Positions 1 through 64,000 of a DNA stretch of 64,000 nt are shown here, piece by piece. The position numbers were made by a program, and so were the translations under genes. Origin of the DNA: Granulosicoccus antarcticus IMCC3135 (GTDB taxonomy: Bacteria > Pseudomonadota > Gammaproteobacteria > Granulosicoccales > Granulosicoccaceae). Under the pieces are notes generated by a model. It was not told the DNA's origin and searched no databases. It worked only from the letters and a program-made list of their open reading frames with translations. Location of the stretch: the NCBI RefSeq assembly GCF_002215215.1, contig NZ_CP018632.1, positions 1,196,001-1,260,000 on the forward strand, written 5' to 3'. The first letter of the stretch is position 1, and the number at the start of each line of letters is the position of its first letter.

Positions 1-277
1 CGCGACGACGTGTTGCTTCTGGTCGCGGGCCGTTGTATTCCGACTCTTCAATAATCGGTGAAGATGAAAGGTCGGTTTGTGCGCGAAAGGGGTCACGTAC
101 ATCCTGAACAGTGTAGGAAAAAGTCTGGTATGGCGGGAATTCAGGCAAGGGGTCAACCTTGCCTTGATGAGCCTGTTTGGTCTCAGCAATGAATTGTTCG
201 AGGTCAGACATGTCGCCACCGCAAGCGGTAAGCATGGTCATGAAACCGAACAGCGGTATGATTTTCAACCGTTGCAT
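1..277 (-). CDS. pilP: Type IV pilus assembly lipoprotein PilP (partial)
   Basis: The reading frame starts at 277 and runs off the left edge, giving 92 residues. It opens with a short basic and hydrophobic stretch ending in a lipobox-like L-T-A-C (Cys19), so it is probably an inner-membrane lipoprotein. The following helix (DLEQFIAETK) and the P-x-F-x-Y-x-x-x-x-x-R-D-P-F element around residues 48-64 are typical of PilP. PilP links the PilN/PilO inner-membrane complex to the secretin PilQ, which would lie beyond the edge. It follows pilO by 3 bp in the pilMNOP order, which supports the call. Confidence 0.9.
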   Translation of the reverse strand, partial: MQRLKIIPLFGFMTMLTACGGDMSDLEQFIAETKQAHQGKVDPLPEFPPYQTFSYTVQDVRDPFRAQTDLSSSPIIEESEYNGPRPEATRRR

Positions 278-280
278 GGT

Positions 281-916
281 TTATTCGTCCTCCTCGATAT
301 AGCGGTACGTCGTGGCCATCAGATCCATTTTCAATCTTCTGGCTTCGTTGGTATTTTTGTTTGAGTTGCGGGGGTCTCTCAGTTCAGCAATATCAATATT
401 GCTGAGAGTTACGATGCGGGGCAGGGCAGCCAGTCCACTAATGAACTTGCCGAACTGATGGTACTGCCCGGTAACACTTATTTTTATCGGATATTCTGCG
501 TAGAATTCTCGAGGTATTTCGGTGTCAGGCTTGAAGTATTCAACTTCAAGTCCACTTGCAACACTGGTTTGCGAAAGATCGACCAGCAGACTTTCAATGT
601 CGGTCTTGTTCGGCAACTGGCGTAGCATGATGTTGAATGTCTTCTTCATCTCTTCAAGTTGTTCGACGTAGGCTGTTCGGTTAGCAGCCTTGGCCTGTTC
701 GCTATCGAACTTCTGTCTTAGTTGCAGTTCCTGGGCCTCAACAACCTTGAGTTTGTCGAACTGGGGTTTGATCATCAGATGCGCCATGCCGCCGATAACT
801 GCGGCACAGGCCAGCATGACCAGAATGGTGCGTAGCACGACCGGTGCAGTACCGATGCGCTTGAAGTCCTCGCCATCGATATTCTGCAACTCGGCGAAGG
901 TGTCGCTAAATGCCAT
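281..916 (-). CDS. pilO: Type IV pilus inner-membrane alignment protein PilO
   Basis: This 211-residue protein has one N-terminal membrane segment at about residues 29-48, then a coiled coil (about 55-105) and a C-terminal ferredoxin-like domain. That architecture and the position between pilN and pilP identify PilO, which forms a periplasmic heterodimer with PilN and aligns the pilus machine. An in-frame ATG lies upstream at 958, but I prefer 916: it has a CAGGAG ribosome site about 8 nt upstream and leaves only an 11-bp overlap with pilN instead of 53 bp. Confidence 0.92.
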   Translation of the reverse strand: MAFSDTFAELQNIDGEDFKRIGTAPVVLRTILVMLACAAVIGGMAHLMIKPQFDKLKVVEAQELQLRQKFDSEQAKAANRTAYVEQLEEMKKTFNIMLRQLPNKTDIESLLVDLSQTSVASGLEVEYFKPDTEIPREFYAEYPIKISVTGQYHQFGKFISGLAALPRIVTLSNIDIAELRDPRNSNKNTNEARRLKMDLMATTYRYIEEDE

Positions 917-1475
917 TGTCAGACTCCTGCTCGGTTTTTGGCTTGTCTTGAACGACACTGAGTTTGAATGTGGAGATGCCGTCCTCCTTGTCAGATTCGA
1001 TAACGTCCAGGCGCGGCTTGGTGAAGTAGTCGCTACGATCCATGCGACGCATCAGTGCTGAAACTCGTGCGTTGGACTCTGCACGGCCTTGCAGTACCAG
1101 TTGCTCACCACCTTGCTGCTTCATGGCTGTCAGGAATATTCCGTCTGGCAGTCTTGTCGCAATTTCATGGAAGGTGTGCACTATCTGAGGACGCTGTCCT
1201 TGCAGTTGCTGGATGATTTCCATGCGTGCCAGCAGGTTGTTCTTGGTCTCTTCAAGCTCCTTGATCTCCTTGAGTTCTTCCTGGAGAAGTGCGATCTCGT
1301 TATTCAGCCGATCGTTGCGTTTAGTTTGGAAGTTGACCTTGTCCTCGGCGAACTTGAAGCCTGCAAAACCGACTCCTGCTGCCAGCGCCATGCAGAATCC
1401 GAGGACAACATAAAACTCCTTGTTCTTTTCGACGCGATGGGTCTCGCGCCAGGGAAGAAGGTTTATACGTGTCAT
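906..1475 (-). CDS. pilN: Type IV pilus assembly protein PilN
   Basis: The 189-residue protein begins M-T-R-I-N-L-L-P-W-R, the characteristic PilN cytoplasmic motif that docks into PilM. A single membrane helix follows at about residues 22-43, then a charged coiled coil (about 50-100) and a small periplasmic domain. PilN pairs with PilO in the inner-membrane alignment subcomplex. The start overlaps the end of pilM by 4 bp, indicating one operon with translational coupling. Confidence 0.94.
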   Translation of the reverse strand: MTRINLLPWRETHRVEKNKEFYVVLGFCMALAAGVGFAGFKFAEDKVNFQTKRNDRLNNEIALLQEELKEIKELEETKNNLLARMEIIQQLQGQRPQIVHTFHEIATRLPDGIFLTAMKQQGGEQLVLQGRAESNARVSALMRRMDRSDYFTKPRLDVIESDKEDGISTFKLSVVQDKPKTEQESDNGI

Positions 1476-2539
1476 TTCTCTGCTCCTCGCATTGCCAATC
1501 CACAGGCAATCATCATGGCTGGGCCATCGCCCTTGAGTTTATGTGGGGGGATGTCCGTGGCCACTGACATCGTGCTGAAAGGGTCCGCAATAACGGTGGG
1601 TGTACCTATGCGCTGTTCGATCAGCTCGTCAACACCGGGAATTCCGGTGCAGCCACCAGCCAGTACAATCTGATCGACATAGTCGTTCTTGTCGGCAGAG
1701 AAAAAGAATTGCAGGAAGCGATTGGCCTGCTGAACCATCAGATCTCGAAATGGGGTGAGAACTTCCGAGTCGTAAGTGTCGGGCAGTCCGCCGACACGTT
1801 TTACACGCCCGGCATCCTCATAGGACAAGCCGTAGCGGCGCATGATCTCTTCAGTCAGCTGCTTGCCACCGAAAGGTTGCTCACGGGTGTAGATCAGCTT
1901 CTGGTCACGCAGGACGCACAGGCTGGTCATACTGGCACCTACGTCCAGAATGGCTACGGTCTGATCGGCGCCTTCGTCAGGTAGCTGGTGTTTGATCAGC
2001 TGGAAGGCGGCTTCGGTGGTGTAAGGTTCGACATCCACGATCTTGACATCGAGTCCACCAATTTCAGCAGCCGCGGTGCGATCCTCGACATTCTCGCTAC
2101 GCGAGGCGGCAAGTAATACATCCACCATGCCTTTGGCCTCTTCTGAAGGCCCCATGACACAAAAGTCGAGATTGACCTCTTCAAGCGCGTAAGGGATGTA
2201 TTGATCAGCCTCGAGCTGGATCTGGGCATCCATTTCGTGATCCTTCAGATCGTCGGGCATCTGAATGACCTTGGTAATTACCATGGCGCTCGGTACCGCG
2301 ATGGCGCAAGCTTTGGTGCGGGAGCCGGAGCGCTTTACCGCCCTGCGAATTGCTTCGCCGACCGCTTCCACGTCCTGCAGGTTCTTTTCATTTACCGCGT
2401 TAGCCGGCAAGGGCTCAACGGTGTAGCTCATGACCTTGAACCCCTTTTTAGTGGGTTTCAGTTCAAGAAGCTTGACCGAGGTTGCGGTAATGTCCAGGCC
2501 AATCAGGCCTGCATTTCTGGATGATATTTTGAGTGCCAT
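1472..2539 (-). CDS. pilM: Type IV pilus assembly ATPase-like protein PilM
   Basis: This actin-like (FtsA fold) cytoplasmic protein of 355 residues has a nucleotide-binding phosphate-1 motif near the N-terminus (G-L-D-I-T-A-T-S-V-K-L-L) and a second one (I-L-D-V-G-A-S) near residue 195. PilM binds the N-terminal tail of PilN on the cytoplasmic side. It is the first gene of pilMNOP and diverges from ponA, a conserved gammaproteobacterial arrangement. The start is uncertain: an in-frame TTG at 2557 has an AAGGAA sequence about 12 nt upstream, while ATG 2539 gives the usual protein length but has a poor ribosome site. Confidence 0.93.
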   Translation of the reverse strand: MALKISSRNAGLIGLDITATSVKLLELKPTKKGFKVMSYTVEPLPANAVNEKNLQDVEAVGEAIRRAVKRSGSRTKACAIAVPSAMVITKVIQMPDDLKDHEMDAQIQLEADQYIPYALEEVNLDFCVMGPSEEAKGMVDVLLAASRSENVEDRTAAAEIGGLDVKIVDVEPYTTEAAFQLIKHQLPDEGADQTVAILDVGASMTSLCVLRDQKLIYTREQPFGGKQLTEEIMRRYGLSYEDAGRVKRVGGLPDTYDSEVLTPFRDLMVQQANRFLQFFFSADKNDYVDQIVLAGGCTGIPGVDELIEQRIGTPTVIADPFSTMSVATDIPPHKLKGDGPAMMIACGLAMRGAEK

Positions 2540-2737
2540 GTCAGGTTTAGCGCCCAAACCGGGATATTCCTTTAGCGCTGGTCGAGGTTTTCCCGTCCAA
2601 CTTCGCGGTCTGGTTCACAATTCTCCGTAAGTAGCTGTTATCCAGCGGTGAGCGATCTGGCTTGTCGAAATCCGGCTGCGGGCAAGTCAGTGGCAGAATC
2701 CCGACACATAACGCAAATATCAGAATCTATCGATCTG

Positions 2738-2764
2738 AAAGTTGCAAAAGTGCCGGACAACTTT
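2738..2764. promoter_or_regulatory. Inverted repeat in pilM-ponA divergent region
   Basis: AAAGTTG (2738-2744) and CAACTTT (2758-2764) form 7-bp inverted arms separated by 13 bp, just upstream of the putative ponA -10 box. It could be an operator or a chance palindrome; no regulator is identified. Confidence 0.25.
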
Positions 2765-2788
2765 TACTTTCACGTGCTGGCCAGTTGA

Positions 2789-2794
2789 TATAAT
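2789..2794 (+). promoter_or_regulatory. Putative ponA promoter -10 box
   Basis: A perfect TATAAT lies 33 bp before the ponA start. There is no convincing -35 at the right distance (CTTTCA at 2767-2772 with a 16-bp spacer is the best), so activity may depend on another element. Confidence 0.45.
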
Positions 2795-2826
2795 TCGGGA
2801 ACTCTGAAACTGAAAACAGCCAGTCA

Positions 2827-5478
2827 ATGCCCTTATCCTCTGGTTCAAGACGTCGTCACCGCCGCACGAGTCGCAAAAGTTCGCGACGCCGTAGCGGGGG
2901 GTGGCTGAGCAAGATATTCAAGGGGCTTGCCATTGCTGGTATTTCGCTGGGAATACTTGCCGCAATGGGAATTGGTTATCTTTATTACACGATAGCCCCG
3001 ACCCTGCCCGATGTTCAGCAGCTGCGAGAAGTGCAGTTGCAGATGCCTTTGCGCATCTTCACCGCTGAAGGCGATCTGATTGCCGAATACGGCGAGAAAC
3101 GGCGTGAGCCGGTGATGATTTCCGAAGTTCCGGATAGTCTCAAGAACTCGATCATCGCCGCCGAAGATCAGACCTTCTATACCCACCCTGGTGTGGCTTG
3201 GCAAGGATTGGCCAGAGCCGCCTTCTACCTGGTCAAGACCGGCCGTAAGGGCCCTGGTGGCAGTACCATCACCATGCAGGTGGCTCGTAACTTCTTTCTG
3301 TCCAACGAGCGCACCTACGATCGAAAAATCCGGGAAATATTTCTCTCCTTCAAGATCGAAAGCGAGCTTGCCAAGGACGAAATCCTGGAGCTGTACATCA
3401 ACAAGATCTACCTGGGAACCCGTTCCTACGGCTTCGCAGCGGCCTCAAGGGTCTATTACGGTAAGTCGATTACTGAACTGGATCTGGCCGAGTCGGCCAT
3501 GCTGGCTGGATTGCCAAAAGCCCCTTCGCGTTACAACCCGATTGTCAATCCTGAACGAGCCTTGCTGCGTCGGGATTACGTGCTGGGCAGATTGCTGGCT
3601 CTGGGCATGATTGATCAGCAAAGTCATGACAGCGCCAAGGCGGAAGTGGTTACTGCCGAATTACATACGGCCAAGCCGGATGTGGAAGCTGATTATGTCG
3701 GCGAGATGGTACGGGCGCGTGTTGAGCAGCTTTTTGGTAAGAACTGGGCCAATGCTGGCTACAAGGTATACACCTCCATCCGGTCCCAGCAGCAGACGTC
3801 CGCCAATACCGCTTTGCGTGATGCCTTGTATGACTATGAGCGCCGACACGGCTATACCGGTCCTCTTGCGCAGTTGGATGCCGAGACCATGGCCGATCCA
3901 CTGCTGCTGTCGGAAGCTCTGGAAGCATTGCCCAATCCTGGTGACTTGTTGCCGGCAGCGGTCATATCTGTACAGGATGACAACACTGCTACGGTTATGA
4001 CGGAAACCGGTGAACAACATGTCCTGCCATTCGAGGACGTGGAATGGGCCCGCGAGCGTATCTCCATTGACAAGCAGGGAGATGAGATTACAAACGTGAA
4101 TGAAGTCATGGCTGTAGGCGACGTTATTGCCTTGCAGCGGCGCAAGGATGGCTCTGCTCGATTTGTACAAGAGCCTGCAATCGAGGGAGCATTTATTGCC
4201 ATGGAACCTGATACCGGTGAAATCACGGCGCTGGTTGGTGGCTACGACTACTACCGCAGTAAATTCAACCGGGCGACTCAGGCTCGACGTCAGCCTGGCT
4301 CGACCTTCAAGCCTTTTATCTACTCGGCAGCTCTGAATGCCGGCGATACAGCGGCTACCATCTATAACGATGCGCCCGTGGTTTTCCACGATAGTGCACT
4401 GGAAGGTGAATGGCGTCCGTCCAATTACAGCGGACGGTTCTTTGGACCTACCCGTTTGCGCGAAGCATTGGTGAAGTCTCGCAACCTGGTATCGGTGCGA
4501 GTATTGCGGGAAATCGGTATACCTTACGCCGTCGAATATGCACAGCGTTTCGGCTTCGAGCCGGGTCGTCTGCCACCTGATTTGTCATTGGCGTTGGGTA
4601 ATGCATCGGTTACGCCCATGGAGATGAGTGGGGCCTTTGCCGTCTTTGCCAACGGCGGCTACAAAGTGCCGGCGCATTTCATTGACCGTGTGGAAGATCC
4701 ACGAGGCAACGTTATCTACAGCACGCCCAAGGTGGTGTTCTGTGACGATTGTGATCCGAATTTCGTCAACCCGCTGGATGCGGAGTTGGAGTCTGAAGGC
4801 TCGGCATCTAATGGTGAGCCGGCTACCGGTGCGGCGGTGACTAACGATGAAGTCCTGGAGGTCCTGAATAATGAGGATGCCACGGCGGAAGAGAGTGCTG
4901 CAGCGAGTCTGGAATTGAAAAAAGTGTTGTTGGATACAGTCGATGCACCACGCGTCATCGATGAACGAAATGCTTATCTCATGACCAGCATGATGCGCGA
5001 AGTGGTGCAAAGGGGTACTGCCCGTCGTGCCGGTGAGGCCTTGAAGCGCGGTGATCTGGCTGGCAAGACGGGAACTACCAATAACCAGCTCGACGCCTGG
5101 TTCGTCGGTTTTAACCCAAAGGTCGTTGCTGCCGCGTGGATCGGTTCTGATGGTCTTGATCCATTGGGACGGGGCGAGGCAGGTGGTGTTGCAGCCTTGC
5201 CTATGTGGACCAGTTTCATTGCCGAAACCCTTGCTGGCACTCCGGAAGTCGACTTTCCACCGCCACCGGGACTCAAGACTATTCGTATCGATCGCAAGAC
5301 CGGTGAACCGGCGGCAGGCGATAACACCATGCTTGAACTGTTCCTGGAGGACAACATGCCCGATGCTGAAGCGCTGAAGCGTGCCGAGGCAGCTGAGCAG
5401 TCCAGCGAAGGTGATCCGGTGGTTGATTACGACAAAAGCCGAAGTGAGAAAGTCGAGGAAGTCGAGCAGCTGTTCTAG
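2827..5478 (+). CDS. mrcA: Penicillin-binding protein 1A (bifunctional glycosyltransferase/transpeptidase)
   Basis: This 883-residue class A PBP polymerises and cross-links peptidoglycan at the inner membrane. A very basic cytoplasmic tail (about residues 8-28) precedes one membrane helix (about 33-55). The GT51 domain follows, with the E-D-Q-T-F-Y-x-H-P-G motif near residue 115 and the G-G-S-T-I-T-M-Q motif. An OB-like insert covers about 340-450. The transpeptidase motifs are S-T-F-K (Ser492), S-R-N (551-553) and K-T-G-T (Lys747). An acidic, low-complexity insert lies at about 640-700. Divergence from pilMNOP is the usual ponA context. The stop codon shares a CTAG palindrome with the stop of the convergent AraC gene. 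Confidence 0.96.
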   Translation: MPLSSGSRRRHRRTSRKSSRRRSGGWLSKIFKGLAIAGISLGILAAMGIGYLYYTIAPTLPDVQQLREVQLQMPLRIFTAEGDLIAEYGEKRREPVMISEVPDSLKNSIIAAEDQTFYTHPGVAWQGLARAAFYLVKTGRKGPGGSTITMQVARNFFLSNERTYDRKIREIFLSFKIESELAKDEILELYINKIYLGTRSYGFAAASRVYYGKSITELDLAESAMLAGLPKAPSRYNPIVNPERALLRRDYVLGRLLALGMIDQQSHDSAKAEVVTAELHTAKPDVEADYVGEMVRARVEQLFGKNWANAGYKVYTSIRSQQQTSANTALRDALYDYERRHGYTGPLAQLDAETMADPLLLSEALEALPNPGDLLPAAVISVQDDNTATVMTETGEQHVLPFEDVEWARERISIDKQGDEITNVNEVMAVGDVIALQRRKDGSARFVQEPAIEGAFIAMEPDTGEITALVGGYDYYRSKFNRATQARRQPGSTFKPFIYSAALNAGDTAATIYNDAPVVFHDSALEGEWRPSNYSGRFFGPTRLREALVKSRNLVSVRVLREIGIPYAVEYAQRFGFEPGRLPPDLSLALGNASVTPMEMSGAFAVFANGGYKVPAHFIDRVEDPRGNVIYSTPKVVFCDDCDPNFVNPLDAELESEGSASNGEPATGAAVTNDEVLEVLNNEDATAEESAAASLELKKVLLDTVDAPRVIDERNAYLMTSMMREVVQRGTARRAGEALKRGDLAGKTGTTNNQLDAWFVGFNPKVVAAAWIGSDGLDPLGRGEAGGVAALPMWTSFIAETLAGTPEVDFPPPPGLKTIRIDRKTGEPAAGDNTMLELFLEDNMPDAEALKRAEAAEQSSEGDPVVDYDKSRSEKVEEVEQLF

Positions 5479-6464
5479 GCAGCTGTTCCGGGCTTCTGCT
5501 CCTGCGCAGCGATTTGCACCCTGTAGGCTCTCGGGGTGCAATCGAATCGATTGCGGAAGCAGGTGGAAAAATGCTGCAGATTCTGTGTCCCGTGCTTGAT
5601 CGCGATTTCACTGATAGACAGCTGGGCAAAGCGCGGATCGCGCAGCTCAAGAGCAATGGCGTCGAGGCGCGTCTGACGAATATAGCTGCTCAGGGATACG
5701 TCCTCCTTGGCAAAGATGGCATTGAGTCTTCGCACTGACAATCCGGTATGGGTTGCCACCTTTGTGCGATCAAGCTCATGATCATGCAAATTATCTCGAA
5801 TGAACGATTTTGCACGCAACAACACGTGTTGCTCGGGCGAGGACAGCTCTATGGTGCGAAATTCCTGTGAAGAGGCCAGGCCCGTTGCTACCAGATCGAT
5901 CAGCGTGTTCTGGATCAGAGTTTGCAATGAGGGGGTGGATTCATTGGCATAGTCCGAAAAGGCAATGATATTTTCGCGTACCAGTTTGCCGATACCTGAC
6001 TGTCCATCGATAAGGCGAGCCGCCATCAACTCCGCCGTCGGCAGCCGGTCTAACAGGCATTTTTTGGGTAGCTGAATAACTATCTGATGAAAGTTGTCCG
6101 ATAGGCTCAACTCGTAGGGGGCCGTACTGCTGTAGAGGGCCATGTCGCCTGGTCTGAGTATGGTTTGCTGATCAAACTGGGATAGAACGGCGGTGTGAGT
6201 CAATTGCAGGCTGATCAGAAAACATGAATCCGTCTCCTGACGAATGTCGGTGTTCCTGCGGTTCACCGTGTGGGCCGAGCCCTGGACATTGGATATCGAC
6301 AGCATCGAATACCTGTCAATGTCGATACAGCCATGAAAATTGCGTCGATCGGCACCCGTCGTACAGTCCAGCCTGACATAGCTGTCGCAGACCGCTTCGT
6401 GCCAGAACCCAAACCGCTCTTTTTTCGGAATATTGACGGTGTTGTAGTGCGTCTGTGGGTCCAT
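5475..6464 (-). CDS. AraC-family transcriptional regulator of the aldoxime/nitrile genes
   Basis: The 329-residue protein has an N-terminal cupin-like ligand domain of the AraC_binding_2 type (as in feaR- and oxd-linked regulators; about residues 20-195) and a C-terminal double helix-turn-helix domain (about 220-325) with the usual A-I-K-H-G-x-x-x-x-x-H-F-S-x-x-F region. The start at 6464 is chosen because AGAGGA lies about 8 nt upstream; an in-frame upstream start at 6506 is less likely. It is divergent from the nitrilase/aldoxime dehydratase pair with 125 bp between starts, so it most likely activates those genes in response to an aldoxime, nitrile or acid. The effector cannot be read from sequence. 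Confidence 0.85.
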   Translation of the reverse strand: MDPQTHYNTVNIPKKERFGFWHEAVCDSYVRLDCTTGADRRNFHGCIDIDRYSMLSISNVQGSAHTVNRRNTDIRQETDSCFLISLQLTHTAVLSQFDQQTILRPGDMALYSSTAPYELSLSDNFHQIVIQLPKKCLLDRLPTAELMAARLIDGQSGIGKLVRENIIAFSDYANESTPSLQTLIQNTLIDLVATGLASSQEFRTIELSSPEQHVLLRAKSFIRDNLHDHELDRTKVATHTGLSVRRLNAIFAKEDVSLSSYIRQTRLDAIALELRDPRFAQLSISEIAIKHGTQNLQHFSTCFRNRFDCTPRAYRVQIAAQEQKPGTAA

Positions 6465-6480
6465 GGAATTGTCCTCTGGG

Positions 6481-6521
6481 GCAAAACTATGTTGCAAACG
6501 TGTCAAAAACGCAAGTTTTGC
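6481..6521. promoter_or_regulatory. Candidate operator between araC-type gene and nitrilase
   Basis: GCAAAACT (6481-6488) and AGTTTTGC (6514-6521) are perfect 8-bp inverted arms, with related TTGCAAACG and AAAACGCAA sequences between them. The position in the divergent intergenic region fits a binding site for the AraC-family protein. This is inferred from symmetry and location only. Confidence 0.35.
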
Positions 6522-6589
6522 AGCCCAAATGCGAAAGCAGGCGTGCTTGAGTCTGGCTACTTTGATAGCTCATCAATGAGGATTCTGTC

Positions 6590-7618
6590 ATGAGCGATAT
6601 TGTCAAAGTTGCAGCGGTCCAGGCTGCTCCCTCTTTTCTGGATATTGACGAAGGCGTTGCCCGGGCCATCCGCTATATCGAGGAGGCGGCGAGCCAGGGT
6701 TGTCAGTTGGTGGTGTTCCCTGAAACCTGGTTGCCAGGCTATCCGAATCACATCTGGCTTGGTGCGGTGGCCTGGTCAATGCAGTTTTCTGTGCCGTATT
6801 TCCATAATTCTATCGAGGCGGGCGACAAGTATGACTGTGCACTGGCTGAGGCCGCACGTCGCAACAGCATCCAGGTTTCCATGGGGCTGTCGGAGCGTGA
6901 TGGTGGAAGCCTTTATATTGCACAGTGGCACTATGGCGAACACGGTGAAATCATCAAGCGCCGCCGCAAGCTCAAACCTACGCATGTAGAGCGAACGGTA
7001 TTCGGTGAAGGTGATGGCAGCGATCTGATGGTTAGTGCCACCTCCATCGGCAGAGTCGGGCAGCTATCCTGTTGGGAGCATCTACAGCCGTTGTCAAAGT
7101 ACGCCATGTACAGCCAGAATGAGCAGATACATTGTGCGGCCTGGCCTAATCTGGCCTTGTATGAAGGTGGAGCCTATGCGCTCAGCCACCAGGTCAATAA
7201 TGCTGCGAGCATGATCTACGCGGTCGAAGGCGGTTGTTATGTCGTGGCGGCGTGCGCTCTGGTATCGAAGGCCCAGCAGGATACCTTGTGTCAGGGCGAT
7301 GCCCTGCGCGAACAGTTGTGTCCTGTCGGGGGCGGTTATTCGAAAATCTATGCACCGGATGGACAGTCCATCGGAACGGCATTGGCACATACCGAAGAGG
7401 GGCTGATTACCGCCGATATTGACCTGGCCTTGATTGCCGCAGCCAAAACAGTTGCTGACCCTGCCGGTCATTACTCTCGGCCAGATGTGACTCGTCTGAT
7501 GTTCAACAACAAATCACAGCGGCCGGTGGTCAGTTTCGATGAGGCTCGTGGTGTGGTTGCAGGCTTGAGTAACGATACACCCGATGATGTGGAGGTAGCG
7601 GATGCCATCGACAGCTAA
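6590..7618 (+). CDS. Nitrilase (aliphatic/aromatic nitrile hydrolase family)
   Basis: This 342-residue protein of the carbon-nitrogen hydrolase superfamily has the complete catalytic triad: Glu45 (F-P-E-T-W-L-P-G-Y-P), Lys129 (R-K-L-K-P-T-H-x-E-R) and Cys161 (L-S-C-W-E-H). The triad context and length are those of branch 1 nitrilases, which hydrolyse R-CN to R-COOH and ammonia in the cytoplasm. GAGGA precedes the ATG. The downstream aldoxime dehydratase overlaps its end by 17 bp, so the nitrile made by that enzyme is the likely substrate. The side chain it prefers is not known. Confidence 0.9.
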   Translation: MSDIVKVAAVQAAPSFLDIDEGVARAIRYIEEAASQGCQLVVFPETWLPGYPNHIWLGAVAWSMQFSVPYFHNSIEAGDKYDCALAEAARRNSIQVSMGLSERDGGSLYIAQWHYGEHGEIIKRRRKLKPTHVERTVFGEGDGSDLMVSATSIGRVGQLSCWEHLQPLSKYAMYSQNEQIHCAAWPNLALYEGGAYALSHQVNNAASMIYAVEGGCYVVAACALVSKAQQDTLCQGDALREQLCPVGGGYSKIYAPDGQSIGTALAHTEEGLITADIDLALIAAAKTVADPAGHYSRPDVTRLMFNNKSQRPVVSFDEARGVVAGLSNDTPDDVEVADAIDS

Positions 7619-8624
7619 TCCCGCTGCCCCCGAACGGCAATACCCGCTGCGTATGCCCAGTGGCTGGGTTGCTCCGGTGCCGGCCTGGAAGTCTACGTTT
7701 GCTGACTCGGTCAGCAGTGTCTCGATGTGCGTGATCGGTTTTCAGCACACACCTGAAATCAGAGTCATGGGGTATCTGCGGGAGTTGTCGGCCGTTCTTG
7801 TCAACGCGGCTGTCTGCGATTTTGCCAGTAGTGATGCGGGTCAGGGAATGCAGGAGACGGTTTGTATCGCTTACTGGTTAGACGCTACAAAGGCGCAAGC
7901 TGATTTGAGCTGCTCAGTTTTCAAGACGATGTGGAGTAAGCATATGGCGGCAGAGTTCGGCTACGGTGTCTTTTGCGAATCGATCAACGTGCCATTCGAT
8001 CGCTCGGAAACCTTGTTTTCCGGACCCGTTCACGCTCATGGCATGAGCCAGTCAAGGCTTGGCGTCGAAGGGCCTATCCCGCATCATCAGTACTGGGGAG
8101 GTATGCGTGATCGCATTCCACTGGCGGCACGGGATTCGCTGTCGCAGAGCGATTCACTGCGTATCGTCGAGCAGTCTGATACTCGTGTGCTGGTCACGGC
8201 CCACGAAAATCTGTGCATCATTCGTTCGGGACAAGACTGGTCTCAATGTGATGTGCAGCAATTAGGGGAATATCGGGACACTATCGAGCCTATTTTAAAG
8301 GCTGGCATGAGCTTCTTGCGTGACCACGGCGAGCAGGTCAATTGTTATAGCTGTCGTTATATGAGGGATCTGAACAGCGACGGGACTGACGTGCCGAGAA
8401 GTTTCGGACTGGCCTGTTTTCGCACCATGAAAGATCTGGAGGATTGGGCGGAGCACCATCCTACGCACCTTGCGATATTCAATACCTTTCTGGGTATTGC
8501 TCAGCAGCACGGGCCTGATTTGCAACTCAGGCTGTGGCACGAAGTATCTGTACTGCCTGCTGATGGGCAGTGGGCCGAATATGTAAATTGCCGGCCCGGT
8601 ACCGGATGGCTGGGCGGGATCTGA
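7602..8624 (+). CDS. oxd: Haem-containing aldoxime dehydratase
   Basis: This 340-residue protein belongs to the phenylacetaldoxime dehydratase family (Dehydratase_hem). These enzymes use ferrous haem to dehydrate R-CH=NOH to R-CN. Conserved residues are visible: a His in P-T-H-L-A-I-F (His289, expected proximal haem ligand), His313 in W-H-E-V-S-V (expected catalytic distal His), Arg in M-R-D-R-I-P (169/171) and Ser209 (I-I-R-S-G). The C-terminal Y-V-N-C-R-P-G-T-G motif is also typical. GGAGG lies 6-7 nt before the ATG. It is coupled to the upstream nitrilase, giving a two-step aldoxime to acid route. Assignment of haem ligands rests on family knowledge. Confidence 0.9.
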   Translation: MPSTANPAAPERQYPLRMPSGWVAPVPAWKSTFADSVSSVSMCVIGFQHTPEIRVMGYLRELSAVLVNAAVCDFASSDAGQGMQETVCIAYWLDATKAQADLSCSVFKTMWSKHMAAEFGYGVFCESINVPFDRSETLFSGPVHAHGMSQSRLGVEGPIPHHQYWGGMRDRIPLAARDSLSQSDSLRIVEQSDTRVLVTAHENLCIIRSGQDWSQCDVQQLGEYRDTIEPILKAGMSFLRDHGEQVNCYSCRYMRDLNSDGTDVPRSFGLACFRTMKDLEDWAEHHPTHLAIFNTFLGIAQQHGPDLQLRLWHEVSVLPADGQWAEYVNCRPGTGWLGGI

Positions 8625-8633
8625 CAGGAGTCT

Positions 8634-8658
8634 GGCCGGGGAAGGAGCTTCCCCGGCC
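8634..8658. terminator. Perfect hairpin between oxd and hemE
   Basis: An 11-bp perfect GC-rich stem (8634-8644 with 8648-8658) closes a GAG loop. It lies 10 bp past the oxd stop and 19 bp past the hemE stop on the other strand. There is no U-run on either side, so it is a hairpin that may act as a bidirectional transcript end or stability element, not a textbook intrinsic terminator. Confidence 0.6.
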
Positions 8659-8676
8659 AAGCCATGAAGTGCAGAA

Positions 8677-9735
8677 CTAGCGCTGACTCAATTCACGAAC
8701 CGCTTCGACCATGACACCCAGATGTTCCGGGTTGACGAATTGGTGAATGCCGTGGCCCAGGTTGAATACATGACCTGTTCCGGGGCCATAGCTGTCCAGT
8801 ACCTTTTTCACTTCTACCCGGATGCTCTCTGGCGAGCCGTAGAGAGCAGAAGGATCGAGGTTGCCCTGTAGAGCAACACGGTCAGCGGTCTTGGCGCGGG
8901 CATCAGCCAGGTTCATGGTCCAGTCAACGCCCAGTCCGTCACAGCCGGTGTCGGCCATGATGTCCAGCCATTGGCCACCGTTTTTGGTAAAGAGGACGAC
9001 TGGTACCTTGCGGCCATCGGCCTCACGGGTCAGACCATCGACTATCTGCTGCATATAACGTAGCGAGAACTCTCGATAGTTGGCTGGAGAAAGCACGCCG
9101 CCCCAGGTATCGAAAATCATTAGCGATTGAGCACCGGCTGCCACCTGGGCATTGAGATAGCTGATAACCGATTTGGCAGTTTTATCAAGCAGTTCGTGCA
9201 GCAGGGCAGGGTCTGAGAACAACATACCCTTGACCTTGGAAAAGTCCTTGCTACCGCCACCCTCAACCATATAAGTGGCCAATGTCCAGGGGCTGCCTGA
9301 AAAACCGATCAGTGGTACACGGCCATTCAGCTCGCGACGAATGGTGCTGACAGCATCCATAACGTAACGCAACTTGTCGTCAGGGTCGGGGATGGGGAGT
9401 TTTTCAACATCAGCCCGGTTACGTACTGGATTGGAGAATTTAGGACCTTCGCCGGTTTCGAAGTGCAGACCGAGTCCCATGGCATCCGGAATGGTCAGGA
9501 TGTCGGAAAACAGGATGGCTGCATCCAGATTGAAACGATCAAGAGGCTGCAGAGTGACTTCGCACGCCAGATCTGGCGTGCTACACAGTGTCATGAAGTC
9601 ACCTGCTTGCTTGCGTACCTTCAGGTACTCAGGCAGATAACGACCCGCCTGGCGCATGACCCATACAGGCGTTCGGGAAGTTTCTTCGCGGTTCAGGGCA
9701 CGAAGGTACAGGTCATTCTGCAAGGCAGCGGTCAT
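8677..9735 (-). CDS. hemE: Uroporphyrinogen decarboxylase
   Basis: The 352-residue enzyme decarboxylates uroporphyrinogen III to coproporphyrinogen III in haem synthesis. The N-terminal [10 protein letters not shown] motif, the [11 protein letters not shown] region with its active-site Asp, G-F-S-G-S-P-W-T-L, and C-terminal F-N-L-G-H-G motif are all present at family positions. It lies 25 bp downstream of gltD, so the two are probably cotranscribed; a gltD-hemE link is common in gammaproteobacteria. Confidence 0.97.
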
Positions 9736-9760
9736 GTTGATACGTCAGGATTGCAGACCG

Positions 9761-11239
<1,479 letters not shown>

Positions 11240-11256
11240 TCAAGCGGAAGGCCGTA

Positions 11257-11709
11257 TCAGGCGGGTGTCAATCGATCCTTGATTGATTTGCTGACAATGC
11301 TCATGTCAGCCCGACCTTGTAATTGTGGTTTGACCAAGGCCATGACCTTGCCCATATCCTTGACTGAATCAGCGCCGGTTTCAACAATGGCACTATCAAT
11401 CAGTGCGTGAACTTCGGCTTCGCTCAGAGCTTCAGGCATATATGTCTGAATCAGCTCGATTTCGATCTGTTCCTGAGCAACTAAATCGTCACGGCCAGCG
11501 GCGGAATATTGCGAAATGGATTCGCGACGCTGCTTTAACAGCTTGTCCAGCAGGGCGATGACCGTAGGTTCATCAAGATCGATGCGTTCATCGATTTCCT
11601 TCTGCTTGAAGGCGGCTGAAATCAGACGCAATATGGCAAGGCGAGGTTTTTCGCCTGCTTTCATTGCAGTCTTGATGTCATCCAGAACGCGTTGACGGGT
11701 TTCGCTCAT
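11257..11709 (-). CDS. yqeY: GatB/YqeY-domain protein
   Basis: This 150-residue helical protein matches YqeY, a stand-alone version of the tRNA-interacting tail domain of GatB. Its C-terminal G-x-A-D-M-S-x-V-S-K-x-I-K-x-x-L signature is clear. Cellular function is unproven; it may bind tRNA. It is usually found next to rpsU, as here (190 bp downstream of it). I use ATG 11709, since the codon before it is only a TTG. Confidence 0.9.
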   Translation of the reverse strand: MSETRQRVLDDIKTAMKAGEKPRLAILRLISAAFKQKEIDERIDLDEPTVIALLDKLLKQRRESISQYSAAGRDDLVAQEQIEIELIQTYMPEALSEAEVHALIDSAIVETGADSVKDMGKVMALVKPQLQGRADMSIVSKSIKDRLTPA

Positions 11710-11902
11710 CAAGTGAATCCGATAGACAGCTAAAGAGGACGCGCACAGACAAACAGTTGAAGCAATTCAACTGTAAAAAGTGCCGATGCACAATATAATA
11801 ACGAACTTTACCTGACGTAATGTGACGTGGCCGCACTACAGGCAGGACGGATGTGCACAACCGGGTCGTACTGCCCGGTTGCCAACAGCCTGTCTACTTG
11901 TT

Positions 11903-12118
11903 TTAGTAGAGACGAACGCGACGTGAAGATTCTTTGGACACCTTTTTCTGGTGACGCTTGACTGCCGCTGCTGCCTTGCGCTTACGCTCGGTAGTGGGCT
12001 TTTCATAGAATTCACGGCGGCGAGTTTCGGTGAGGACACCCGCTTTCTCACATGATCGCTTAAAGCGACGCAGGGCCATTTCGAAGGGTTCGTTCTCTTT
12101 GACGCGTACTGAAGGCAT
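11903..12118 (-). CDS. rpsU: 30S ribosomal protein S21
   Basis: The 71-residue, highly basic protein begins [13 protein letters not shown] and ends in a Lys/Arg-rich tail, matching bacterial S21 at full length. S21 helps mRNA base-pairing with 16S rRNA during initiation. It is divergent from tsaD, the usual arrangement. The usual downstream dnaG and rpoD are missing; yqeY then gltD follow instead. Confidence 0.97.
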
Positions 12119-12153
12119 TAATGAATTACTCGGTGAATCGCGGAAAGTTCTCT

Positions 12154-12183
12154 AGTATAACGGTATTCGCGTCAACAACTCAA
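12154..12183 (-). promoter_or_regulatory. Putative rpsU promoter
   Basis: On the minus strand TTGAGT (12178-12183) and TATACT (12154-12159) are separated by 18 bp and lie about 35-65 bp upstream of rpsU. This fits a sigma-70 promoter. Confidence 0.5.
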
Positions 12184-12289
12184 TGTATCGAGAGATTTCG
12201 TCGGCGTGAATTCGTGCGCAAGAGCAAGTTCATGGTGCCTATGTGCGCTGAATCCAATGTTACACTCGCCAGATTTGCTCGGAAAACGC

Positions 12290-13321
12290 ATGATAACGCT
12301 AGGAATCGAGAGTTCCTGTGACGAAACCGGGTTGGCTCTCTATTGTTCAGAGCGCGGCTTGCTGGCAAACGCACTTTTCAGTCAGGTGGATCTGCACGCA
12401 CTCTATGGTGGTGTTGTTCCAGAGCTGGCCTCACGAGATCATGTCAGACGTCTGGTGCCGCTGACCAGGCAAGTGTGCCAAGAGGCCGGCATACCGATAA
12501 CGGCCATAGATGGCGTGGCCTACACCGCAGGACCCGGACTTGCCGGAGCGTTGCTAACCGGCGCCATGATGGCGCGTGGCCTGGCCTGGGCGTTACAGCG
12601 TCCGGCTCTGGGAGTACACCATCTGGAAGGTCATGTGCTGGCCCCCATGCTGGAGCCAGATGCGCCAGAGTTTCCTTTTGTCTGTCTGCTGGTATCCGGT
12701 GGGCATACGCAACTGATTCACGTGGCAGCGCCCGGGCAATACGAATTGTTGGGAGAGTCGGTTGACGACGCTGCTGGCGAGGCGTTTGACAAGACAGCGA
12801 AAATGCTCGGTCTGTCCTATCCGGGTGGTCCGGCTTTGTCGCGATTGGCCGAATCCGGCGATGCATCTCAAGTCAAGTTGCCGCGACCCATGCTCGACCG
12901 ACCGGATCTGGACTTCAGTTTCAGTGGTTTGAAGACGGCAGCTATTACTCGTTACAAAGCGTTCATGGCAACGGAGCCCGCCTCAACAGTTGCTATCGAC
13001 GCATTTCGCGCGAACCTGGCAGCCAGCTTTGAACAAGCCGTGGTCGACGTGCTGATAGGCAAGAGTCGACGCGCATTGGCGAAGACGGGTCTGTCCCGTC
13101 TGGTTATCTCGGGTGGTGTGAGTGCCAACAGCCAGCTGCGAAAGGCTGCTGATGAGCTGACCGCTGAAGGTTACAGAGTGTTTTACCCGCGCCTGGAATT
13201 CTGCACGGACAACGGGGCCATGATTGCGCTGGCAGGCGCCCAACGCCTGCAGCGTGGTGAGAGCACAGATCTGGCGGTCAGCGTCAAACCTCGCTGGCCG
13301 CTTGATAGTCTGATGGCCTGA
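12290..13321 (+). CDS. tsaD: tRNA N6-adenosine threonylcarbamoyltransferase TsaD
   Basis: The 343-residue ASKHA-fold enzyme transfers threonylcarbamoyl to A37 of ANN-decoding tRNAs with TsaB and TsaE. The N-terminal G-I-E-S-S-C-D-E-T motif, the metal-binding H-H-L-E-G-H motif and S-G-G-H-T-Q are present, with the D-N-G-A-M-I-A motif near the C-terminus. The open frame extends upstream to 12206, but the family N-terminus [11 protein letters not shown] starts at 12290, preceded by GGAAA. Confidence 0.97.
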
Positions 13322-13351
13322 TGTTGTCAGTGCGGTTCGGGCGACGCTGGT

Positions 13352-13957
13352 TCAGCGCTTGCCGATGACAGGCTCTGTGCCTGCGATCAGGCGTTGAATA
13401 TTGCCACGATGCGTATAGTAGAGAAAAGCCCCGATCATGGTGAATCCGACAGCGAAGGTCTGATGGCCCTCGAACGATAAATATACCGGTACCAGAGCAA
13501 AGGTCACGAGGGCGGCCAGCGACGAGCGTTTGAAGGTCAGGCTGATGGCCAGCCAGGTCAGTAGAGCCAGCGCTCCGACGGTAAGATCGATTCCCAGCAG
13601 GGCGCCCAGAGCCGTGGCAACGCCCTTGCCACCTTCGAAGTTGAAGAATATCGGGTAAAGATGGCCAATGAATGCCGCCAGGGCTGTCAGTGCGATGGTC
13701 GCAGGATGGTCGATCAGGCTGGCTGTGATGAAAACGGGCAGAAAACCTTTCAAGGCGTCTCCCAGCAAAGTCAGGATGGCAGGTAGTTTGCCACCGACAC
13801 GAAGTACATTGGTTGCTCCCGGATTGCCGGAGCCTGCGGTTCGCGGGTCTTGCAGGCCCATGGCGCGGCAGACGAGGATGGCGGCAGAAACTGAGCCTGC
13901 AAGGTAGGCAAGGACGGCAACAAGCAGGGCGGGTATGGCAAGATCGGCGCTGAACAC
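13352..13957 (-). CDS. plsY: Acyl-phosphate glycerol-3-phosphate acyltransferase PlsY
   Basis: This multi-pass membrane protein (about five helices) catalyses the first acylation of glycerol-3-phosphate using acyl-phosphate. It has the S-G-N-P-G-A-T-N-V-L-R motif, the G-D-A-x-K-G motif and the G-H-x-x-P-x-F-x-x-F-x-G-G-K-G motif that define PlsY. The frame is open up to 14233, but family length (about 200 residues) points to the GTG at 13957, giving 201 residues; the ribosome site is weak, so the start is uncertain. It is convergent with tsaD (30 bp between stops). Confidence 0.93.
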   Translation of the reverse strand: MFSADLAIPALLVAVLAYLAGSVSAAILVCRAMGLQDPRTAGSGNPGATNVLRVGGKLPAILTLLGDALKGFLPVFITASLIDHPATIALTALAAFIGHLYPIFFNFEGGKGVATALGALLGIDLTVGALALLTWLAISLTFKRSSLAALVTFALVPVYLSFEGHQTFAVGFTMIGAFLYYTHRGNIQRLIAGTEPVIGKR

Positions 13958-14094
13958 AAGTGATGGGCATCGATGGAAGGATGGCGACACTATATAAGAA
14001 TCGAGGTGGTGGAATAAATGGCTGTTGATGAAAAATACGGGAGAGCAGGGCCATGGCAAGGTGTCAGCGGTCTGGTTGAGATGGGTGGTCAGGT

Positions 14095-15000
14095 ATGAAT
14101 TCATTAATTCAACCCGCTTCCATTGCTCTTGTGCGTCGCCATTTTTCACAGGCAAATCAAGAGTTTGATGCCTATGCTGCGGTATTCGAAACCATAGGAG
14201 ATCGGCTGCAGGAACGTTTGTCGCTGTTGGCAATAAAGCCTGCGCGCGTGCTGGACCTGGGGTGTCGCAGTGGTTACCAGCTGGCGGCGTTGCAGCAACG
14301 TTACCCGGATGCGCAGATCATCGGAGCCGATCCAGCTCCAGGAATGGTCCCGCAATTACCCGGTTCCTGGCCTCGATGGTTACGTCGCCGCTCGCGAGCC
14401 CCTCACAGGGTGGCTTGCGATCCGCATGAGTTGCCGTTCGCCGATGGTAGCTTTGATCTGGTGGTCTCGAATATGTTGTTACCTTGGTGTCATGCCCCGC
14501 ATCGGGTGTTCGAGGAGGCCGCACGCATCTTGTCGCCGGGCGGGGCATTCATGTTTACCAGTGCCGGACCCGATACATTGATGGAGTACCGGTCTGCTTG
14601 GGCTGCCATCGACAGTTATCTGCATGGTTTCGGTCTGATCGATATGCACGATCTTGGTGATACTTTGATGGCGTCAGGCTTTGCAGCCCCGGTTCTGGAT
14701 AGAGATAACCTGCAGATCGATTACCCGAGTATCGACGCTTTGCAAAATGAATTGCAACAACTGGGGGCTGCCAATGTGGCGAGCGGAAGACGATTCGGAT
14801 TGATGTCTCCCAGCGTGCGCAAGGCGCTCAGCTCGGTGGCAGCAGGTCAGCGTTTTCCCGTTACGCTGGAGCTGGTGCAAGGGCACGGATGGAAGGGTGA
14901 GTTGGCCAAGACTGGAAGGCAGCCGGAAGACGAGTATCGAGTGTCGGTGGATAGTCTTCGAGGCTCGTGGCAACGTTCTACTTCTGATCGTCAGACCTAG
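14095..15000 (+). CDS. BioC-like SAM-dependent methyltransferase
   Basis: This 301-residue class I methyltransferase has SAM motif I (V-L-D-L-G-C-R-S-G, with R where G is common), the acidic loop around A-D-P-A-P-G-M, and the F-D-L-V-V-S-N-M-L-L-P-W motif. The C-terminal half carries G-P-D-T-L-x-E and the F-I-D-M-H-D-L-G-D-like sequence seen in BioC (malonyl-ACP O-methyltransferase of biotin synthesis) and in the related NDUFAF5-type hydroxylase/methyltransferases. No other biotin gene is nearby, so BioC is likely but not certain. It is divergent from plsY. Confidence 0.7.
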   Translation: MNSLIQPASIALVRRHFSQANQEFDAYAAVFETIGDRLQERLSLLAIKPARVLDLGCRSGYQLAALQQRYPDAQIIGADPAPGMVPQLPGSWPRWLRRRSRAPHRVACDPHELPFADGSFDLVVSNMLLPWCHAPHRVFEEAARILSPGGAFMFTSAGPDTLMEYRSAWAAIDSYLHGFGLIDMHDLGDTLMASGFAAPVLDRDNLQIDYPSIDALQNELQQLGAANVASGRRFGLMSPSVRKALSSVAAGQRFPVTLELVQGHGWKGELAKTGRQPEDEYRVSVDSLRGSWQRSTSDRQT

Positions 15001-15173
15001 TCTGGATGATTCATGAATAGTCAGGCCTGGTTCGGCATGACATTGGCTAGGGTTGCGGTTAAAGTGATTTTGACTGAGAGTACATGGGGTATCAACCGGT
15101 TGGGCTGTTCGGCCGTATAGAGTAAGACACTGAGCCTGTGCGGCTCATCAACTGCCAAAGATACCTTCATTGC

Positions 15174-15647
15174 ATGATTGAGGTACAAGACGAAAAAGGT
15201 GTAACGGTTCGACTCATTGTTACGCCTAACAGGTCAATGAGTTGGCGCGCAAATCTCTACCTGGCCGCCAGCCTTGGCTTTATCTGTATGGGCATGGCGC
15301 TGGTATTGGCCAGTTTCGGGCTGTGGATGGTGGTGCCATTTGCAGGAGCTGAAGTCCTGCTTATCATCACTTGCTTGTACTTGACATTGAAAAGGTTGTC
15401 CAGAAAAGAGGTAATTACCGTAGACAATGAGGCGATTCGTCTCGAGTGGGGCTACAATCATCCCGAAGTCATTGTAAACTTGCCCCGCCGTTGGACTCGA
15501 CTGTCATACAATTGTCCGGAGAGTCTATTTGAAGTTGGACATTTGAGCGTTGCTGCCCATGGCAAGCATTACACGTTGGGGCGCTGTCTCAATAAAGTAG
15601 AAAAAAAAGCACTCTTTACAGAATTGAAGATCGCCCTGAACCGCTAG
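15174..15647 (+). CDS. DUF2244 integral membrane protein
   Basis: The 157-residue protein has a hairpin of two membrane helices (about residues 28-50 and 54-72) and a conserved C-terminal cytosolic part containing a W-T-R-L-sequence and a G-R-C-L-N-K-V-E-K motif, as in DUF2244. Members often sit beside aa3/caa3 oxidase genes, as here (158 bp before coxB). Function is unknown; an oxidase assembly role is only suggested by context. A GTG at 15138 would add 12 residues. Confidence 0.75.
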   Translation: MIEVQDEKGVTVRLIVTPNRSMSWRANLYLAASLGFICMGMALVLASFGLWMVVPFAGAEVLLIITCLYLTLKRLSRKEVITVDNEAIRLEWGYNHPEVIVNLPRRWTRLSYNCPESLFEVGHLSVAAHGKHYTLGRCLNKVEKKALFTELKIALNR

Positions 15648-15805
15648 TTAGAGGTTTGGAGCGTTATGGGTACGATCAAGGCGGTGTGCTGGCTGGTCGA
15701 TTATGTCAATGAATGGCAGTAGATTCTTTGACCTTCGACAAAAGTACCCTTGCATTGGTAGTTTTTTTCGGTTGATAATTTCAGAAATATTTTTGGAGAA
15801 TGGTT

Positions 15806-17056
15806 ATGACGTCTAACGTTAGTCGTTGGGCGCTTCTGTCATTGGTCTTGCTCATGTTGCCGTTGGGTGCATGGGCTGACTGGGGAGCGCTGAACATGCC
15901 GAAAGGCGTTACGGAAATCAGCAACGAGGTTTATACCTTGCACATGCGGATCTTCTACCTGTGCATCGCTATTGGTGTAGCAGTGTTCGCTGTGATGATC
16001 GTATCCATGTTCCTGCATCGCAAGTCTCGCGGCGCGAAGGCTGCGGACTTTCATGAAAGCACGGCTGTAGAGATTGTCTGGACAGTCGTACCTCTCGTCA
16101 TTCTCATTGGTATGGCCATTCCTGCCGCCCGTGTACTCATCAAAATGGAAGACTTCAGCGATTCTGAAATGTCCATCAAGGTGACTGGCTATCAGTGGCG
16201 CTGGCGTTATGAGTACATGGATAGTGGCGTTTCTTTCTATAGTCAACTGAAGCCAGAACATAATCTTGCTCGGCAACAGGGCTCCGACGTCGACCTGGCT
16301 ACCGCCTTTCCGGGTACCTCGTTCAACGGTGAGGAAGAGGTTTACCTGCGTGAAGTCGACAACGAACTGGTTGTGCCTGTAGGCAAGAAGATTCGCTTCC
16401 TGCATACCGCAGCGGATGTTATCCACTCATGGTGGGTTCAGGATCTTTCTATCAAGAAGGATGCTATTCCAGGCTTTATCAACGAGAACTGGGCTTTGAT
16501 CGAAGAACCCGGTATCTATCGCGGCAAGTGTGCTGAGCTGTGTGGACGTGACCACGGCTTCATGCCTATTGTGGTTCGTGCCGTTTCTCAAGAAGACTTT
16601 GATGTATGGGTTGCCGACCAGAAACTGGCCATGGCTTCCAGTGCAGACGAGGCCGAAAGGCAATGGGCTCACCAGGAGCTGGTTACAGCTGGCAAGCAAG
16701 TCTATGAAGCCAACTGCATGAGCTGTCACCAGGCCGAAGGTCAGGGCATTCCGGGCATGTTCCCTGCCATTGCAGGTAGTGAAGTTGCAACGGGCAGCAT
16801 CGACCATCATGTCAATACCGTGATGAACGGCGTTGAAGGCACAATGATGTCCAAGTTCAGTGACGTTCTTACCGACACTGATATCGCCGCTGTTATTACC
16901 TATCAGCGTAATGCCTTCGGTAACGGTACCGGCGACACATTACAACCCTCACAGATCCAGTCACTGCGCACAGGCATGAGCGCGGACAAGGGGGCAGAAT
17001 TGTCTGACAAGGTTGCTTCCGCCTCTGAGCTGAACACCAACAATGGAGTCAACTGA
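15806..17056 (+). CDS. coxB: Cytochrome c oxidase subunit II with fused cytochrome c domain
   Basis: The 416-residue precursor has a signal peptide, two membrane helices (roughly residues 45-70 and 90-110), and a periplasmic cupredoxin domain with the CuA site (C-A-E-L-C-G-R-D-H-G-F-M). A C-terminal class I cytochrome c domain with C-M-S-C-H haem c motif follows, making the enzyme caa3-like. Subunit II accepts electrons and passes them through CuA to haem a. I prefer ATG 15806 because GGAG sits 7 nt upstream; ATG 15800 is too close to it. The stop overlaps the coxA start by one base (TGATG). Confidence 0.95.
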   Translation: MTSNVSRWALLSLVLLMLPLGAWADWGALNMPKGVTEISNEVYTLHMRIFYLCIAIGVAVFAVMIVSMFLHRKSRGAKAADFHESTAVEIVWTVVPLVILIGMAIPAARVLIKMEDFSDSEMSIKVTGYQWRWRYEYMDSGVSFYSQLKPEHNLARQQGSDVDLATAFPGTSFNGEEEVYLREVDNELVVPVGKKIRFLHTAADVIHSWWVQDLSIKKDAIPGFINENWALIEEPGIYRGKCAELCGRDHGFMPIVVRAVSQEDFDVWVADQKLAMASSADEAERQWAHQELVTAGKQVYEANCMSCHQAEGQGIPGMFPAIAGSEVATGSIDHHVNTVMNGVEGTMMSKFSDVLTDTDIAAVITYQRNAFGNGTGDTLQPSQIQSLRTGMSADKGAELSDKVASASELNTNNGVN

Positions 17057-18681
17057 TGAGTTATTCAGACGTCACTCACCACGAGGCAGGTGATCACAGT
17101 GATCATGATGACCACGATCATCACGGTCCCGCAAAAGGACTGATGCGTTGGGTTACGACAACCAACCATAAAGATATCGGTACTCTGTATCTGTGGTTCT
17201 CTCTGATCATGTTCTTCATCGGTGGCGCTATGGCACTGATTATCCGGGCGGAGCTCTTCCAGCCTGGTATTCAGATCGTTGATCCGATGTTCTTCAACTC
17301 CATGACCACCATGCATGCGATTGTCATGATCTTTGGTGTGGTCATGCCGGCATTCGTTGGTCTTGCCAACTGGATGATTCCGATGATGATCGGAGCTCCG
17401 GATATGGCGCTGCCAAGGCTGAACAACTGGTCTTTCTGGATCATGCCTTTTGCCTTCACCATCATGCTGTCAACTCTGTTCATGGACAGTGGTGGCCCTG
17501 CAGGTGGCTGGACGCTGTACCCACCTTTGGTTCTGCAGATGGGTGACAGTTTTGCCTTCGTAATATTTGCAATCCATTTTCTGGGTATTTCTTCAGTCAT
17601 GGGTTCGATCAATATCGTGGCTACCATCTTCAACATGCGTGCTCCTGGCATGACATTCATGCAGATGCCCATGTTCGTATGGACTTGGCTCATTACGGCC
17701 TATCTGCTTATTGCCACTATTCCGGTATTCGCTGGCGCTGTGACGATGCTTCTGACTGACCGCTTCTTTGGCACCAGTTTCTTCAGTGCTGCAGGTGGCG
17801 GTGATCCGGTCATGTTCCAGCACATCTTCTGGTTCTTTGGTCATCCAGAGGTATACATCCTGATACTTCCGGCTTTCGGAATTGTTTCCTCCATCATTCC
17901 TACCTTCGCTCGCAAGCCACTGTTCGGCTATGACTCAATGGTGTATGCGACAGCGTCTATCGCATTCCTGTCGTTCATCGTCTGGGCTCACCATATGTTC
18001 ACCACCGGCATGCCGCTGGCAGGCGAACTGTTCTTCATGTTCTCGACCATGATGATCTCGGTTCCAACAGGTGTGAAAGTGTTCAACTGGGTTGCCACAA
18101 TGTGGCGTGGCTCCATGACTTTTGAAACTCCGATGCTGTTTGCAATCGGCTTTGTCATCATGTTCACCATCGGTGGTCTGTCCGGTCTGATGCTCGCCAT
18201 CACACCTGCCGATATCCAGTATCACGATACCTACTTCGTGGTAGCTCATTTCCACTACGTTCTGGTGCCGGGTGCAATCTACTCACTGATGGCTGCCACG
18301 TACTACTGGCTGCCCAAGTGGACTGGCAACATGTATGACGAGAAGCTGGGCAAGATGCATTTCTGGATCTCTACCATTTTTGTCAACGTGTTGTTCTTCC
18401 CGATGCATTTTGTCGGTCTGGCGGGCATGCCACGTCGTATTCCTGACTACAGTCTGCAGTTCGCCGACTGGAACATGATTGCGACCATTGGTGCGTTCGG
18501 TTTTGGTTTCAGCCAGCTGATGTTTGTCTATATCATTGTCAAATGTGTACGTGGCGGCGAGAAGGCGACATCCGAAGTTTGGGAAGGTGCCAGAGGTCTG
18601 GAGTGGACGGTTGCGTCACCAGCGCCTTACCACACCTTCGAAACGGCTCCAGAAATTCTGCCAAGCACCGTTACCCGATAG
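17056..18681 (+). CDS. coxA: Cytochrome c oxidase subunit I
   Basis: This 541-residue, 12-helix haem-copper oxidase subunit carries the binuclear site motif W-F-F-G-H-P-E-V-Y (His and cross-linked Tyr, A1-type K channel), the H-H-M-F-T-T-G motif with CuB histidines, and the T-Y-F-V-V-A-H-F-H-Y-V motif that ligates haems a and a3. The D-channel N-P-x-D-like region N-W-M-I-P is near residue 110. A His/Asp-rich N-terminal tail (residues 8-24) is unusual and might bind metal. It is cotranscribed with coxB. Confidence 0.97.
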   Translation: MSYSDVTHHEAGDHSDHDDHDHHGPAKGLMRWVTTTNHKDIGTLYLWFSLIMFFIGGAMALIIRAELFQPGIQIVDPMFFNSMTTMHAIVMIFGVVMPAFVGLANWMIPMMIGAPDMALPRLNNWSFWIMPFAFTIMLSTLFMDSGGPAGGWTLYPPLVLQMGDSFAFVIFAIHFLGISSVMGSINIVATIFNMRAPGMTFMQMPMFVWTWLITAYLLIATIPVFAGAVTMLLTDRFFGTSFFSAAGGGDPVMFQHIFWFFGHPEVYILILPAFGIVSSIIPTFARKPLFGYDSMVYATASIAFLSFIVWAHHMFTTGMPLAGELFFMFSTMMISVPTGVKVFNWVATMWRGSMTFETPMLFAIGFVIMFTIGGLSGLMLAITPADIQYHDTYFVVAHFHYVLVPGAIYSLMAATYYWLPKWTGNMYDEKLGKMHFWISTIFVNVLFFPMHFVGLAGMPRRIPDYSLQFADWNMIATIGAFGFGFSQLMFVYIIVKCVRGGEKATSEVWEGARGLEWTVASPAPYHTFETAPEILPSTVTR

Positions 18682-18722
18682 ATTGATGAGGACAAGCCAG
18701 GAATATGCGAGCAAGTGGAATC

Positions 18723-18884
18723 ATGAGTGACAAACAGTTACCTGAAGGCTCAGGCCTGAAGACTGAACGTACTCCCGGTTTTTTCCGGAAATATCGCATG
18801 CCGTTGTTCCTGGCTTTATTGGCCCTGTGCCTCTACGCCAGCAGTATTCTCTATATTCTGCTGGTCAGAGGACAGGTGGCATGA
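18723..18884 (+). CDS. Small single-pass membrane protein of the oxidase cluster
   Basis: A 53-residue frame starts at ATG 18723 and ends in the ATGA overlap with the ctaG start. It has a charged N-terminal 28 residues, then one hydrophobic helix (about 27-49: L-F-L-A-L-L-A-L-C-L-Y). Small single-helix proteins are common between coxA and ctaG in proteobacterial clusters, where they serve as oxidase subunit IV-like or assembly factors. I cannot name its family. Coupled translation with ctaG supports a real gene. Confidence 0.7.
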   Translation: MSDKQLPEGSGLKTERTPGFFRKYRMPLFLALLALCLYASSILYILLVRGQVA

Positions 18885-19429
18885 GTCAGTCTCAGGCCGC
18901 AGGCGATAAATCGCATGCCAAAGTAGCCGGCAAGATGGTATTGCTGGCTGCAGGGATGTTCGGTTTCGGTTATTTGATGGTGCCGTTGTACGACATCATC
19001 TGTGATGTGACAGGCCTTAACGGCAAGACGGGCAGGGTGAGTGCCAGTGCCGTTGTAGACGCTCCGGCAGTCAACGATCGGGAGATCATTGTCGAATTCA
19101 CGGCTAGCGTCAATCAGAGTGGTGCCTGGATTTTTCGTCCTGACATGAAAACCATGATGGTCAAGCCGGGCACTCTGTATCACGCTAGTTACTACGCTGA
19201 GAATCTGGCGAGTAGCCCAGTCGTCGCGCAGGCGACTCCCAGTGTGACGCCTTTTACTGCTGCAAAATATTTCAACAAAACAGAGTGTTTCTGTTTTACC
19301 AGACAAGCTTTTGAGGCTGGTGGCTCGATGCATATGCCGCTGACCTTTATTATCGACCCGGACATTCCGACCAATATTGATCGAGTTACCCTGTCGTACA
19401 CGTTTTTTCGTTCGCCAGATCAAAGCTGA
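18881..19429 (+). CDS. ctaG: Cytochrome c oxidase assembly protein CtaG (Cox11 family)
   Basis: The 182-residue protein has one N-terminal membrane helix (about residues 16-37) and a periplasmic Ig-like copper-binding domain with the E-C-F-C-F motif, which delivers copper to CuB of subunit I. The start at 18881 (M-S-Q-S-Q) overlaps the upstream small gene by 4 bp. A longer frame starting at 18827 would overlap that gene by 58 bp and is less likely. Confidence 0.95.
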   Translation: MSQSQAAGDKSHAKVAGKMVLLAAGMFGFGYLMVPLYDIICDVTGLNGKTGRVSASAVVDAPAVNDREIIVEFTASVNQSGAWIFRPDMKTMMVKPGTLYHASYYAENLASSPVVAQATPSVTPFTAAKYFNKTECFCFTRQAFEAGGSMHMPLTFIIDPDIPTNIDRVTLSYTFFRSPDQS

Positions 19430-19483
19430 TTTTCCGTATTCAATGACTATCCGGGCACTAACACGCTCGCAAAGGATCAAGAC

Positions 19484-20353
19484 ATGAGTAGTGCCACTGG
19501 CTATTACGTCCCCCACTCAGCCCGCTGGCCGATCGTTGGATCGATCGGGCTGTCAATTTTCTTCTATGGCTTCGCCACGTGGTTGAACCACGGACCATTC
19601 GGCAAGGAAATGTTCCTGCTGGGTACTGGCATCGTCGTATTCATGATGTTCGGCTGGTTTGGCCAAGTGGCCAAAGAAAGCGAGACTGGTACCTACAGTA
19701 AAGAGGTTGATACCTCTTTCCGATTGGCGATGATGTGGTTCATCTTCTCCGAAGTCATGTTTTTCGCAGCATTTTTTGGCGCATTGTTTTATGCCAGAAA
19801 CTTTGCTGGCCCTTGGTTGGGTGGTACAGGCGGTGGTGGTGCTGAAATGACCAATGCTGTTCTGCATCAAGGATTCGACTTTGTCTGGCCGAGTAATGGT
19901 CCTGGCAACGTGGGTGGAAAATTCGAGGAGATGGGCTGGTTCGGTCTGCCTCTGATCAACACATTGCTGCTACTGACCAGTGGTCTGACGTGTACCTTTG
20001 CGCATCACGCTATTCGCGCAGGTCATCGCAAGCCTTTCATCTGGTGGCTGGCGGCAACTGTTGCTCTTGGTTTTATCTTTGTGGCTCTGCAAGCGCTGGA
20101 ATACTCGCATGCCTACCATGAAATGAATCTGAAAATGACTAGCGGCATGTACGGCTCGACCTTCTTCATGCTGACAGGCTTTCATGGCTTTCACGTGAGC
20201 ATGGGTGCAATCATTCTGCTGGTTGTCATGATCCGTGCAATTCGTGGTCACTTCAGTGCTGACAATCACTTTGCCTTCGAAGCGGCAGCCTGGTACTGGC
20301 ACTTCGTTGACGTAGTCTGGTTGGGACTGTTTATCTTTGTGTACTTGTTCTGA
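19484..20353 (+). CDS. coxC: Cytochrome c oxidase subunit III
   Basis: The 289-residue, seven-helix membrane protein has the subunit III motifs F-x-x-S-E-V-M-F-F near residue 85 (with the conserved Glu), T-x-x-H-x-A-like segment, and the C-terminal W-Y-W-H-F-V-D-V-V-W signature. Subunit III stabilises the oxidase and supports proton uptake. It is the last forward gene of the first oxidase transcript and is followed by a strong terminator. Confidence 0.96.
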   Translation: MSSATGYYVPHSARWPIVGSIGLSIFFYGFATWLNHGPFGKEMFLLGTGIVVFMMFGWFGQVAKESETGTYSKEVDTSFRLAMMWFIFSEVMFFAAFFGALFYARNFAGPWLGGTGGGGAEMTNAVLHQGFDFVWPSNGPGNVGGKFEEMGWFGLPLINTLLLLTSGLTCTFAHHAIRAGHRKPFIWWLAATVALGFIFVALQALEYSHAYHEMNLKMTSGMYGSTFFMLTGFHGFHVSMGAIILLVVMIRAIRGHFSADNHFAFEAAAWYWHFVDVVWLGLFIFVYLF

Positions 20354-20448
20354 GTTAGTCAGGCAACAAGTACAAAGGTAAAAAGAGATCCTGGAGATTT
20401 CTGGAAGTCAGCAAAGCAGGGCATAAGGCAGTAGGCGTTTGACCTTGC

Positions 20449-20479
20449 AAAGGGGGTGAGAGAAATCTCACCCCCTTTT
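20449..20479. terminator. Bidirectional intrinsic terminator after coxC
   Basis: A perfect 13-bp stem (20449-20461 with 20466-20478) closes a GAAA loop and is flanked by AAA on the left and TTTT on the right. It lies between the convergent coxC and DUF2909 genes and can serve both. Confidence 0.9.
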
Positions 20480-20503
20480 ACGTTTAATGGGTTTGAAAAT
20501 ATT

Positions 20504-20827
20504 TCATTCTTCGATTCGCCTCCGACCACTGGAGCGTTGTTCGGGTTCAAGTTCGCCCGGTATCTGATCGTTGCCAGCGGCATTCGGATCGACAATTGGC
20601 GGGGCCGGGCGTATCGATAGTGGTCTTGGGTTGATCTCGATGACACCCGTCGCACCGGCAATGATGACGATTACAATGGCCAGAAGCGACAGGCCTATTC
20701 GAACTGAAAGCGCATTGACGGTTCTATTGGTTTGCCCCTTGTCCTTGACCAGAAAATACAGACCTGTAAACAGGCTGACAATGACGAAACCGAGCAGTAG
20801 AAGTAATATGAATTTTACGAATAGCAT
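20504..20827 (-). CDS. DUF2909 twin-transmembrane protein
   Basis: The 107-residue protein has two membrane helices (about residues 4-27 and 43-65) and a Pro- and charge-rich cytosolic or periplasmic tail. It matches the DUF2909 twin-transmembrane family that is commonly found between coxC and surf1. It lies on the opposite strand, also the usual arrangement. Function is unknown. Confidence 0.8.
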   Translation of the reverse strand: MLFVKFILLLLLGFVIVSLFTGLYFLVKDKGQTNRTVNALSVRIGLSLLAIVIVIIAGATGVIEINPRPLSIRPAPPIVDPNAAGNDQIPGELEPEQRSSGRRRIEE

Positions 20828-20844
20828 GGCCGTAGATTACCACC

Positions 20845-21642
20845 ATGCGTTTGGGTAGTCGGCAGTTTTCACCGCGCCTATGGGCCGTGTTGCTGTACCT
20901 GGGCATGGTCACCTGCATGCTGTGGCTGGGCTTCTGGCAATTGGATAGAGCCGCACTCAAAGTGTCTCTACAGCAGGCTGCTGATGAATCCAGCAAGGCG
21001 CAGGCATCAGTCTTCTCACAGGTTGAAGATCCTGTAGCAGCTTCGCAGTTTTATCAGCGTGTACTATTACAGGGCCGATATGACGGCGAAAGACAATTCC
21101 TGTGGGACAATAGAATCTACCAGGGACAAGCGGGCTTTGAAGTGATCGTGCCCTTCCAGCTTGAAGATGGCCGATGGTTGTTGGTCAATCGAGGCTGGAT
21201 AGCTCCTGGTCCATCGCGTTCAGAGTTGCCAGAGGTCTCTTTATCAAATTCTGCCTCTGAGCTGAGTGTCACTATCGAAGGGTTTCTTTCCAGCCCCTCT
21301 AAAGGCTTTGCCAGTGGTGAGGCCGTCCCTGGGCAAGGAAGCTGGCCGAGGTTGTTGCAATATTTTGATTACGATGCTATTTCCAGAGCGTTGGATGCTC
21401 CGGTTATCGCTACAGTGGTACAGGCCCAGATATTGTCGACAGACGGTCTGGATGTCAGAGTGCCAACACCGCGACCAGAATGGCTCATTGCCAATTGGCA
21501 ACCGGCGGCATCCGGCCCGGCAAAGCACTATAGTTACGCGTTTCAATGGTTTGCGATGGCAATCGCGCTGACCATTTTATTCATCTTCGTTAATACCCGC
21601 AAAATTCCGGCAGTTGATCCGGAAAAGAGTGAACACCCATGA
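20845..21642 (+). CDS. SURF1 family oxidase assembly protein
   Basis: This 265-residue protein has an N-terminal membrane helix (about residues 12-32) and a C-terminal one (about 230-250) around a periplasmic domain. Family motifs G-F-W-Q-L-D-R-A, the L-x-G-x-Y-D and F-L-W-D-N-R region and V-N-R-G-W-I are visible. SURF1 (Shy1) assists haem a insertion into subunit I. The end overlaps the next gene by 4 bp. Confidence 0.92.
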   Translation: MRLGSRQFSPRLWAVLLYLGMVTCMLWLGFWQLDRAALKVSLQQAADESSKAQASVFSQVEDPVAASQFYQRVLLQGRYDGERQFLWDNRIYQGQAGFEVIVPFQLEDGRWLLVNRGWIAPGPSRSELPEVSLSNSASELSVTIEGFLSSPSKGFASGEAVPGQGSWPRLLQYFDYDAISRALDAPVIATVVQAQILSTDGLDVRVPTPRPEWLIANWQPAASGPAKHYSYAFQWFAMAIALTILFIFVNTRKIPAVDPEKSEHP

Positions 21643-22292
21643 GTAACAACACCTCCAGCAAAACGGAAGCCGACCTTGCTGCTATTGACCCGGCAGTGCG
21701 TAGAGCTTCGCGCATGAAGCTGCTGCTGATTATTGCAATCTTTGCCGTGCCTCTGATTCTGGCTACGGTCTATCTTCAGATGGTGAAAAGCAGTGGCGGC
21801 ACCGTGGGGGATACCTCTCGTGGTCAGTTGATTCAGCCTGCAGTGCCGCTTACCGAGTTCGCTCTGAGCGAGCAGGATGGCGATTTCACTCTCGATGAGA
21901 TGCGTGGTCACTGGACTCTGCTTTACATGCCGCAAGGAGAGTGTCTGGAAAAGTGTGAATTGCAGCTGTATTACATGCGTCAAGTACGCCTGGCACTGAA
22001 CCAGCGAATGGACAGAGTCAAACGCGTCGTATTGACCGAGTCACCTGAGCAGCTGAAAACCGAATTATTGGCAGAGCATGTGGGCCTGGTGGTTGCCGCC
22101 GGTACGCCCGAAGAGCAGGCTGGCTTGCGTGATCAGGTCCGTGCAGCCGAGGCTGCTATGGAAGAATTGAGCGATGCAATTTACATGATCGACCCCATGG
22201 GCAACGTCATGTTGCGATTCCCACCTGATTTGCCGCCGAAATCCATGCTCAAGGATATCGTGCACCTGTTAAAAGTATCTCGCATCGGTTAA
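21639..22292 (+). CDS. Sco-like membrane-anchored thioredoxin-fold protein
   Basis: The 217-residue protein has an N-terminal membrane anchor (about residues 27-47) and a periplasmic domain with a thioredoxin-like W-T-L-L-Y-M-P strand followed by G-E-C-L-E-K-C. The C-x-x-x-C spacing equals that of the copper chaperone Sco1. A downstream I-Y-M-I-D-P-M-G-N segment resembles the cis-Pro/product strand of Sco proteins. I infer a copper or thiol role in CuA assembly. It takes the place where many clusters have a hypothetical protein followed by ctaA. Confidence 0.7.
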   Translation: MSNNTSSKTEADLAAIDPAVRRASRMKLLLIIAIFAVPLILATVYLQMVKSSGGTVGDTSRGQLIQPAVPLTEFALSEQDGDFTLDEMRGHWTLLYMPQGECLEKCELQLYYMRQVRLALNQRMDRVKRVVLTESPEQLKTELLAEHVGLVVAAGTPEEQAGLRDQVRAAEAAMEELSDAIYMIDPMGNVMLRFPPDLPPKSMLKDIVHLLKVSRIG

Positions 22293-22345
22293 CCTCTGCC
22301 CTCTGAGATCTCGCCTGACTGGTGGGATCAGCGGTGCAAAACACC

Positions 22346-23278
22346 ATGAAAACCTTTATCAATATTAAAGCTACGGACGGAATGTGGACTCATGCCGTTG
22401 CGCATTGGCGTGACTATCTCGAAATCACCAAGCCCAAGGTCGTTCTACTGCTGGTATTTACCGCGCTGGTAGGTATGGCGCTGGCCGTTCCTACCTGGTT
22501 GCCATTGCAGGAAACTGTCTTCGGTCTATTGGGTATCGGTCTGGCTTCATCGTCAGCCGCTGCCATCAATCATGTTATCGATCAGCGTACCGATGCCATC
22601 ATGAAGCGCACCGAGAACCGGCCGTTGCCTCAAGGTGCATTAAATACACGTCAGTGCCTGACATTTGCACTGCTACTGTGTGGTATCGCCATGGCGATGC
22701 TCGTACTGTTGGTGAACACCTTGACGGCTGTACTGACGTTTTGCTCGCTGATTGGCTATGCCATTGTGTATACGGTCTATCTCAAGAGAGCAACACCTCA
22801 GAATATCGTCATCGGTGGCGCGGCTGGTGCCATGCCCCCGGTACTGGGATGGGCGGCGGTCACGGGCGAAGTCAATGCCTACGCGCTGCTGCTGTTCCTG
22901 ATTGTATTCATCTGGACGCCACCGCATTTCTGGGCATTGGCTATTCATCGCCGGGATGATTACGCCAAGGTGGATATTCCGATGTTACCGGTGACGCATG
23001 GCATTCCGTTCACGCGGATACAGATCTTTCTGTACACCATCCTGCTGGTCATCATCACCATCTTCCCTTATCTGGTCAGAATGAGTGGCCCCTTGTACCT
23101 GGCTGGTGCACTGATACTGGGTGCGATGTTTCTGTACCACGCTTGGAAGCTCTTTGACGACACGGCTACGAAGCAGCCCATGCGAACCTTTGTATTTTCC
23201 ATCAACTATCTGATGTGGCTGTTTGGCATCATGCTGGTGGATCATTATGTACCGCAAGTCCTCAGGCTTTTCAACTGA
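22346..23278 (+). CDS. ctaB: Protohaem IX farnesyltransferase (haem O synthase)
   Basis: This UbiA-family membrane protein of about 310 residues makes haem O from haem B and farnesyl diphosphate. The prenyl-diphosphate motif [12 protein letters not shown]-x-R-T-x-x-R-P-L-P and the second Asp-rich region (H-R-R-D-D-Y) are present, as is K-P-K-V near the N-terminus. The start is uncertain: GTG 22334 (with GGTGGGA upstream), GTG 22322 and ATG 22346 are in frame. Heme A synthase (ctaA), normally next to it, is not present. Confidence 0.95.
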
Positions 23279-23283
23279 GCTCG

Positions 23284-23302
23284 GGCTCCCGCTTTGGGAG
23301 CC
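23284..23302 (+). terminator. Terminator after ctaB
   Basis: A 7-bp GC-rich stem (GGCTCCC / GGGAGCC) with a GCTTT loop is followed by TGTTCGTT, six bases past the ctaB stop. The U-run is weak. Confidence 0.6.
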
Positions 23303-23425
23303 TGTTCGTTGTAGCCGGATTACGCCGCGATTCCAACCAGGCGGTGGCTTACAAATCGGTTTCTCGATTTGCAACCTTCTGCTGATCAAATAGTCCGACT
23401 GTTTTGGGAGTTTGCAGGTTCGATC

Positions 23426-24364
23426 ATGCGCCATCTGAACTACAACCATCTACTGTACTTTCACAGCGTAGCGCGTGAAGGCAGCGTCGCCAAGGCGGCA
23501 AAAGTGCTGCACCTGACGCCGCAGACGGTCAGTGGTCAGATAAAGCTGCTTGAAGAAGCCATTGGCGAGCCATTGTTCTTGCGCGTGGGGCGTGGCCTGA
23601 CCTTGTCGGACACCGGGCGTGTCGTGCAAACCTATGCCGACGAAATATTCTCGGTTGGCACAGCCTTGGCGCAGCGTCTGCAGAATGCGGGCAAGGAGAG
23701 CCTCAGAGCGCTCAGGGTAGGTATTGTTGACTCGTTCCCCAAGCTGGTGGCCTGTCGCTTGCTGGGTGTCACACTGAGCGACGAGGAGCCTGCACGCCTA
23801 TCCTGCGCTGAGGGTAAGCTGGAATCCCTGTTAGCTGATCTGTCGGTGCACAAGCTGGATCTGATCCTGTCGGATCGGCCAGTGCCGACTCGTCTGAACG
23901 TGCGCGCCTACAACCATGTACTGGGCTCCAGCAGCATGGCGTTTTTCGCACCCAATGACTGGGCTGAACGACTGTCTGCCAATTTTCCGCATTGCCTGGC
24001 AGATGTACCGATACTCTTGCCAGATGCCTCCAGTGCTTTGCGGCGTAGCCTTGATCACTGGTTTGATGAAATGCACATCGTGCCCAGGGTCGTTGCAGAG
24101 TTTGACGATGACGCTTTGATGGAGACGTTCGGTGGAGCTGGCCAGGGAGTCTTTCCAGCACCGAGTGTGATTGCCTCGGATTTGTCTCGCAGCTTGCAGG
24201 CAAGCCCGATCGGGTTTATTTCCGATGTAACAGAGACTTTTATTGCCATTTCACCGCAGCGCAGGTTGCGGCACCCTTCGGTATTACGTATTGCTGATCA
24301 TGCGCGACAGGTGCTTCCGCCGCTGGCTGAGGCGACTGCTCTGGGTGGCCATACGAAAAAGTAA
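23426..24364 (+). CDS. LysR-family transcriptional regulator, NhaR-like
   Basis: The 312-residue protein has an N-terminal winged helix-turn-helix (M-R-H-L-N-Y-N-H-L-x-Y-F, with A-K-x-L-H-L-T-P-Q-T-V-S as recognition helix) and a C-terminal LysR substrate domain. The Y-N-H-L-x-Y-F start and the A-P-S-V-I region are close to NhaR, the sodium-responsive activator of the NhaA antiporter. No nhaA is nearby, so its target is unknown. Frame extends to 23369 but the family N-terminus is at 23426. Confidence 0.85.
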   Translation: MRHLNYNHLLYFHSVAREGSVAKAAKVLHLTPQTVSGQIKLLEEAIGEPLFLRVGRGLTLSDTGRVVQTYADEIFSVGTALAQRLQNAGKESLRALRVGIVDSFPKLVACRLLGVTLSDEEPARLSCAEGKLESLLADLSVHKLDLILSDRPVPTRLNVRAYNHVLGSSSMAFFAPNDWAERLSANFPHCLADVPILLPDASSALRRSLDHWFDEMHIVPRVVAEFDDDALMETFGGAGQGVFPAPSVIASDLSRSLQASPIGFISDVTETFIAISPQRRLRHPSVLRIADHARQVLPPLAEATALGGHTKK

Positions 24365-24480
24365 GCTCTCTGCAAGGGGGCGGACAGGTTGATCCCCGAT
24401 AGTAACGGTCAATAGCCGTGGCATAGCGCAGAACGTTCTGCCTGGCGTTTTCGAGCAATCGAATTGACTGGACGTTTACC

Positions 24481-24753
24481 ATGCAGATATCACGCTTTTC
24501 ATATGCCTTGCCAATCGTCATTCTGATGTCGTTGATGGCAAGCTTGCCTGCTCGAGCCAATATTGATCCGTTCGCCGGGCAGTTCTTCACGCCACAGGAA
24601 AGCGCAAGAGCAAGCTCTGCGCTCACTGGAGCCGTTGCCCGGGTTGCGAACGAGTTATTGCAGGCAGCAATCAACTGGCCGATATCAACTGAGCACGACT
24701 CTGTTCAGGCGAGCTCGGAGGTGGTCCATTTTATTTCAGTCTCACGACAATAA
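24481..24753 (+). CDS. Small secreted protein of unknown function
   Basis: The 90-residue frame begins with a clear signal peptide (about residues 1-27, cleavage after A-R-A). The mature part is about 63 residues, with an A/S-rich helix and no recognisable motif. It sits 97 bp before a response regulator and kinase on the same strand, so it may be a sensed factor or regulated target of that pair. I do not recognise its family; coding support is the signal peptide and position only. Confidence 0.5.
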   Translation: MQISRFSYALPIVILMSLMASLPARANIDPFAGQFFTPQESARASSALTGAVARVANELLQAAINWPISTEHDSVQASSEVVHFISVSRQ

Positions 24754-24849
24754 CGTGAGGTATGGAATATCATGGATACTGTAAAAAGCGCCGGTGATGA
24801 ACATCCGTTCGATAAGCGGGGTCAGAACGAATACCTGTATGGAGAACTG

Positions 24850-25527
24850 ATGCACATATTATTGGTGGAGGACGATAGTCACACGGCAGACTATGCCGCT
24901 CGAGGCTTCAAAGAGGCAGGGCATGTCGTGGACGTACTGGATAATGGTCGAGAAGCCATGATTCAGTGTCTGCAGACTGACTACGATGTGCTGGTTGTCG
25001 ATCGCATGTTGCCTGGTATGGATGGCTTGTCCCTGGTCAAGAGTCTGCGTGCCTCTGGTAACAAATCGCCCGTCATCTTCCTGACCGCTGTGTCTGGTGT
25101 GGATGATCGTGTCGCCGGTCTGGAGGCAGGGGCTGACGACTATCTGACCAAGCCCTTCGCATTTTCCGAATTGCTGGCGCGGGTCAACGCCCTGGCCAGA
25201 CGTCCAGCGACATCGGTAGAGACCACGCAGTTGCAAGTGGCTGATCTGATGCTGGATTTGCTGGCACGTACGGCGCGACGTGGCGGACAGGATATCGACC
25301 TGCAGCCTCGAGAATTCACCTTGCTGGAAGTGCTAATGCGCAACGAAGGACGGGTGGTCAGCCGCACCATGTTATTGGAACAGGTGTGGGATTTTCATTT
25401 CGATCCCAAGACCAGCGTGGTTGAAACACATATAAGCAGGCTTCGCAGCAAGATTGACAAGCCCTTTGACGAGCCGTTGCTGCATACGGTGCGTAACTTT
25501 GGTTACAGTCTGCATGCGCCGCGCTAG
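24850..25527 (+). CDS. OmpR/PhoB-family response regulator
   Basis: The 225-residue protein has a receiver domain (acidic pair E7-D8-D9, phosphoacceptor Asp51 in V-V-D-R-M-L-P-G-M-D-G, Lys in D-D-Y-L-T-K-P-F) and a C-terminal winged-helix DNA-binding domain (L-Q-P-R-E-F-T-L-L-E to R-N-F-G-Y-S-L). GGAGAA lies 7 nt before ATG 24850; the upstream in-frame ATG 24772 would add 26 residues not found in the family. It is paired with the kinase gene that follows after 59 bp. The closest types are QseB/PmrA/CusR-like. Confidence 0.93.
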   Translation: MHILLVEDDSHTADYAARGFKEAGHVVDVLDNGREAMIQCLQTDYDVLVVDRMLPGMDGLSLVKSLRASGNKSPVIFLTAVSGVDDRVAGLEAGADDYLTKPFAFSELLARVNALARRPATSVETTQLQVADLMLDLLARTARRGGQDIDLQPREFTLLEVLMRNEGRVVSRTMLLEQVWDFHFDPKTSVVETHISRLRSKIDKPFDEPLLHTVRNFGYSLHAPR

Positions 25528-25586
25528 AGCTTGTTCGGGCGTTCGCAAGGCGATGACGTCGTAAATTATCTACCGGGACCCATCTG

Positions 25587-27125
25587 ATGGCCATAAATCC
25601 TGACAATGTCGGCTTTCTGAGCGGCAACAACTGCTTGAAAGGCTCCTGTGTCGGTCGAGGTATCACTAGCCCGGAAGAGGTTCAGACGGCCGCTGTGGCG
25701 GCTCCAGAGAGCTTGAATCAAAAGATTCGCAAGCGATTGTTCGATCGTTTTCACGCGTTGCGTAACTCGGCATTTCGCATTGCCGTGTTGTTCTGGTTGT
25801 TGTTCACCGTCTGCTTTGGTCTGGGCTCCTACTTTGTTTACCAGACGTTGCAGGATCGAGTGCTGGATCGTATCGATCAAACCATCGAGGAGCGTTTTTC
25901 CGAGACCCGGGATATCTATGAGTCGGAGGGAATCGAGGCCATCATCAGAATTGCTGAACATCGCAACGAACAGTCGCCGATGTCTTCATTGATGGGGTTC
26001 CATCTCTCAACAGCCGAGGGCGTGCGCATTGCAGGCAATATACCTTTGTGCCTGGCTAACCAGGGTTGGGATAATCTGACAGGGGCCGATCTGGGGCTGG
26101 AAAACGATAACAGTACCTATCGCTTCTTCACCGGAGAGATTGGAGGTAACGTATTGTCTCTGGGGCGAAATCTTGATGACTTGGTGGATTTGCGCCAGAT
26201 TGCATTGTCCTGTTTGTTGTGGACGACCGTTATTTCCATGTTACTGGCCTTTCTGGTCGCCTGTTATTTCGCCGGTCGTGCGAACAAGCGCTACACAGGC
26301 ATTTCCCGAGCGCTGGATGTGGTCGGTCAAGGGGATCTGAGTGCGCGCCTGCCAGTGGGCTGTGCCAAAGATGATGTTGACTGTCTGTCAGTGAAGGTCA
26401 ATACATCGCTTGAGCGCCTGGAGCATACGGTCAATGGCATGCGTCAGGTCAGCACCGATATAGCGCACGACCTGAAGACGCCGCTTAATCGTTTGTATAT
26501 CACGATCGAGGATGCTGCCACCAAGAGTCGACTGGGTCAGTGCGTTGGAGATGATCTGGAAGGCGCTCTGGAAGAGGCTCAGGCTATCAACGGAACCTTT
26601 GAAGCGTTGTTGCGCATCGCGCAGATCGAAGCAGGCGCTCGTCGGTCGCAGTTCAAGCACTTTGATTTGTCGACAGTGCTGGAGACGGCCGCCGAGGTCT
26701 ATGGTCCAGTGGTGGACGAGCAGGGGCAGCAGCTGGTTGTGGATCTGCGGCCGGGGCAATCTTTACCCATGCTGGGCGATCGTCACCTGGGTTTGCAACT
26801 GGTGGTTAATCTGATTGAAAACGCGGTTAATCACTGTGCAGAAAATACGGTCATCACGCTCAGTGCTGGTGAAGATGATGGCATTGTGTGGTTTCGGGTG
26901 GCGGATTCTGGCTTGGGTATTCCCGATAGTGAGCGTGAAAAAGTATTTCAACGGCTGTATCGACTGGAGCGCAGCCGGACGACTACGGGCACCGGTCTGG
27001 GATTGAGTCTGGTCAAGGCTATTGCCGATCTGCACTGTGGCACCGTATCACTGGCCGATAACAAGCCCGGTCTGGCCGTGACAGTGCGATTCGATCGTAA
27101 CTGCCCATTGGATGCCGCCGTCTAA
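25587..27125 (+). CDS. Membrane sensor histidine kinase
   Basis: The 512-residue protein has two membrane helices (about residues 64-88 and 208-232) flanking a roughly 120-residue periplasmic sensor, then a HAMP linker, a HisKA domain (A-H-D-L-K-T-P-L, His294) and a HATPase domain (N box L-I-E-N-A-V-N-H, G1 D-S-G-L-G-I-P, G2 G-T-G-L-G-L-S-L-V). It should phosphorylate the response regulator encoded just upstream. The N-terminal 60 residues are unusually long and cytosolic; a later start is possible. The stimulus is unknown. Confidence 0.92.
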   Translation: MAINPDNVGFLSGNNCLKGSCVGRGITSPEEVQTAAVAAPESLNQKIRKRLFDRFHALRNSAFRIAVLFWLLFTVCFGLGSYFVYQTLQDRVLDRIDQTIEERFSETRDIYESEGIEAIIRIAEHRNEQSPMSSLMGFHLSTAEGVRIAGNIPLCLANQGWDNLTGADLGLENDNSTYRFFTGEIGGNVLSLGRNLDDLVDLRQIALSCLLWTTVISMLLAFLVACYFAGRANKRYTGISRALDVVGQGDLSARLPVGCAKDDVDCLSVKVNTSLERLEHTVNGMRQVSTDIAHDLKTPLNRLYITIEDAATKSRLGQCVGDDLEGALEEAQAINGTFEALLRIAQIEAGARRSQFKHFDLSTVLETAAEVYGPVVDEQGQQLVVDLRPGQSLPMLGDRHLGLQLVVNLIENAVNHCAENTVITLSAGEDDGIVWFRVADSGLGIPDSEREKVFQRLYRLERSRTTTGTGLGLSLVKAIADLHCGTVSLADNKPGLAVTVRFDRNCPLDAAV

Positions 27126-27153
27126 GCTCGTCTTTAACTGGAGCGGTATGTCA

Positions 27154-27654
27154 TCAGCTATTGCTGATGGTGTAGCTGGCCTTGATGCTGACAGGGAAGT
27201 TCAGCGAGCGTGCGATGAAACAATACTGGTGTATTTGTCCGTGTATGGCGTCGGCTCGCGACTGATCAGTGCCTTGAGCGAGGGTAATGTCGGGGTGTAA
27301 TGTCACCGACAGAAACTTTCCGGCGCCATTGCTGAAAACTTCACCGACACCTATCGGATTGTCCGTGTAGTTGAGCACGACCACACCCGCAGTGCTGGCC
27401 AGGTGCAGATACCACAGCATATGGCAGGAGGAGACCGATGCGAGTAACAGGTCCTCCGGGTTGTGCAAGCCTGCATCACCGCCCAGTAAGGGATCGTTGG
27501 AGCCGTGAACAATCGGCTTGCCGGGAGTGGTGATATCCCATGTACGCTCATAAGCACGATAACTACGAGTGCCCTGGCCCGTGTTACCTGTCCAGCTCAC
27601 TTGCGCGGTGTAGTCGTGTTGAGAGGGCATTGCCGTTGGGTCTACGTCAGTCAT
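27154..27654 (-). CDS. OsmC family peroxiredoxin-like protein
   Basis: The 166-residue protein matches the OsmC/Ohr fold. The N-P-E-D-L-L-L-A-S-V-S-S-C-H-M-L-W segment carries the first conserved cysteine, and the second lies in H-Q-Y-C-F-I-A-R-S-L-N. These two reduce organic peroxides. The YhfA/OsmC-like subgroup with F-x-R-x-x-x-W-x near the N-terminus is the best fit. It is convergent with the kinase gene (28 bp apart) and carries no obvious partner. Confidence 0.88.
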   Translation of the reverse strand: MTDVDPTAMPSQHDYTAQVSWTGNTGQGTRSYRAYERTWDITTPGKPIVHGSNDPLLGGDAGLHNPEDLLLASVSSCHMLWYLHLASTAGVVVLNYTDNPIGVGEVFSNGAGKFLSVTLHPDITLAQGTDQSRADAIHGQIHQYCFIARSLNFPVSIKASYTISNS

Positions 27655-27737
27655 TGAGCCAGTCCTTCCTACATGTTATTGCCGCATTCACTTTGAATAT
27701 ACGGTAAGCAGAAGCTCTGGCGTTCTATTTTCAGGTT

Positions 27738-27779
27738 AAAAAAAAGCCGCTCCAGACGTGGTGTCCGGAACGGCTTTTT
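27738..27779 (-). terminator. Intrinsic terminator of rpoH
   Basis: A 12-bp stem (27746-27757 with 27763-27774) is followed on the minus strand by eight U residues (A-run 27738-27745). Two positions pair as G-U only in the minus-strand transcript and are C-A mismatches in the plus-strand one, so it is built for rpoH. Confidence 0.9.
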
Positions 27780-27836
27780 ATAATACCGATGCAGTTTTAC
27801 CTGCACCGGCTGATCACTGTCGGTCAGTTGATCTGA

Positions 27837-28706
27837 TCAGGCCGCCATCAGGTGGGACTTGATCTTCTTCATGGCCGCTTTCTCGATCTGGCGGATACGC
27901 TCGGCAGATACGCCGTATTCATCAGCCAGCTCGTGCAGCGTTGATTTCTCATCTTCCAACCAACGACGTTGAAGGATGGTACGGCTACGATCGTCCAGAA
28001 TTTCAAAACCAGCGGCCAGACCGTCATGCGAATTGCTTCGACCGTCTTCGCGTTCCAGAATCATGGATGGATCATCCTGGTCCTGAAACAGAGATTCCGA
28101 TGGAGACAGGCTGACACGGTCTTCGCTGGCGCCAGGAGGCGCATCGAAAGCACTGTCATGCCCGTGCATTCGCGATTCCATTTCAACAACAACCTTGGCA
28201 TCAACACCCAGGTCAGCCGCAACAGCTTCGACTTCTTCCTGGCTGAACCAGTTGAGCTGCTTCTTGGCGCTTCGCAGCTTGAAGAACAGTTTGCGCTGTG
28301 ACTTGGTAGTCGCAACCTTGACGATGCGCCAGTTACGGATCACGTATTCATGAATTTCAGCACGAATCCAGTGAACAGCAAAAGAAATCAGGCGCACACC
28401 GACATCGGGGTCAAATCGCTTGACCGCTTTCATGAGACCTATATTACCTTCCTGAACCAGGTCAGCCATCGGCAGGCCATAGCCCTTGTAGGTTCGTGCA
28501 ATATGCACCACAAACCGTAGTTGGGACATGACTAGCTGTCGGGCAGCATCCAAATCCTCGTCGTTGCGCAGACGACGAGCAAGAATCTGCTCCTCTTCAA
28601 CGGTCAGAAGATCGATATTGGCAATCTTGGCCAGATAGCTATTCAGATCATCAGTGATGACCGGAATCGGCATGGTGTTTTTTTCAGCAGTCAGGGCGTT
28701 ACTCAT
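27837..28706 (-). CDS. rpoH: RNA polymerase heat-shock sigma factor (sigma-32)
   Basis: The 289-residue sigma-70 family protein has region 2 (D-L-V-Q-E-G-N-I-G-L-M-K-A-V-K-R-F-D-P), the RpoH box (Q-R-K-L-F-F-K-L-R) between regions 2 and 3, and a region 4 helix-turn-helix near the C-terminus (H-E-L-A-D-E-Y-G-V-S-A-E-R-I-R-Q-I-E). GGAGAA precedes the ATG. It lies directly after ftsYEX, the common gammaproteobacterial order. A perfect CIRCE operator sits 39 bp upstream, implying HrcA repression in addition to any post-transcriptional control. Confidence 0.97.
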   Translation of the reverse strand: MSNALTAEKNTMPIPVITDDLNSYLAKIANIDLLTVEEEQILARRLRNDEDLDAARQLVMSQLRFVVHIARTYKGYGLPMADLVQEGNIGLMKAVKRFDPDVGVRLISFAVHWIRAEIHEYVIRNWRIVKVATTKSQRKLFFKLRSAKKQLNWFSQEEVEAVAADLGVDAKVVVEMESRMHGHDSAFDAPPGASEDRVSLSPSESLFQDQDDPSMILEREDGRSNSHDGLAAGFEILDDRSRTILQRRWLEDEKSTLHELADEYGVSAERIRQIEKAAMKKIKSHLMAA

Positions 28707-28744
28707 TCGGGTTTTTCTCCAACAACCGTCGGGACGGCGTTATT

Positions 28745-28771
28745 TTAGCACTCACTAACTGAGAGTGCTAA
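28745..28771 (-). promoter_or_regulatory. CIRCE operator (HrcA binding site) upstream of rpoH
   Basis: TTAGCACTC, nine bases, GAGTGCTAA: this is the exact CIRCE consensus, known as the target of the heat-shock repressor HrcA. On the minus strand its arms also supply TTAGCA and TAAAAT with an 18-bp spacer, a plausible promoter that would start transcription about 30 nt before rpoH. HrcA binding there would block polymerase. Confidence 0.93.
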
Positions 28772-28867
28772 ATAGCGGCAAAGTTCCGGTCAAATTTACT
28801 CAATTTGACTAATTTTTCGTACTTTACCGAAAGTTAATAATACTTGTTAAAACAGAAGCTTGTCGAC

Positions 28868-29836
28868 CTAGTGACGACTTGAACCACGTTGTGTTAAATG
28901 CAGGGAAGGACGATACAGGCTTGACAACGCACCCAGTAGACCCAATGTAATAGATACAGCGAGAACGATGCCTATTTGCGACAATGTGGGCATATTTAAT
29001 CTAAATGTACTCTCATACAAGGAAGAGAGGTCATCGGCCGGTTGTTGTATCGCGTTAAATGCGAATACGGCAATAATGCAGGCAACAACACCTCCCAGTA
29101 GTCCATATAGTGCGCCAATATACAAAATGGGTCGGTTCATGAAGTAACTACTGGCTCCCAGCAGGCTGGCAACCTCCATTTCACTGCGGCGTCGCAGAAG
29201 CTCCAGACGAATGGTATTGCCAATGACCAGCAGTGCTGTCAAGGTCAGGAATCCGGCCAGGAGTCCTCCCACCAGCTGGATCAAAGAAACCACCGCTTGT
29301 AACCGTTTCACCCAGCGCAGGTCGAATTGCACACGTTCTACACCGTCGGTGCCACGTAACCCTTTGGCGATGGCATCAATGGCTCCGGCGTTCAATGCTT
29401 CGTTATCAGGGAAGACCATGATGGCTCCGGGCAGAGGGTTACTTCCCAAGGCATCAATAGCTGCGCCGATATCGCTATTTTGCTGAAACAGAAGCAGGGC
29501 TTCATCACGGCTGATATAGCGGGTATCCCGGATGCCACCCTGGGCGGCCCACTTTTCTGCCAAAGCCACGCCATCCAGGTCGCTGACACTGTCCGTCAGG
29601 TAGGCAGTCAGGCTCTCGCCCTCCAGGCTACGTGAACTCAGCTGCTGTAGCGCGCTACTGGCAAACAGCAGCATGACGGGCAGGGCAAGCGTGATACCCA
29701 GCACCAGCAGAGTCGTCAGGCTGGCGAATTTGTGCTGCCTTAGTTGTCGCAAACTCTGGGCTAGGGCATAACCGCGTTTACCATAGGTCCAGCGTGGTCC
29801 AGCGGCGAAAGCAGGCTCTTCAGGTGTCATGTTCAA
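28868..29836 (-). CDS. ftsX: Cell division ABC permease FtsX
   Basis: The 322-residue protein has a cytosolic N-terminus, four membrane helices (about 38-60, 180-205, 230-255, 285-305) and the large periplasmic loop between the first two that in FtsX recruits peptidoglycan hydrolase activators. It pairs with FtsE, 36 bp upstream in the same operon. FtsEX controls septal cell-wall hydrolysis. Confidence 0.95.
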   Translation of the reverse strand: MNMTPEEPAFAAGPRWTYGKRGYALAQSLRQLRQHKFASLTTLLVLGITLALPVMLLFASSALQQLSSRSLEGESLTAYLTDSVSDLDGVALAEKWAAQGGIRDTRYISRDEALLLFQQNSDIGAAIDALGSNPLPGAIMVFPDNEALNAGAIDAIAKGLRGTDGVERVQFDLRWVKRLQAVVSLIQLVGGLLAGFLTLTALLVIGNTIRLELLRRRSEMEVASLLGASSYFMNRPILYIGALYGLLGGVVACIIAVFAFNAIQQPADDLSSLYESTFRLNMPTLSQIGIVLAVSITLGLLGALSSLYRPSLHLTQRGSSRH

Positions 29837-29872
29837 CGAACTGGCTCTTGGTCTGTCATTGTCGGACTGGCG

Positions 29873-30583
29873 CTAGCGAGCGGTGGCACGACCGGACGGG
29901 TGGCCGGTCTGAGGGGTAGATTCCATCGATGCGCCTGTCAGGCGACCTTGGTTCAGCTGTAATCTGGGGTAGCCGAAAGTATTGAGCAGGCTTTGGTCAT
30001 GGGTGGCGAACAGCACTGTGACACCCGATGCATTGAATTGCATGAAAAGCTGCATGATTTCAGCACTGATGTCGGGATCCAGATTACCAGTTGGTTCATC
30101 GGCCAGTAGCAGCTTGGGACGCGCAACCACGGCGCGGGCAATGCCGATGCGTTGCTGCTCGCCACCGGAGAGCACCTGAGGGTTCTCGAAAGCCTTGTCG
30201 GCTAGTCCCACCCTTTTGAGCGCAGCACTGACGCGTGTCTTGATATCGGCGTAGCGGTAGCCGCCGATGATCAGGGGAAACGCCACATTGTCGAATACGC
30301 TGCGATCCGTCAGCAGCTGATTGTCCTGAAATACGATCCCCATCTGTTGGCGCAATGCGGGTTCCTGGCGGGGTTTTAGCTGGTTGTAGTGGATATTTCC
30401 TATCTGGATGTCGCCACTGCTGGGACGTTCCAGGCGAGCTACCAGGCGCAGCAGAGAGCTCTTGCCGGCACCGGAGTGTCCTGTTAGAAAAGTGAAGGAG
30501 CCTGCATTGAGCGTAAAGCTGACATCCTCCAGTGCGTAACGACCCGGCAAGTACTCCAGACTAACCTGATCGAAGGCAATCAC
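29873..30583 (-). CDS. ftsE: Cell division ATP-binding protein FtsE
   Basis: This 236-residue ABC ATPase has Walker A (G-H-S-G-A-G-K-S-S), the Q-loop (V-F-Q-D-N-Q-L), the signature L-S-G-G-E-Q-Q-R and Walker B (L-L-L-A-D-E-P-T-G-N-L-D). It is the motor of FtsEX. A 4-bp overlap with ftsY upstream shows coupled translation. Confidence 0.97.
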   Translation of the reverse strand: MIAFDQVSLEYLPGRYALEDVSFTLNAGSFTFLTGHSGAGKSSLLRLVARLERPSSGDIQIGNIHYNQLKPRQEPALRQQMGIVFQDNQLLTDRSVFDNVAFPLIIGGYRYADIKTRVSAALKRVGLADKAFENPQVLSGGEQQRIGIARAVVARPKLLLADEPTGNLDPDISAEIMQLFMQFNASGVTVLFATHDQSLLNTFGYPRLQLNQGRLTGASMESTPQTGHPSGRATAR

Positions 30584-31551
30584 GAGCCACTGACCAATGC
30601 GTTGACATAGCGCTCGGCTTCGAAGACTTCCAGGTCCTCAACTTTCTCGCCCACGCCGATGAAGCGGATTGGCAATCCCAGATGTTCTGCAATGGCAAAA
30701 ATAACCCCACCCTTGGCAGTTCCATCCAGTTTGGTCACCACCATGCCGGTCAGCTGCATGGTCTCGTGAAATTGTCGGGCCTGATTCAAGGCGTTCTGCC
30801 CCGTGCCTCCATCCAGCACAATCAGGGTCTCATGAGGCGCTGTCGGGTCAAGCTTGCCAATAACGCGCTTGACCTTCTGCAGCTCCTCCATAAGGTTATT
30901 CTGAGTGTGCAAGCGGCCAGCCGTGTCAGCAATCAGTACATCGATGCCGCGTGCCTTGGCCGATTGCACCGCATCGAAGATGACGGAGGCCGAGTCGGCA
31001 CCTGATCCCTGGGAGATCACCGGTACATTGTTGCGTTCGCCCCAAGTCTGCAACTGTTCCACCGCGGCGGCGCGAAATGTATCCCCGGCTGCCAGCATGA
31101 CGCTTTTACCGCCATCCTGCAGCTGCTTGGCCAGTTTGCCGATAGTGGTTGTCTTGCCCGAGCCGTTGACGCCAACCACCAGAATCACGAACGGGCTATC
31201 GCTGTCCGGGATTTCCAGTGGCTGCTCAACCGCTGTGAGCAATTTGACCAGTTCCAGTTGCAGCGCCTGGCGCAACGCGGTCGAATCGCCGACCTCCGAG
31301 CGGCTGACTTGCCGGTTGAGCACTGACATGACCCTGGCGGTGGCCTCAATGCCCACGTCCGCCATGATCAGCTGGCTTTCCAGCTCCTCCAGCAGGTCCG
31401 CATTGATCGGCTTGTTGCCGAGCATGAAGTCCAGTAGATTGTCACGAAATTTAGAACGAGTACGTGAAAGCTTGGCTTCCAGAGGTGCGCTGACTTCTGG
31501 TTCCTGCTCACGCTGCGTTTTTTGCCGTTTAAGAAAGCTGAATATGCCCAT
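30580..31551 (-). CDS. ftsY: Signal recognition particle receptor FtsY
   Basis: The 323-residue GTPase has the N domain (about 25-100) and the G domain with G-V-N-G-S-G-K-T-T-T-I-G-K-L-A, D-T-A-G-R-L-H and T-K-L-D-G-T-A-K-G-G. FtsY docks the SRP-ribosome complex at the membrane for cotranslational insertion. The acidic A domain of E. coli FtsY is absent: only about 25 charged residues precede the N domain. It heads the ftsY-ftsE-ftsX operon and is divergent from rsmD. Confidence 0.96.
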   Translation of the reverse strand: MGIFSFLKRQKTQREQEPEVSAPLEAKLSRTRSKFRDNLLDFMLGNKPINADLLEELESQLIMADVGIEATARVMSVLNRQVSRSEVGDSTALRQALQLELVKLLTAVEQPLEIPDSDSPFVILVVGVNGSGKTTTIGKLAKQLQDGGKSVMLAAGDTFRAAAVEQLQTWGERNNVPVISQGSGADSASVIFDAVQSAKARGIDVLIADTAGRLHTQNNLMEELQKVKRVIGKLDPTAPHETLIVLDGGTGQNALNQARQFHETMQLTGMVVTKLDGTAKGGVIFAIAEHLGLPIRFIGVGEKVEDLEVFEAERYVNALVSGS

Positions 31552-31664
31552 CGATGGTCTGCTGACGTTCCTGAAGTGTGGGGTGAAGCTGCGTACGAAT
31601 GTCCCGAGACGCCTGCTGCGTCGGTATCATAGCCAGTCTATGCCTAGCGCAACATCCTACCACC

Positions 31665-32303
31665 GTGTCCCCAACATCAAACCGTAGTAGAAATCGCCAG
31701 CAGGGCAAGCCTGAATTCAAAGGCAACCGTAATTCGGCAGGCCAAGTCCGTATCATTGCCGGTCAGTGGCGCGGCCGCAAGCTAGCGGTGGCAAATGTTG
31801 CCGGATTGCGACCAACTGGCGACCGGGTGAGGGAAACCTTGTTCAACTGGTTACAGGCTGATATCGCCGGCAGCCATTGTCTGGACCTGTTTGCAGGCTC
31901 TGGTGCGCTCGGATTCGAGGCTGTCTCGCGATTTGCCGCCTCCAGTACTTTTGTTGAACCCGATTCACAAGCCTTTCGTATTCTGCAAAGCAGTGTCTCG
32001 GAGTTGGGCCTCGTGGGTGACGAGCGGGTGCAACTGGTCCAGTCTACGGCTCAGCGGTTCCTGCTTGATAACCGCAAGGCCTTTGATATTGTGTTCATAG
32101 ACCCGCCTTTCGGGGAATTTTTGCAATGGGACACCGTTACAGCCCTGATAACTGATCATCTGGCGCCATCGGCACTTATTTATGTCGAGTCACCGAGCGA
32201 TCAACCTGCACCGGAACAGTGGCCTGAGGGCTTGCATCTACATAAAGAAAAGCAATTTGGTGACGTTCATGCCCGATTGCTTGCCAAAATCGGGCAGAAT
32301 TGA
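31665..32303 (+). CDS. rsmD: 16S rRNA (guanine966-N2)-methyltransferase RsmD
   Basis: The class I methyltransferase has the R-I-I-A-G-x-W-R-G-R-K-L N-terminal motif, P-T-x-D-R-V-R-E-T-L-F-N-W-L, SAM motif L-D-L-F-A-G-S-G-A-L-G-F-E, and the catalytic D-P-P-F motif. It methylates G966 of 16S rRNA. Divergence from ftsY and a following coaD are standard context. The start is uncertain: GTG 31665 gives 212 residues; an earlier one at 31599 adds 22 residues of no family match. Confidence 0.95.
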   Translation: MSPTSNRSRNRQQGKPEFKGNRNSAGQVRIIAGQWRGRKLAVANVAGLRPTGDRVRETLFNWLQADIAGSHCLDLFAGSGALGFEAVSRFAASSTFVEPDSQAFRILQSSVSELGLVGDERVQLVQSTAQRFLLDNRKAFDIVFIDPPFGEFLQWDTVTALITDHLAPSALIYVESPSDQPAPEQWPEGLHLHKEKQFGDVHARLLAKIGQN

Positions 32304-32383
32304 TCGCTGCGTAGTGCAATAGGGTTTGCGCCACAGGATATTTTGCCGCACACTCTTTCGTCTTATCCGTAGGGGCACCTTTG

Positions 32384-33150
<767 letters not shown>

Positions 33151-33292
33151 AGGTTGGGGTGGGGTTGGAGAGACTACCCAAGCATCCGCCATCGCTAATT
33201 GGTATTTGTTTGCAACAGAGCTGATAAGGCTGGTCAGTGATCAAGTAGGCGATACAGAATGTGCGGGCAAGTGCGGGCAGAGGGATCCCGTG

Positions 33293-34105
33293 TCATTTCT
33301 GGCAATGACTGCAATAAAACGTTGAGCGCTGCCCGATCACACTTTGTTTTATGGGTTTTCGGCATTTGCGACAAGGTTCGTCAGTGCGTCCATACACTTG
33401 TAGTGACTGCGCAAAGTAGCCCGGATTGCCATCGCTGTTCGTAAAATCTCGCAAGGTGGTTCCTCCCTGAGTGATCGAGCGTTGCAATACCAGTTTGATG
33501 GCCTCGACTAATGCTTCGGCCTGTTTGCGTGTCAGGGTCTTGGCTGCCCGGGCAGGTCGAATACCTGCCATGAAGAGGGATTCGCTGGCGTAGATGTTTC
33601 CTACGCCAACAACAATCTGGCTGTTCATGATGAAATTCTTGATCGGGACTTGTCGCTTGCGACTTGCCTGAAACAGATACTCGGCATTGAATTCATTGGC
33701 CAGAGGTTCGGGCCCCAGACTGGCCAGCAGTTTGTGTGGTGGCTCGCCGGCGGCTGCCCACAGAAAGCAGCCAAAGCGGCGTGGGTCATGGAAGCGCAGA
33801 ATGTCTCCGGATTCGAGCAGTAGCTCGATATGGTCATGTTTACGTCGAGGCTCATCGGCGGGACTGATACGCAAGCTGCCTGACATGCCCAAGTGAACAA
33901 TGGCAGTCCCGGCGGGAACGTCCACCAGTAAATATTTGCCGCGTCGGGTGACCGAGGCCACGATGGCGCCTTGCAGCGCCTTGATGGTGGTGGGCACCGG
34001 CCAGCGTAAATTCGGATTGTGAACCGTCACCTGCTGAATAGTCTTGCCGACCAGGTGTGGCTTGATACCGCGACGGGTAGTTTCAACTTCTGGCAATTCA
34101 GGCAT
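33293..34105 (-). CDS. mutM: Formamidopyrimidine-DNA glycosylase MutM
   Basis: The 270-residue base-excision repair enzyme begins M-P-E-L-P-E-V-E-T with the catalytic Pro2 and Glu3, has the conserved Lys57-region motif (R-R-G-K-Y-L-L), a helix-two-turn-helix, and a C-terminal zinc finger (C-x2-C, then C-x2-C). It removes 8-oxoguanine. It overlaps the start of the neighbouring DUF4340 gene by one base at 34105, on the same strand. Confidence 0.97.
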   Translation of the reverse strand: MPELPEVETTRRGIKPHLVGKTIQQVTVHNPNLRWPVPTTIKALQGAIVASVTRRGKYLLVDVPAGTAIVHLGMSGSLRISPADEPRRKHDHIELLLESGDILRFHDPRRFGCFLWAAAGEPPHKLLASLGPEPLANEFNAEYLFQASRKRQVPIKNFIMNSQIVVGVGNIYASESLFMAGIRPARAAKTLTRKQAEALVEAIKLVLQRSITQGGTTLRDFTNSDGNPGYFAQSLQVYGRTDEPCRKCRKPIKQSVIGQRSTFYCSHCQK

Positions 34106-34926
34106 TAGAGCTGGGCTGTATCAGGTAGTGAGTCAGTCGATATCAGAAAGGCGCAGTGGGCATTCTCATAGCGTACCGCTGCGTATCGAGGGTAGAGGTG
34201 TAGCGACATGCTCAGTTGCTGGTCGCCGATTTTTGCACGCAGTGAGCGCGACGCTGTTGCCGGTTCTGAGTCCTGTAAAGGCCAGGTGACAATCTGTTGT
34301 GCACTAAGAGCTTGCCATTGGGCAAGCTCGTCGACTGATATTACTTCAGGGGCCAGTTCGGTTGGCTGCTCTGGCAGAAGTACAAGCTCATCAAGTGGCT
34401 GCGGGAAAACATCCAGAGACGCCAGGGCCGATAAACCGCCATTGACGAGGGAGAGTATCCATTCGGGCACGAACTCGATGCGTTCGCCTCGCTGCAGATA
34501 GCGGCGCTCACCTGACAGATCGGTGATGCCCAGCGCCAGTGCCTGCTCGTTCATCACGATGACAGCTTCCGGGTCCAGCAGTCCTGCCGCCTCCAGGTCG
34601 ACATCGGCGGCTGCAAAGCTTTGTGCTGCGGGCTGCAAGGCATCCAGTAGTGGTTGCATGCGTTGCGGGTTGACAGGCAGGGAGCAAGGTTCGGTGATGC
34701 TCCAGAGCCCGGCAGCATCAAGCTGCATGACGATGTCGGCAAAAGCCTTGCGTTGAATGCGGATGCTGTGTGCATCTGCCTGGGCCTGTTGGAACTGTGG
34801 CTTGGAGCGCTGGAAGTCATTCCAGAGTACCGCGCCCACGCCTGCCAGCAGAACAAGCAGTAATGCACTGGCAGCAACGACCAGCCGGCGAGTCTTCTGC
34901 GTGTGTGTCAACGGAGGCCCTTTCAT
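34105..34926 (-). CDS. DUF4340 domain protein of a Gld-like ABC system
   Basis: The 273-residue protein has one N-terminal membrane helix (about residues 16-36) and a large periplasmic domain of DUF4340 type, rich in short beta strands. In bacteria this family usually follows genes for a GldG-like periplasmic subunit and its ABC partners, as here. ATG 34926 overlaps the upstream gene's stop (TGATG). Role is unknown; it may be the periplasmic accessory component of the transporter. Confidence 0.78.
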   Translation of the reverse strand: MKGPPLTHTQKTRRLVVAASALLLVLLAGVGAVLWNDFQRSKPQFQQAQADAHSIRIQRKAFADIVMQLDAAGLWSITEPCSLPVNPQRMQPLLDALQPAAQSFAAADVDLEAAGLLDPEAVIVMNEQALALGITDLSGERRYLQRGERIEFVPEWILSLVNGGLSALASLDVFPQPLDELVLLPEQPTELAPEVISVDELAQWQALSAQQIVTWPLQDSEPATASRSLRAKIGDQQLSMSLHLYPRYAAVRYENAHCAFLISTDSLPDTAQL

Positions 34927-36263
34927 CAATTACGTCGACGCCAGCGTACCAGCCCGGCGCCGATCAGCAATAGCGCCGGAATGCCAGCCAGGTAGACAGC
35001 CGTGAGCATGATGATGGCCCTGTTGTCGAGCTGCAGTTCGCTGTCAATGGCTTTCTGGGTAACGAAATCCAGTGCTTCGGATTCACCTGTCAGCCATAGA
35101 ATCAGAGATTCGGTAAAGGCTTTATTGGAGCCGTTATCCAGAAACTGCGATGCGGCAAAGTCAGCATCTCCGATGACAGCAAAGCGTTGCATGCCGGTTA
35201 CCAGGGGGCGCTCGATGGTAATTCCCAGCAGTAAGGGGCCGGCTACTTCAGATGTTCCCTCATCAAATTGGATGGCGCCGCTCAAAGCGCCGGTTTCAGT
35301 CCAGCTGGCGTCGGGGGTCTGTAGTAGTGGCAGTATTTGCTGACCGGCCAGCGGTGTCACTGCCAGAGCAGATGCCTGTGGCAGCAAGACGGGGCTGGTC
35401 AGCCTTGCCACGATAGGGTGTGCCGGAAATCGATCCAGCAGTACAAAATCGGGCGACTCAGCCTGCAACGCTTGGCTGGCGGCATCGATAACCGTGCCCT
35501 CGAGCGTATCCACTCCCAGGTTGTCTGCCAATAATTGCAGGCCTGGCCCTGCGACCTTGTCGCGGGCAATCTCGCTCAGCCATAACAGGTTGCCACCGCG
35601 ACGCACATAGTCATCGAGGCTGGCGATTTCGCCTGGAAAGTAGGGGCGTCGTGGTGCAGCGATCACCACCAGGTCAATGCTGTCTTCCAGATAAGGAGCG
35701 CTGACCAGGCTGACTTCGCGACTGACAAGGCCCACACCGGCAAGCTCAATCGCAATGCGGCTCCAGTCATCATTGCTAGTGCGAACCGGGCTTCTTTCGT
35801 CGTGACCGGTAATGAATACGATGTCACGATCACCTTCCCGGGTTAGCAGTCTGAGGCTATTGACCAGTGATCTTTCAGACAGATTCTGTAGTCGTTGTTC
35901 CCGTCCGGCGGCCTTGAGAATGACTTCACCACCGGGAGCGGCATCCAGGGCACGGGCGGCGGCAGGGTCAGTTTCAGGGTTGAGGAATCGTAATTGCAGA
36001 TCGGGTTTGACCTGCTGGAAGAGGGCGACCAGTGCCTCGACGCCTTCGCGCTGTTGTGGGTTGGAACTCAGCACGGCGATCATCTCCACCGGTGCATCCA
36101 TCTGCTCAAGCACCTGAATGGTTGTTGGCGACAGGCTATGCCTGTCATTGGCGGTAATGTCATGGGAGAAGCTGAATCGCTGTGTCAGCCAGCCTGTTGC
36201 CAGCACGATGCACAGCAGCAGAACTGCCAAGAGCGTATGCAGCGTTGTTGTGCGCTTTTTCAT
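34926..36263 (-). CDS. GldG-like ABC transporter auxiliary protein
   Basis: The 445-residue protein has an N-terminal membrane helix (about residues 7-26), a large periplasmic GldG/ABC_transp_aux domain with the D-I-T-A-N-D-R-H-S-L-S motif and a C-terminal membrane helix (about 417-438). In gliding Bacteroidota GldA/F/G form an ABC complex; in proteobacteria the equivalents have unknown substrates. Operon order ATPase-permease-GldG-like-DUF4340 is preserved. Confidence 0.82.
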   Translation of the reverse strand: MKKRTTTLHTLLAVLLLCIVLATGWLTQRFSFSHDITANDRHSLSPTTIQVLEQMDAPVEMIAVLSSNPQQREGVEALVALFQQVKPDLQLRFLNPETDPAAARALDAAPGGEVILKAAGREQRLQNLSERSLVNSLRLLTREGDRDIVFITGHDERSPVRTSNDDWSRIAIELAGVGLVSREVSLVSAPYLEDSIDLVVIAAPRRPYFPGEIASLDDYVRRGGNLLWLSEIARDKVAGPGLQLLADNLGVDTLEGTVIDAASQALQAESPDFVLLDRFPAHPIVARLTSPVLLPQASALAVTPLAGQQILPLLQTPDASWTETGALSGAIQFDEGTSEVAGPLLLGITIERPLVTGMQRFAVIGDADFAASQFLDNGSNKAFTESLILWLTGESEALDFVTQKAIDSELQLDNRAIIMLTAVYLAGIPALLLIGAGLVRWRRRN

Positions 36264-37012
36264 CGGCTCGCTTGTCTGAGTGAGTCGAGCCGGATAATCG
36301 TCAGACCAAGAAACAGAGCCGTCATCAGGACAAAAAAGGCGATATCTTGCGTCTGTAGCAAGCCTTGAAAAAATCCGTGCAAATGGGTGGCAATGGACAG
36401 GCTGCCCAGTAGCTGCAGTGGCAGAACTCCGGCAGTGGCACTACCTAGCATCCACGAGATGAACAGCAGAGCAAGGCTGGCGATAATGGCCACCAGAGCA
36501 TGCTGCGTCAGTGAGGAAAAATACAGACCGACAGCCGTACAGGCGGCGGTACACAGTGAGAGCCCCAGTAATGAGGAGAGTATTAGTGGCCAGTCCATGG
36601 GGATGAGCCATTGCATTACCATCACCATGCTCAGGGCCAGAAGCACCAATGCCAGCAATATCACGAAGACACCTAGAAACTTGCCCACGGCCAGAGCGGT
36701 GGTGCTGACCGGTGAAGACTGCCACAGAGCGTAGGTGTGGTGTCTGAATTCGTCACTGAAGCTGCGCATGGCAAACAGGGGGGCAACAAAGGTGAAGGCC
36801 AGTGCCAGGGGTTCCAGGTAACGAACACTCATGAAGCCGCTGAGCCCGACGGGATGATCCTGTGCGGCCAATTGTGATTGCAGGGCGATGAAGACTTCGA
36901 GTTGCTTGAGAAACTGAAATCCGAACAGAGCCGCCAGCAGGGCGGCAATGATCCAGGTCTGCATGCTGCGCAGCAAACTGGCGCCCTCGTGCCGGGCGAT
37001 GATGCCAATCAC
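36260..37012 (-). CDS. ABC-2 type permease (GldF-like)
   Basis: The 250-residue protein has six predicted membrane helices and no soluble domain, consistent with an ABC-2 permease of the GldF type. It overlaps both neighbours by 4 bp. Substrate cannot be read from the sequence. Confidence 0.85.
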   Translation of the reverse strand: MIGIIARHEGASLLRSMQTWIIAALLAALFGFQFLKQLEVFIALQSQLAAQDHPVGLSGFMSVRYLEPLALAFTFVAPLFAMRSFSDEFRHHTYALWQSSPVSTTALAVGKFLGVFVILLALVLLALSMVMVMQWLIPMDWPLILSSLLGLSLCTAACTAVGLYFSSLTQHALVAIIASLALLFISWMLGSATAGVLPLQLLGSLSIATHLHGFFQGLLQTQDIAFFVLMTALFLGLTIIRLDSLRQASR

Positions 37013-37764
37013 GAGATGGCTCCCTGGAATATCTGTTGCAGATCATCTCCGTTGGCGGGGCGATCGGCGACCAGCTTGCCCTCATGAATGATGGCAACGC
37101 GGTTGCAGATAGCCGTCGCCTCTGATAGCAGGTGTGTCGAAAAGAGGATCGCCTGCTGCTGCCCGATGTCACTAATCAGTTTGCGCATGCCATCCATTTG
37201 TTGCGGATCCAGCCCATTGGCGGGTTCGTCCAGCAGAACAACGGCCGGTTCGTGAATCAGCGCCTGAGCAAGGCCAACCCTCTGACGAAAGCCTTTGGAT
37301 AAGGTGCCGATGATCTTGCGTTGCACATCACCCAGGGCGCATTGCTCAATGAGCTGCAACTGACGAGTCTTCAAGCGCTTGCCCTTCAAGCCGCGAATAC
37401 GCCCGGTCAGCGTCAGGTATTCACAGACGCGCATGTCATCGTACAAAGGCGGCTGATCGGGCAGGAACCCTACCTGAGCGCGAGCTTGTAGCGGATTGTC
37501 GCTCATGGACTGACCGTTGATAACCACCGAGCCTTGGTCGGGCACCAGAACGCCACACAGAATTCGAAGCGTGGTTGATTTGCCGGCACCATTGAGCCCC
37601 AGCAAGCCAACGATGTCGCCGCGGTACAGGCTCAGGGAAATATCGCTGATGCCGGTCGCGTCGCTATGTCGAAGTGTCAGCCCTTGAGCCTCGAGAAGGG
37701 GCGTGGTATTGCGGGCACCCGAGGTGTCGGCTGCGTCGGCAAGGGATTTTGTGTGCAGAGCCAT
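37009..37764 (-). CDS. ABC transporter ATP-binding protein (GldA-like)
   Basis: The 251-residue ATPase has Walker A (G-L-N-G-A-G-K-S-T), signature region L-S-K-G-F-R-Q-R-V-G, Walker B (V-V-L-L-D-E-P-A-N-G-L-D) and the H-loop (F-S-T-H-L-L-S). It drives the permease encoded next. The open frame begins at 37821, but I prefer ATG 37764, which has AGGA just upstream and removes a non-conserved 19-residue tail. Confidence 0.9.
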   Translation of the reverse strand: MALHTKSLADAADTSGARNTTPLLEAQGLTLRHSDATGISDISLSLYRGDIVGLLGLNGAGKSTTLRILCGVLVPDQGSVVINGQSMSDNPLQARAQVGFLPDQPPLYDDMRVCEYLTLTGRIRGLKGKRLKTRQLQLIEQCALGDVQRKIIGTLSKGFRQRVGLAQALIHEPAVVLLDEPANGLDPQQMDGMRKLISDIGQQQAILFSTHLLSEATAICNRVAIIHEGKLVADRPANGDDLQQIFQGAIS

Positions 37765-37925
37765 GTCCTGAAAACGTCTAGAGCGAGAGTATAGAGCAGT
37801 GCTGAAGCAGTCTGGTTCCACTGCAGCAGTTATGCCGTGCTGGTAATTTTCATGGCATTGCGAAGAATCTTTGCAGGTGCGGGGGTGTGGGGAGGTGTTT
37901 TGCTTCGTGCAGGAATAACGCCCAC

Positions 37926-37953
37926 AAAAAAGCCCGGTAAAAACCGGGCTTTT
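37926..37953 (-). terminator. Intrinsic terminator of rpmB-rpmG
   Basis: A perfect 7-bp GC stem (37931-37937 with 37944-37950), extendable by flanking A-U pairs, is followed on the minus strand by a run of six U. It separates rpmG from the ABC operon that is read in the same direction. Confidence 0.88.
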
Positions 37954-37977
37954 CCAAGGACTACCGTAAAGGCAGTC

Positions 37978-38133
37978 TTACTTGATTTTCGCTTCTTTAT
38001 ACATGACGTGTTGGCGAATAACCGGATCGAATTTCTTCATTTCCAGCTTGCCAGTCATGGTGCGCTTGTTCTTGGACGTTGTGTAAAAATGTCCGGTGCC
38101 GGCAGAGGACACCATCTTGATTTTGTCTCGCAT
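37978..38133 (-). CDS. rpmG: 50S ribosomal protein L33
   Basis: A 51-residue basic protein starts [14 protein letters not shown] and ends A-K-I-K, a full-length match to L33. It lacks the four zinc-binding cysteines of the C+ form, so it is the C-minus type. It lies 55 bp downstream of rpmB in the standard L28-L33 operon. Confidence 0.97.
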
Positions 38134-38188
38134 GATTCAGATTTCGTTAGGGCTCGCTCTTGCTACTGGAGCAAGGCCGGGCGGTTAA

Positions 38189-38425
38189 TTAAACTTTTTC
38201 GCCGCGGGCACGCAGTTCGCTGAGAACTGTGTCGATACCGCGCTTGTCAATGACTCGCATGCCGCTGGATGATACCCGCAGTGATACGAATCGCTTTTCG
38301 GCGGCAACCCAAAAACGGTGGGAATGCAAATTAGGCAGGAAACGACGCTTGCGCCGATTCTTGGCGTGCGAAACATTGTTACCGGACATGGGGCTCTTGC
38401 CGGTGACCTGGCAGACTCTGGACAT
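38189..38425 (-). CDS. rpmB: 50S ribosomal protein L28
   Basis: The 78-residue basic protein begins [12 protein letters not shown] and contains [10 protein letters not shown] and R-V-S-S-S-G-M-R, standard L28 motifs. It is the first gene of the rpmB-rpmG pair and diverges from folB. Confidence 0.97.
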
Positions 38426-38544
38426 GCGAAACTACTCCAAATAGGGACGTGTACTGCGCTTAGCCTGCGGAGTGTAGCGAATTCCTGGCCAAGCCTCAAG
38501 TGTATAGAGGCCTATTTTATACAATCAACCGTTAGGAATGTAAA

Positions 38545-38907
38545 ATGGATCGCATATTCATCACGAACCTGCAGGTAGAAACCATTATTGGGATCTACGA
38601 TTGGGAGCGTACAACCCGCCAACGCGTGGTGTTGGACCTGGAAATGTCAGCGGATATAGCAAAAGCGGCTCAAACCGAGAATGTGGAAAGTACACTCAAT
38701 TACAAGGTGTTATCCGACCAGCTCATCAATTTTATTGAAAATAGTGAGTTTCAGCTGGTAGAAACCCTCGCAGAGCGCGTCACAGAGATCATCAGAAATG
38801 ATTTTTGTGTCCAGTGGGTCAAGCTGACCCTCCACAAACCTGATGCCCTGGCCGGTAATACCGATGTCGGAGTCATCATTGAGCGAGGTGAGCGTCCGCA
38901 TGCTTGA
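38545..38907 (+). CDS. folB: Dihydroneopterin aldolase
   Basis: The 120-residue enzyme of folate synthesis begins M-D-R-I-F-I-x-N-L, has the I-G-I-Y-D-W-E-R region with the active-site Glu, and the K-P-D-A-L signature with the catalytic Lys near the C-terminus. It converts dihydroneopterin to hydroxymethyldihydropterin and glycolaldehyde. It overlaps the next gene by 8 bp. Confidence 0.95.
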   Translation: MDRIFITNLQVETIIGIYDWERTTRQRVVLDLEMSADIAKAAQTENVESTLNYKVLSDQLINFIENSEFQLVETLAERVTEIIRNDFCVQWVKLTLHKPDALAGNTDVGVIIERGERPHA

Positions 38908-40066
38908 ACTGCCTGCACCCGATGCCAATGCCGCCGCGCACAGTGAGCGCTTGCGTCAGTTGCTGAGCGAGCGTATTCGCAGCCATGGCCCGCTGAGCTT
39001 TGCACAATATATGGAACAGGTGCTCTATGAGCCAGGCCTGGGCTATTACATGGCAGGTGCTGCCAAGTTCGGTGCTGAGGGTGATTTTGTGACGGCTCCC
39101 GAGATATCACCGTTATTCGGTGCTGCACTGGCGAACGAAGTGAGAGGCGTTTTGGCTCGACACGGAGGCGGCGTGCTGGAGCTGGGAGCCGGTAGTGGCA
39201 GGCTGGCGCTGAGTATTCTGCAGACGCTGGCAGGCGAAGGTGGGCTGGATTACACCATTCTGGAACCCAGTGCCGATCTGGTGCAACGCCAGCAACAGTT
39301 ACTGCGTGAGCATCTTGATGAAACGGCATTCAGCCGTGTTGCCTGGATTGCAACACTGCCAGATTCATTCAGCGGCGTGATCATTGCCAATGAGGTCATG
39401 GATGCCTTGCCGGTTGAACGTTTCGTCAAATCTGTCAGCTCGGCAGGGCAAATCGAGCAAGTCTGTGTCACTGCTGAGCTGACGGCATTCAATCGACCAG
39501 CCCCCGCGGTGCTCCAGCTGGCCGTCGCTGCCATCGAGAACGATCTGGGAGAGCCATTGCCTGCAGGCTACTGTTCAGAGGCCTGTCTTTATCTCAAACC
39601 CTGGATCGCCGCTCTGGCGCAAACCTTGGCCAGCGGCGTGATATTGCTGGTGGATTATGGTTATCCGCGGCGCGAATATTATTTGCCCGAAAGAGTGCAG
39701 GGCACAATGACGTGTTACTACCGGCACAGGTCTCATGACGACCCGTTCTATTGGCCCGGCCTGCAGGACCTCACCGCACATGTCGATTTCACCGCTGTTG
39801 CTGAAGCCGCGGTCAGTCAGGAGCTGGATCTACTTGGCTACGCGTCCCAGTCTGCCTACCTTCTGGACAATCAGCTGCTGACTCTGGCTGAGCAGCAGAC
39901 GGCTCTTGCTGATAGTGAAGTGCATCGCATTCAGATCGCACAGGCGGTCAAAACGCTGACCTTGCCGAGCGAAATGGGGGAGCGGTTTCAGGTTATGGCG
40001 CTTGGCAAGGGCTATGATCACGACCTCTCGGGGTTCCACTCCCAGGATCTTGCTTACCGTTTGTAG
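38900..40066 (+). CDS. MidA-family SAM-dependent methyltransferase (DUF185)
   Basis: The 388-residue protein has the G-P-L-S-F-A-x-Y-M motif, the F-G-A-E-G-D-F-V-T-A-P-E-I-S-P-L-F-G motif and SAM motif E-L-G-A-G-S-G-R-L-A of the DUF185 family, whose mitochondrial member NDUFAF7 dimethylates a complex I subunit arginine. The bacterial substrate is unproven. ATG 38900, with GAGGTGAG upstream, is chosen over earlier in-frame starts that lie within folB. Confidence 0.88.
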   Translation: MLELPAPDANAAAHSERLRQLLSERIRSHGPLSFAQYMEQVLYEPGLGYYMAGAAKFGAEGDFVTAPEISPLFGAALANEVRGVLARHGGGVLELGAGSGRLALSILQTLAGEGGLDYTILEPSADLVQRQQQLLREHLDETAFSRVAWIATLPDSFSGVIIANEVMDALPVERFVKSVSSAGQIEQVCVTAELTAFNRPAPAVLQLAVAAIENDLGEPLPAGYCSEACLYLKPWIAALAQTLASGVILLVDYGYPRREYYLPERVQGTMTCYYRHRSHDDPFYWPGLQDLTAHVDFTAVAEAAVSQELDLLGYASQSAYLLDNQLLTLAEQQTALADSEVHRIQIAQAVKTLTLPSEMGERFQVMALGKGYDHDLSGFHSQDLAYRL

Positions 40067-40132
40067 TTTTCCTTCATCTATTACAGTCCATGAGGCTCCT
40101 TCGAAGTCCATGGCATTTCGGCTCAAACTCGT

Positions 40133-40933
40133 ATGGAACTAACTCATATCATCTGGCTGGCCCTGGTTCAGGGTTTAACCGAATTTCTTCCTGTATCCAG
40201 CTCCGCCCATCTCATTCTTGTGCCGCGTTTGCTCGGCTGGCCCGATCAGGGGCTGGATTTTGATGTCGCTGTGCATCTTGGAACACTGATAGCGGTAGTG
40301 GCCTATTTCCGGCACGATATCGTCAAGTTGTTCCTGGCCTGGATCGCATCCATGAAGCAACGCACCATGACACCGGAAGCCCGGCTCGCCTGGGGCGTCA
40401 TTCTGGGAACCATTCCGGCGGGCCTGGTCGGTCTGGCTTTCAAGGATTACATCGAAGTCTACTTGCGTTCGCCCATGGTGATCGCCGTGACAACCATCAT
40501 CTTCGGTCTGCTGTTATGGCTGGCTGATCGCCGCGGCAAGCTGGAAAGGTCAGAGTACAGTCTGAACTGGCAGGATTTTCTTGTCATCGGGGGCGCGCAG
40601 GCAATAGCACTGATACCAGGAACATCGCGATCCGGCATCACGATAACGGCCGGGCTGTTGCTGGGACTGACTCGTGAGGCTGCTGCGCGTTATTCGTTTC
40701 TTCTGTCCATCCCCATCATTGTGCTGTCAGGCTTGAGCGTTACCAAGGATCTGGTTTCAGCCGCCGTACCGGTAGACTGGACAGCCTTGACGACAGGCAC
40801 CGCTATTGCTGCCGTGAGTGCCTTTGTCTGCATCCATTATTTTCTGGCCGTCATCAACCGTATGGGTATGACACCTTTCGTGATCTACCGATTGTTGCTG
40901 GGTATATTCCTGGTGATCATGGTCGCAGGTTAA
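40133..40933 (+). CDS. uppP: Undecaprenyl-diphosphatase UppP
   Basis: This 266-residue, multi-helix membrane enzyme recycles the undecaprenyl lipid carrier. It has [15 protein letters not shown] (active-site Glu and His), and P-G-T-S-R-S-G-I-T with the second catalytic motif. Length and both motifs match the BacA/UppP family. Confidence 0.97.
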
Positions 40934-40951
40934 ATCGACAGGGCGGCAGGG

Positions 40952-41326
40952 CTATTGGCTGGGAACGGCCAGTTCGAAAATCTTGCCGCCCAGACCGTGT
41001 ACCGAGTCGTGGGCCTGTAACTTGACGACACTCATGCCCTCAGGCAGGGCCAGGGTCAGCGAACGAGTAAAGGGTTGTTCGTTTTCATGAGGATGCGCCA
41101 GTTCACGACTGCCCAGGATCCGGCCGTCGACGGCCAGTACATCCCATCTGTCAGCGTAATGATCCCAGCCCGAGTCTTCGTGCAGTACCGTGGCATCGAT
41201 ACGAAACTTTCCATCACCCAGAGCGGTTATGCTGCCTCCGACAACGTCTGCCTCGCCGGCAGCAGCATTGGTTGCAGCGATCATCAGCAATGTGGCCAGT
41301 AGTGGCGTCCTTATCGTTTTGTCCAT
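40952..41326 (-). CDS. Secreted protein of unknown function
   Basis: The 124-residue protein has a signal peptide (about residues 1-22, cleavage after A-A-A). The mature part is beta-rich with conserved-looking H-P-H-E-N-E and D-S-V-H-G-L-G-G elements and several acidic and His residues, which could bind metal, but this is only an impression. AGGGA lies upstream of ATG 41326. I do not recognise the family. It is convergent with uppP. Confidence 0.6.
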   Translation of the reverse strand: MDKTIRTPLLATLLMIAATNAAAGEADVVGGSITALGDGKFRIDATVLHEDSGWDHYADRWDVLAVDGRILGSRELAHPHENEQPFTRSLTLALPEGMSVVKLQAHDSVHGLGGKIFELAVPSQ

Positions 41327-41468
41327 TATTTTTCCCTGGAATTTTCTGGCGTCAATGATGTCATGAGATAACGATACAACTGATGTGCCGCCCATGGTTC
41401 AAGCAATTATTGTAGAGTCTGGGGATTATGCGCAGAGTCGGTCTTTTTCTTACGTCAATGTGGGTCTC

Positions 41469-41801
41469 ATGAGTAGAAATTTTCTGGGAAGTTCCCCGGT
41501 CGCTGGTCCGATTCTGCAGTTCTCGCTACTGATTGTGCCATTGGTGATGAACTGCTTCTATATGGTCTACTCATTGACAGGGTGGATTCTGGATGGACGA
41601 GACAGGCGTAACTGGTCAATCGAGGCGCCGTCAGTGGGTATCTGGGTGCTGGTGTTCATCCTGTTGTTCAGTGGCCTGGTTATCGCATATACACGGTGGC
41701 GTGGCGGCAGTTGGTGGCATCCATTGTCGATATCCAGTATCGGTCACGTGGGGTTGGCAATATTGCTGACGATCTCCGTGCTCATCACTGTCAAGTTGTA
41801 G
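41469..41801 (+). CDS. Small integral membrane protein, unknown
   Basis: The 110-residue protein has about three hydrophobic helices (about residues 13-35, 52-73 and 88-108) and W-rich loops. No known family recognised. An in-frame start at 41385 would add 28 polar residues and would overlap the divergent gene's leader. It precedes a VanZ-like gene by 31 bp, so they may be cotranscribed. Confidence 0.5.
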   Translation: MSRNFLGSSPVAGPILQFSLLIVPLVMNCFYMVYSLTGWILDGRDRRNWSIEAPSVGIWVLVFILLFSGLVIAYTRWRGGSWWHPLSISSIGHVGLAILLTISVLITVKL

Positions 41802-41832
41802 ACAGATCAACCTTCCACATCACTTTTTCTGC

Positions 41833-42267
41833 ATGAGATTCGATTTCACACCCAAAGGCCTGATGACAATCAGGCATCTGCGCTTTCGACGCCTGTGGAT
41901 CAGCGTGGGGGTGCTAATGCTTCTGGTGGTAGCCGTCAGCTCCATTATTGCTTTGCCTGCACCGGTCAAGGCCGTCATGCTGCATGACAAAGTGGTCCAC
42001 ACGCTGGCCTATGCAGGTCTCATGGGGTGGTTTTCACAAATCTACCGGCATGATCTGACGCGACTGGTTCTGGCTCTGGGCCTGGTTTGCATGGGGGTGG
42101 CCATCGAGTTCATTCAGGGTATGACGCCCACGCGCCAGTTCGATGTACTGGATATGGTTGCCAATACCTCGGGAGTTCTGCTCTCCTGGGCACTGGCATA
42201 CACCTGGGTCGGGGGCACACTGGCCTGGCTGGAGACTCAGTTCTGCCGGACTGTCCTGCGCACTTAA
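41833..42267 (+). CDS. VanZ-like family membrane protein
   Basis: The 144-residue protein has four membrane helices and the D-K-x-x-H-x-x-A-Y and I-E-x-I-Q-x-x-x-P-x-R-x-x-D-x-x-D motifs of the VanZ-like family. Members are loosely tied to glycopeptide tolerance and membrane physiology but most have no defined role. It is convergent with cca. Confidence 0.8.
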   Translation: MRFDFTPKGLMTIRHLRFRRLWISVGVLMLLVVAVSSIIALPAPVKAVMLHDKVVHTLAYAGLMGWFSQIYRHDLTRLVLALGLVCMGVAIEFIQGMTPTRQFDVLDMVANTSGVLLSWALAYTWVGGTLAWLETQFCRTVLRT

Positions 42268-42308
42268 GTAGTCCTGCAATCTGATCAGCAGGCTCAATAC
42301 AAGCGCAC

Positions 42309-43541
42309 TCAATCGGACGGGTAGCTGTCAAGCCATTGCTTGATAGTATTCACCCTGGCTTCGGTAATGCGGGCCGCGATGGTGGATTTATCATCAGTGG
42401 CACGCGCTATGGCGGCGGTGTCGACCTGAAGAAACACCTTGGCTACCTGTCTGAGAAAATCAGCTTGCGGATACGCGCTCTGCTCCTGTCCCAGTCGGCC
42501 ACGAGCATCTGCCTTGCAGACTTGCAGATAATATTCAAAGCGTTCCGGCTTGCGAACCACATCCATCGATTGCAGTAGTTTGACCAGTTTGCTCGCTTTG
42601 GAGTCTATGGATCGATGGCAGTGGGTGTGCCAGCGAGCCGTCAGGACGGCGATGTCGCGTGTCTTTTTGGGAACCCGAAGCCGCTCGCACAGCGTCTCTG
42701 TCAGACGGGCGCCGCGTTCCTCATGTCCGTGGTGCGAGGGCAGGATGTCTGTCGGTGTCGTCGCCTTGCCCAGGTCATGGCACAGTGCCGCGAAGCGGAC
42801 ATCCAGTTCCGTACTTTGCAGTGCGGCCTGTTCAAGCACCATCAGTGTGTGAATGCCACTGTCGATTTCAGGGTGCCACTTGGCTGGCTGAGGCACGCCG
42901 AACAAGGCGTCTACCTCGGGCAGAATCACTGCCAGCGCGCCGCATGCGCGCAAGGCCTGGAAGAAGGCTCCCGGGGTTCTGGCCAGTAGCGCACCCTGCA
43001 TCTCTTGCCAGATGCGTTCAGGCACCAGGTTGTCGACTTCGCCTGCATCGACCATATGGCGCATCAATTCCAGCGTCTCATCCGCTATCGTGAATCCCAG
43101 ATGGCTGAAGCGTGCCATGAACTTTGCAATGCGTAGAATGCGCACCGGATCTTCGACGAAGGCCTTTGATACATGGCGCAGAACGCGGTTTTCGATATCG
43201 GCCTTGCCATTGAACGGGTCAACCAGTTCACCGTTCTTGCGTTGCGCGATCGCATTGATGGTCAGGTCTCGACGGCTCAGATCCTCTTCCAGCGTCACGC
43301 TGGCATCAGTTGAAAATTCAAAGCCGTGGTAGCCAGGTCCTGTCTTGCGTTCTACTCTTGCCAGTGCGTATTCTTCATGGCTGTCCGGGTGCAAAAAAAC
43401 CGGGAAGTCTTTGCCCACTGATTTGAATCCGGCTTTGAGCATGTCGTCGGGCGTGCTGCCAACCACTACCCAGTCGTGATCGATGACCGGTATGCCGAGT
43501 AATTGATCACGAACGGCGCCACCTACCAGATAGTGCTTCAT
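42309..43541 (-). CDS. cca: Multifunctional CCA tRNA nucleotidyltransferase with HD domain
   Basis: The 410-residue protein has the class II nucleotidyltransferase head (G-G-A-V-R-D-x-L-L-G, D-H-D-W-V-V-V-G with catalytic Asp residues), the R-R-D-L-T-I-N-A-I-A motif, and a C-terminal HD domain (C-H-D-L-G-K, H-H-G-H-E-x-R-G) with phosphodiesterase/phosphatase potential. It adds and repairs CCA ends. Bacterial long Cca proteins have this two-domain layout. Confidence 0.96.
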   Translation of the reverse strand: MKHYLVGGAVRDQLLGIPVIDHDWVVVGSTPDDMLKAGFKSVGKDFPVFLHPDSHEEYALARVERKTGPGYHGFEFSTDASVTLEEDLSRRDLTINAIAQRKNGELVDPFNGKADIENRVLRHVSKAFVEDPVRILRIAKFMARFSHLGFTIADETLELMRHMVDAGEVDNLVPERIWQEMQGALLARTPGAFFQALRACGALAVILPEVDALFGVPQPAKWHPEIDSGIHTLMVLEQAALQSTELDVRFAALCHDLGKATTPTDILPSHHGHEERGARLTETLCERLRVPKKTRDIAVLTARWHTHCHRSIDSKASKLVKLLQSMDVVRKPERFEYYLQVCKADARGRLGQEQSAYPQADFLRQVAKVFLQVDTAAIARATDDKSTIAARITEARVNTIKQWLDSYPSD

Positions 43542-43588
43542 AAGGCTTTTTGTCTGATTTGGCGCATATCCTGAATGTTACACTGACA

Positions 43589-44689
43589 ATGATAAAAGAA
43601 CGCCGATCAACATGCGCTTTACCCTGGAAACCGTTCGTACGTATCTGTGTACTGGGTGCTGTGTTGGTATCGCTCAGCGGTTGTGGAACCATCGGATACT
43701 ACTCGCAGGCGGTGGGTGGGCATTTCAAGCTGATGCGTGCACGGCAGCCGATCGACAAGCTGCTGAGCGATCCTGAAACCAACCCTGAGCTGCGTCAGAA
43801 GCTGCAAACGCTGATGGATGCCCGACAATTTGCCAGTGAGTACTTGCTGCTGCCTGACAATGATAGCTACAACACGTATGTGGAAACCGGGCGCGACGCG
43901 GTGACGTGGAACGTGGTGGCAGCGGAAGAGTTCTCCCTGAAAGCCAGAACCTGGTGTTTTCCGGTCGCAGGCTGTGTCAGTTATCGTGGCTATTTTGATC
44001 GTGCCGATGCTGATGAGTATGCCGCCGAACTGGCGCTGGAAACCTATGATGTTTCAGTCGGTGGTGCTTCGGCCTATTCGACGCTTGGCTGGTTCGATGA
44101 TCCAGTGCTGGATACGATGCTGCGTGGTAGCGATGTGCGCTATGTGGGCACCTTGTTCCATGAGCTGGCTCATCAGGTGCTCTATATCAAGGATGACAGT
44201 AACTTCAATGAAGCCTTTGCAACGTTCGTGGAGCAGCTGGGAGTGCGTGCCTGGCTTGAGCAACGCGGCGAGGTTGATCGTATCGCCACCTACGATAGCT
44301 CTCAAACCCGTGTTGAAGACTTTCTGGTTTTGCTCAAGCAGACGCGTGATGAGTTGCTGACTTTGTACGCTCGGGAGCTGCCTGAGCAATCCATGCGCGA
44401 GGCTAAAAAGGCCGTGTTCGATGATATGCGGGTGAGCTATGAGTCCTTGAAACAATCCTGGGATGGGTATGCGGGTTACGACAACTGGTTCAAGCGGGAG
44501 CTCAACAACGCCCGGCTGGTGGCGGTGTCTACCTATCGGCGTAATGTGCCAGCTTTCAATGCTATGTATGACGAGGCGGGTCAGGATCTAACCGTTTTTT
44601 ATGCACTGGCAAAGAGCATGGAAGATCTGGATCATGCAGAGCGGCAGAAGCGAATTGAAACCTATCTGGAGCTTGATCAGGCTCAATAG
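43589..44689 (+). CDS. Predicted lipoprotein aminopeptidase (COG4324 family)
   Basis: The 366-residue protein has an N-terminal signal with lipobox L-S-G-C, so it is probably a lipoprotein. A zinc-metalloprotease motif H-E-L-A-H-Q lies in the middle, with E-A-F-A-T-F-V-E (third-ligand Glu) downstream: a gluzincin-like arrangement. This is the predicted aminopeptidase family of unknown substrate. ATG 43589 is chosen over 43550, which would put extra polar residues before the signal. Confidence 0.82.
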   Translation: MIKERRSTCALPWKPFVRICVLGAVLVSLSGCGTIGYYSQAVGGHFKLMRARQPIDKLLSDPETNPELRQKLQTLMDARQFASEYLLLPDNDSYNTYVETGRDAVTWNVVAAEEFSLKARTWCFPVAGCVSYRGYFDRADADEYAAELALETYDVSVGGASAYSTLGWFDDPVLDTMLRGSDVRYVGTLFHELAHQVLYIKDDSNFNEAFATFVEQLGVRAWLEQRGEVDRIATYDSSQTRVEDFLVLLKQTRDELLTLYARELPEQSMREAKKAVFDDMRVSYESLKQSWDGYAGYDNWFKRELNNARLVAVSTYRRNVPAFNAMYDEAGQDLTVFYALAKSMEDLDHAERQKRIETYLELDQAQ

Positions 44690-44709
44690 AGGAGGGGGTT
44701 AGTTGGCGC

Positions 44710-44738
44710 TTGACACTGGCCAGCTCAATTCCAATAAT
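44710..44738 (+). promoter_or_regulatory. Strong promoter of the cobalamin-riboswitch transcript
   Basis: A perfect TTGACA (44710-44715), 17-bp spacer and AATAAT (44733-44738) form a near-consensus sigma-70 promoter. Transcription would start near 44745, about 30 nt before the aptamer. Confidence 0.8.
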
Positions 44739-44754
44739 GTGACTGAGGGTTTCT

Positions 44755-45010
44755 TTGTGTTACGCCCTTGAATCGTGATGGTTCTTGAGTCGCTTCGGCG
44801 GCTCGGGATGAAAAGGGAACATGGTGCGATCGTTGTCAGAATCGATTCCGTTCAAACCCATGACTGCCCCCGCAACTGTAAACGGTAAGCTGTTTCGAAC
44901 AATCCCACTGGGTAATATCTCGGGAAAGGCGAAGTAGCGGTGAACCGTGAGTCAGGAGACCTGCCATCACAAGCAAACTCAATCCGGGCGGGGTGACCCC
45001 GGGCAGGAGC
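44755..45010 (+). ncRNA. Cobalamin (B12) riboswitch
   Basis: The core is recognisable: A-A-A-A-G-G-G-A-A (44811-44819), GACTGCCCCCGCAACTGTA (44862-44880), CCACTGGG (44905-44912), GGGAAAGGCG (44922-44931) and the B12 box CAGGAGACCTGCC (44953-44965). P1 pairs GTGATGG (44775-44781) with CCATCAC (44964-44970). It binds a cobalamin, usually lowering expression of the downstream gene. The region 44971-45010 has a CGGGG-TGA-CCCCG hairpin and an AGGAG ribosome site and probably acts on translation. This explains most of the 300-base space between the aminopeptidase and the small ORFs. Confidence 0.96.
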
Positions 45011-45016
45011 ACTGTA

Positions 45017-45091
45017 ATGAAAGTATGTGTCCAACGACTTATCCGGTTTTGCCTGGTGCAAGAACCACCTTCTCTACGGAGTGCATCATGA
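45017..45091 (+). CDS. Short leader ORF after the cobalamin riboswitch
   Basis: A 24-codon frame begins at ATG 45017, seven bases after an AGGAG ribosome site, and stops at TGA 45089-45091, which overlaps the ATG of the next gene (ATGA). It has the best ribosome site in the region. It may serve only to couple translation of the 103-residue protein to the riboswitch. The peptide has no recognisable motif. Confidence 0.45.
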   Translation: MKVCVQRLIRFCLVQEPPSLRSAS

Positions 45092-45399
45092 GTCTGGACA
45101 ATATCCTGCTAAGACTGACAGAGCCGCTGGAGTCACGAGAGGATGCCCTTGTGCTTGGACGCATGGGATTTCTTGAGTGGCTGGTTTCGGTGCCGGATGA
45201 AGGCGATTTCACTCAGCAGGCGGAGCTGGCGCATGAACGGGCAGCACCACTGAAGTTGTCAGTACCGGCCATCAGTGTTTTTTGCGATCTTTTGCTGGAA
45301 GCTGCACTCAATACGACTGGTTCGGAGGAGCGATCGGGGCGAAAGAATTCCCGTATTAACCGACGTACAGGCGCTCCACGACGACGAACATTGCATTAA
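45088..45399 (+). CDS. Unrecognised small protein under a cobalamin riboswitch
   Basis: The 103-residue protein starts at 45088 (CGGAG upstream, ATGA overlap with the leader). Residues 1-80 look alpha-helical and amphipathic, with no signal peptide and no membrane helix. The last 25 residues are strongly basic (R-S-G-R-K-N-S-R-I-N-R-R), which could bind nucleic acid. I do not recognise a family, and nothing resembles known B12 enzymes, transporters or CbtB. An alternative in-frame ATG at 45025 would add 21 residues. It is the only gene between the riboswitch and a terminator-like hairpin. Confidence 0.65.
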   Translation: MSLDNILLRLTEPLESREDALVLGRMGFLEWLVSVPDEGDFTQQAELAHERAAPLKLSVPAISVFCDLLLEAALNTTGSEERSGRKNSRINRRTGAPRRRTLH

Positions 45400-45407
45400 T
45401 CATTGCG

Positions 45408-45430
45408 CGCCCCCCCCAGGGAGGGGGCGT
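45408..45430 (+). terminator. GC-rich hairpin after the riboswitch ORF
   Basis: CGCCCCC (45408-45414) pairs with GGGGGCG (45423-45429) nine bases past the stop. The following TCGTT is a poor U-run, so termination strength is uncertain, but it marks the end of the riboswitch transcript. Confidence 0.55.
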
Positions 45431-45511
45431 CGTTCAGCAATAGACTGAACTCTGGTGCTGCAGAAGTTTGAACTTGCCCCGTGCCAGAACACAGCCCGGG
45501 GCCGTTGAGTC

Positions 45512-46459
45512 TCAGCGTCGAGCGGCGGCGCGGCGCTTTTGCAGTAGCCCGGTCCAGTCTTTGGTACCTATATAGCGCGGTACCACAGCATCGAGTGAAG
45601 TTGGCTGGCGAGGGCAGTTGTCACCACAGACGCTAGGCGTTTGCAGGCTCTGGTAATTGTCACGGCTGAACGGTTTGCCAGGAACATATTCCATGACTCT
45701 GGCTTGCATTCTGGATGCCCAGTCAGGCAGGCCGATGATGGTGCGGGACAGGCCGGCCGTATCCGCAGTGTATTGCACCAGTTCGCGCAAGGTGTAGTCT
45801 TTCGGGCCACACAGTTTGATGGTAGAGCTGATAGCCGCAGGGTCATCAATGGAATCGATCATCACCTGGCAGACGTCGCCGACGAAGACAGGGGCCATCT
45901 TTGCATCCGGGACTGCCAGCGGAAAGATGGGTAGGGCTCGTAGCAAGCCTGCGAATCTGTTGAAGAAGGCATCGTGCTCACCAAAGATGATGGAAGGCTG
46001 AAAGATAGTCCAATCAACACTACTCTGGCTGTTGCGTACCAGCTCTTCGGCCTGTCCTTTGGTCCGCAGGTATTCGCTGCTGCCGTTTTCCGCATCGGCG
46101 TTCAGGGCGCCCATGTGCAGATAGCGCTGTACGCCAGCTGCTGCGCAGGCTGCGAGTACTTTTTCTGTCAAACCTGAGTGTGCACTTGCAAAACTGTTTT
46201 TTGATTTGTTGCCGCCTTCATTGAGAATGCCAATCAGATTGATAACGGCGGTGGAGCCTGCAATTGCCTCATTCAGCGCGGCTGCATCGTGAACATTAAC
46301 CTCTCGAACATGCACATTTGACAGCGTGCGAAGTGATCTGACATGTTGTGCACGGCGCGTCAATACCACCACTTCATCATAGGTCTGCGCCAGGCGATAG
46401 GTCAGCTGAGAGCCGACAAAGCCTGATCCACCCAACAAGGTAATGCGACGATTGCTCAT
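45512..46459 (-). CDS. NDUFA9-like NAD(P)-binding SDR-family protein
   Basis: The 315-residue atypical short-chain dehydrogenase begins with G-G-S-G-F-V-G-S, the Rossmann nucleotide motif, and has the N-L-I-G-I-L-N-E-G and R-Y-L-H-M-G-A-L motifs of the complex I NDUFA9 subfamily. The catalytic Y-x-x-x-K is modified (Y-L-R-T-K), so a Tyr-Lys pair is kept. Bacterial members are of unknown function, perhaps quinone-related. A start at 46555 is possible but gives a tail without family match. Confidence 0.78.
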   Translation of the reverse strand: MSNRRITLLGGSGFVGSQLTYRLAQTYDEVVVLTRRAQHVRSLRTLSNVHVREVNVHDAAALNEAIAGSTAVINLIGILNEGGNKSKNSFASAHSGLTEKVLAACAAAGVQRYLHMGALNADAENGSSEYLRTKGQAEELVRNSQSSVDWTIFQPSIIFGEHDAFFNRFAGLLRALPIFPLAVPDAKMAPVFVGDVCQVMIDSIDDPAAISSTIKLCGPKDYTLRELVQYTADTAGLSRTIIGLPDWASRMQARVMEYVPGKPFSRDNYQSLQTPSVCGDNCPRQPTSLDAVVPRYIGTKDWTGLLQKRRAAARR

Positions 46460-46579
46460 GTGAATTAGGAACTCCTGATTTGACAATTCTAGGGTGAAGG
46501 CAACTCGTATATTTTGCCTTAAAAGATAAGGTAGCGGCAGCTTTACCGCCGGCATGCGATTACAGCACTGTGGTGACGG

Positions 46580-46585
46580 TATAAT
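46580..46585 (+). promoter_or_regulatory. Putative soeA promoter -10 box
   Basis: A perfect TATAAT lies about 94 bp before soeA in the divergent spacer. No convincing -35 is visible at 16-18 bp. Confidence 0.35.
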
Positions 46586-46678
46586 TTATGGACCCGCAAG
46601 ATTTTTCTGGGTGGCGTCTGTGTCGAGTTCTCGCCATAGTAGACGCCATCAGTGCATCCCTGCTAAAGCTCATTGCCT

Positions 46679-49600
46679 ATGTCAGTACTTCCGGAATTCG
46701 AAAACCACGCCGAGCAGACAGTCAAGATGACTACCTGCTATATGTGCGCGTGCCGGTGTGGTATCAAGGTGACCATGGAGGGCGAAGAGATTCGTTTTAT
46801 CCAGGGTAATCCCAAACACCCGGTCAACAAGGGTGTGCTGTGTGCCAAAGGTAATGCCGGCATCATGAAGCAGAAGTCGCCTGCCAAGCTGACGCAGCCG
46901 CTGGTCAGAAAGGCTGGCACCGAGCGCGGGGATGGCGAGTTTGAGCCGATTTCCTGGGACAAGGCTTTGACATTGTTGACGGAACGGCTGCGCAAGATCC
47001 GTGCACATGACCCCAAGCGTCTGGCGTTCTTCACCGGGCGTGACCAGATGCAGGCCTTGACCGGATTCTGGGCATCGCAGTTCGGCACCATCAACTGGGC
47101 GGCTCACGGGGGCTTTTGCTCGGTGAACATGGCGGCTGGTGGTCTGTACATGACAGGCCAGTCCTTCTGGGAATTCGGTGATCCGGATTGGGATCATGCA
47201 AAATATTTTATGTTGTGGGGCGTTGCAGAAGATCACGCCTCCAATCCCATCAAGATCGGCCTGGAAAAGCTCAAGCGCCGCGGGGCCAAGTTTGTTGCCA
47301 TCAATCCGGTACGCACCGGTTATCAGGCGATTGCTGATGAGTGGATTGGCATTCGTCCCGGTACGGATGGCTTGCTGGCACTGTCGTTCGCGCATGTATT
47401 GCTCAAGAACGATCAGTTCGATTGGGAATTTCTCAGCCGCTATACCAATGCCACACAACTGGTCATTGATGCACCGGGCACATCGCAGAACGGCTTATTG
47501 CTGCGTGATGAGTCCGAAGCATTGCAGGTCTGGGACCAGACTACGGACAGCGTGGCGTCCTGGCTTGAATCCAGTCACGATAACGATGTCGAAGCAGCTC
47601 TGTTCGGGGAATACACCACGGCTAAGGGAGTGCGCGTCAAAACGGTCATGACGCTGCTGGCGGAAAAGTATCTGAGCGAGGAATATGCGCCGGAGAATGT
47701 GGCAGCCACCGTGGGTGTTGATGCTGCAACTATCGAACGTCTGGCACTGGAAATGGCGCATGTGGCTTTCAAGGAGAGCATCACGATAGAGACTCCATGG
47801 ACTGACTGGACCGGGCGCCGGCACGAGAGGTTCATCGGAAGACCCGTCGCCATGCATGCCATGCGCGGTATATCAGCACATTCGAATGGTTTCCAGACTT
47901 GCCGTTCCATTCATCTGCTGCAAGTGTTGCTGGGTGCGGTGGACAGCCCCGGTTCGCATCTGGCCAAACCGCCTTTCCCCAAGCATATTGCCCCGCCGAT
48001 CAAGCCGGCGAAGTCCATGGCACCGGATACGCCCTTGTCGTCGCCGCCGCTGGGGTTTCCCATGGGGCCTGAGGATCTGGTCATTGATGCCAATGGCGAA
48101 CCACTACGAATTGACAAGGCCTACTCCTGGGAGGCGCCCATTGCCAACCATGGCATGATGCATATGGTCATCAACAATGCGGTCAAGGGTGATCCGTATC
48201 CAATTGATACGCTGATTCTCTTCATGGCGAACATGTCGTGGAATTCGAGCATGAATACCGCAGAAGTACAGGACATGCTGCGGGAGAAGGATGAATACGG
48301 CGATTACAAATTGCCCTTCATCGTGACCAGTGATGCTTTCCATTCCGAGATGGTGAACTACTCGGATCTGGTGCTGCCGGACACCACCTACCTGGAGCGC
48401 TTCGATACGATCTCCATGCTGGACCGGCCGATCTCGGAGGCTCACTCAGCCTGTGATGCTATTCGTCAGCCCATTGTGGCGCTGGATCGGGACGTCAGGC
48501 CCTGGCAGGAAGTGCTGGTGGATATCGGCACACGGTTGGGTTTTCCTGCTTTGACAAACCCTGATGGCGGGGCGAAGTTCAAGGACTACAAGGATTTCAT
48601 CACCAACTGGGAAAAAGCACCGGGGATTGGCTTTCTGGCTGGCTGGCGTGGCGAGAATGGTGATGAGCATATGGTTGGTGCCCCCAATCCGGATCAATGG
48701 CAGGCTTATCAGGACAACGACTGTTTCTTTGAGCATCATCTGCCACCAGAGCAACGCTACTACCGCTTTGCCAACAAGGATTATCTGGAGTGGGCTAAAA
48801 GCGTTGGCTTCAATGGCCATAGTGGTCCTATCGTCATGGAGCTGTATTCAGAGGTCGTGCAGAAATTTCGATTGGCAGGGCAGGGCTTATATGACGGACC
48901 TTTGCCAAAGCATGAAGTCGACAAGCAAAGGCTGGTGCAGTACTTCGATCCCTTGCCGTGCTGGTATGTGCCTTTGGAAGAGCAGCGCGTAGATAATCAG
49001 AAGTATCCCTTCCATGCCGTCAATCAGCGACCCATGTTCATGTATCACTCCTGGGATTCGCAGAATGCCTGGCTGCGACAGATCATGGCGCAGAACTATC
49101 TGTACATGAACCGTGAACGTGGCGAGGCCTTGGGTATTCATGATCTGGCGTGGGTATGGGTGGAAAGCCATCACGGCAAGATCCGCTGTCAGATCAAGCT
49201 GATGGAAGGTTGTAATCCTGATACGGTATGGACCTGGAATGCCATCGGCAAGCAAAGTGGTGCCTGGGGTTTGTCCGACGATGCTCCCGAATCACAAAAG
49301 GCCTTCCTCATGAATCACCTGATCTCCGAACTACTGCCCTCTAAAGAGGGTGAGCGTGGCCTGACCAATTCGGACCCGGTTACCGGGCAGGCGGCCTGGT
49401 ATGACCTGAAAGTGAATGTCACTCTGGCAGCCCCCGGGGAGACTGGGAGTTACCCGACATTTGCATCAATAAAACGTCTGCCGGACATGGCAACACCAGC
49501 TACTGAGCTGCGTTATCACACACACGTACCGGTCAACCTCGAACGCTCCATGGAAGATGCCTTGACCCGGGGACCACTGACTCGCGGAGACAAGCCATGA
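46679..49600 (+). CDS. soeA: Sulfite dehydrogenase molybdopterin subunit SoeA
   Basis: The 973-residue DMSO-reductase-family protein has an N-terminal [4Fe-4S] motif (Cys20, Cys23, Cys27, Cys55), a molybdenum-site segment H-G-G-F-C-S-V-N-M-A-A-G with a candidate Cys ligand, and a C-terminal molybdopterin dinucleotide binding domain. No Tat signal is present, so it should act in the cytoplasm, as known for SoeABC. SoeA oxidises sulfite to sulfate. Gene order SoeA-SoeB-SoeC matches. Substrate is inferred from family; a related oxidoreductase cannot be ruled out. Confidence 0.88.
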   Translation: MSVLPEFENHAEQTVKMTTCYMCACRCGIKVTMEGEEIRFIQGNPKHPVNKGVLCAKGNAGIMKQKSPAKLTQPLVRKAGTERGDGEFEPISWDKALTLLTERLRKIRAHDPKRLAFFTGRDQMQALTGFWASQFGTINWAAHGGFCSVNMAAGGLYMTGQSFWEFGDPDWDHAKYFMLWGVAEDHASNPIKIGLEKLKRRGAKFVAINPVRTGYQAIADEWIGIRPGTDGLLALSFAHVLLKNDQFDWEFLSRYTNATQLVIDAPGTSQNGLLLRDESEALQVWDQTTDSVASWLESSHDNDVEAALFGEYTTAKGVRVKTVMTLLAEKYLSEEYAPENVAATVGVDAATIERLALEMAHVAFKESITIETPWTDWTGRRHERFIGRPVAMHAMRGISAHSNGFQTCRSIHLLQVLLGAVDSPGSHLAKPPFPKHIAPPIKPAKSMAPDTPLSSPPLGFPMGPEDLVIDANGEPLRIDKAYSWEAPIANHGMMHMVINNAVKGDPYPIDTLILFMANMSWNSSMNTAEVQDMLREKDEYGDYKLPFIVTSDAFHSEMVNYSDLVLPDTTYLERFDTISMLDRPISEAHSACDAIRQPIVALDRDVRPWQEVLVDIGTRLGFPALTNPDGGAKFKDYKDFITNWEKAPGIGFLAGWRGENGDEHMVGAPNPDQWQAYQDNDCFFEHHLPPEQRYYRFANKDYLEWAKSVGFNGHSGPIVMELYSEVVQKFRLAGQGLYDGPLPKHEVDKQRLVQYFDPLPCWYVPLEEQRVDNQKYPFHAVNQRPMFMYHSWDSQNAWLRQIMAQNYLYMNRERGEALGIHDLAWVWVESHHGKIRCQIKLMEGCNPDTVWTWNAIGKQSGAWGLSDDAPESQKAFLMNHLISELLPSKEGERGLTNSDPVTGQAAWYDLKVNVTLAAPGETGSYPTFASIKRLPDMATPATELRYHTHVPVNLERSMEDALTRGPLTRGDKP

Positions 49601-50322
49601 AACTCGGTCTGGTTATCGATCTGGACACGTGTGTGGGCTGTCATGCCTGCGCCGTTGCCTGCAAACAATGGAACACGTCCGGCACAACCGGTCCACTGTC
49701 AGACTACGATCCCTATGGCAAGGAACCCAGTGGTGTCTGGTTCAATCGTGTAAGGCACTATGAGGTCGATGACTTTCCCAACAACAAGACCATCAATGCG
49801 CCCATGTCCTGCATGCATTGTGAGGATGCTGCCTGCGTAACCGTCTGCCCGACGGGGGCCTCCTACAAGCGTGAAGAGGATGGCATCGTATTAGTGGATC
49901 AATCAAAGTGCATGGGTTGTAATTTGTGTGCCTGGGCCTGTCCTTATGGCGCCCGAGAGCTGGACGAAAACGAAGGTGTCATGAAGAAATGCACCTTGTG
50001 TGTCGATCGCATCCACGACCAGAAACTGCCGGAGGAAGAGCGACAGCCTGCCTGCGTTCTGACCTGTCCCACTCATGCCAGATTTTTCGGCGACTTCGAT
50101 GACCCCGATTCGCAAGTCAGCACTCTGGTCAGGGAGCGCGGCGGTTATGCGATGATGCCAGAGCTGGGTTATGAGCCCACCAACAAGTACCTGCCGCCCC
50201 GACAAAGACCTGCTGCGCCCACGGTCGAAAAGCAAGCTGAGGCTTCGGGAGAGTCGCTCATTGGCAAGTGGATGAAACGTCAGAAAGAGGCGTTCAACAG
50301 CCTTGGTAAAGGAGCACGCTGA
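49597..50322 (+). CDS. soeB: Sulfite dehydrogenase iron-sulfur subunit SoeB
   Basis: The 241-residue protein has four ferredoxin-type cysteine clusters: C-V-G-C-H-A-C-A-V-A-C, C-M-H-C...C-V-T-V-C-P, C-M-G-C-N-L-C-A-W-A-C-P and C-T-L-C...C-V-L-T-C-P. These should hold four [4Fe-4S] clusters as in DmsB-type subunits. It carries electrons from SoeA to the SoeC membrane anchor. The start overlaps the end of soeA by 4 bp. Confidence 0.93.
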   Translation: MKLGLVIDLDTCVGCHACAVACKQWNTSGTTGPLSDYDPYGKEPSGVWFNRVRHYEVDDFPNNKTINAPMSCMHCEDAACVTVCPTGASYKREEDGIVLVDQSKCMGCNLCAWACPYGARELDENEGVMKKCTLCVDRIHDQKLPEEERQPACVLTCPTHARFFGDFDDPDSQVSTLVRERGGYAMMPELGYEPTNKYLPPRQRPAAPTVEKQAEASGESLIGKWMKRQKEAFNSLGKGAR

Positions 50323-51254
50323 TGCATCCGGCACTGTCTGTTATCTTCTTCACGGTCACCGCTGGCACCGGCTATGGCGTGCTATTCCTGTTGGGTCTTA
50401 TCCGCATTCTGGGTATGGTTCCCGAGATGAGCCCGGATCAGATCGTCACCATGGGCCTGGTGGGTCTGGTACTGATCACGGTCGGACTCCTGTCATCCAC
50501 CTTGCACCTGTCCAACCCGAAAAATGCCTGGCGATCGTTCACGCGTTTCAAAACATCCTGGTTGTCACGCGAGGCAGTCTTTGCAGTGACCTTCTATCCG
50601 ATCTGCCTGCTATGGATGGCATGCGAATGGTTTACTGGTCACACGGCGGCCTCCATTGTATTTGGTGTGCTTACCGCAGGTCTTGCCATTACTGTGCTGG
50701 TTTGCACGAGTATGATCTACGCATCGTTGAAAACGATACGTCAGTGGCATACCCCTATGACCCCTGTTAATTTTGTACTACTGGGAATATTGCTGGGGTC
50801 CTTGTTTCTGAGTCTGATGCTGGCACAGCAGTCTCTATTGACCTCCCATCTGCTGTCCTTGTCATTGGTGCTGTTAGTGTTGTCAGCTCTGGCGAAAATT
50901 GTCTATTTCTACTGGATTGGCCAGCCGGCTGGGCCAACCATCAATACGGCGCTGGGCTTCACCCGTGCAACGGTTCGCTTGCTGGACGTTGGCCATAGCA
51001 GTGATACCTTTCATAATAAGGAATTTGCTTACCAGGTCGATCGCGTCAAGCTGATCTGGCTTCGACATATCAGTATCGGACTTGCATTCTTGCTGCCCTT
51101 GGCTCTGATTCGCGGGCCATTGGATAGTGTCGGGTTTTTTAATCTGACACTGGCTTTTATCAGTGCCTATGCCGGCGTATTCGTGGAGCGCTGGTTGTTT
51201 TTCGCAGAGGCGCGACATGTCGTGAATCTGTATCACGGTATGCAGCGCACCTGA
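50322..51254 (+). CDS. soeC: Sulfite dehydrogenase membrane anchor SoeC (DmsC family)
   Basis: The 310-residue protein has eight predicted membrane helices and fits DmsC-type quinone-reactive anchors. It should pass electrons to the quinone pool. TGATG links it to soeB. The last gene of soeABC, it is followed after 15 bp by apbE. Confidence 0.9.
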   Translation: MHPALSVIFFTVTAGTGYGVLFLLGLIRILGMVPEMSPDQIVTMGLVGLVLITVGLLSSTLHLSNPKNAWRSFTRFKTSWLSREAVFAVTFYPICLLWMACEWFTGHTAASIVFGVLTAGLAITVLVCTSMIYASLKTIRQWHTPMTPVNFVLLGILLGSLFLSLMLAQQSLLTSHLLSLSLVLLVLSALAKIVYFYWIGQPAGPTINTALGFTRATVRLLDVGHSSDTFHNKEFAYQVDRVKLIWLRHISIGLAFLLPLALIRGPLDSVGFFNLTLAFISAYAGVFVERWLFFAEARHVVNLYHGMQRT

Positions 51255-51269
51255 GTTGGCCCGAAAGGC

Positions 51270-52160
51270 ATGAAAGAGCTGCAAATAGAGCAGCGTGGCA
51301 GTGTCTGGGTCGGTGTGTTCCGGGCTATGGCCAGTCCCTGTGAAATTCATATTGAGCTGCGCTCGCGAAAGCGCGCAGCGCAGCTTATGGCACTGGCGCA
51401 GAAGGAGGCGCTGCGCATCGAGCGTCTGTTCAGTCGCTACCGTGATGACAACGTGATTCACCGTATCAACACGGCGGCCGGCAGGAGTGTGACGGTGGAT
51501 TCTGAAACCGCTCGCATGCTGGATTTTGCCGATCAGTGTTTCACTCTTTCCGAAGGGCTCTTTGATGTGACTTCCGGTCTGTTGCGCAAGGCCTGGAATT
51601 TCGATGGATCGGACCGTGTGCCGACGATGGCTGCAGTGGATGCGCTATTGCCCCAGGTGGGTTGGCAGCAGGTAAGCTGGTCAGAGCCGCATTTCACACT
51701 GCCTGATGGAATGCAGATAGATCTGGGTGGGATCGGCAAGGAGTATGCCGTTGATCGTACCGTCTCATTGCTCAATGAGCACTGTCAGGCCCCGTTTCTG
51801 GTCAACTTTGGTGGTGACCTGCATGCCTTGCGTTCGCCTGTTACCGCCCAGGGCTGGCGCGTAGGTATCGAGGCAAGCCGAGGTGGTAGTAGCGATGCCT
51901 TGCACAGCATTTTGCTGGAACGGGGCGCCTTGACCACCAGCGGAGATGCCCGTCGATACCTGCTCAAGGACGGTGTACGTTACGGACATGTTCTGAACCC
52001 GAAGACAGGATGGCCGGTGGAAGGTGCTCCAGCGTCGGTTACCGTGGCTGGTAATACCTGCACCGAGGCCGGTATTCTCTCAACGCTAGCCATTTTGCAT
52101 GGCAACGAGGCTGAGTCGTTTCTGGAGGATCAGGGCGTGCGGTACTGGGTACAGCGCTAG
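51270..52160 (+). CDS. apbE: FAD:protein FMN transferase ApbE
   Basis: The 296-residue protein has family motifs F-R-A-M-A-S-P-C-E near the N-terminus, the D-L-G-G-I-G-K-E-Y-A-V-D-R motif and T-S-G-D-A-R-R-Y, H-V-L-N-P-K-T-G. ApbE transfers FMN from FAD onto Thr or Ser of target proteins. The metal-binding C-terminal region reads T-E-A-G rather than the more common D-A-x, a mild deviation. Unusually, no signal peptide or lipobox is seen, although the best candidate target here is exported. It is 15 bp after soeC. Confidence 0.92.
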   Translation: MKELQIEQRGSVWVGVFRAMASPCEIHIELRSRKRAAQLMALAQKEALRIERLFSRYRDDNVIHRINTAAGRSVTVDSETARMLDFADQCFTLSEGLFDVTSGLLRKAWNFDGSDRVPTMAAVDALLPQVGWQQVSWSEPHFTLPDGMQIDLGGIGKEYAVDRTVSLLNEHCQAPFLVNFGGDLHALRSPVTAQGWRVGIEASRGGSSDALHSILLERGALTTSGDARRYLLKDGVRYGHVLNPKTGWPVEGAPASVTVAGNTCTEAGILSTLAILHGNEAESFLEDQGVRYWVQR

Positions 52161-52264
52161 CGTTAATTGTTGAACGAAGCCTGAGGCTCAATGGTTTTTT
52201 GACTGGCGTGCATTCTGCTAGGTAAGGGCTCTACCGCGACTTGCCGATGAGGCAGGGTATTGTC

Positions 52265-52552
52265 ATGCCAAGGCCCCAGTGTGAATCTCCGTTTTTCTCA
52301 GAACTGCTCCGGAAAGCCTTTCGTCATTTTTTAATAGCGGCTGTGATGCTACCGCTGGCGTCGTGTTCTGTTGTTGGTGACATCGTTAACGTCGATGAGG
52401 TCAAGCCCTGGCAGCGAGGTGTTCTGGCGCGTGACGATATGCAGTTGATCAATGATGCGCTGGAACAAAGTGTTGATGATCACATCTATTTCTCGCGGGA
52501 GGCCTCCACCGGAGGAGTGAGTATTCAAGGTGGCGGCTGCGGCTGTAACTGA
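52265..52552 (+). CDS. DUF4266 small lipoprotein
   Basis: The 95-residue protein has a basic N-terminus, a hydrophobic stretch and lipobox L-A-S-C (Cys34), so it is probably a lipoprotein. The mature part has the V-K-P-W-Q-R-G-V-L-A-R-D-D-M motif of DUF4266 and ends in G-G-G-C-G-C-N. The double-Cys tail could bind metal or form a disulfide. In many bacteria the family sits next to DUF3570 and ApbE. A start at 52247 is also possible. Confidence 0.85.
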   Translation: MPRPQCESPFFSELLRKAFRHFLIAAVMLPLASCSVVGDIVNVDEVKPWQRGVLARDDMQLINDALEQSVDDHIYFSREASTGGVSIQGGGCGCN

Positions 52553-53769
52553 TGGGGGCTTTGCAACGCCAACTCTCGGTAGCTGCCTGCACCCTGATTA
52601 CTGCGGGCAGTGTGCCGGGTGCCAATGCGGCAGAAAATCCCTGGGAAGCTGATCTATCCTATCTGTCCTATCAGGAAGCTGACGACAGGGTCTCGGTGTC
52701 CAAGACACTGCTCAATCTGCAGCGCGAGACAGACACGGGAAGTCTGACATTGAATCTGGTGCATGACAGCATGTCAGGGGCCTCGCCGACGGGCGCTCTG
52801 AGAGGGGCTGAATCAGCAGACACGGTCACGCGGGTTTCCGGAGAAAGCGGGCAGGGTTATTCGAGAAGCGCGTTCACGGATACGCGTATACAGGCAGGGT
52901 TGCAACTCGAACGCCTGATTACCTCGTCGATTACGCTGAGTGCGGGTGGTGCGATATCAGATGAATCCGATTATGAATCGCAGAGTATCGATCTTGGCAT
53001 TGCCAAAGAATCGACTGACAAGCTGACTACATTCAGCGCGGCGCTGGCATGGACAAACGATACGATTTATCGCAGCGACACCGGTGTCACCCCCGAACCA
53101 CTGGGGAATGTGCAGCAGACACGTTTGTATAGCGAAGGTGAACGTGAGACGGTGGATGCCTTACTGGGTATCAGTCGCGTAGTGAATCGCCAAACCGTCG
53201 CACAGCTGAACCTGGCAATCAGCGCTTCGGATGGATATCACTCGGACCCCTATAAAATCATCAGCGCAGCCGAAGAGAATGGTCGCATCATGGCCAATTT
53301 CCATGATAGCCGTCCCAATTCCCGGTTGCGCACCAGTCTGTTCGGCAAACTGGTCCACCAGCTGGCTGATACAGAAAACTCCATTCATCTGAGTTATCGT
53401 TTTTACCGGGATGACTGGGGAGTTCAATCAAATACCGTCGATGTGCGCTATCGGCACCAGCTGACGGATCGGCAGTACCTTGAACCCCATTTTCGCTGGT
53501 ACCGACAGAATGAAGCTGATTTCTATCAAACCTATCTACCTGTTGACAGCGGTTCAAATCCGCAATTGCCAGAGAATGGACTTGCCAGTGCTGACTACCG
53601 ACTGGATGCGATGCAAAGCACCACCGTCGGCATGAAATACGGCATTTATCTGACTCCCAGGGTCGAGCTGAAGATTCGTGGCGAGTACCTTGACCAAAGC
53701 TTCAGTACTGCAGGTTATGGGGGTAATTCAGCTGTCATTGTTCAGACCAGTATCAACGTAGACTTTTGA
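52552..53769 (+). CDS. DUF3570 outer-membrane beta-barrel protein with flavinylation-like motif
   Basis: The 405-residue protein has a signal peptide (about residues 1-26, A-N-A-A). The rest shows alternating-residue beta strands and ends in a terminal Phe preceded by aromatic/hydrophobic residues (S-I-N-V-D-F), as in outer-membrane barrels. Residues 72-78 read D-S-M-S-G-A-S, which matches the known ApbE target motif D-x-x-(S/T)-G-A-(S/T). Start overlaps DUF4266 (TGATG). I infer a flavinylated outer-membrane protein; function is unknown. Confidence 0.85.
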   Translation: MGALQRQLSVAACTLITAGSVPGANAAENPWEADLSYLSYQEADDRVSVSKTLLNLQRETDTGSLTLNLVHDSMSGASPTGALRGAESADTVTRVSGESGQGYSRSAFTDTRIQAGLQLERLITSSITLSAGGAISDESDYESQSIDLGIAKESTDKLTTFSAALAWTNDTIYRSDTGVTPEPLGNVQQTRLYSEGERETVDALLGISRVVNRQTVAQLNLAISASDGYHSDPYKIISAAEENGRIMANFHDSRPNSRLRTSLFGKLVHQLADTENSIHLSYRFYRDDWGVQSNTVDVRYRHQLTDRQYLEPHFRWYRQNEADFYQTYLPVDSGSNPQLPENGLASADYRLDAMQSTTVGMKYGIYLTPRVELKIRGEYLDQSFSTAGYGGNSAVIVQTSINVDF

Positions 53770-53858
53770 CAAGTCAGGCATAAGCACGCTGAAGTGCTGA
53801 TCACTTCGCTTATACTGATCTGACGATTTCCGCTGTCACTGCTGAGTCTCAGAACTTC

Positions 53859-54599
53859 ATGGCTACCCAACTCTCTGTCAATCTCAACGCCATTGCCCAG
53901 TTGCGCAACCGGCGTGACCTGCCTTGGCCCAGTGTCACCGGCTTTGGTCGGATCGCCCTGCAGAATGGCGCACATGGGCTGACCGTGCATCCTCGTCCTG
54001 ATGAACGGCATACCCGTTTCAGTGATGTAGGCGATCTGCGAGCGCTGATCGATACTGAGTTTCCTGGCTGCGAATTCAATATCGAGGGTAATCCCACCGA
54101 GGATTTTCTTGCACTGGTGGAGCAGGTCCGTCCGGAGCAGGTCACACTGGTGCCCGATGATCCGGCTCAGGCGACCTCAGATCATGGCTGGGATTTTCGC
54201 AGTCAGCACAATATGCTGGCACCGATAGTCGCTCGCCTGCAAAGTGGTGGCATGCGGGTATCGTTGTTTGCGGATGCCGAAGTGGATCAGGTTCAGTGGG
54301 CGAAAGACACGGGATGTGATCGAATCGAGCTGTACACCGGCCCCTACGGTGGTACCTATGCCAATGAGGCGGCAATGCGCGCCGAAATTGAACGCCTGGG
54401 TAACACCGCTGATGCCGCAATAGCATTGGGCATGGAAGTCAATGCGGGCCACGATCTGACGGTCGCCAATTTGCCTGCTCTGATTGAGCGTATTCCGACA
54501 CTGGCCGAGGTTTCCATCGGTCACGGGCTTACTGCTGATGCTCTGGAATACGGGATGGCAGCCACCGTTTCACGATTTCTGAAAGTCTGCGGTGCCTGA
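53859..54599 (+). CDS. pdxJ: Pyridoxine 5'-phosphate synthase PdxJ
   Basis: The 246-residue TIM-barrel enzyme condenses 1-deoxyxylulose 5-phosphate and 3-amino-2-oxopropyl phosphate to pyridoxine phosphate. It has L-S-V-N-L-N-A-I-A-x-L-R-N-R, H-P-R-P-D-x-R-H, L-V-P-D-D-P and G-H-D-L-T motifs. Family length is 240-260 residues. Distance from neighbours suggests its own transcript. Confidence 0.96.
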
Positions 54600-54704
54600 A
54601 CAGCTCTGCTTCCCGATAGCTTTTCCTATCAAGCTTATTATTTTACGAGCCCTGAATCTGGGTTATTCATGAAATGTCCAGGTTAATAACCAGCGGAAAA
54701 TATC

Positions 54705-55286
54705 ATGTTCAAGTCACTTGCTCTTGTCATCGTTCTAGCTCTGACAACATCGTCTGCACTGGCGGCACCACAACGCTACTCGCTGGACTCTGAACATACG
54801 ACGGTGGCCTTCCTGGTTGAGCATGCTGGCTTTGCAAAGACGCTGGGTCAATTCACCGAGGTGTCTGGTGCCTTTACCTATGACGAGGAAACCAGGCAGG
54901 TATCGGATGTTTCTATCAGTGTAAAAACCGGTAGTCTGCAGACAGAAAACAAGGCTCGTGACAAGCATGTTCGTAGCAAGGACTTCCTGAATACTTCGAA
55001 ATATCCCGATATGATCTTCACCGCTGATGGGGCGTTCGTTGCGGCACAAGGAACGACAGAGCTGTCGGGGAGTCTGCAACTATTGGCAGAAAAGCGTCCC
55101 CTGACTTTGTCTCTCGTGCTCAACAAGTCGGAAAAATACCCGTTCGGACACAAGAAATTCACGCTGGGAATCTCTGCCCGAGGCGCACTGCAGCGTAAGG
55201 ATTACGGTATGGACTATGGTGTTGCCAACGGCTTGGTGGGAGATACGGTTGAGCTGATCATCGAGACCGAAGCCAATATCGACTAA
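54705..55286 (+). CDS. YceI-family periplasmic lipocalin-like protein
   Basis: The 193-residue protein has a signal peptide (about residues 1-20, S-A-L-A-A). The mature domain has the Y-x-L-D-x-x-H-T-x-x-x-F motif at the start and D-x-S-I-S-V-K-T-G-S-L, F-L-N-x-x-K-Y-P-D-M-x-F, matching YceI polyisoprenoid-binding proteins. Its stop overlaps the convergent sulfatase's stop by 4 bp. Confidence 0.93.
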   Translation: MFKSLALVIVLALTTSSALAAPQRYSLDSEHTTVAFLVEHAGFAKTLGQFTEVSGAFTYDEETRQVSDVSISVKTGSLQTENKARDKHVRSKDFLNTSKYPDMIFTADGAFVAAQGTTELSGSLQLLAEKRPLTLSLVLNKSEKYPFGHKKFTLGISARGALQRKDYGMDYGVANGLVGDTVELIIETEANID

Positions 55287-56965
55287 TGTTCAAACAAGGT
55301 AGACAGTGTCTGGCGTAGGCTGGACATGCGCTGGCTGGGAGAGTCTGCATCAGGCAGCATGCCATTCACCCACTCGTTCGCAGGTAATCGTTCCAGCAGG
55401 AACTTGTCTTTCGAGATGATGTGGATGGGGACGTCCGCGCTATTGCCCCAGCCATTGATGATGGGGGGAGGCTGATGATCACCTACAACAATCATTAGTG
55501 CATCGTCAGCATACCGGGCTGCATATTCAGCCAGAATATCCAACGTATAGTCGAACGATTTTTCGTACATGTCCTGAACCTGCTCGCGATACTCCCAGCT
55601 GATGGGATCGCCGAACCGGTGTGAACCATCGTAGATAGATCCGTCTCCCACCAGCTCCCAGTCAATTTTCTGTGGCAATGGTGTCCATGGGGCATGAGTT
55701 GACAACAGGGCAAGGGTTGCCATCATCGGTTTGGCACTAGGCTGGCGAATATGGTTTTCGAAGTGGGACAGGGTGTATTGATCAGGCATGGTCACGTAAC
55801 CGAATCGTTCACCGGAAAACCCCAGTTCCGAGTTGGTGTAGAGGCCTTCATAGCCATACCAGACACCTTCAGGCCAGGCCAGCTGTATGGCCGGCATGAT
55901 GCCTGTCGTATACCAGCCTGCTTGAGCGAACAAGCCGCTCAGAGAAAGCCTGTCAGAGGTGACCAGTCTGTCAAAGCGGGCCTGGTTATCTATTTCAAGG
56001 CCCGATTGTAGTGTTGCTTGTGCCAGCCAGCTACGTCCACCACGAACCGGAGATGTCAGCCAGCTGCTCTTGACGCTGAGTCCGGACTCGCTCAGTGTGG
56101 ATTCGCTCTTCGCAAGACGGCTGTGTGCTGTCGCGGAAAAGCGTTCTGCATCCAGATAACCACGGCCATAGGATTCGACGAATACCAGAATGACATCACG
56201 ACCGGCAAGTGCGCCGAAAGTCGGTGTAGCGACATTCATGACATTGTCCAGACCCAACTCTCCGGTGAAGGTGCGTTGGTCAGCAATCGAGCGTTGCAGG
56301 CTTGTGATCCGCAGTGCAATTTCAGGTATGACGTTTGCCTCTACCGGTCCATCCCTGTGTGTGCGATGTTCGTATGCCAGCGCAGTACCGCCGATCAACA
56401 ATGCAACTCCCACGAACCCGAGGCTGACGGTTCGGGTTTTCCCTTTGACTTGTGAGATAGTACACAGGCATCGATAGAGCAAAAAACCCAGTGCCAGCAA
56501 TAGAATGAAGACTACCGCTACAATAATGCCTGCTTCGAATCGACCGACTGCCGTCGAGGCCAGGTTCCAGCCATCGGCCACCAGGTGTATTTCCAGTAGT
56601 GGGCTAAAGCGACGATTGAATGCCAGGTAGGAGCCCAGGTCGGCCAGTCGAAGCAATAACAGCAAACCGATGGCCAGTGTCAGCAGCAGGCTGAGCCAAC
56701 GTCCGATTTTCTGGTTGGCAGCAAGCAACAGCAGGATCAGTACCGGCAGCTCCAGAGGGAATTGTGCCCAGTTACTCCAGCCAAATTTCCCGGGATGAGA
56801 AGGAAACAGCAATGCCAGATATACGAGTGCGACGGATAATGACAGCACGATGACAGAGCGCCACAAGGAGGGCGATGAGACTGAGTCACCGCCAATCACT
56901 ACGGTACTGCCGGTAGATTCAGGCAAGCGGTTCTGGTCTTTGTTTCGTCTCAAAGGTCGGTTCAT
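55283..56965 (-). CDS. LtaS-like sulfatase-fold phospho-group transferase, membrane
   Basis: The 560-residue protein has about five membrane helices in residues 40-215, then a periplasmic alkaline-phosphatase-superfamily domain (L-F-V-E-S-Y-G-like metal motif, S-P-V-R-G-G-R-S-W with a Ser/Thr nucleophile candidate, V-V-G-D-H-Q-P-P). This resembles lipoteichoic-acid synthase and phosphoglycerol or phosphoethanolamine transferases. In this cluster it would transfer a phospho-head-group onto a periplasmic acceptor. The start shares a CATG with the divergent gene; a GTG/ATG farther upstream to 57040 is possible. Confidence 0.8.
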   Translation of the reverse strand: MNRPLRRNKDQNRLPESTGSTVVIGGDSVSSPSLWRSVIVLSLSVALVYLALLFPSHPGKFGWSNWAQFPLELPVLILLLLAANQKIGRWLSLLLTLAIGLLLLLRLADLGSYLAFNRRFSPLLEIHLVADGWNLASTAVGRFEAGIIVAVVFILLLALGFLLYRCLCTISQVKGKTRTVSLGFVGVALLIGGTALAYEHRTHRDGPVEANVIPEIALRITSLQRSIADQRTFTGELGLDNVMNVATPTFGALAGRDVILVFVESYGRGYLDAERFSATAHSRLAKSESTLSESGLSVKSSWLTSPVRGGRSWLAQATLQSGLEIDNQARFDRLVTSDRLSLSGLFAQAGWYTTGIMPAIQLAWPEGVWYGYEGLYTNSELGFSGERFGYVTMPDQYTLSHFENHIRQPSAKPMMATLALLSTHAPWTPLPQKIDWELVGDGSIYDGSHRFGDPISWEYREQVQDMYEKSFDYTLDILAEYAARYADDALMIVVGDHQPPPIINGWGNSADVPIHIISKDKFLLERLPANEWVNGMLPDADSPSQRMSSLRQTLSTLFEH

Positions 56966-57866
56966 GCGCATGCTGCTGACTGTCCTGTTGCTATTACTCA
57001 TTGCCCGTCTGATAGAGCTGGAAACGGCCATTGCTCTCATCCGGAATGCCGATTGGCGATGGATGATTGCCTGCTTTGTCGTTGTTCAGCTCCAAGTGCT
57101 CTTGTCAGCGATACGCTGGCAGGTGACAGCCGTTCGACTCGGACAAGTGCTGAGTGTTCCACACGCTGTTCGCGAATACTACCTTGCCACCCTGGGCAAC
57201 CTGAGTCTGCCCGGTGGAATCACCGGTGATGCTGCTCGGGTTTATCGCAATCGGGATGCCGCGGGTGTGGGCAAATCTGCTCAAAGCGTATTGATTGAAA
57301 GATTGGCCGGGCAACTTGCCTTGCTGGTAGTGACGCTCGGTGGTTGGGTGTTGTGGCCTTTGCTGATGGACAGCGCCGCGCCGGAGTTGGGTGAAAAGAT
57401 GATACTGACGGCATTGCTGCTGCTGGTGGCATTGGTACTGGTATTCAGGCTGGTCGTAAGGTTTGCGCCACCTTCGGTTGCGAACTTCATGGCCGAGTTG
57501 GGACCGTCCTTGTATTGTGCCTGGTGGGCTGACAGACAGTGGCTGGTTCAAGGAGCACTGAGCCTGGGCGTGGTTGCCACCTATCTGGCTGTTTTTGCTA
57601 TCTGTGCGCTGGCGTTGCAACATCCCTTGCCTTTTGTCGGTGTGGTGACGATCGTACCGTTGGTGTTGTTGAGTATGGTTATACCGATATCAATCGGTGG
57701 CTGGGGTGTGCGTGAGGCGGTTGCGGCCTCATTGTGGCCAGTGCTGGGTATGTCCGCAGAAGCCGGTGTGGCAAGTAGTGTGCTCTATGGTGTTATTTCA
57801 TTGCTTGCGACGATACCGGGTGCGTTGTGGGCTGCACTGCGCCCATCAGATGATCGATGCCTGTAG
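56964..57866 (+). CDS. UPF0104/LPG-synthase-like multi-pass membrane protein
   Basis: The 300-residue protein has about eight membrane helices and the conserved N-L-S-L-P-G-G-I-T-G-D-A and E-R-L-A-G, I-S-I-G-G-W-G-V-R-E motifs of the lysylphosphatidylglycerol synthase transmembrane/UPF0104 family. Members act as lipid flippases or carriers. ATG 56964 has AAAGG eight bases upstream and is favoured over 56850. It starts in the same four bases as the divergent sulfatase and overlaps the following convergent gene by 82 bp. Confidence 0.82.
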   Translation: MRMLLTVLLLLLIARLIELETAIALIRNADWRWMIACFVVVQLQVLLSAIRWQVTAVRLGQVLSVPHAVREYYLATLGNLSLPGGITGDAARVYRNRDAAGVGKSAQSVLIERLAGQLALLVVTLGGWVLWPLLMDSAAPELGEKMILTALLLLVALVLVFRLVVRFAPPSVANFMAELGPSLYCAWWADRQWLVQGALSLGVVATYLAVFAICALALQHPLPFVGVVTIVPLVLLSMVIPISIGGWGVREAVAASLWPVLGMSAEAGVASSVLYGVISLLATIPGALWAALRPSDDRCL

Positions 57867-58585
57867 AGCCACAAGACATCACGTATGAAGGAGGCGGCCA
57901 GGCAGAGCAAGGCCAGCAAGCCAGCCATATCTGAAAGTGGCGGAGCAAGCAGTGGGGACAAGATGGCGCATAGCACGACTAGCTGAATGACACACACCAG
58001 TTTGCGTCGAAATGAGGGGTACAGATTTCCGCGTAGCGCTTTGGACCAGAGGCTGGCCAGAACGAACAGGTAGCGCATGAGCCCCAGCGAAATAATCCAG
58101 ATACCGGTTTCGCCGCTGTACCAGACAAAAACACTGACAACCAGAATCAGCAGCGCATCTGTTTCCATGTCAAAGCGTGCGCCAAACTCGGATGCCAATC
58201 CGGATCGTCGGGCCAGGTAGCCATCGACACCATCCAGAGACAGCAATAAAACAACCAGGCCGGTGATCAGCCAGGGCCACTGCATTTGCAGCTCACTGGC
58301 GACAGGGACCAGACCTGCAATGAGCACGGTGCCTGCGGCTCTGTAGAGCGTCACCGCATTGGCTTTACCGAATATCGAGTACGGGTGCCAACCAAGGCCA
58401 CGCCAGTTCAAAGCCAGTATCAGAGACCAGAGAATCGTCCAGGTCAAGCCTATGCTGATACTGGGCAGGTGCACCAGTAAACTGTTCAATTGGAAAAGGG
58501 TGGCTATGCCAGATAGGGCAAAAACCAGACTGGCAATCAAAAAGTGCCATGCAGCCTGCTTGTGCAGGCTTGCCTCTGGTCTCAC
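57785..58585 (-). CDS. CDP-alcohol phosphatidyltransferase
   Basis: The 266-residue membrane protein carries the full CDP-alcohol phosphotransferase motif: D-G-V-D-G-Y-L-A-R-R-S-G-L-A-S-E-F-G-A-R-F-D-M-E-T-D has the four Asp and the A-R and G spacing. These enzymes attach CDP-activated lipid or glycerol to an alcohol. About six helices are seen. GTG 58585 gives a 4-bp (GTGA) overlap with ribA; GTG 58606 is also open. The alcohol acceptor is not known. Its 3' end overlaps the flippase gene by 82 bp on the opposite strand. Confidence 0.85.
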   Translation of the reverse strand: MRPEASLHKQAAWHFLIASLVFALSGIATLFQLNSLLVHLPSISIGLTWTILWSLILALNWRGLGWHPYSIFGKANAVTLYRAAGTVLIAGLVPVASELQMQWPWLITGLVVLLLSLDGVDGYLARRSGLASEFGARFDMETDALLILVVSVFVWYSGETGIWIISLGLMRYLFVLASLWSKALRGNLYPSFRRKLVCVIQLVVLCAILSPLLAPPLSDMAGLLALLCLAASFIRDVLWLYRHRSSDGRSAAHNAPGIVASNEITP

Positions 58586-59661
58586 ACCGCAGACTCGATG
58601 TTGCACAGATGGCCAGCGCGATCGCGTTTAGTTTGCAGATAGCGTGCATTGTGTTCGTTGACCGTCGCATGAGAGGGCAATCGGTCGATAACATCAATGC
58701 CTTCGCGACGCAGTGATTCTATCTTGAGAGGGTTGTTGGTGATCAGTCGTATGCGTGAGACGCCCAGTTCGTTCAGTATGGTGGTTGCTGCCTGATAGCG
58801 GCGTTCATCATCTCCGAATCCCAGATTCTGATTGGCTTCAATGGTATCCAGTCCTTCGTCCTGCAATTGATAGGCGCGTAGCTTGCTGGCCAGTCCAATT
58901 CCACGACCTTCCTGAGACAGGTATAAAATGAGCCCACCACCAGTGCGAGCCATACTACTGATGGCCCCATTGAGCTGTTCTCCGCAGTCACAACGCAAGC
59001 TGCCCAGGATATCGCCGGTAAAGCATGAAGAGTGGATGCGAACGTCGACCGGTTTGCCCAGGTCCGGCTCTCCGACGGTGATGGCCACATGTTCAGCAGA
59101 GCCGTGGCGCTCCTTGAAAACGGCAAGCTCGACACTGGCCGCATCAGATAATGGAATTCGGGTTTTGCTCATGGCCATCAGATCGCCTGTGTCCGGACGT
59201 GCGGATAAGGCATCCGTGACAGTGCAGCTCAATATCGAGCCGGGGCCAACCGGATGTGGGTAGAGCAGCAGAGCTGGCAGTGCATGAGACTGCTGAGCCA
59301 GGCGTAGTCCGGCAATGGCAGCTTCGTGCTCATCAGATTGCCACTGTGCGGCATCCGGAAAATTGCGTTCCAGAGTGTGCAGTCCAGCCAGTTTGAGAAT
59401 GCTCTGCAGTGAGGTATGCGGGAGCAGCTGAAGGACGGCCGCCTCGTCGTCTGTCTCTCGACCCAGCGCTCTGGCTCTGTTAGCAGAGACGATCAGTTGG
59501 CAACTGCCCGCAGCGTTGATAGCTTGCAGCAACGAAGGGGTCACTGTTTCTACCAGTGTTACAACGCATGAGCCGGATGTATGGCTTAGTACCGCCTCTC
59601 GGCCACGTTGTAATTCAACGATACATCGTTCGACTGCGAGCGGATCATTCATCGGCGGCAT
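58582..59661 (-). CDS. ribA: GTP cyclohydrolase II with degenerate N-terminal domain
   Basis: The C-terminal half has the zinc site (C-F-T-G-D-I-L-G-S-L-R-C-D-C), E-G-R-G-I-G-L-A-S-K and E-A-N-Q-N-L-G-F-G-D-D-E-R, with the catalytic D-E-R retained, so ring-opening of GTP to the diaminopyrimidine should be possible. S replaces R before Q-E-G-R. The N-terminal part of about 165 residues resembles a RibB-like domain but lacks its D-D-x-x-R-E-N-E-G active site. It is in a gene group that also has RibD-like and PTPS-like proteins, so it may not serve riboflavin synthesis. Start among 59652, 59661, 59682 and GTG 59691 is uncertain. Confidence 0.85.
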   Translation of the reverse strand: MPPMNDPLAVERCIVELQRGREAVLSHTSGSCVVTLVETVTPSLLQAINAAGSCQLIVSANRARALGRETDDEAAVLQLLPHTSLQSILKLAGLHTLERNFPDAAQWQSDEHEAAIAGLRLAQQSHALPALLLYPHPVGPGSILSCTVTDALSARPDTGDLMAMSKTRIPLSDAASVELAVFKERHGSAEHVAITVGEPDLGKPVDVRIHSSCFTGDILGSLRCDCGEQLNGAISSMARTGGGLILYLSQEGRGIGLASKLRAYQLQDEGLDTIEANQNLGFGDDERRYQAATTILNELGVSRIRLITNNPLKIESLRREGIDVIDRLPSHATVNEHNARYLQTKRDRAGHLCNIESAV

Positions 59662-59840
59662 ATGGTTTCTTGATATGGTCATCCGTGGCACGGCTATGTA
59701 TTCTTGTGTAATGTCTATACGATGACATTGTTGATTTGGGTTAACACAGGCTTTGCGCCTTTTACAGACTCAATTTTGCGACAGAGCTATCGATAGTTGT
59801 CCAGCACCCCCGGAATTACAAAGAGCATCCCAGACTGATC

Positions 59841-60845
59841 GTGAGTAGCGAAAACCCACAAACACAGGCATGGGCACTTCTGCAGGCTGCTCGAATCCTG
59901 GCGGATCAGCATGCGTTCGCAAGGAATGATTGCCTGAGTGAATCGACAACTAATGGGGACAATGGTTCCTGTAGCTTTGTATTCAATCTGCAAAGCGGTG
60001 CCGTTGATACACTGGCGGGGCAGATTCATGATGCGGATCTCATTCATAGCCCTCTTGAGGGGTGGCAATATAGCAACGCACTGCCGCAGGCCGCCAGGGA
60101 CATGCTGGATTTGTATCTTCCGGTGCTGGGAACTGCGACTCAGACCCGTGTGGTGATCGGGCATCTGGGGCAGAGTATCGATGCGCGTATTGCGACTCTG
60201 GATGGCGATGCCTTCTTTGTCACTGGCGAGGAAAATCGCAGGCATCTGCACCGGCTTCGTTCACTGTGTCACGCCGTGGTGGTGGGAGCCGCAACGGTAA
60301 GCGCGGACGATCCACAGCTAACGACGCGAGCTGTCTCCGGGGCCAGCCCGGTCAGGGTCATCATTGATCCGCAAGCGCGAGTCTCACAAGATTCCAGAGT
60401 GCTGCACGATGGCGAGGCGCCGACCTGGTTATTGCACGCTGACACGGTAGCACTGGACTCTCTACCGCAATCCGACGGGTATCGCCGGCTAGCCGTGCGC
60501 TCGATGGATGGTCGTCTGCAGCCACAGGATATTCTGGATGTTCTGGCGCAAAATGGTTTGCGACGAATTTTCGTTGAAGGTGGTGGTGTCACCGTTTCAC
60601 GGTTTTTCAATGCACGCTGCCTGACTCGATTGCAGATCGCCACTGCACCCTTACTGGTTGGCGAGGGTATAGCCTCCTTGCAGATTCCGGGGGCTGCCAG
60701 CATGAAACTGGCTTTGCGCCCGGATTTTCGCCTGTACCGAATGGGACAGGATGTCATGTGGGACTTTGAGCTCAGTGATGAACACTGGGATTCAGTGTCA
60801 CCTCAAGAGCCGTCGAACTCGACAGAGCTGCAACGTTTGCTGTGA
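59841..60845 (+). CDS. RibD C-terminal-type reductase without deaminase domain
   Basis: The 334-residue protein has an N-terminal region of about 110 residues with no deaminase H-A-E / P-C-x-x-C motif, followed by a dihydrofolate-reductase-like RibD_C domain (S-I-D-A-R-I-A-T-L-D-G near residue 112, V-V-G-A-A-T-V-x-A-D-D-P near 150, F-V-E-G-G-G near 244). It would reduce a ribosylamino-pyrimidine to its ribityl form. The start is GTG 59841. It sits between divergent ribA-like and convergent methyltransferase genes. Confidence 0.82.
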   Translation: MSSENPQTQAWALLQAARILADQHAFARNDCLSESTTNGDNGSCSFVFNLQSGAVDTLAGQIHDADLIHSPLEGWQYSNALPQAARDMLDLYLPVLGTATQTRVVIGHLGQSIDARIATLDGDAFFVTGEENRRHLHRLRSLCHAVVVGAATVSADDPQLTTRAVSGASPVRVIIDPQARVSQDSRVLHDGEAPTWLLHADTVALDSLPQSDGYRRLAVRSMDGRLQPQDILDVLAQNGLRRIFVEGGGVTVSRFFNARCLTRLQIATAPLLVGEGIASLQIPGAASMKLALRPDFRLYRMGQDVMWDFELSDEHWDSVSPQEPSNSTELQRLL

Positions 60846-60877
60846 TCAGTGAGCTTTTTGCGCAGGAGAGCGAGCCT

Positions 60878-61765
60878 TCAAGGCAAGGCCAGTAAATCCA
60901 CATGACCGACAGTCAGCTGTGACATTGATGTCGAGTTGAATGAATTGCGGGCCGTCTGCCATTGATCGATAACCGCCCTTTCGCCAGAGTGTTGTTCAAT
61001 GGCAGCAGCTGCCCAGCCTTCAATCAGTGCCGCTTGTAATTCCCTGTGTGTCGGGCTCAGGCCCCAGTCACTAGCTGTCAGAGTCACCGCTTGTCGGGCT
61101 TCCAGCAAACTGGCCAGGTATTGGCCGGCTTGCGGTCCCAGGGCTGGACCAAATCCCTTGTCACTGAGCTGATGGGCATTGAGCAGCTGGCGCATCAGCG
61201 AGTCAGTTTCAGTGACCGGTTGCCAGTCGATGTGGCCGTTATAGTTGAGCACGAAGAATGAGGCACAGCGGTGACTGATGCACAACCTGGCCAGTTGGTC
61301 CAGCCAGCGGCGAGAGGTCAGGTCCAGCAGGGCCGAGCCGGTGACAAGATCAGTTGTCTCGAAGGGCAGTTCCGCCAAATAATTAGCAAGATCGCTCTGC
61401 TGCCAATGCACCGAGGCACTGAAAGTCTCATTCGACAGAACCAGTGCATCGTTTGCGTGTTGCACTGTGATGTCGTTTGAGGTGGCCCACAGCGATAGGA
61501 TATCGGGCAGCTGTGTCAGCAGTTGTGCATCGTTGTCCACCAGTGTCCAGTGCTGGTCATGGCCGAGCAGAGGGCATAGATAGCGCAGGTTTGAGCCCGT
61601 GCCAGTGCCAAAATCCATGATATGCAGAGGCGTTTGCAGCTTCGCCCAGCCTTGCAGTGATTCGCTCAGCACACTATCTCGTGCGGTATGGTCGGCCGGT
61701 TCGCGCAGGCTCAGCCATTGCTGGCTGAAGCCACTGGGGGCCTGCGAGGGTTCATCGTTTACCAT
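60878..61765 (-). CDS. SAM-dependent methyltransferase of the pterin-like cluster
   Basis: The 295-residue class I methyltransferase has SAM motif I (I-M-D-F-G-T-G-T-G-S-N-L-R), the acidic T-L-V-D-N-D loop and a T-G-S-A-L-L-D-L segment. Substrate is unknown; context suggests a pterin, pyrimidine or sugar product. It overlaps the glycosyltransferase by 7 bp and is convergent with the reductase gene. Confidence 0.82.
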   Translation of the reverse strand: MVNDEPSQAPSGFSQQWLSLREPADHTARDSVLSESLQGWAKLQTPLHIMDFGTGTGSNLRYLCPLLGHDQHWTLVDNDAQLLTQLPDILSLWATSNDITVQHANDALVLSNETFSASVHWQQSDLANYLAELPFETTDLVTGSALLDLTSRRWLDQLARLCISHRCASFFVLNYNGHIDWQPVTETDSLMRQLLNAHQLSDKGFGPALGPQAGQYLASLLEARQAVTLTASDWGLSPTHRELQAALIEGWAAAAIEQHSGERAVIDQWQTARNSFNSTSMSQLTVGHVDLLALP

Positions 61766-62811
61766 GTCAGAGCTGCCTCGAATTCACGGGTGGACTGCTC
61801 CCAGCTTTGCAGGGAGGTTCTGGCAGTTTTTGCAGCATTCTGTAGAGATTGTCGCAAGACATCATCCTGCATGAACTGTCGCAGTGCCTCGGCCAGTGCG
61901 GTGGCGTTACCCGGTGACACCAGAATTCCGGCACCGGTGGGGATGGTTGACGGTATGGCACCAGCATCGCTTGCAACAATGGGCAGGCCACGGGCAATAG
62001 CCTCGACCAATACCATGCCGTAGCCTTCATGATATGAGGCGAGTACGAACAGGTCAGCTTGCTGATACAGCGCATTGAGTGTTGCCTCATCGGCTTCACC
62101 GGTAAAGCTGACCCGTTCCCCCAGATCCAGCTCATGGCATTGCCTGAGCAACGCCTGGGCGGTGTCGGCATCACGCTCGAGGCTGCCGGCGCAGGTCAGA
62201 TGCCACGGCAGCTCCTTCAGCTGCGCCATCGCTTCAAGCAACACATCATGTGCTTTGCGCTGGGTCAGTGTGGCGACACATAGCAGATTGAAGGAATCTG
62301 GCGATGCACCCCTGGCCAGTGGTGCTATGTCGGTTCCCGGGCAGACGGCAACCATCGCCGAGTCGGGCACCTGATAATCACGCAGCGAATCGGCGGTGCT
62401 CTGACTGGTGGTGATCACACGTTGTGCATAACGCAAAGCCGCCTTTTCACTTTGCATCAGCTGCTCAGATGTTGCGCGGCTGTTGCCGGTTTCCAGTGCC
62501 AGAGGATGGTGAATGAGTGCAACCAGCCGTAAGCGGTTCTGGTGCCGGGCAAGTTGTTCAGGCATGACGCTGTAGGCTAAGCCGTCAATGACCGTCAGCG
62601 CCTGATCGGGCAGGGCAGCCAATTGTGCACCTGCCTGCTCCAGCTCTGCCGCATTGGGAAAGGGGTAGGCACCCTCGAGTGAGATTAGCTCGACGTGCCG
62701 GCCCATCGCCCGCAAGCCTTGCATGATGCGCTTGTCGTAGCGGTAACCGCCAGTACGGGTATTGATATCACCGGGTACCAGCAGATACACGGTGTCAGAA
62801 GACTCGTTCAA
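61759..62811 (-). CDS. GT4-family glycosyltransferase
   Basis: The 350-residue GT-B protein has the retaining GT4 features: a C-terminal domain with [27 protein letters not shown] (E-x7-E motif), and a donor-binding loop. It would add a sugar to a small molecule or lipid. It overlaps the PTPS-like gene by 4 bp and the methyltransferase by 7 bp, so they form one transcript. Confidence 0.88.
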
Positions 62812-63212
62812 GCTTGAAGCTCACCTTCGAAGGCGGCCCAGGCAATATGGGACTCGTGCAAGGTCACTTTCATGGCGCTCAAGCCCTTGGCAGCAGCACC
62901 CAGATCACCGGTCTTGATACGATCAGCGATGCGCTGGAAAATCACGGCGGCCAGAAACTCCGTCGTGGTGTTCTTGCCGGCAAACTCGGGTACTTCATCC
63001 AGATTTTTGTAGTTGAGCTCTGCGAGTACAGCGGCGAGTTGCTGGCTGGCCAGACCAATATCAACAACCAGACCATCGTCATCGAGTTGTGGACGACGCA
63101 TTTCCAGATCAACCACATAGGTGGCCCCGTGCATGCCCTGTGCAGGGCCAAAAATTTCGCCCTTGAAGCTATGGGCGATCATGAAGTGTTCTCTGACGTT
63201 CAGGCTATACAC
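62808..63212 (-). CDS. 6-pyruvoyl-tetrahydropterin synthase-like protein
   Basis: The 134-residue T-fold protein has the M-I-A-H-S-F and M-H-G-A-T-Y segments that align with the two zinc-ligand regions of PTPS/QueD, and N-T-T-T-E-F-L plus E-S-H-I-A at the C-terminus. However the usual H-G-H is H-G-A and the nucleophilic Cys is absent, so normal PTPS/QueD chemistry is doubtful. Start at GTG 63212 with GGAG upstream. It is 18 bp from the dehydrogenase gene and overlaps the glycosyltransferase. Confidence 0.85.
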
Positions 63213-63230
63213 GTGATACTCCGTTAATTT

Positions 63231-64000
63231 TCAGGTTTGATGGTATCGGATACGATGGCAAAGGACGTTCTCGCCCTTGCTGACTAACTGACCTAATGTC
63301 TCTGGCAGAGTTCGAAAGTCGCTCTCACCACTGATCAGGCAATCCAGCGTTGCATCCTCGAGTAGTCGCATGGCCAGCGCCAGGCGTCGTTGATAATCCC
63401 AGCGAGAGCGTTGCGCAGGGGCAATCTGTCCTACCTGTGATGAGCGAATCTGTAGTCGTTGCGAGTGAAAAGCCTGACCAAGCGGTATTGATACGGCTTT
63501 ATCGCCATACCAGCTCAGTTCCAGAATGGTTGCCTCGAAACCGGCCAGTTCAAGAGCTGTTTGCAAGCCTTGCTCGCTGGCAGAGGCATGGATAACCAGG
63601 TCACGCTCATGGCTTGCCTGTGCTGGCAACTTGAAGTCGACCCCCAGCTCTTGTGCTATGGGTTCGCGGTGTCTGTTGATGTCCACCAGTTCGACTTCGC
63701 AGCCTGGTATGGCCGCAGCCAGCCAGGCCACCAGACAACCAACGACGCCAGCACCGACTACGGTTATACGATCACCTATATTCGGTTGAGCATCCCAGAG
63801 TGCGTTGATGGCCGTCTCCAGGTTCGCGCACAAAACCGCCCGTGCTGCAGGTATGTTTGAGGGGATTGGCGTGACCGCGTCGGCAGCGACAATGTAACGA
63901 CTCTGGTGGGGATACAGGCAGAAGACCTCTTTGCCCAGCAGGTGTTCAGGTCCGGCCTCCACGAGGCCCACATTGATATAGCCGTATTTGACCGGAAAGG
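63231..64000 (-). CDS. Zinc-type alcohol dehydrogenase-like protein (partial)
   Basis: The frame runs off the right edge; 256 residues are visible. It has Y-G-Y-I-N-V-G at the start of the visible part and a Rossmann motif G-A-G-V-V-G-C-L, so it is a medium-chain dehydrogenase/reductase. The N-terminal part with the catalytic zinc ligands is outside the window. It leads the PTPS-GT4-methyltransferase operon and may oxidise or reduce the pathway's intermediate. Confidence 0.88.
   Translation of the reverse strand, partial: FPVKYGYINVGLVEAGPEHLLGKEVFCLYPHQSRYIVAADAVTPIPSNIPAARAVLCANLETAINALWDAQPNIGDRITVVGAGVVGCLVAWLAAAIPGCEVELVDINRHREPIAQELGVDFKLPAQASHERDLVIHASASEQGLQTALELAGFEATILELSWYGDKAVSIPLGQAFHSQRLQIRSSQVGQIAPAQRSRWDYQRRLALAMRLLEDATLDCLISGESDFRTLPETLGQLVSKGENVLCHRIRYHQT

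Follow-up and report, generated by a model that had tools for sequence, protein, structure and literature searches.

A new family of small proteins encoded behind cobalamin riboswitches in alpha- and gammaproteobacteria

Results

A full-length cobalamin riboswitch precedes a single small gene in Granulosicoccus antarcticus

The window, that is, the whole stretch of DNA that we analysed, comprises 64,000 nucleotides of the Granulosicoccus antarcticus IMCC3135 genome, which is 7.78 Mb long on a single contig. A covariance-model scan identified a complete cobalamin riboswitch (RF00174) at 44762-44982 on the plus strand, scoring 113 bits against a gathering threshold of 31.5 (E 1.6e-27) and spanning model positions 1-189. 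The sequence TTGACA-17-AATAAT at 44710-44738 matches 11 of 12 consensus promoter positions and is the sole predicted promoter of the region (shuffles, 0.5). Both hexamers are conserved in all four Granulosicoccus loci described below. The scan thus agrees with an earlier note on this DNA, which had claimed a full cobalamin riboswitch with a near-consensus promoter. The features of the locus are as follows.

44710-44738, plus strand: sigma-70-type promoter TTGACA-N17-AATAAT, 11/12 consensus
44762-44982, plus strand: cobalamin riboswitch aptamer RF00174, 113 bits, full length
44984-45002, plus strand: expression-platform hairpin CCGGG-CGGGGTGA-CCCGG, from sequence and fold
45005-45009, plus strand: Shine-Dalgarno AGGAG of the leader ORF, 2 nt past the platform hairpin, from sequence
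45017-45091, plus strand: leader ORF of 24 codons, MKVCVQRLIRFCLVQEPPSLRSAS followed by a stop; ATG at 45017, TGA ending at 45091
45078-45081, plus strand: Shine-Dalgarno GGAG of the 103-aa gene, from sequence
45088-45399, plus strand: 103-aa protein P0001, predicted helical core and Arg-rich C-terminal tail
about 45407-45430, plus strand: GC-rich hairpin past the P0001 gene, without a T-tract, from sequence
45512-46459, minus strand: epimerase-like convergent gene that bounds the unit

The G-rich loop of the platform hairpin (CGGGGTG) is complementary to aptamer loop L5 (CCCCCGC), which at the level of sequence is as expected for an L5-L13 kissing loop. Compared with shuffles, the fold of this hairpin is not clearly better on its own (z -0.9). 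The hairpin is also found in the main group of relatives described below, and the placement of the AGGAG ribosome-binding site 2 nt after its stem is conserved there.

No recognised B12 gene lies downstream on the P0001 strand, because the convergent gene ends at 45512. The coordinates therefore confirm the earlier description of a riboswitch followed only by a 24-codon ORF and a 103-residue ORF and then by a gene on the opposite strand. They also uphold the claim that the unit contains no known B12 gene, P0001 itself having no match to a curated family. The hairpin reported after the gene is present at about 45407-45430, but it lacks a T-tract and terminator prediction in the region made no call there.

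The genome contains five other RF00174 copies, which precede nrdHIE, a btuB-type receptor gene, a cobG-like gene, cobO-btuF and BtuC-like genes; these names come from sequence recognition, and only some were tested with profiles. Because these copies stand before nrdHIE, btuB and cob/btu genes, the P0001 riboswitch is the odd one in an otherwise ordinary B12 regulon. A weak cobalamin riboswitch on the minus strand (G000:C1:5358986-5359126, L006), at 34 bits barely over the cut-off, precedes a BtuC-like permease and an ABC ATPase. Elsewhere in the window, positions 46673-53769 encode a molybdopterin oxidoreductase, a 4Fe-4S subunit, an NrfD-like membrane subunit, an ApbE-like flavin transferase and two more genes, all named by eye.

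The riboswitch and the gene occur together within the genus

We searched 57 genomes, 27 of them from the genus, for orthologues of P0001 and found them in G012, G019 and G024 at 55-57% identity. The gene is thus carried by 4 of the 27 Granulosicoccus genomes searched. Each of the three orthologues follows a riboswitch in the corresponding position (126-129 bits) and lies between the same neighbours as P0001. Comparison of the orthologues gives a dN/dS of about 0.2, with third codon positions the most variable, and these two observations support the conclusion that the P0001 ORF is coding.

Where other Granulosicoccus genomes have these neighbours, the two sides adjoin directly and no riboswitch was found between them. 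In G014, for example, about 140 bp separate the flanking genes instead of about 820 bp, and riboswitch and gene are both absent. Since relatives with the same flanks lack both, these data indicate that riboswitch and gene have been gained or lost jointly. The four carriers are also the genus members in which a riboswitch was seen before the cobO locus, and they may constitute a single clade.

P0001 belongs to a family found behind cobalamin riboswitches in two proteobacterial classes

A scan with the single P0001 sequence across one genome per species (84,980 species) gave no match. A profile of the four Granulosicoccus sequences at first matched Granulosicoccus alone, until a phylum-wide search of 398 genomes matched two alphaproteobacteria (E 2e-11 and 6e-8), each with a cobalamin riboswitch ahead of the gene (130 and 140 bits). 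A weak match on a Cereibacter plasmid corresponds to a short hypothetical protein whose gene follows a 127-bit riboswitch; cobyric acid synthase genes and an ABC transporter of the iron/B12 type are encoded close by. The plasmid search for the family returned Cereibacter only.

We then combined the four Granulosicoccus rows with the alphaproteobacterial and Cereibacter plasmid sequences in a profile, A4, which matched 30 of 293 Rhodobacterales genomes from 21 genera. Every one of the 30 matches is behind an RF00174 riboswitch on the same strand. A further profile of 34 rows, A5, matched G340, G098 and G107, representing two more gammaproteobacterial families, and RF00174 is ahead of all three. 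A family member in G1359 has the hallmark motifs of the aptamer upstream, as judged by a sequence-motif check only. When Granulosicoccus rows were compared by hhalign with the main Rhodobacterales rows, the probability was 99.1% (E 4e-19), and with a divergent Rhodobacterales subgroup it was 97.5% (E 5e-12).

Altogether, 39 of 42 matches at E<=1e-3 sit 77-153 nt behind a cobalamin riboswitch, in alpha- and gammaproteobacteria; the count comes from sampled genomes rather than a full census. The 42 are the raw matches of the alpha-informed profiles at this threshold together with the four Granulosicoccus genes and the plasmid gene. Remote homologues were found by protein profile alone and the riboswitch was checked afterwards. 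G1351 encodes a genuine homologue (E 6e-20; L135/L172) with no riboswitch within 1.5 kb and no aptamer motif in 12 kb. Matches in G135 (E 3e-4) and G363 (E 1e-3), which also stand without a riboswitch, look spurious. Weak matches at L046, L100-L102, L140 and L141 are partial, antisense or in the wrong frame, and have no riboswitch. We found no credible domain fusion of the family protein and no phage or viral match.

We regard the link between this family and cobalamin riboswitches as secure. The earlier suggestion that homologues might also lie under cobalamin riboswitches is borne out by these matches. In a tree of aptamers, the Granulosicoccus cassettes group with most Rhodobacterales cassettes and with btuB switches, away from the nrdHIE and cob switches of the same genomes; many forks of this tree are unresolved and the cassettes do not form one clade. 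We conclude that P0001 belongs to a new and as yet unnamed family whose small proteins, of about 80-103 residues, are under riboswitch control and often the sole target of their switch. A description of this family was not found in the titles, abstracts and portions of a few papers that made up our search of the open-access literature.

Family members share a predicted helical core and, in most cases, an arginine-rich tail

P0001 and the scanned family members have no match in Pfam, NCBIfam, PHROGs, PADLOC or PDB. PF17261 (DUF5327) was rejected as the family of P0001 because its hit (E 0.079) was under its cut-off. A 34-row alignment defines a family core, LGxxGFxxWLxxLP, together with an AVxxFCxLL segment, and P0001 carries the conserved core. 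Most members end in an Arg-rich tail, RRRGGARxRR, with RRRRSLH in three Granulosicoccus and an RR that is invariant or nearly so; the G107 member has no basic tail. An AlphaFold model made with four sequences (pLDDT 77) predicts helices at residues 3-10, 17-34, 41-55 and 60-77 and a low-confidence tail. A Foldseek search with this model returned no significant match. The top VIA-align hit (Z 8.3) was a designed protein, which is uninformative for helical bundles.

The earlier note had proposed that a small, basic-tailed protein as the sole regulated gene would be a new type of riboswitch target. This proposal is supported: the protein is small, predicted to be helical, Arg-rich and unannotated, and its homologues share the switch. 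In Granulosicoccus and many Rhodobacterales, the family gene is the only gene that its switch could regulate.

A leader start is conserved between the riboswitch and the gene

Of 35 aligned members, 23 (the window and 22 of 34 others) have a Shine-Dalgarno sequence and leader ATG in this position, compared to a mean of 1.5 and a maximum of 6 in shuffles. The order in the main group is aptamer, platform hairpin, SD-ATG (23 members), 45-78 nt, and gene start. The leader peptides are not conserved, and their phases relative to the gene divide 11/7/5. Several relatives have a leader ATG that shares the frame of the gene, with no stop between the two. Because leader frames are mixed and sometimes in frame with the gene, any coupling is not uniform. 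The leader frame reaches the gene start without a stop in 21 of 23 cases, where shuffles predict 16.5 (42 of 2000 shuffles were as high), and this excess is only suggestive because the members are related.

Immediately before the gene start, GCGCGGAGGGCGC is nearly invariant in most relatives, both alpha- and gammaproteobacterial. Its conservation exceeds what a Shine-Dalgarno sequence requires, and the copy in the window (45065-45090) is degenerate. Local folding is predicted to sequester the gene's own Shine-Dalgarno sequence weakly (0.23 vs 0.30 unpaired). An ATGA stop-start overlap had been pointed out in the earlier note. It is present between the leader and the 103-aa ORF, but it is specific to this genome and is not kept in relatives.

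These data are consistent with a riboswitch that controls the leader ribosome-binding site, with ribosomes from the leader helping to start the 103-aa gene. By analogy, translational coupling from leader to gene is plausible, and the ATGA overlap in the window may be one local form of a leader-driven start.

Neighbouring genes are often linked to B12

At many family loci the next gene is convergent, like in the window, although a simple gene caller was used and the result is approximate. Where neighbours are present, they are often B12-linked. In six genera metH is found within about 4 kb: a split metH is directly downstream of the family gene in G842, G903, G1013 and G1023, metH is about 3 kb away in G920, and it is divergent in G1045. 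Among carriers tested, metH is near the family gene in 6 of the 8 that have metH-type genes. These genes occur in 8 of 24 carriers and in 5 of 20 gene-free Rhodobacterales. Because they are not clearly commoner in carriers, the link to metH is positional only.

A homocysteine S-methyltransferase gene (PF02574) adjoins the family gene in G692 (L143, 4781-5827, minus strand) and G718 (L142, 6375-7493, plus strand). These paralogues are placed apart from metH-like homocysteine-methyltransferase matches elsewhere in the same genomes, and they are possible alternative methionine synthases. The G718 locus (L142, 5991-11707) consists of the riboswitch, the small gene, the homocysteine methyltransferase, a second cobalamin riboswitch and nrdI-nrdE-nrdF. 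Class Ib RNR is under a B12 switch in G718, likewise in Granulosicoccus (L001, L077, L080).

Other neighbours vary. A BtuF-like protein (PF01497) is encoded 23 nt downstream of the family gene in G814 and G890, cobO is nearby in G1023, and CbiM is nearby in G1010. Rieske/ferredoxin-reductase pairs resembling gbcAB are near the family gene in G842 and G920, with a riboswitch of their own in G920. At L113 (1047-1242, minus strand) and L150 (3134-5468, minus strand), a cobalamin riboswitch precedes a Rieske oxygenase and ferredoxin-reductase pair similar to the glycine betaine demethylase GbcAB. The GbcAB-like pair is a candidate B12-independent isozyme under B12 repression.

Discussion

A model for the riboswitch and its target

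The explanation that we favor, with moderate confidence, is that a B12-off riboswitch controls one gene whose product acts in the B12-starvation response. From the riboswitch class, we infer by analogy that B12 represses the P0001 unit. When B12 is bound, the platform hairpin at 44984-45002 would kiss aptamer L5 and mask the ribosome-binding site of the leader. Under B12 scarcity, the leader would be translated and ribosomes would reach the start of the 103-aa gene, here via the ATGA overlap. The protein would thus be produced chiefly during B12 shortage. Our best guess is that P0001 plays an accessory or regulatory part in the response to B12 starvation, perhaps in connection with methionine synthesis or else with other enzymes that depend on B12 or replace it. 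The methionine link is the weakest part of this explanation.

What such a factor might do can be pictured in several ways. P0001 could be a nucleic-acid-binding regulator whose Arg-rich tail binds RNA or DNA and retunes the transcripts of B12-dependent and B12-replacing enzymes, sparing B12 by a logic like that of iron sparing. We regard this reading as tentative. It would account for the conserved basic C-terminus on a predicted helical core, and the frequently solitary position of the family gene under its riboswitch is what a trans-acting factor would lead one to expect. Against it, known nucleic-acid-binding families are unmatched, ribosome- or membrane-associated proteins carry basic tails too, and the G107 member lacks the tail. 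It is doubtful that P0001 instead helps methionine synthase under B12 limitation, structurally or catalytically, for example by acting on its homocysteine-methyltransferase module. Seven genera do have metH or a homocysteine S-methyltransferase near the gene, but in Granulosicoccus and most Rhodobacterales metH lies far from the gene, and metH-type genes are about as common without it. A Phaeobacter fitness study lists five genes of methionine synthesis, with no such protein among them (PMC5764234), which would count against the helper role only if Phaeobacter has a homologue.

The two remaining alternatives question the gene itself. It is improbable that the main product is the leader peptide, or an N-terminally extended protein that starts at the leader ATG, rather than the 103-aa protein as drawn. 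The in-frame, stop-free leaders of several relatives are what one would then expect, but the leader is out of frame here and in most others, its peptide is not conserved, and the gene has its own Shine-Dalgarno sequence, while the surroundings of its start are strongly conserved in most relatives. We consider it very improbable that the riboswitch is a decayed or duplicated copy with an incidental ORF downstream. The gene is small, has no known domain and is confined to 4 of 27 Granulosicoccus genomes searched; however, the low dN/dS, the retention of the switch at a short distance by nearly all matches, and the conserved platform hairpin and start region all disfavor this reading.

Returning to a B12-off riboswitch that controls a factor of the starvation response, a more specific and rather unlikely form is that the family is a dedicated trans-acting regulator, which reallocates scarce B12 or switches cells to B12-independent enzymes. 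The riboswitch would then govern a regulator instead of an enzyme or transporter.

Comparison with known systems

Some family members adjoin metH-type or homocysteine methyltransferase genes, which recalls the split methionine synthase and MtgBCDE systems of Rhodobacteraceae (PMC5764234, PMC12478193). The P0001 family is not among the named MtgBCDE or split-MetH subunits, and the small protein is unmentioned in the searched passages of these papers.

A parallel in layout is ppe2 of M. tuberculosis, where a uORF controlled by a B12 riboswitch has an AUGA overlap and was found experimentally to be essential for expression (PMC11260477). Both systems have a riboswitch, a short uORF with a Shine-Dalgarno sequence and AUG, and a downstream protein of uncertain function; an AUGA overlap is seen in the window too, but relatives of P0001 do not keep it. 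As described there, ppe2 has no Shine-Dalgarno sequence of its own, is preceded by a class IIb riboswitch variant, and heads a ppe2-cobQ/U operon. In contrast, the P0001 gene has its own GGAG (GCGCGGAGGGCGC in most relatives) and no B12 gene follows. The P0001 family also keeps the leader start, not its frame.

In Sun et al. 2013 (PMC3766115), genes regulated by cobalamin riboswitches fall into B12 synthesis, transport of B12 or its precursors, cobalt transport, isozymes of B12 enzymes, and a miscellaneous remainder. The aptamer is standard and full length in both those regulons and ours, whereas by family matching P0001 cannot be placed in the synthesis, transport, cobalt or isozyme class. 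The carrier lineages include marine heterotrophs that make, take up and trade B12, and, given the close genomic association, cultivable Rhodobacterales offer a direct test of the question. The named target classes of cobalamin riboswitches are enzymes and transporters. A conserved protein without annotation that is tied to such switches in alpha- and gammaproteobacteria, often as their sole target, points to a component of the bacterial B12 economy that has been overlooked.
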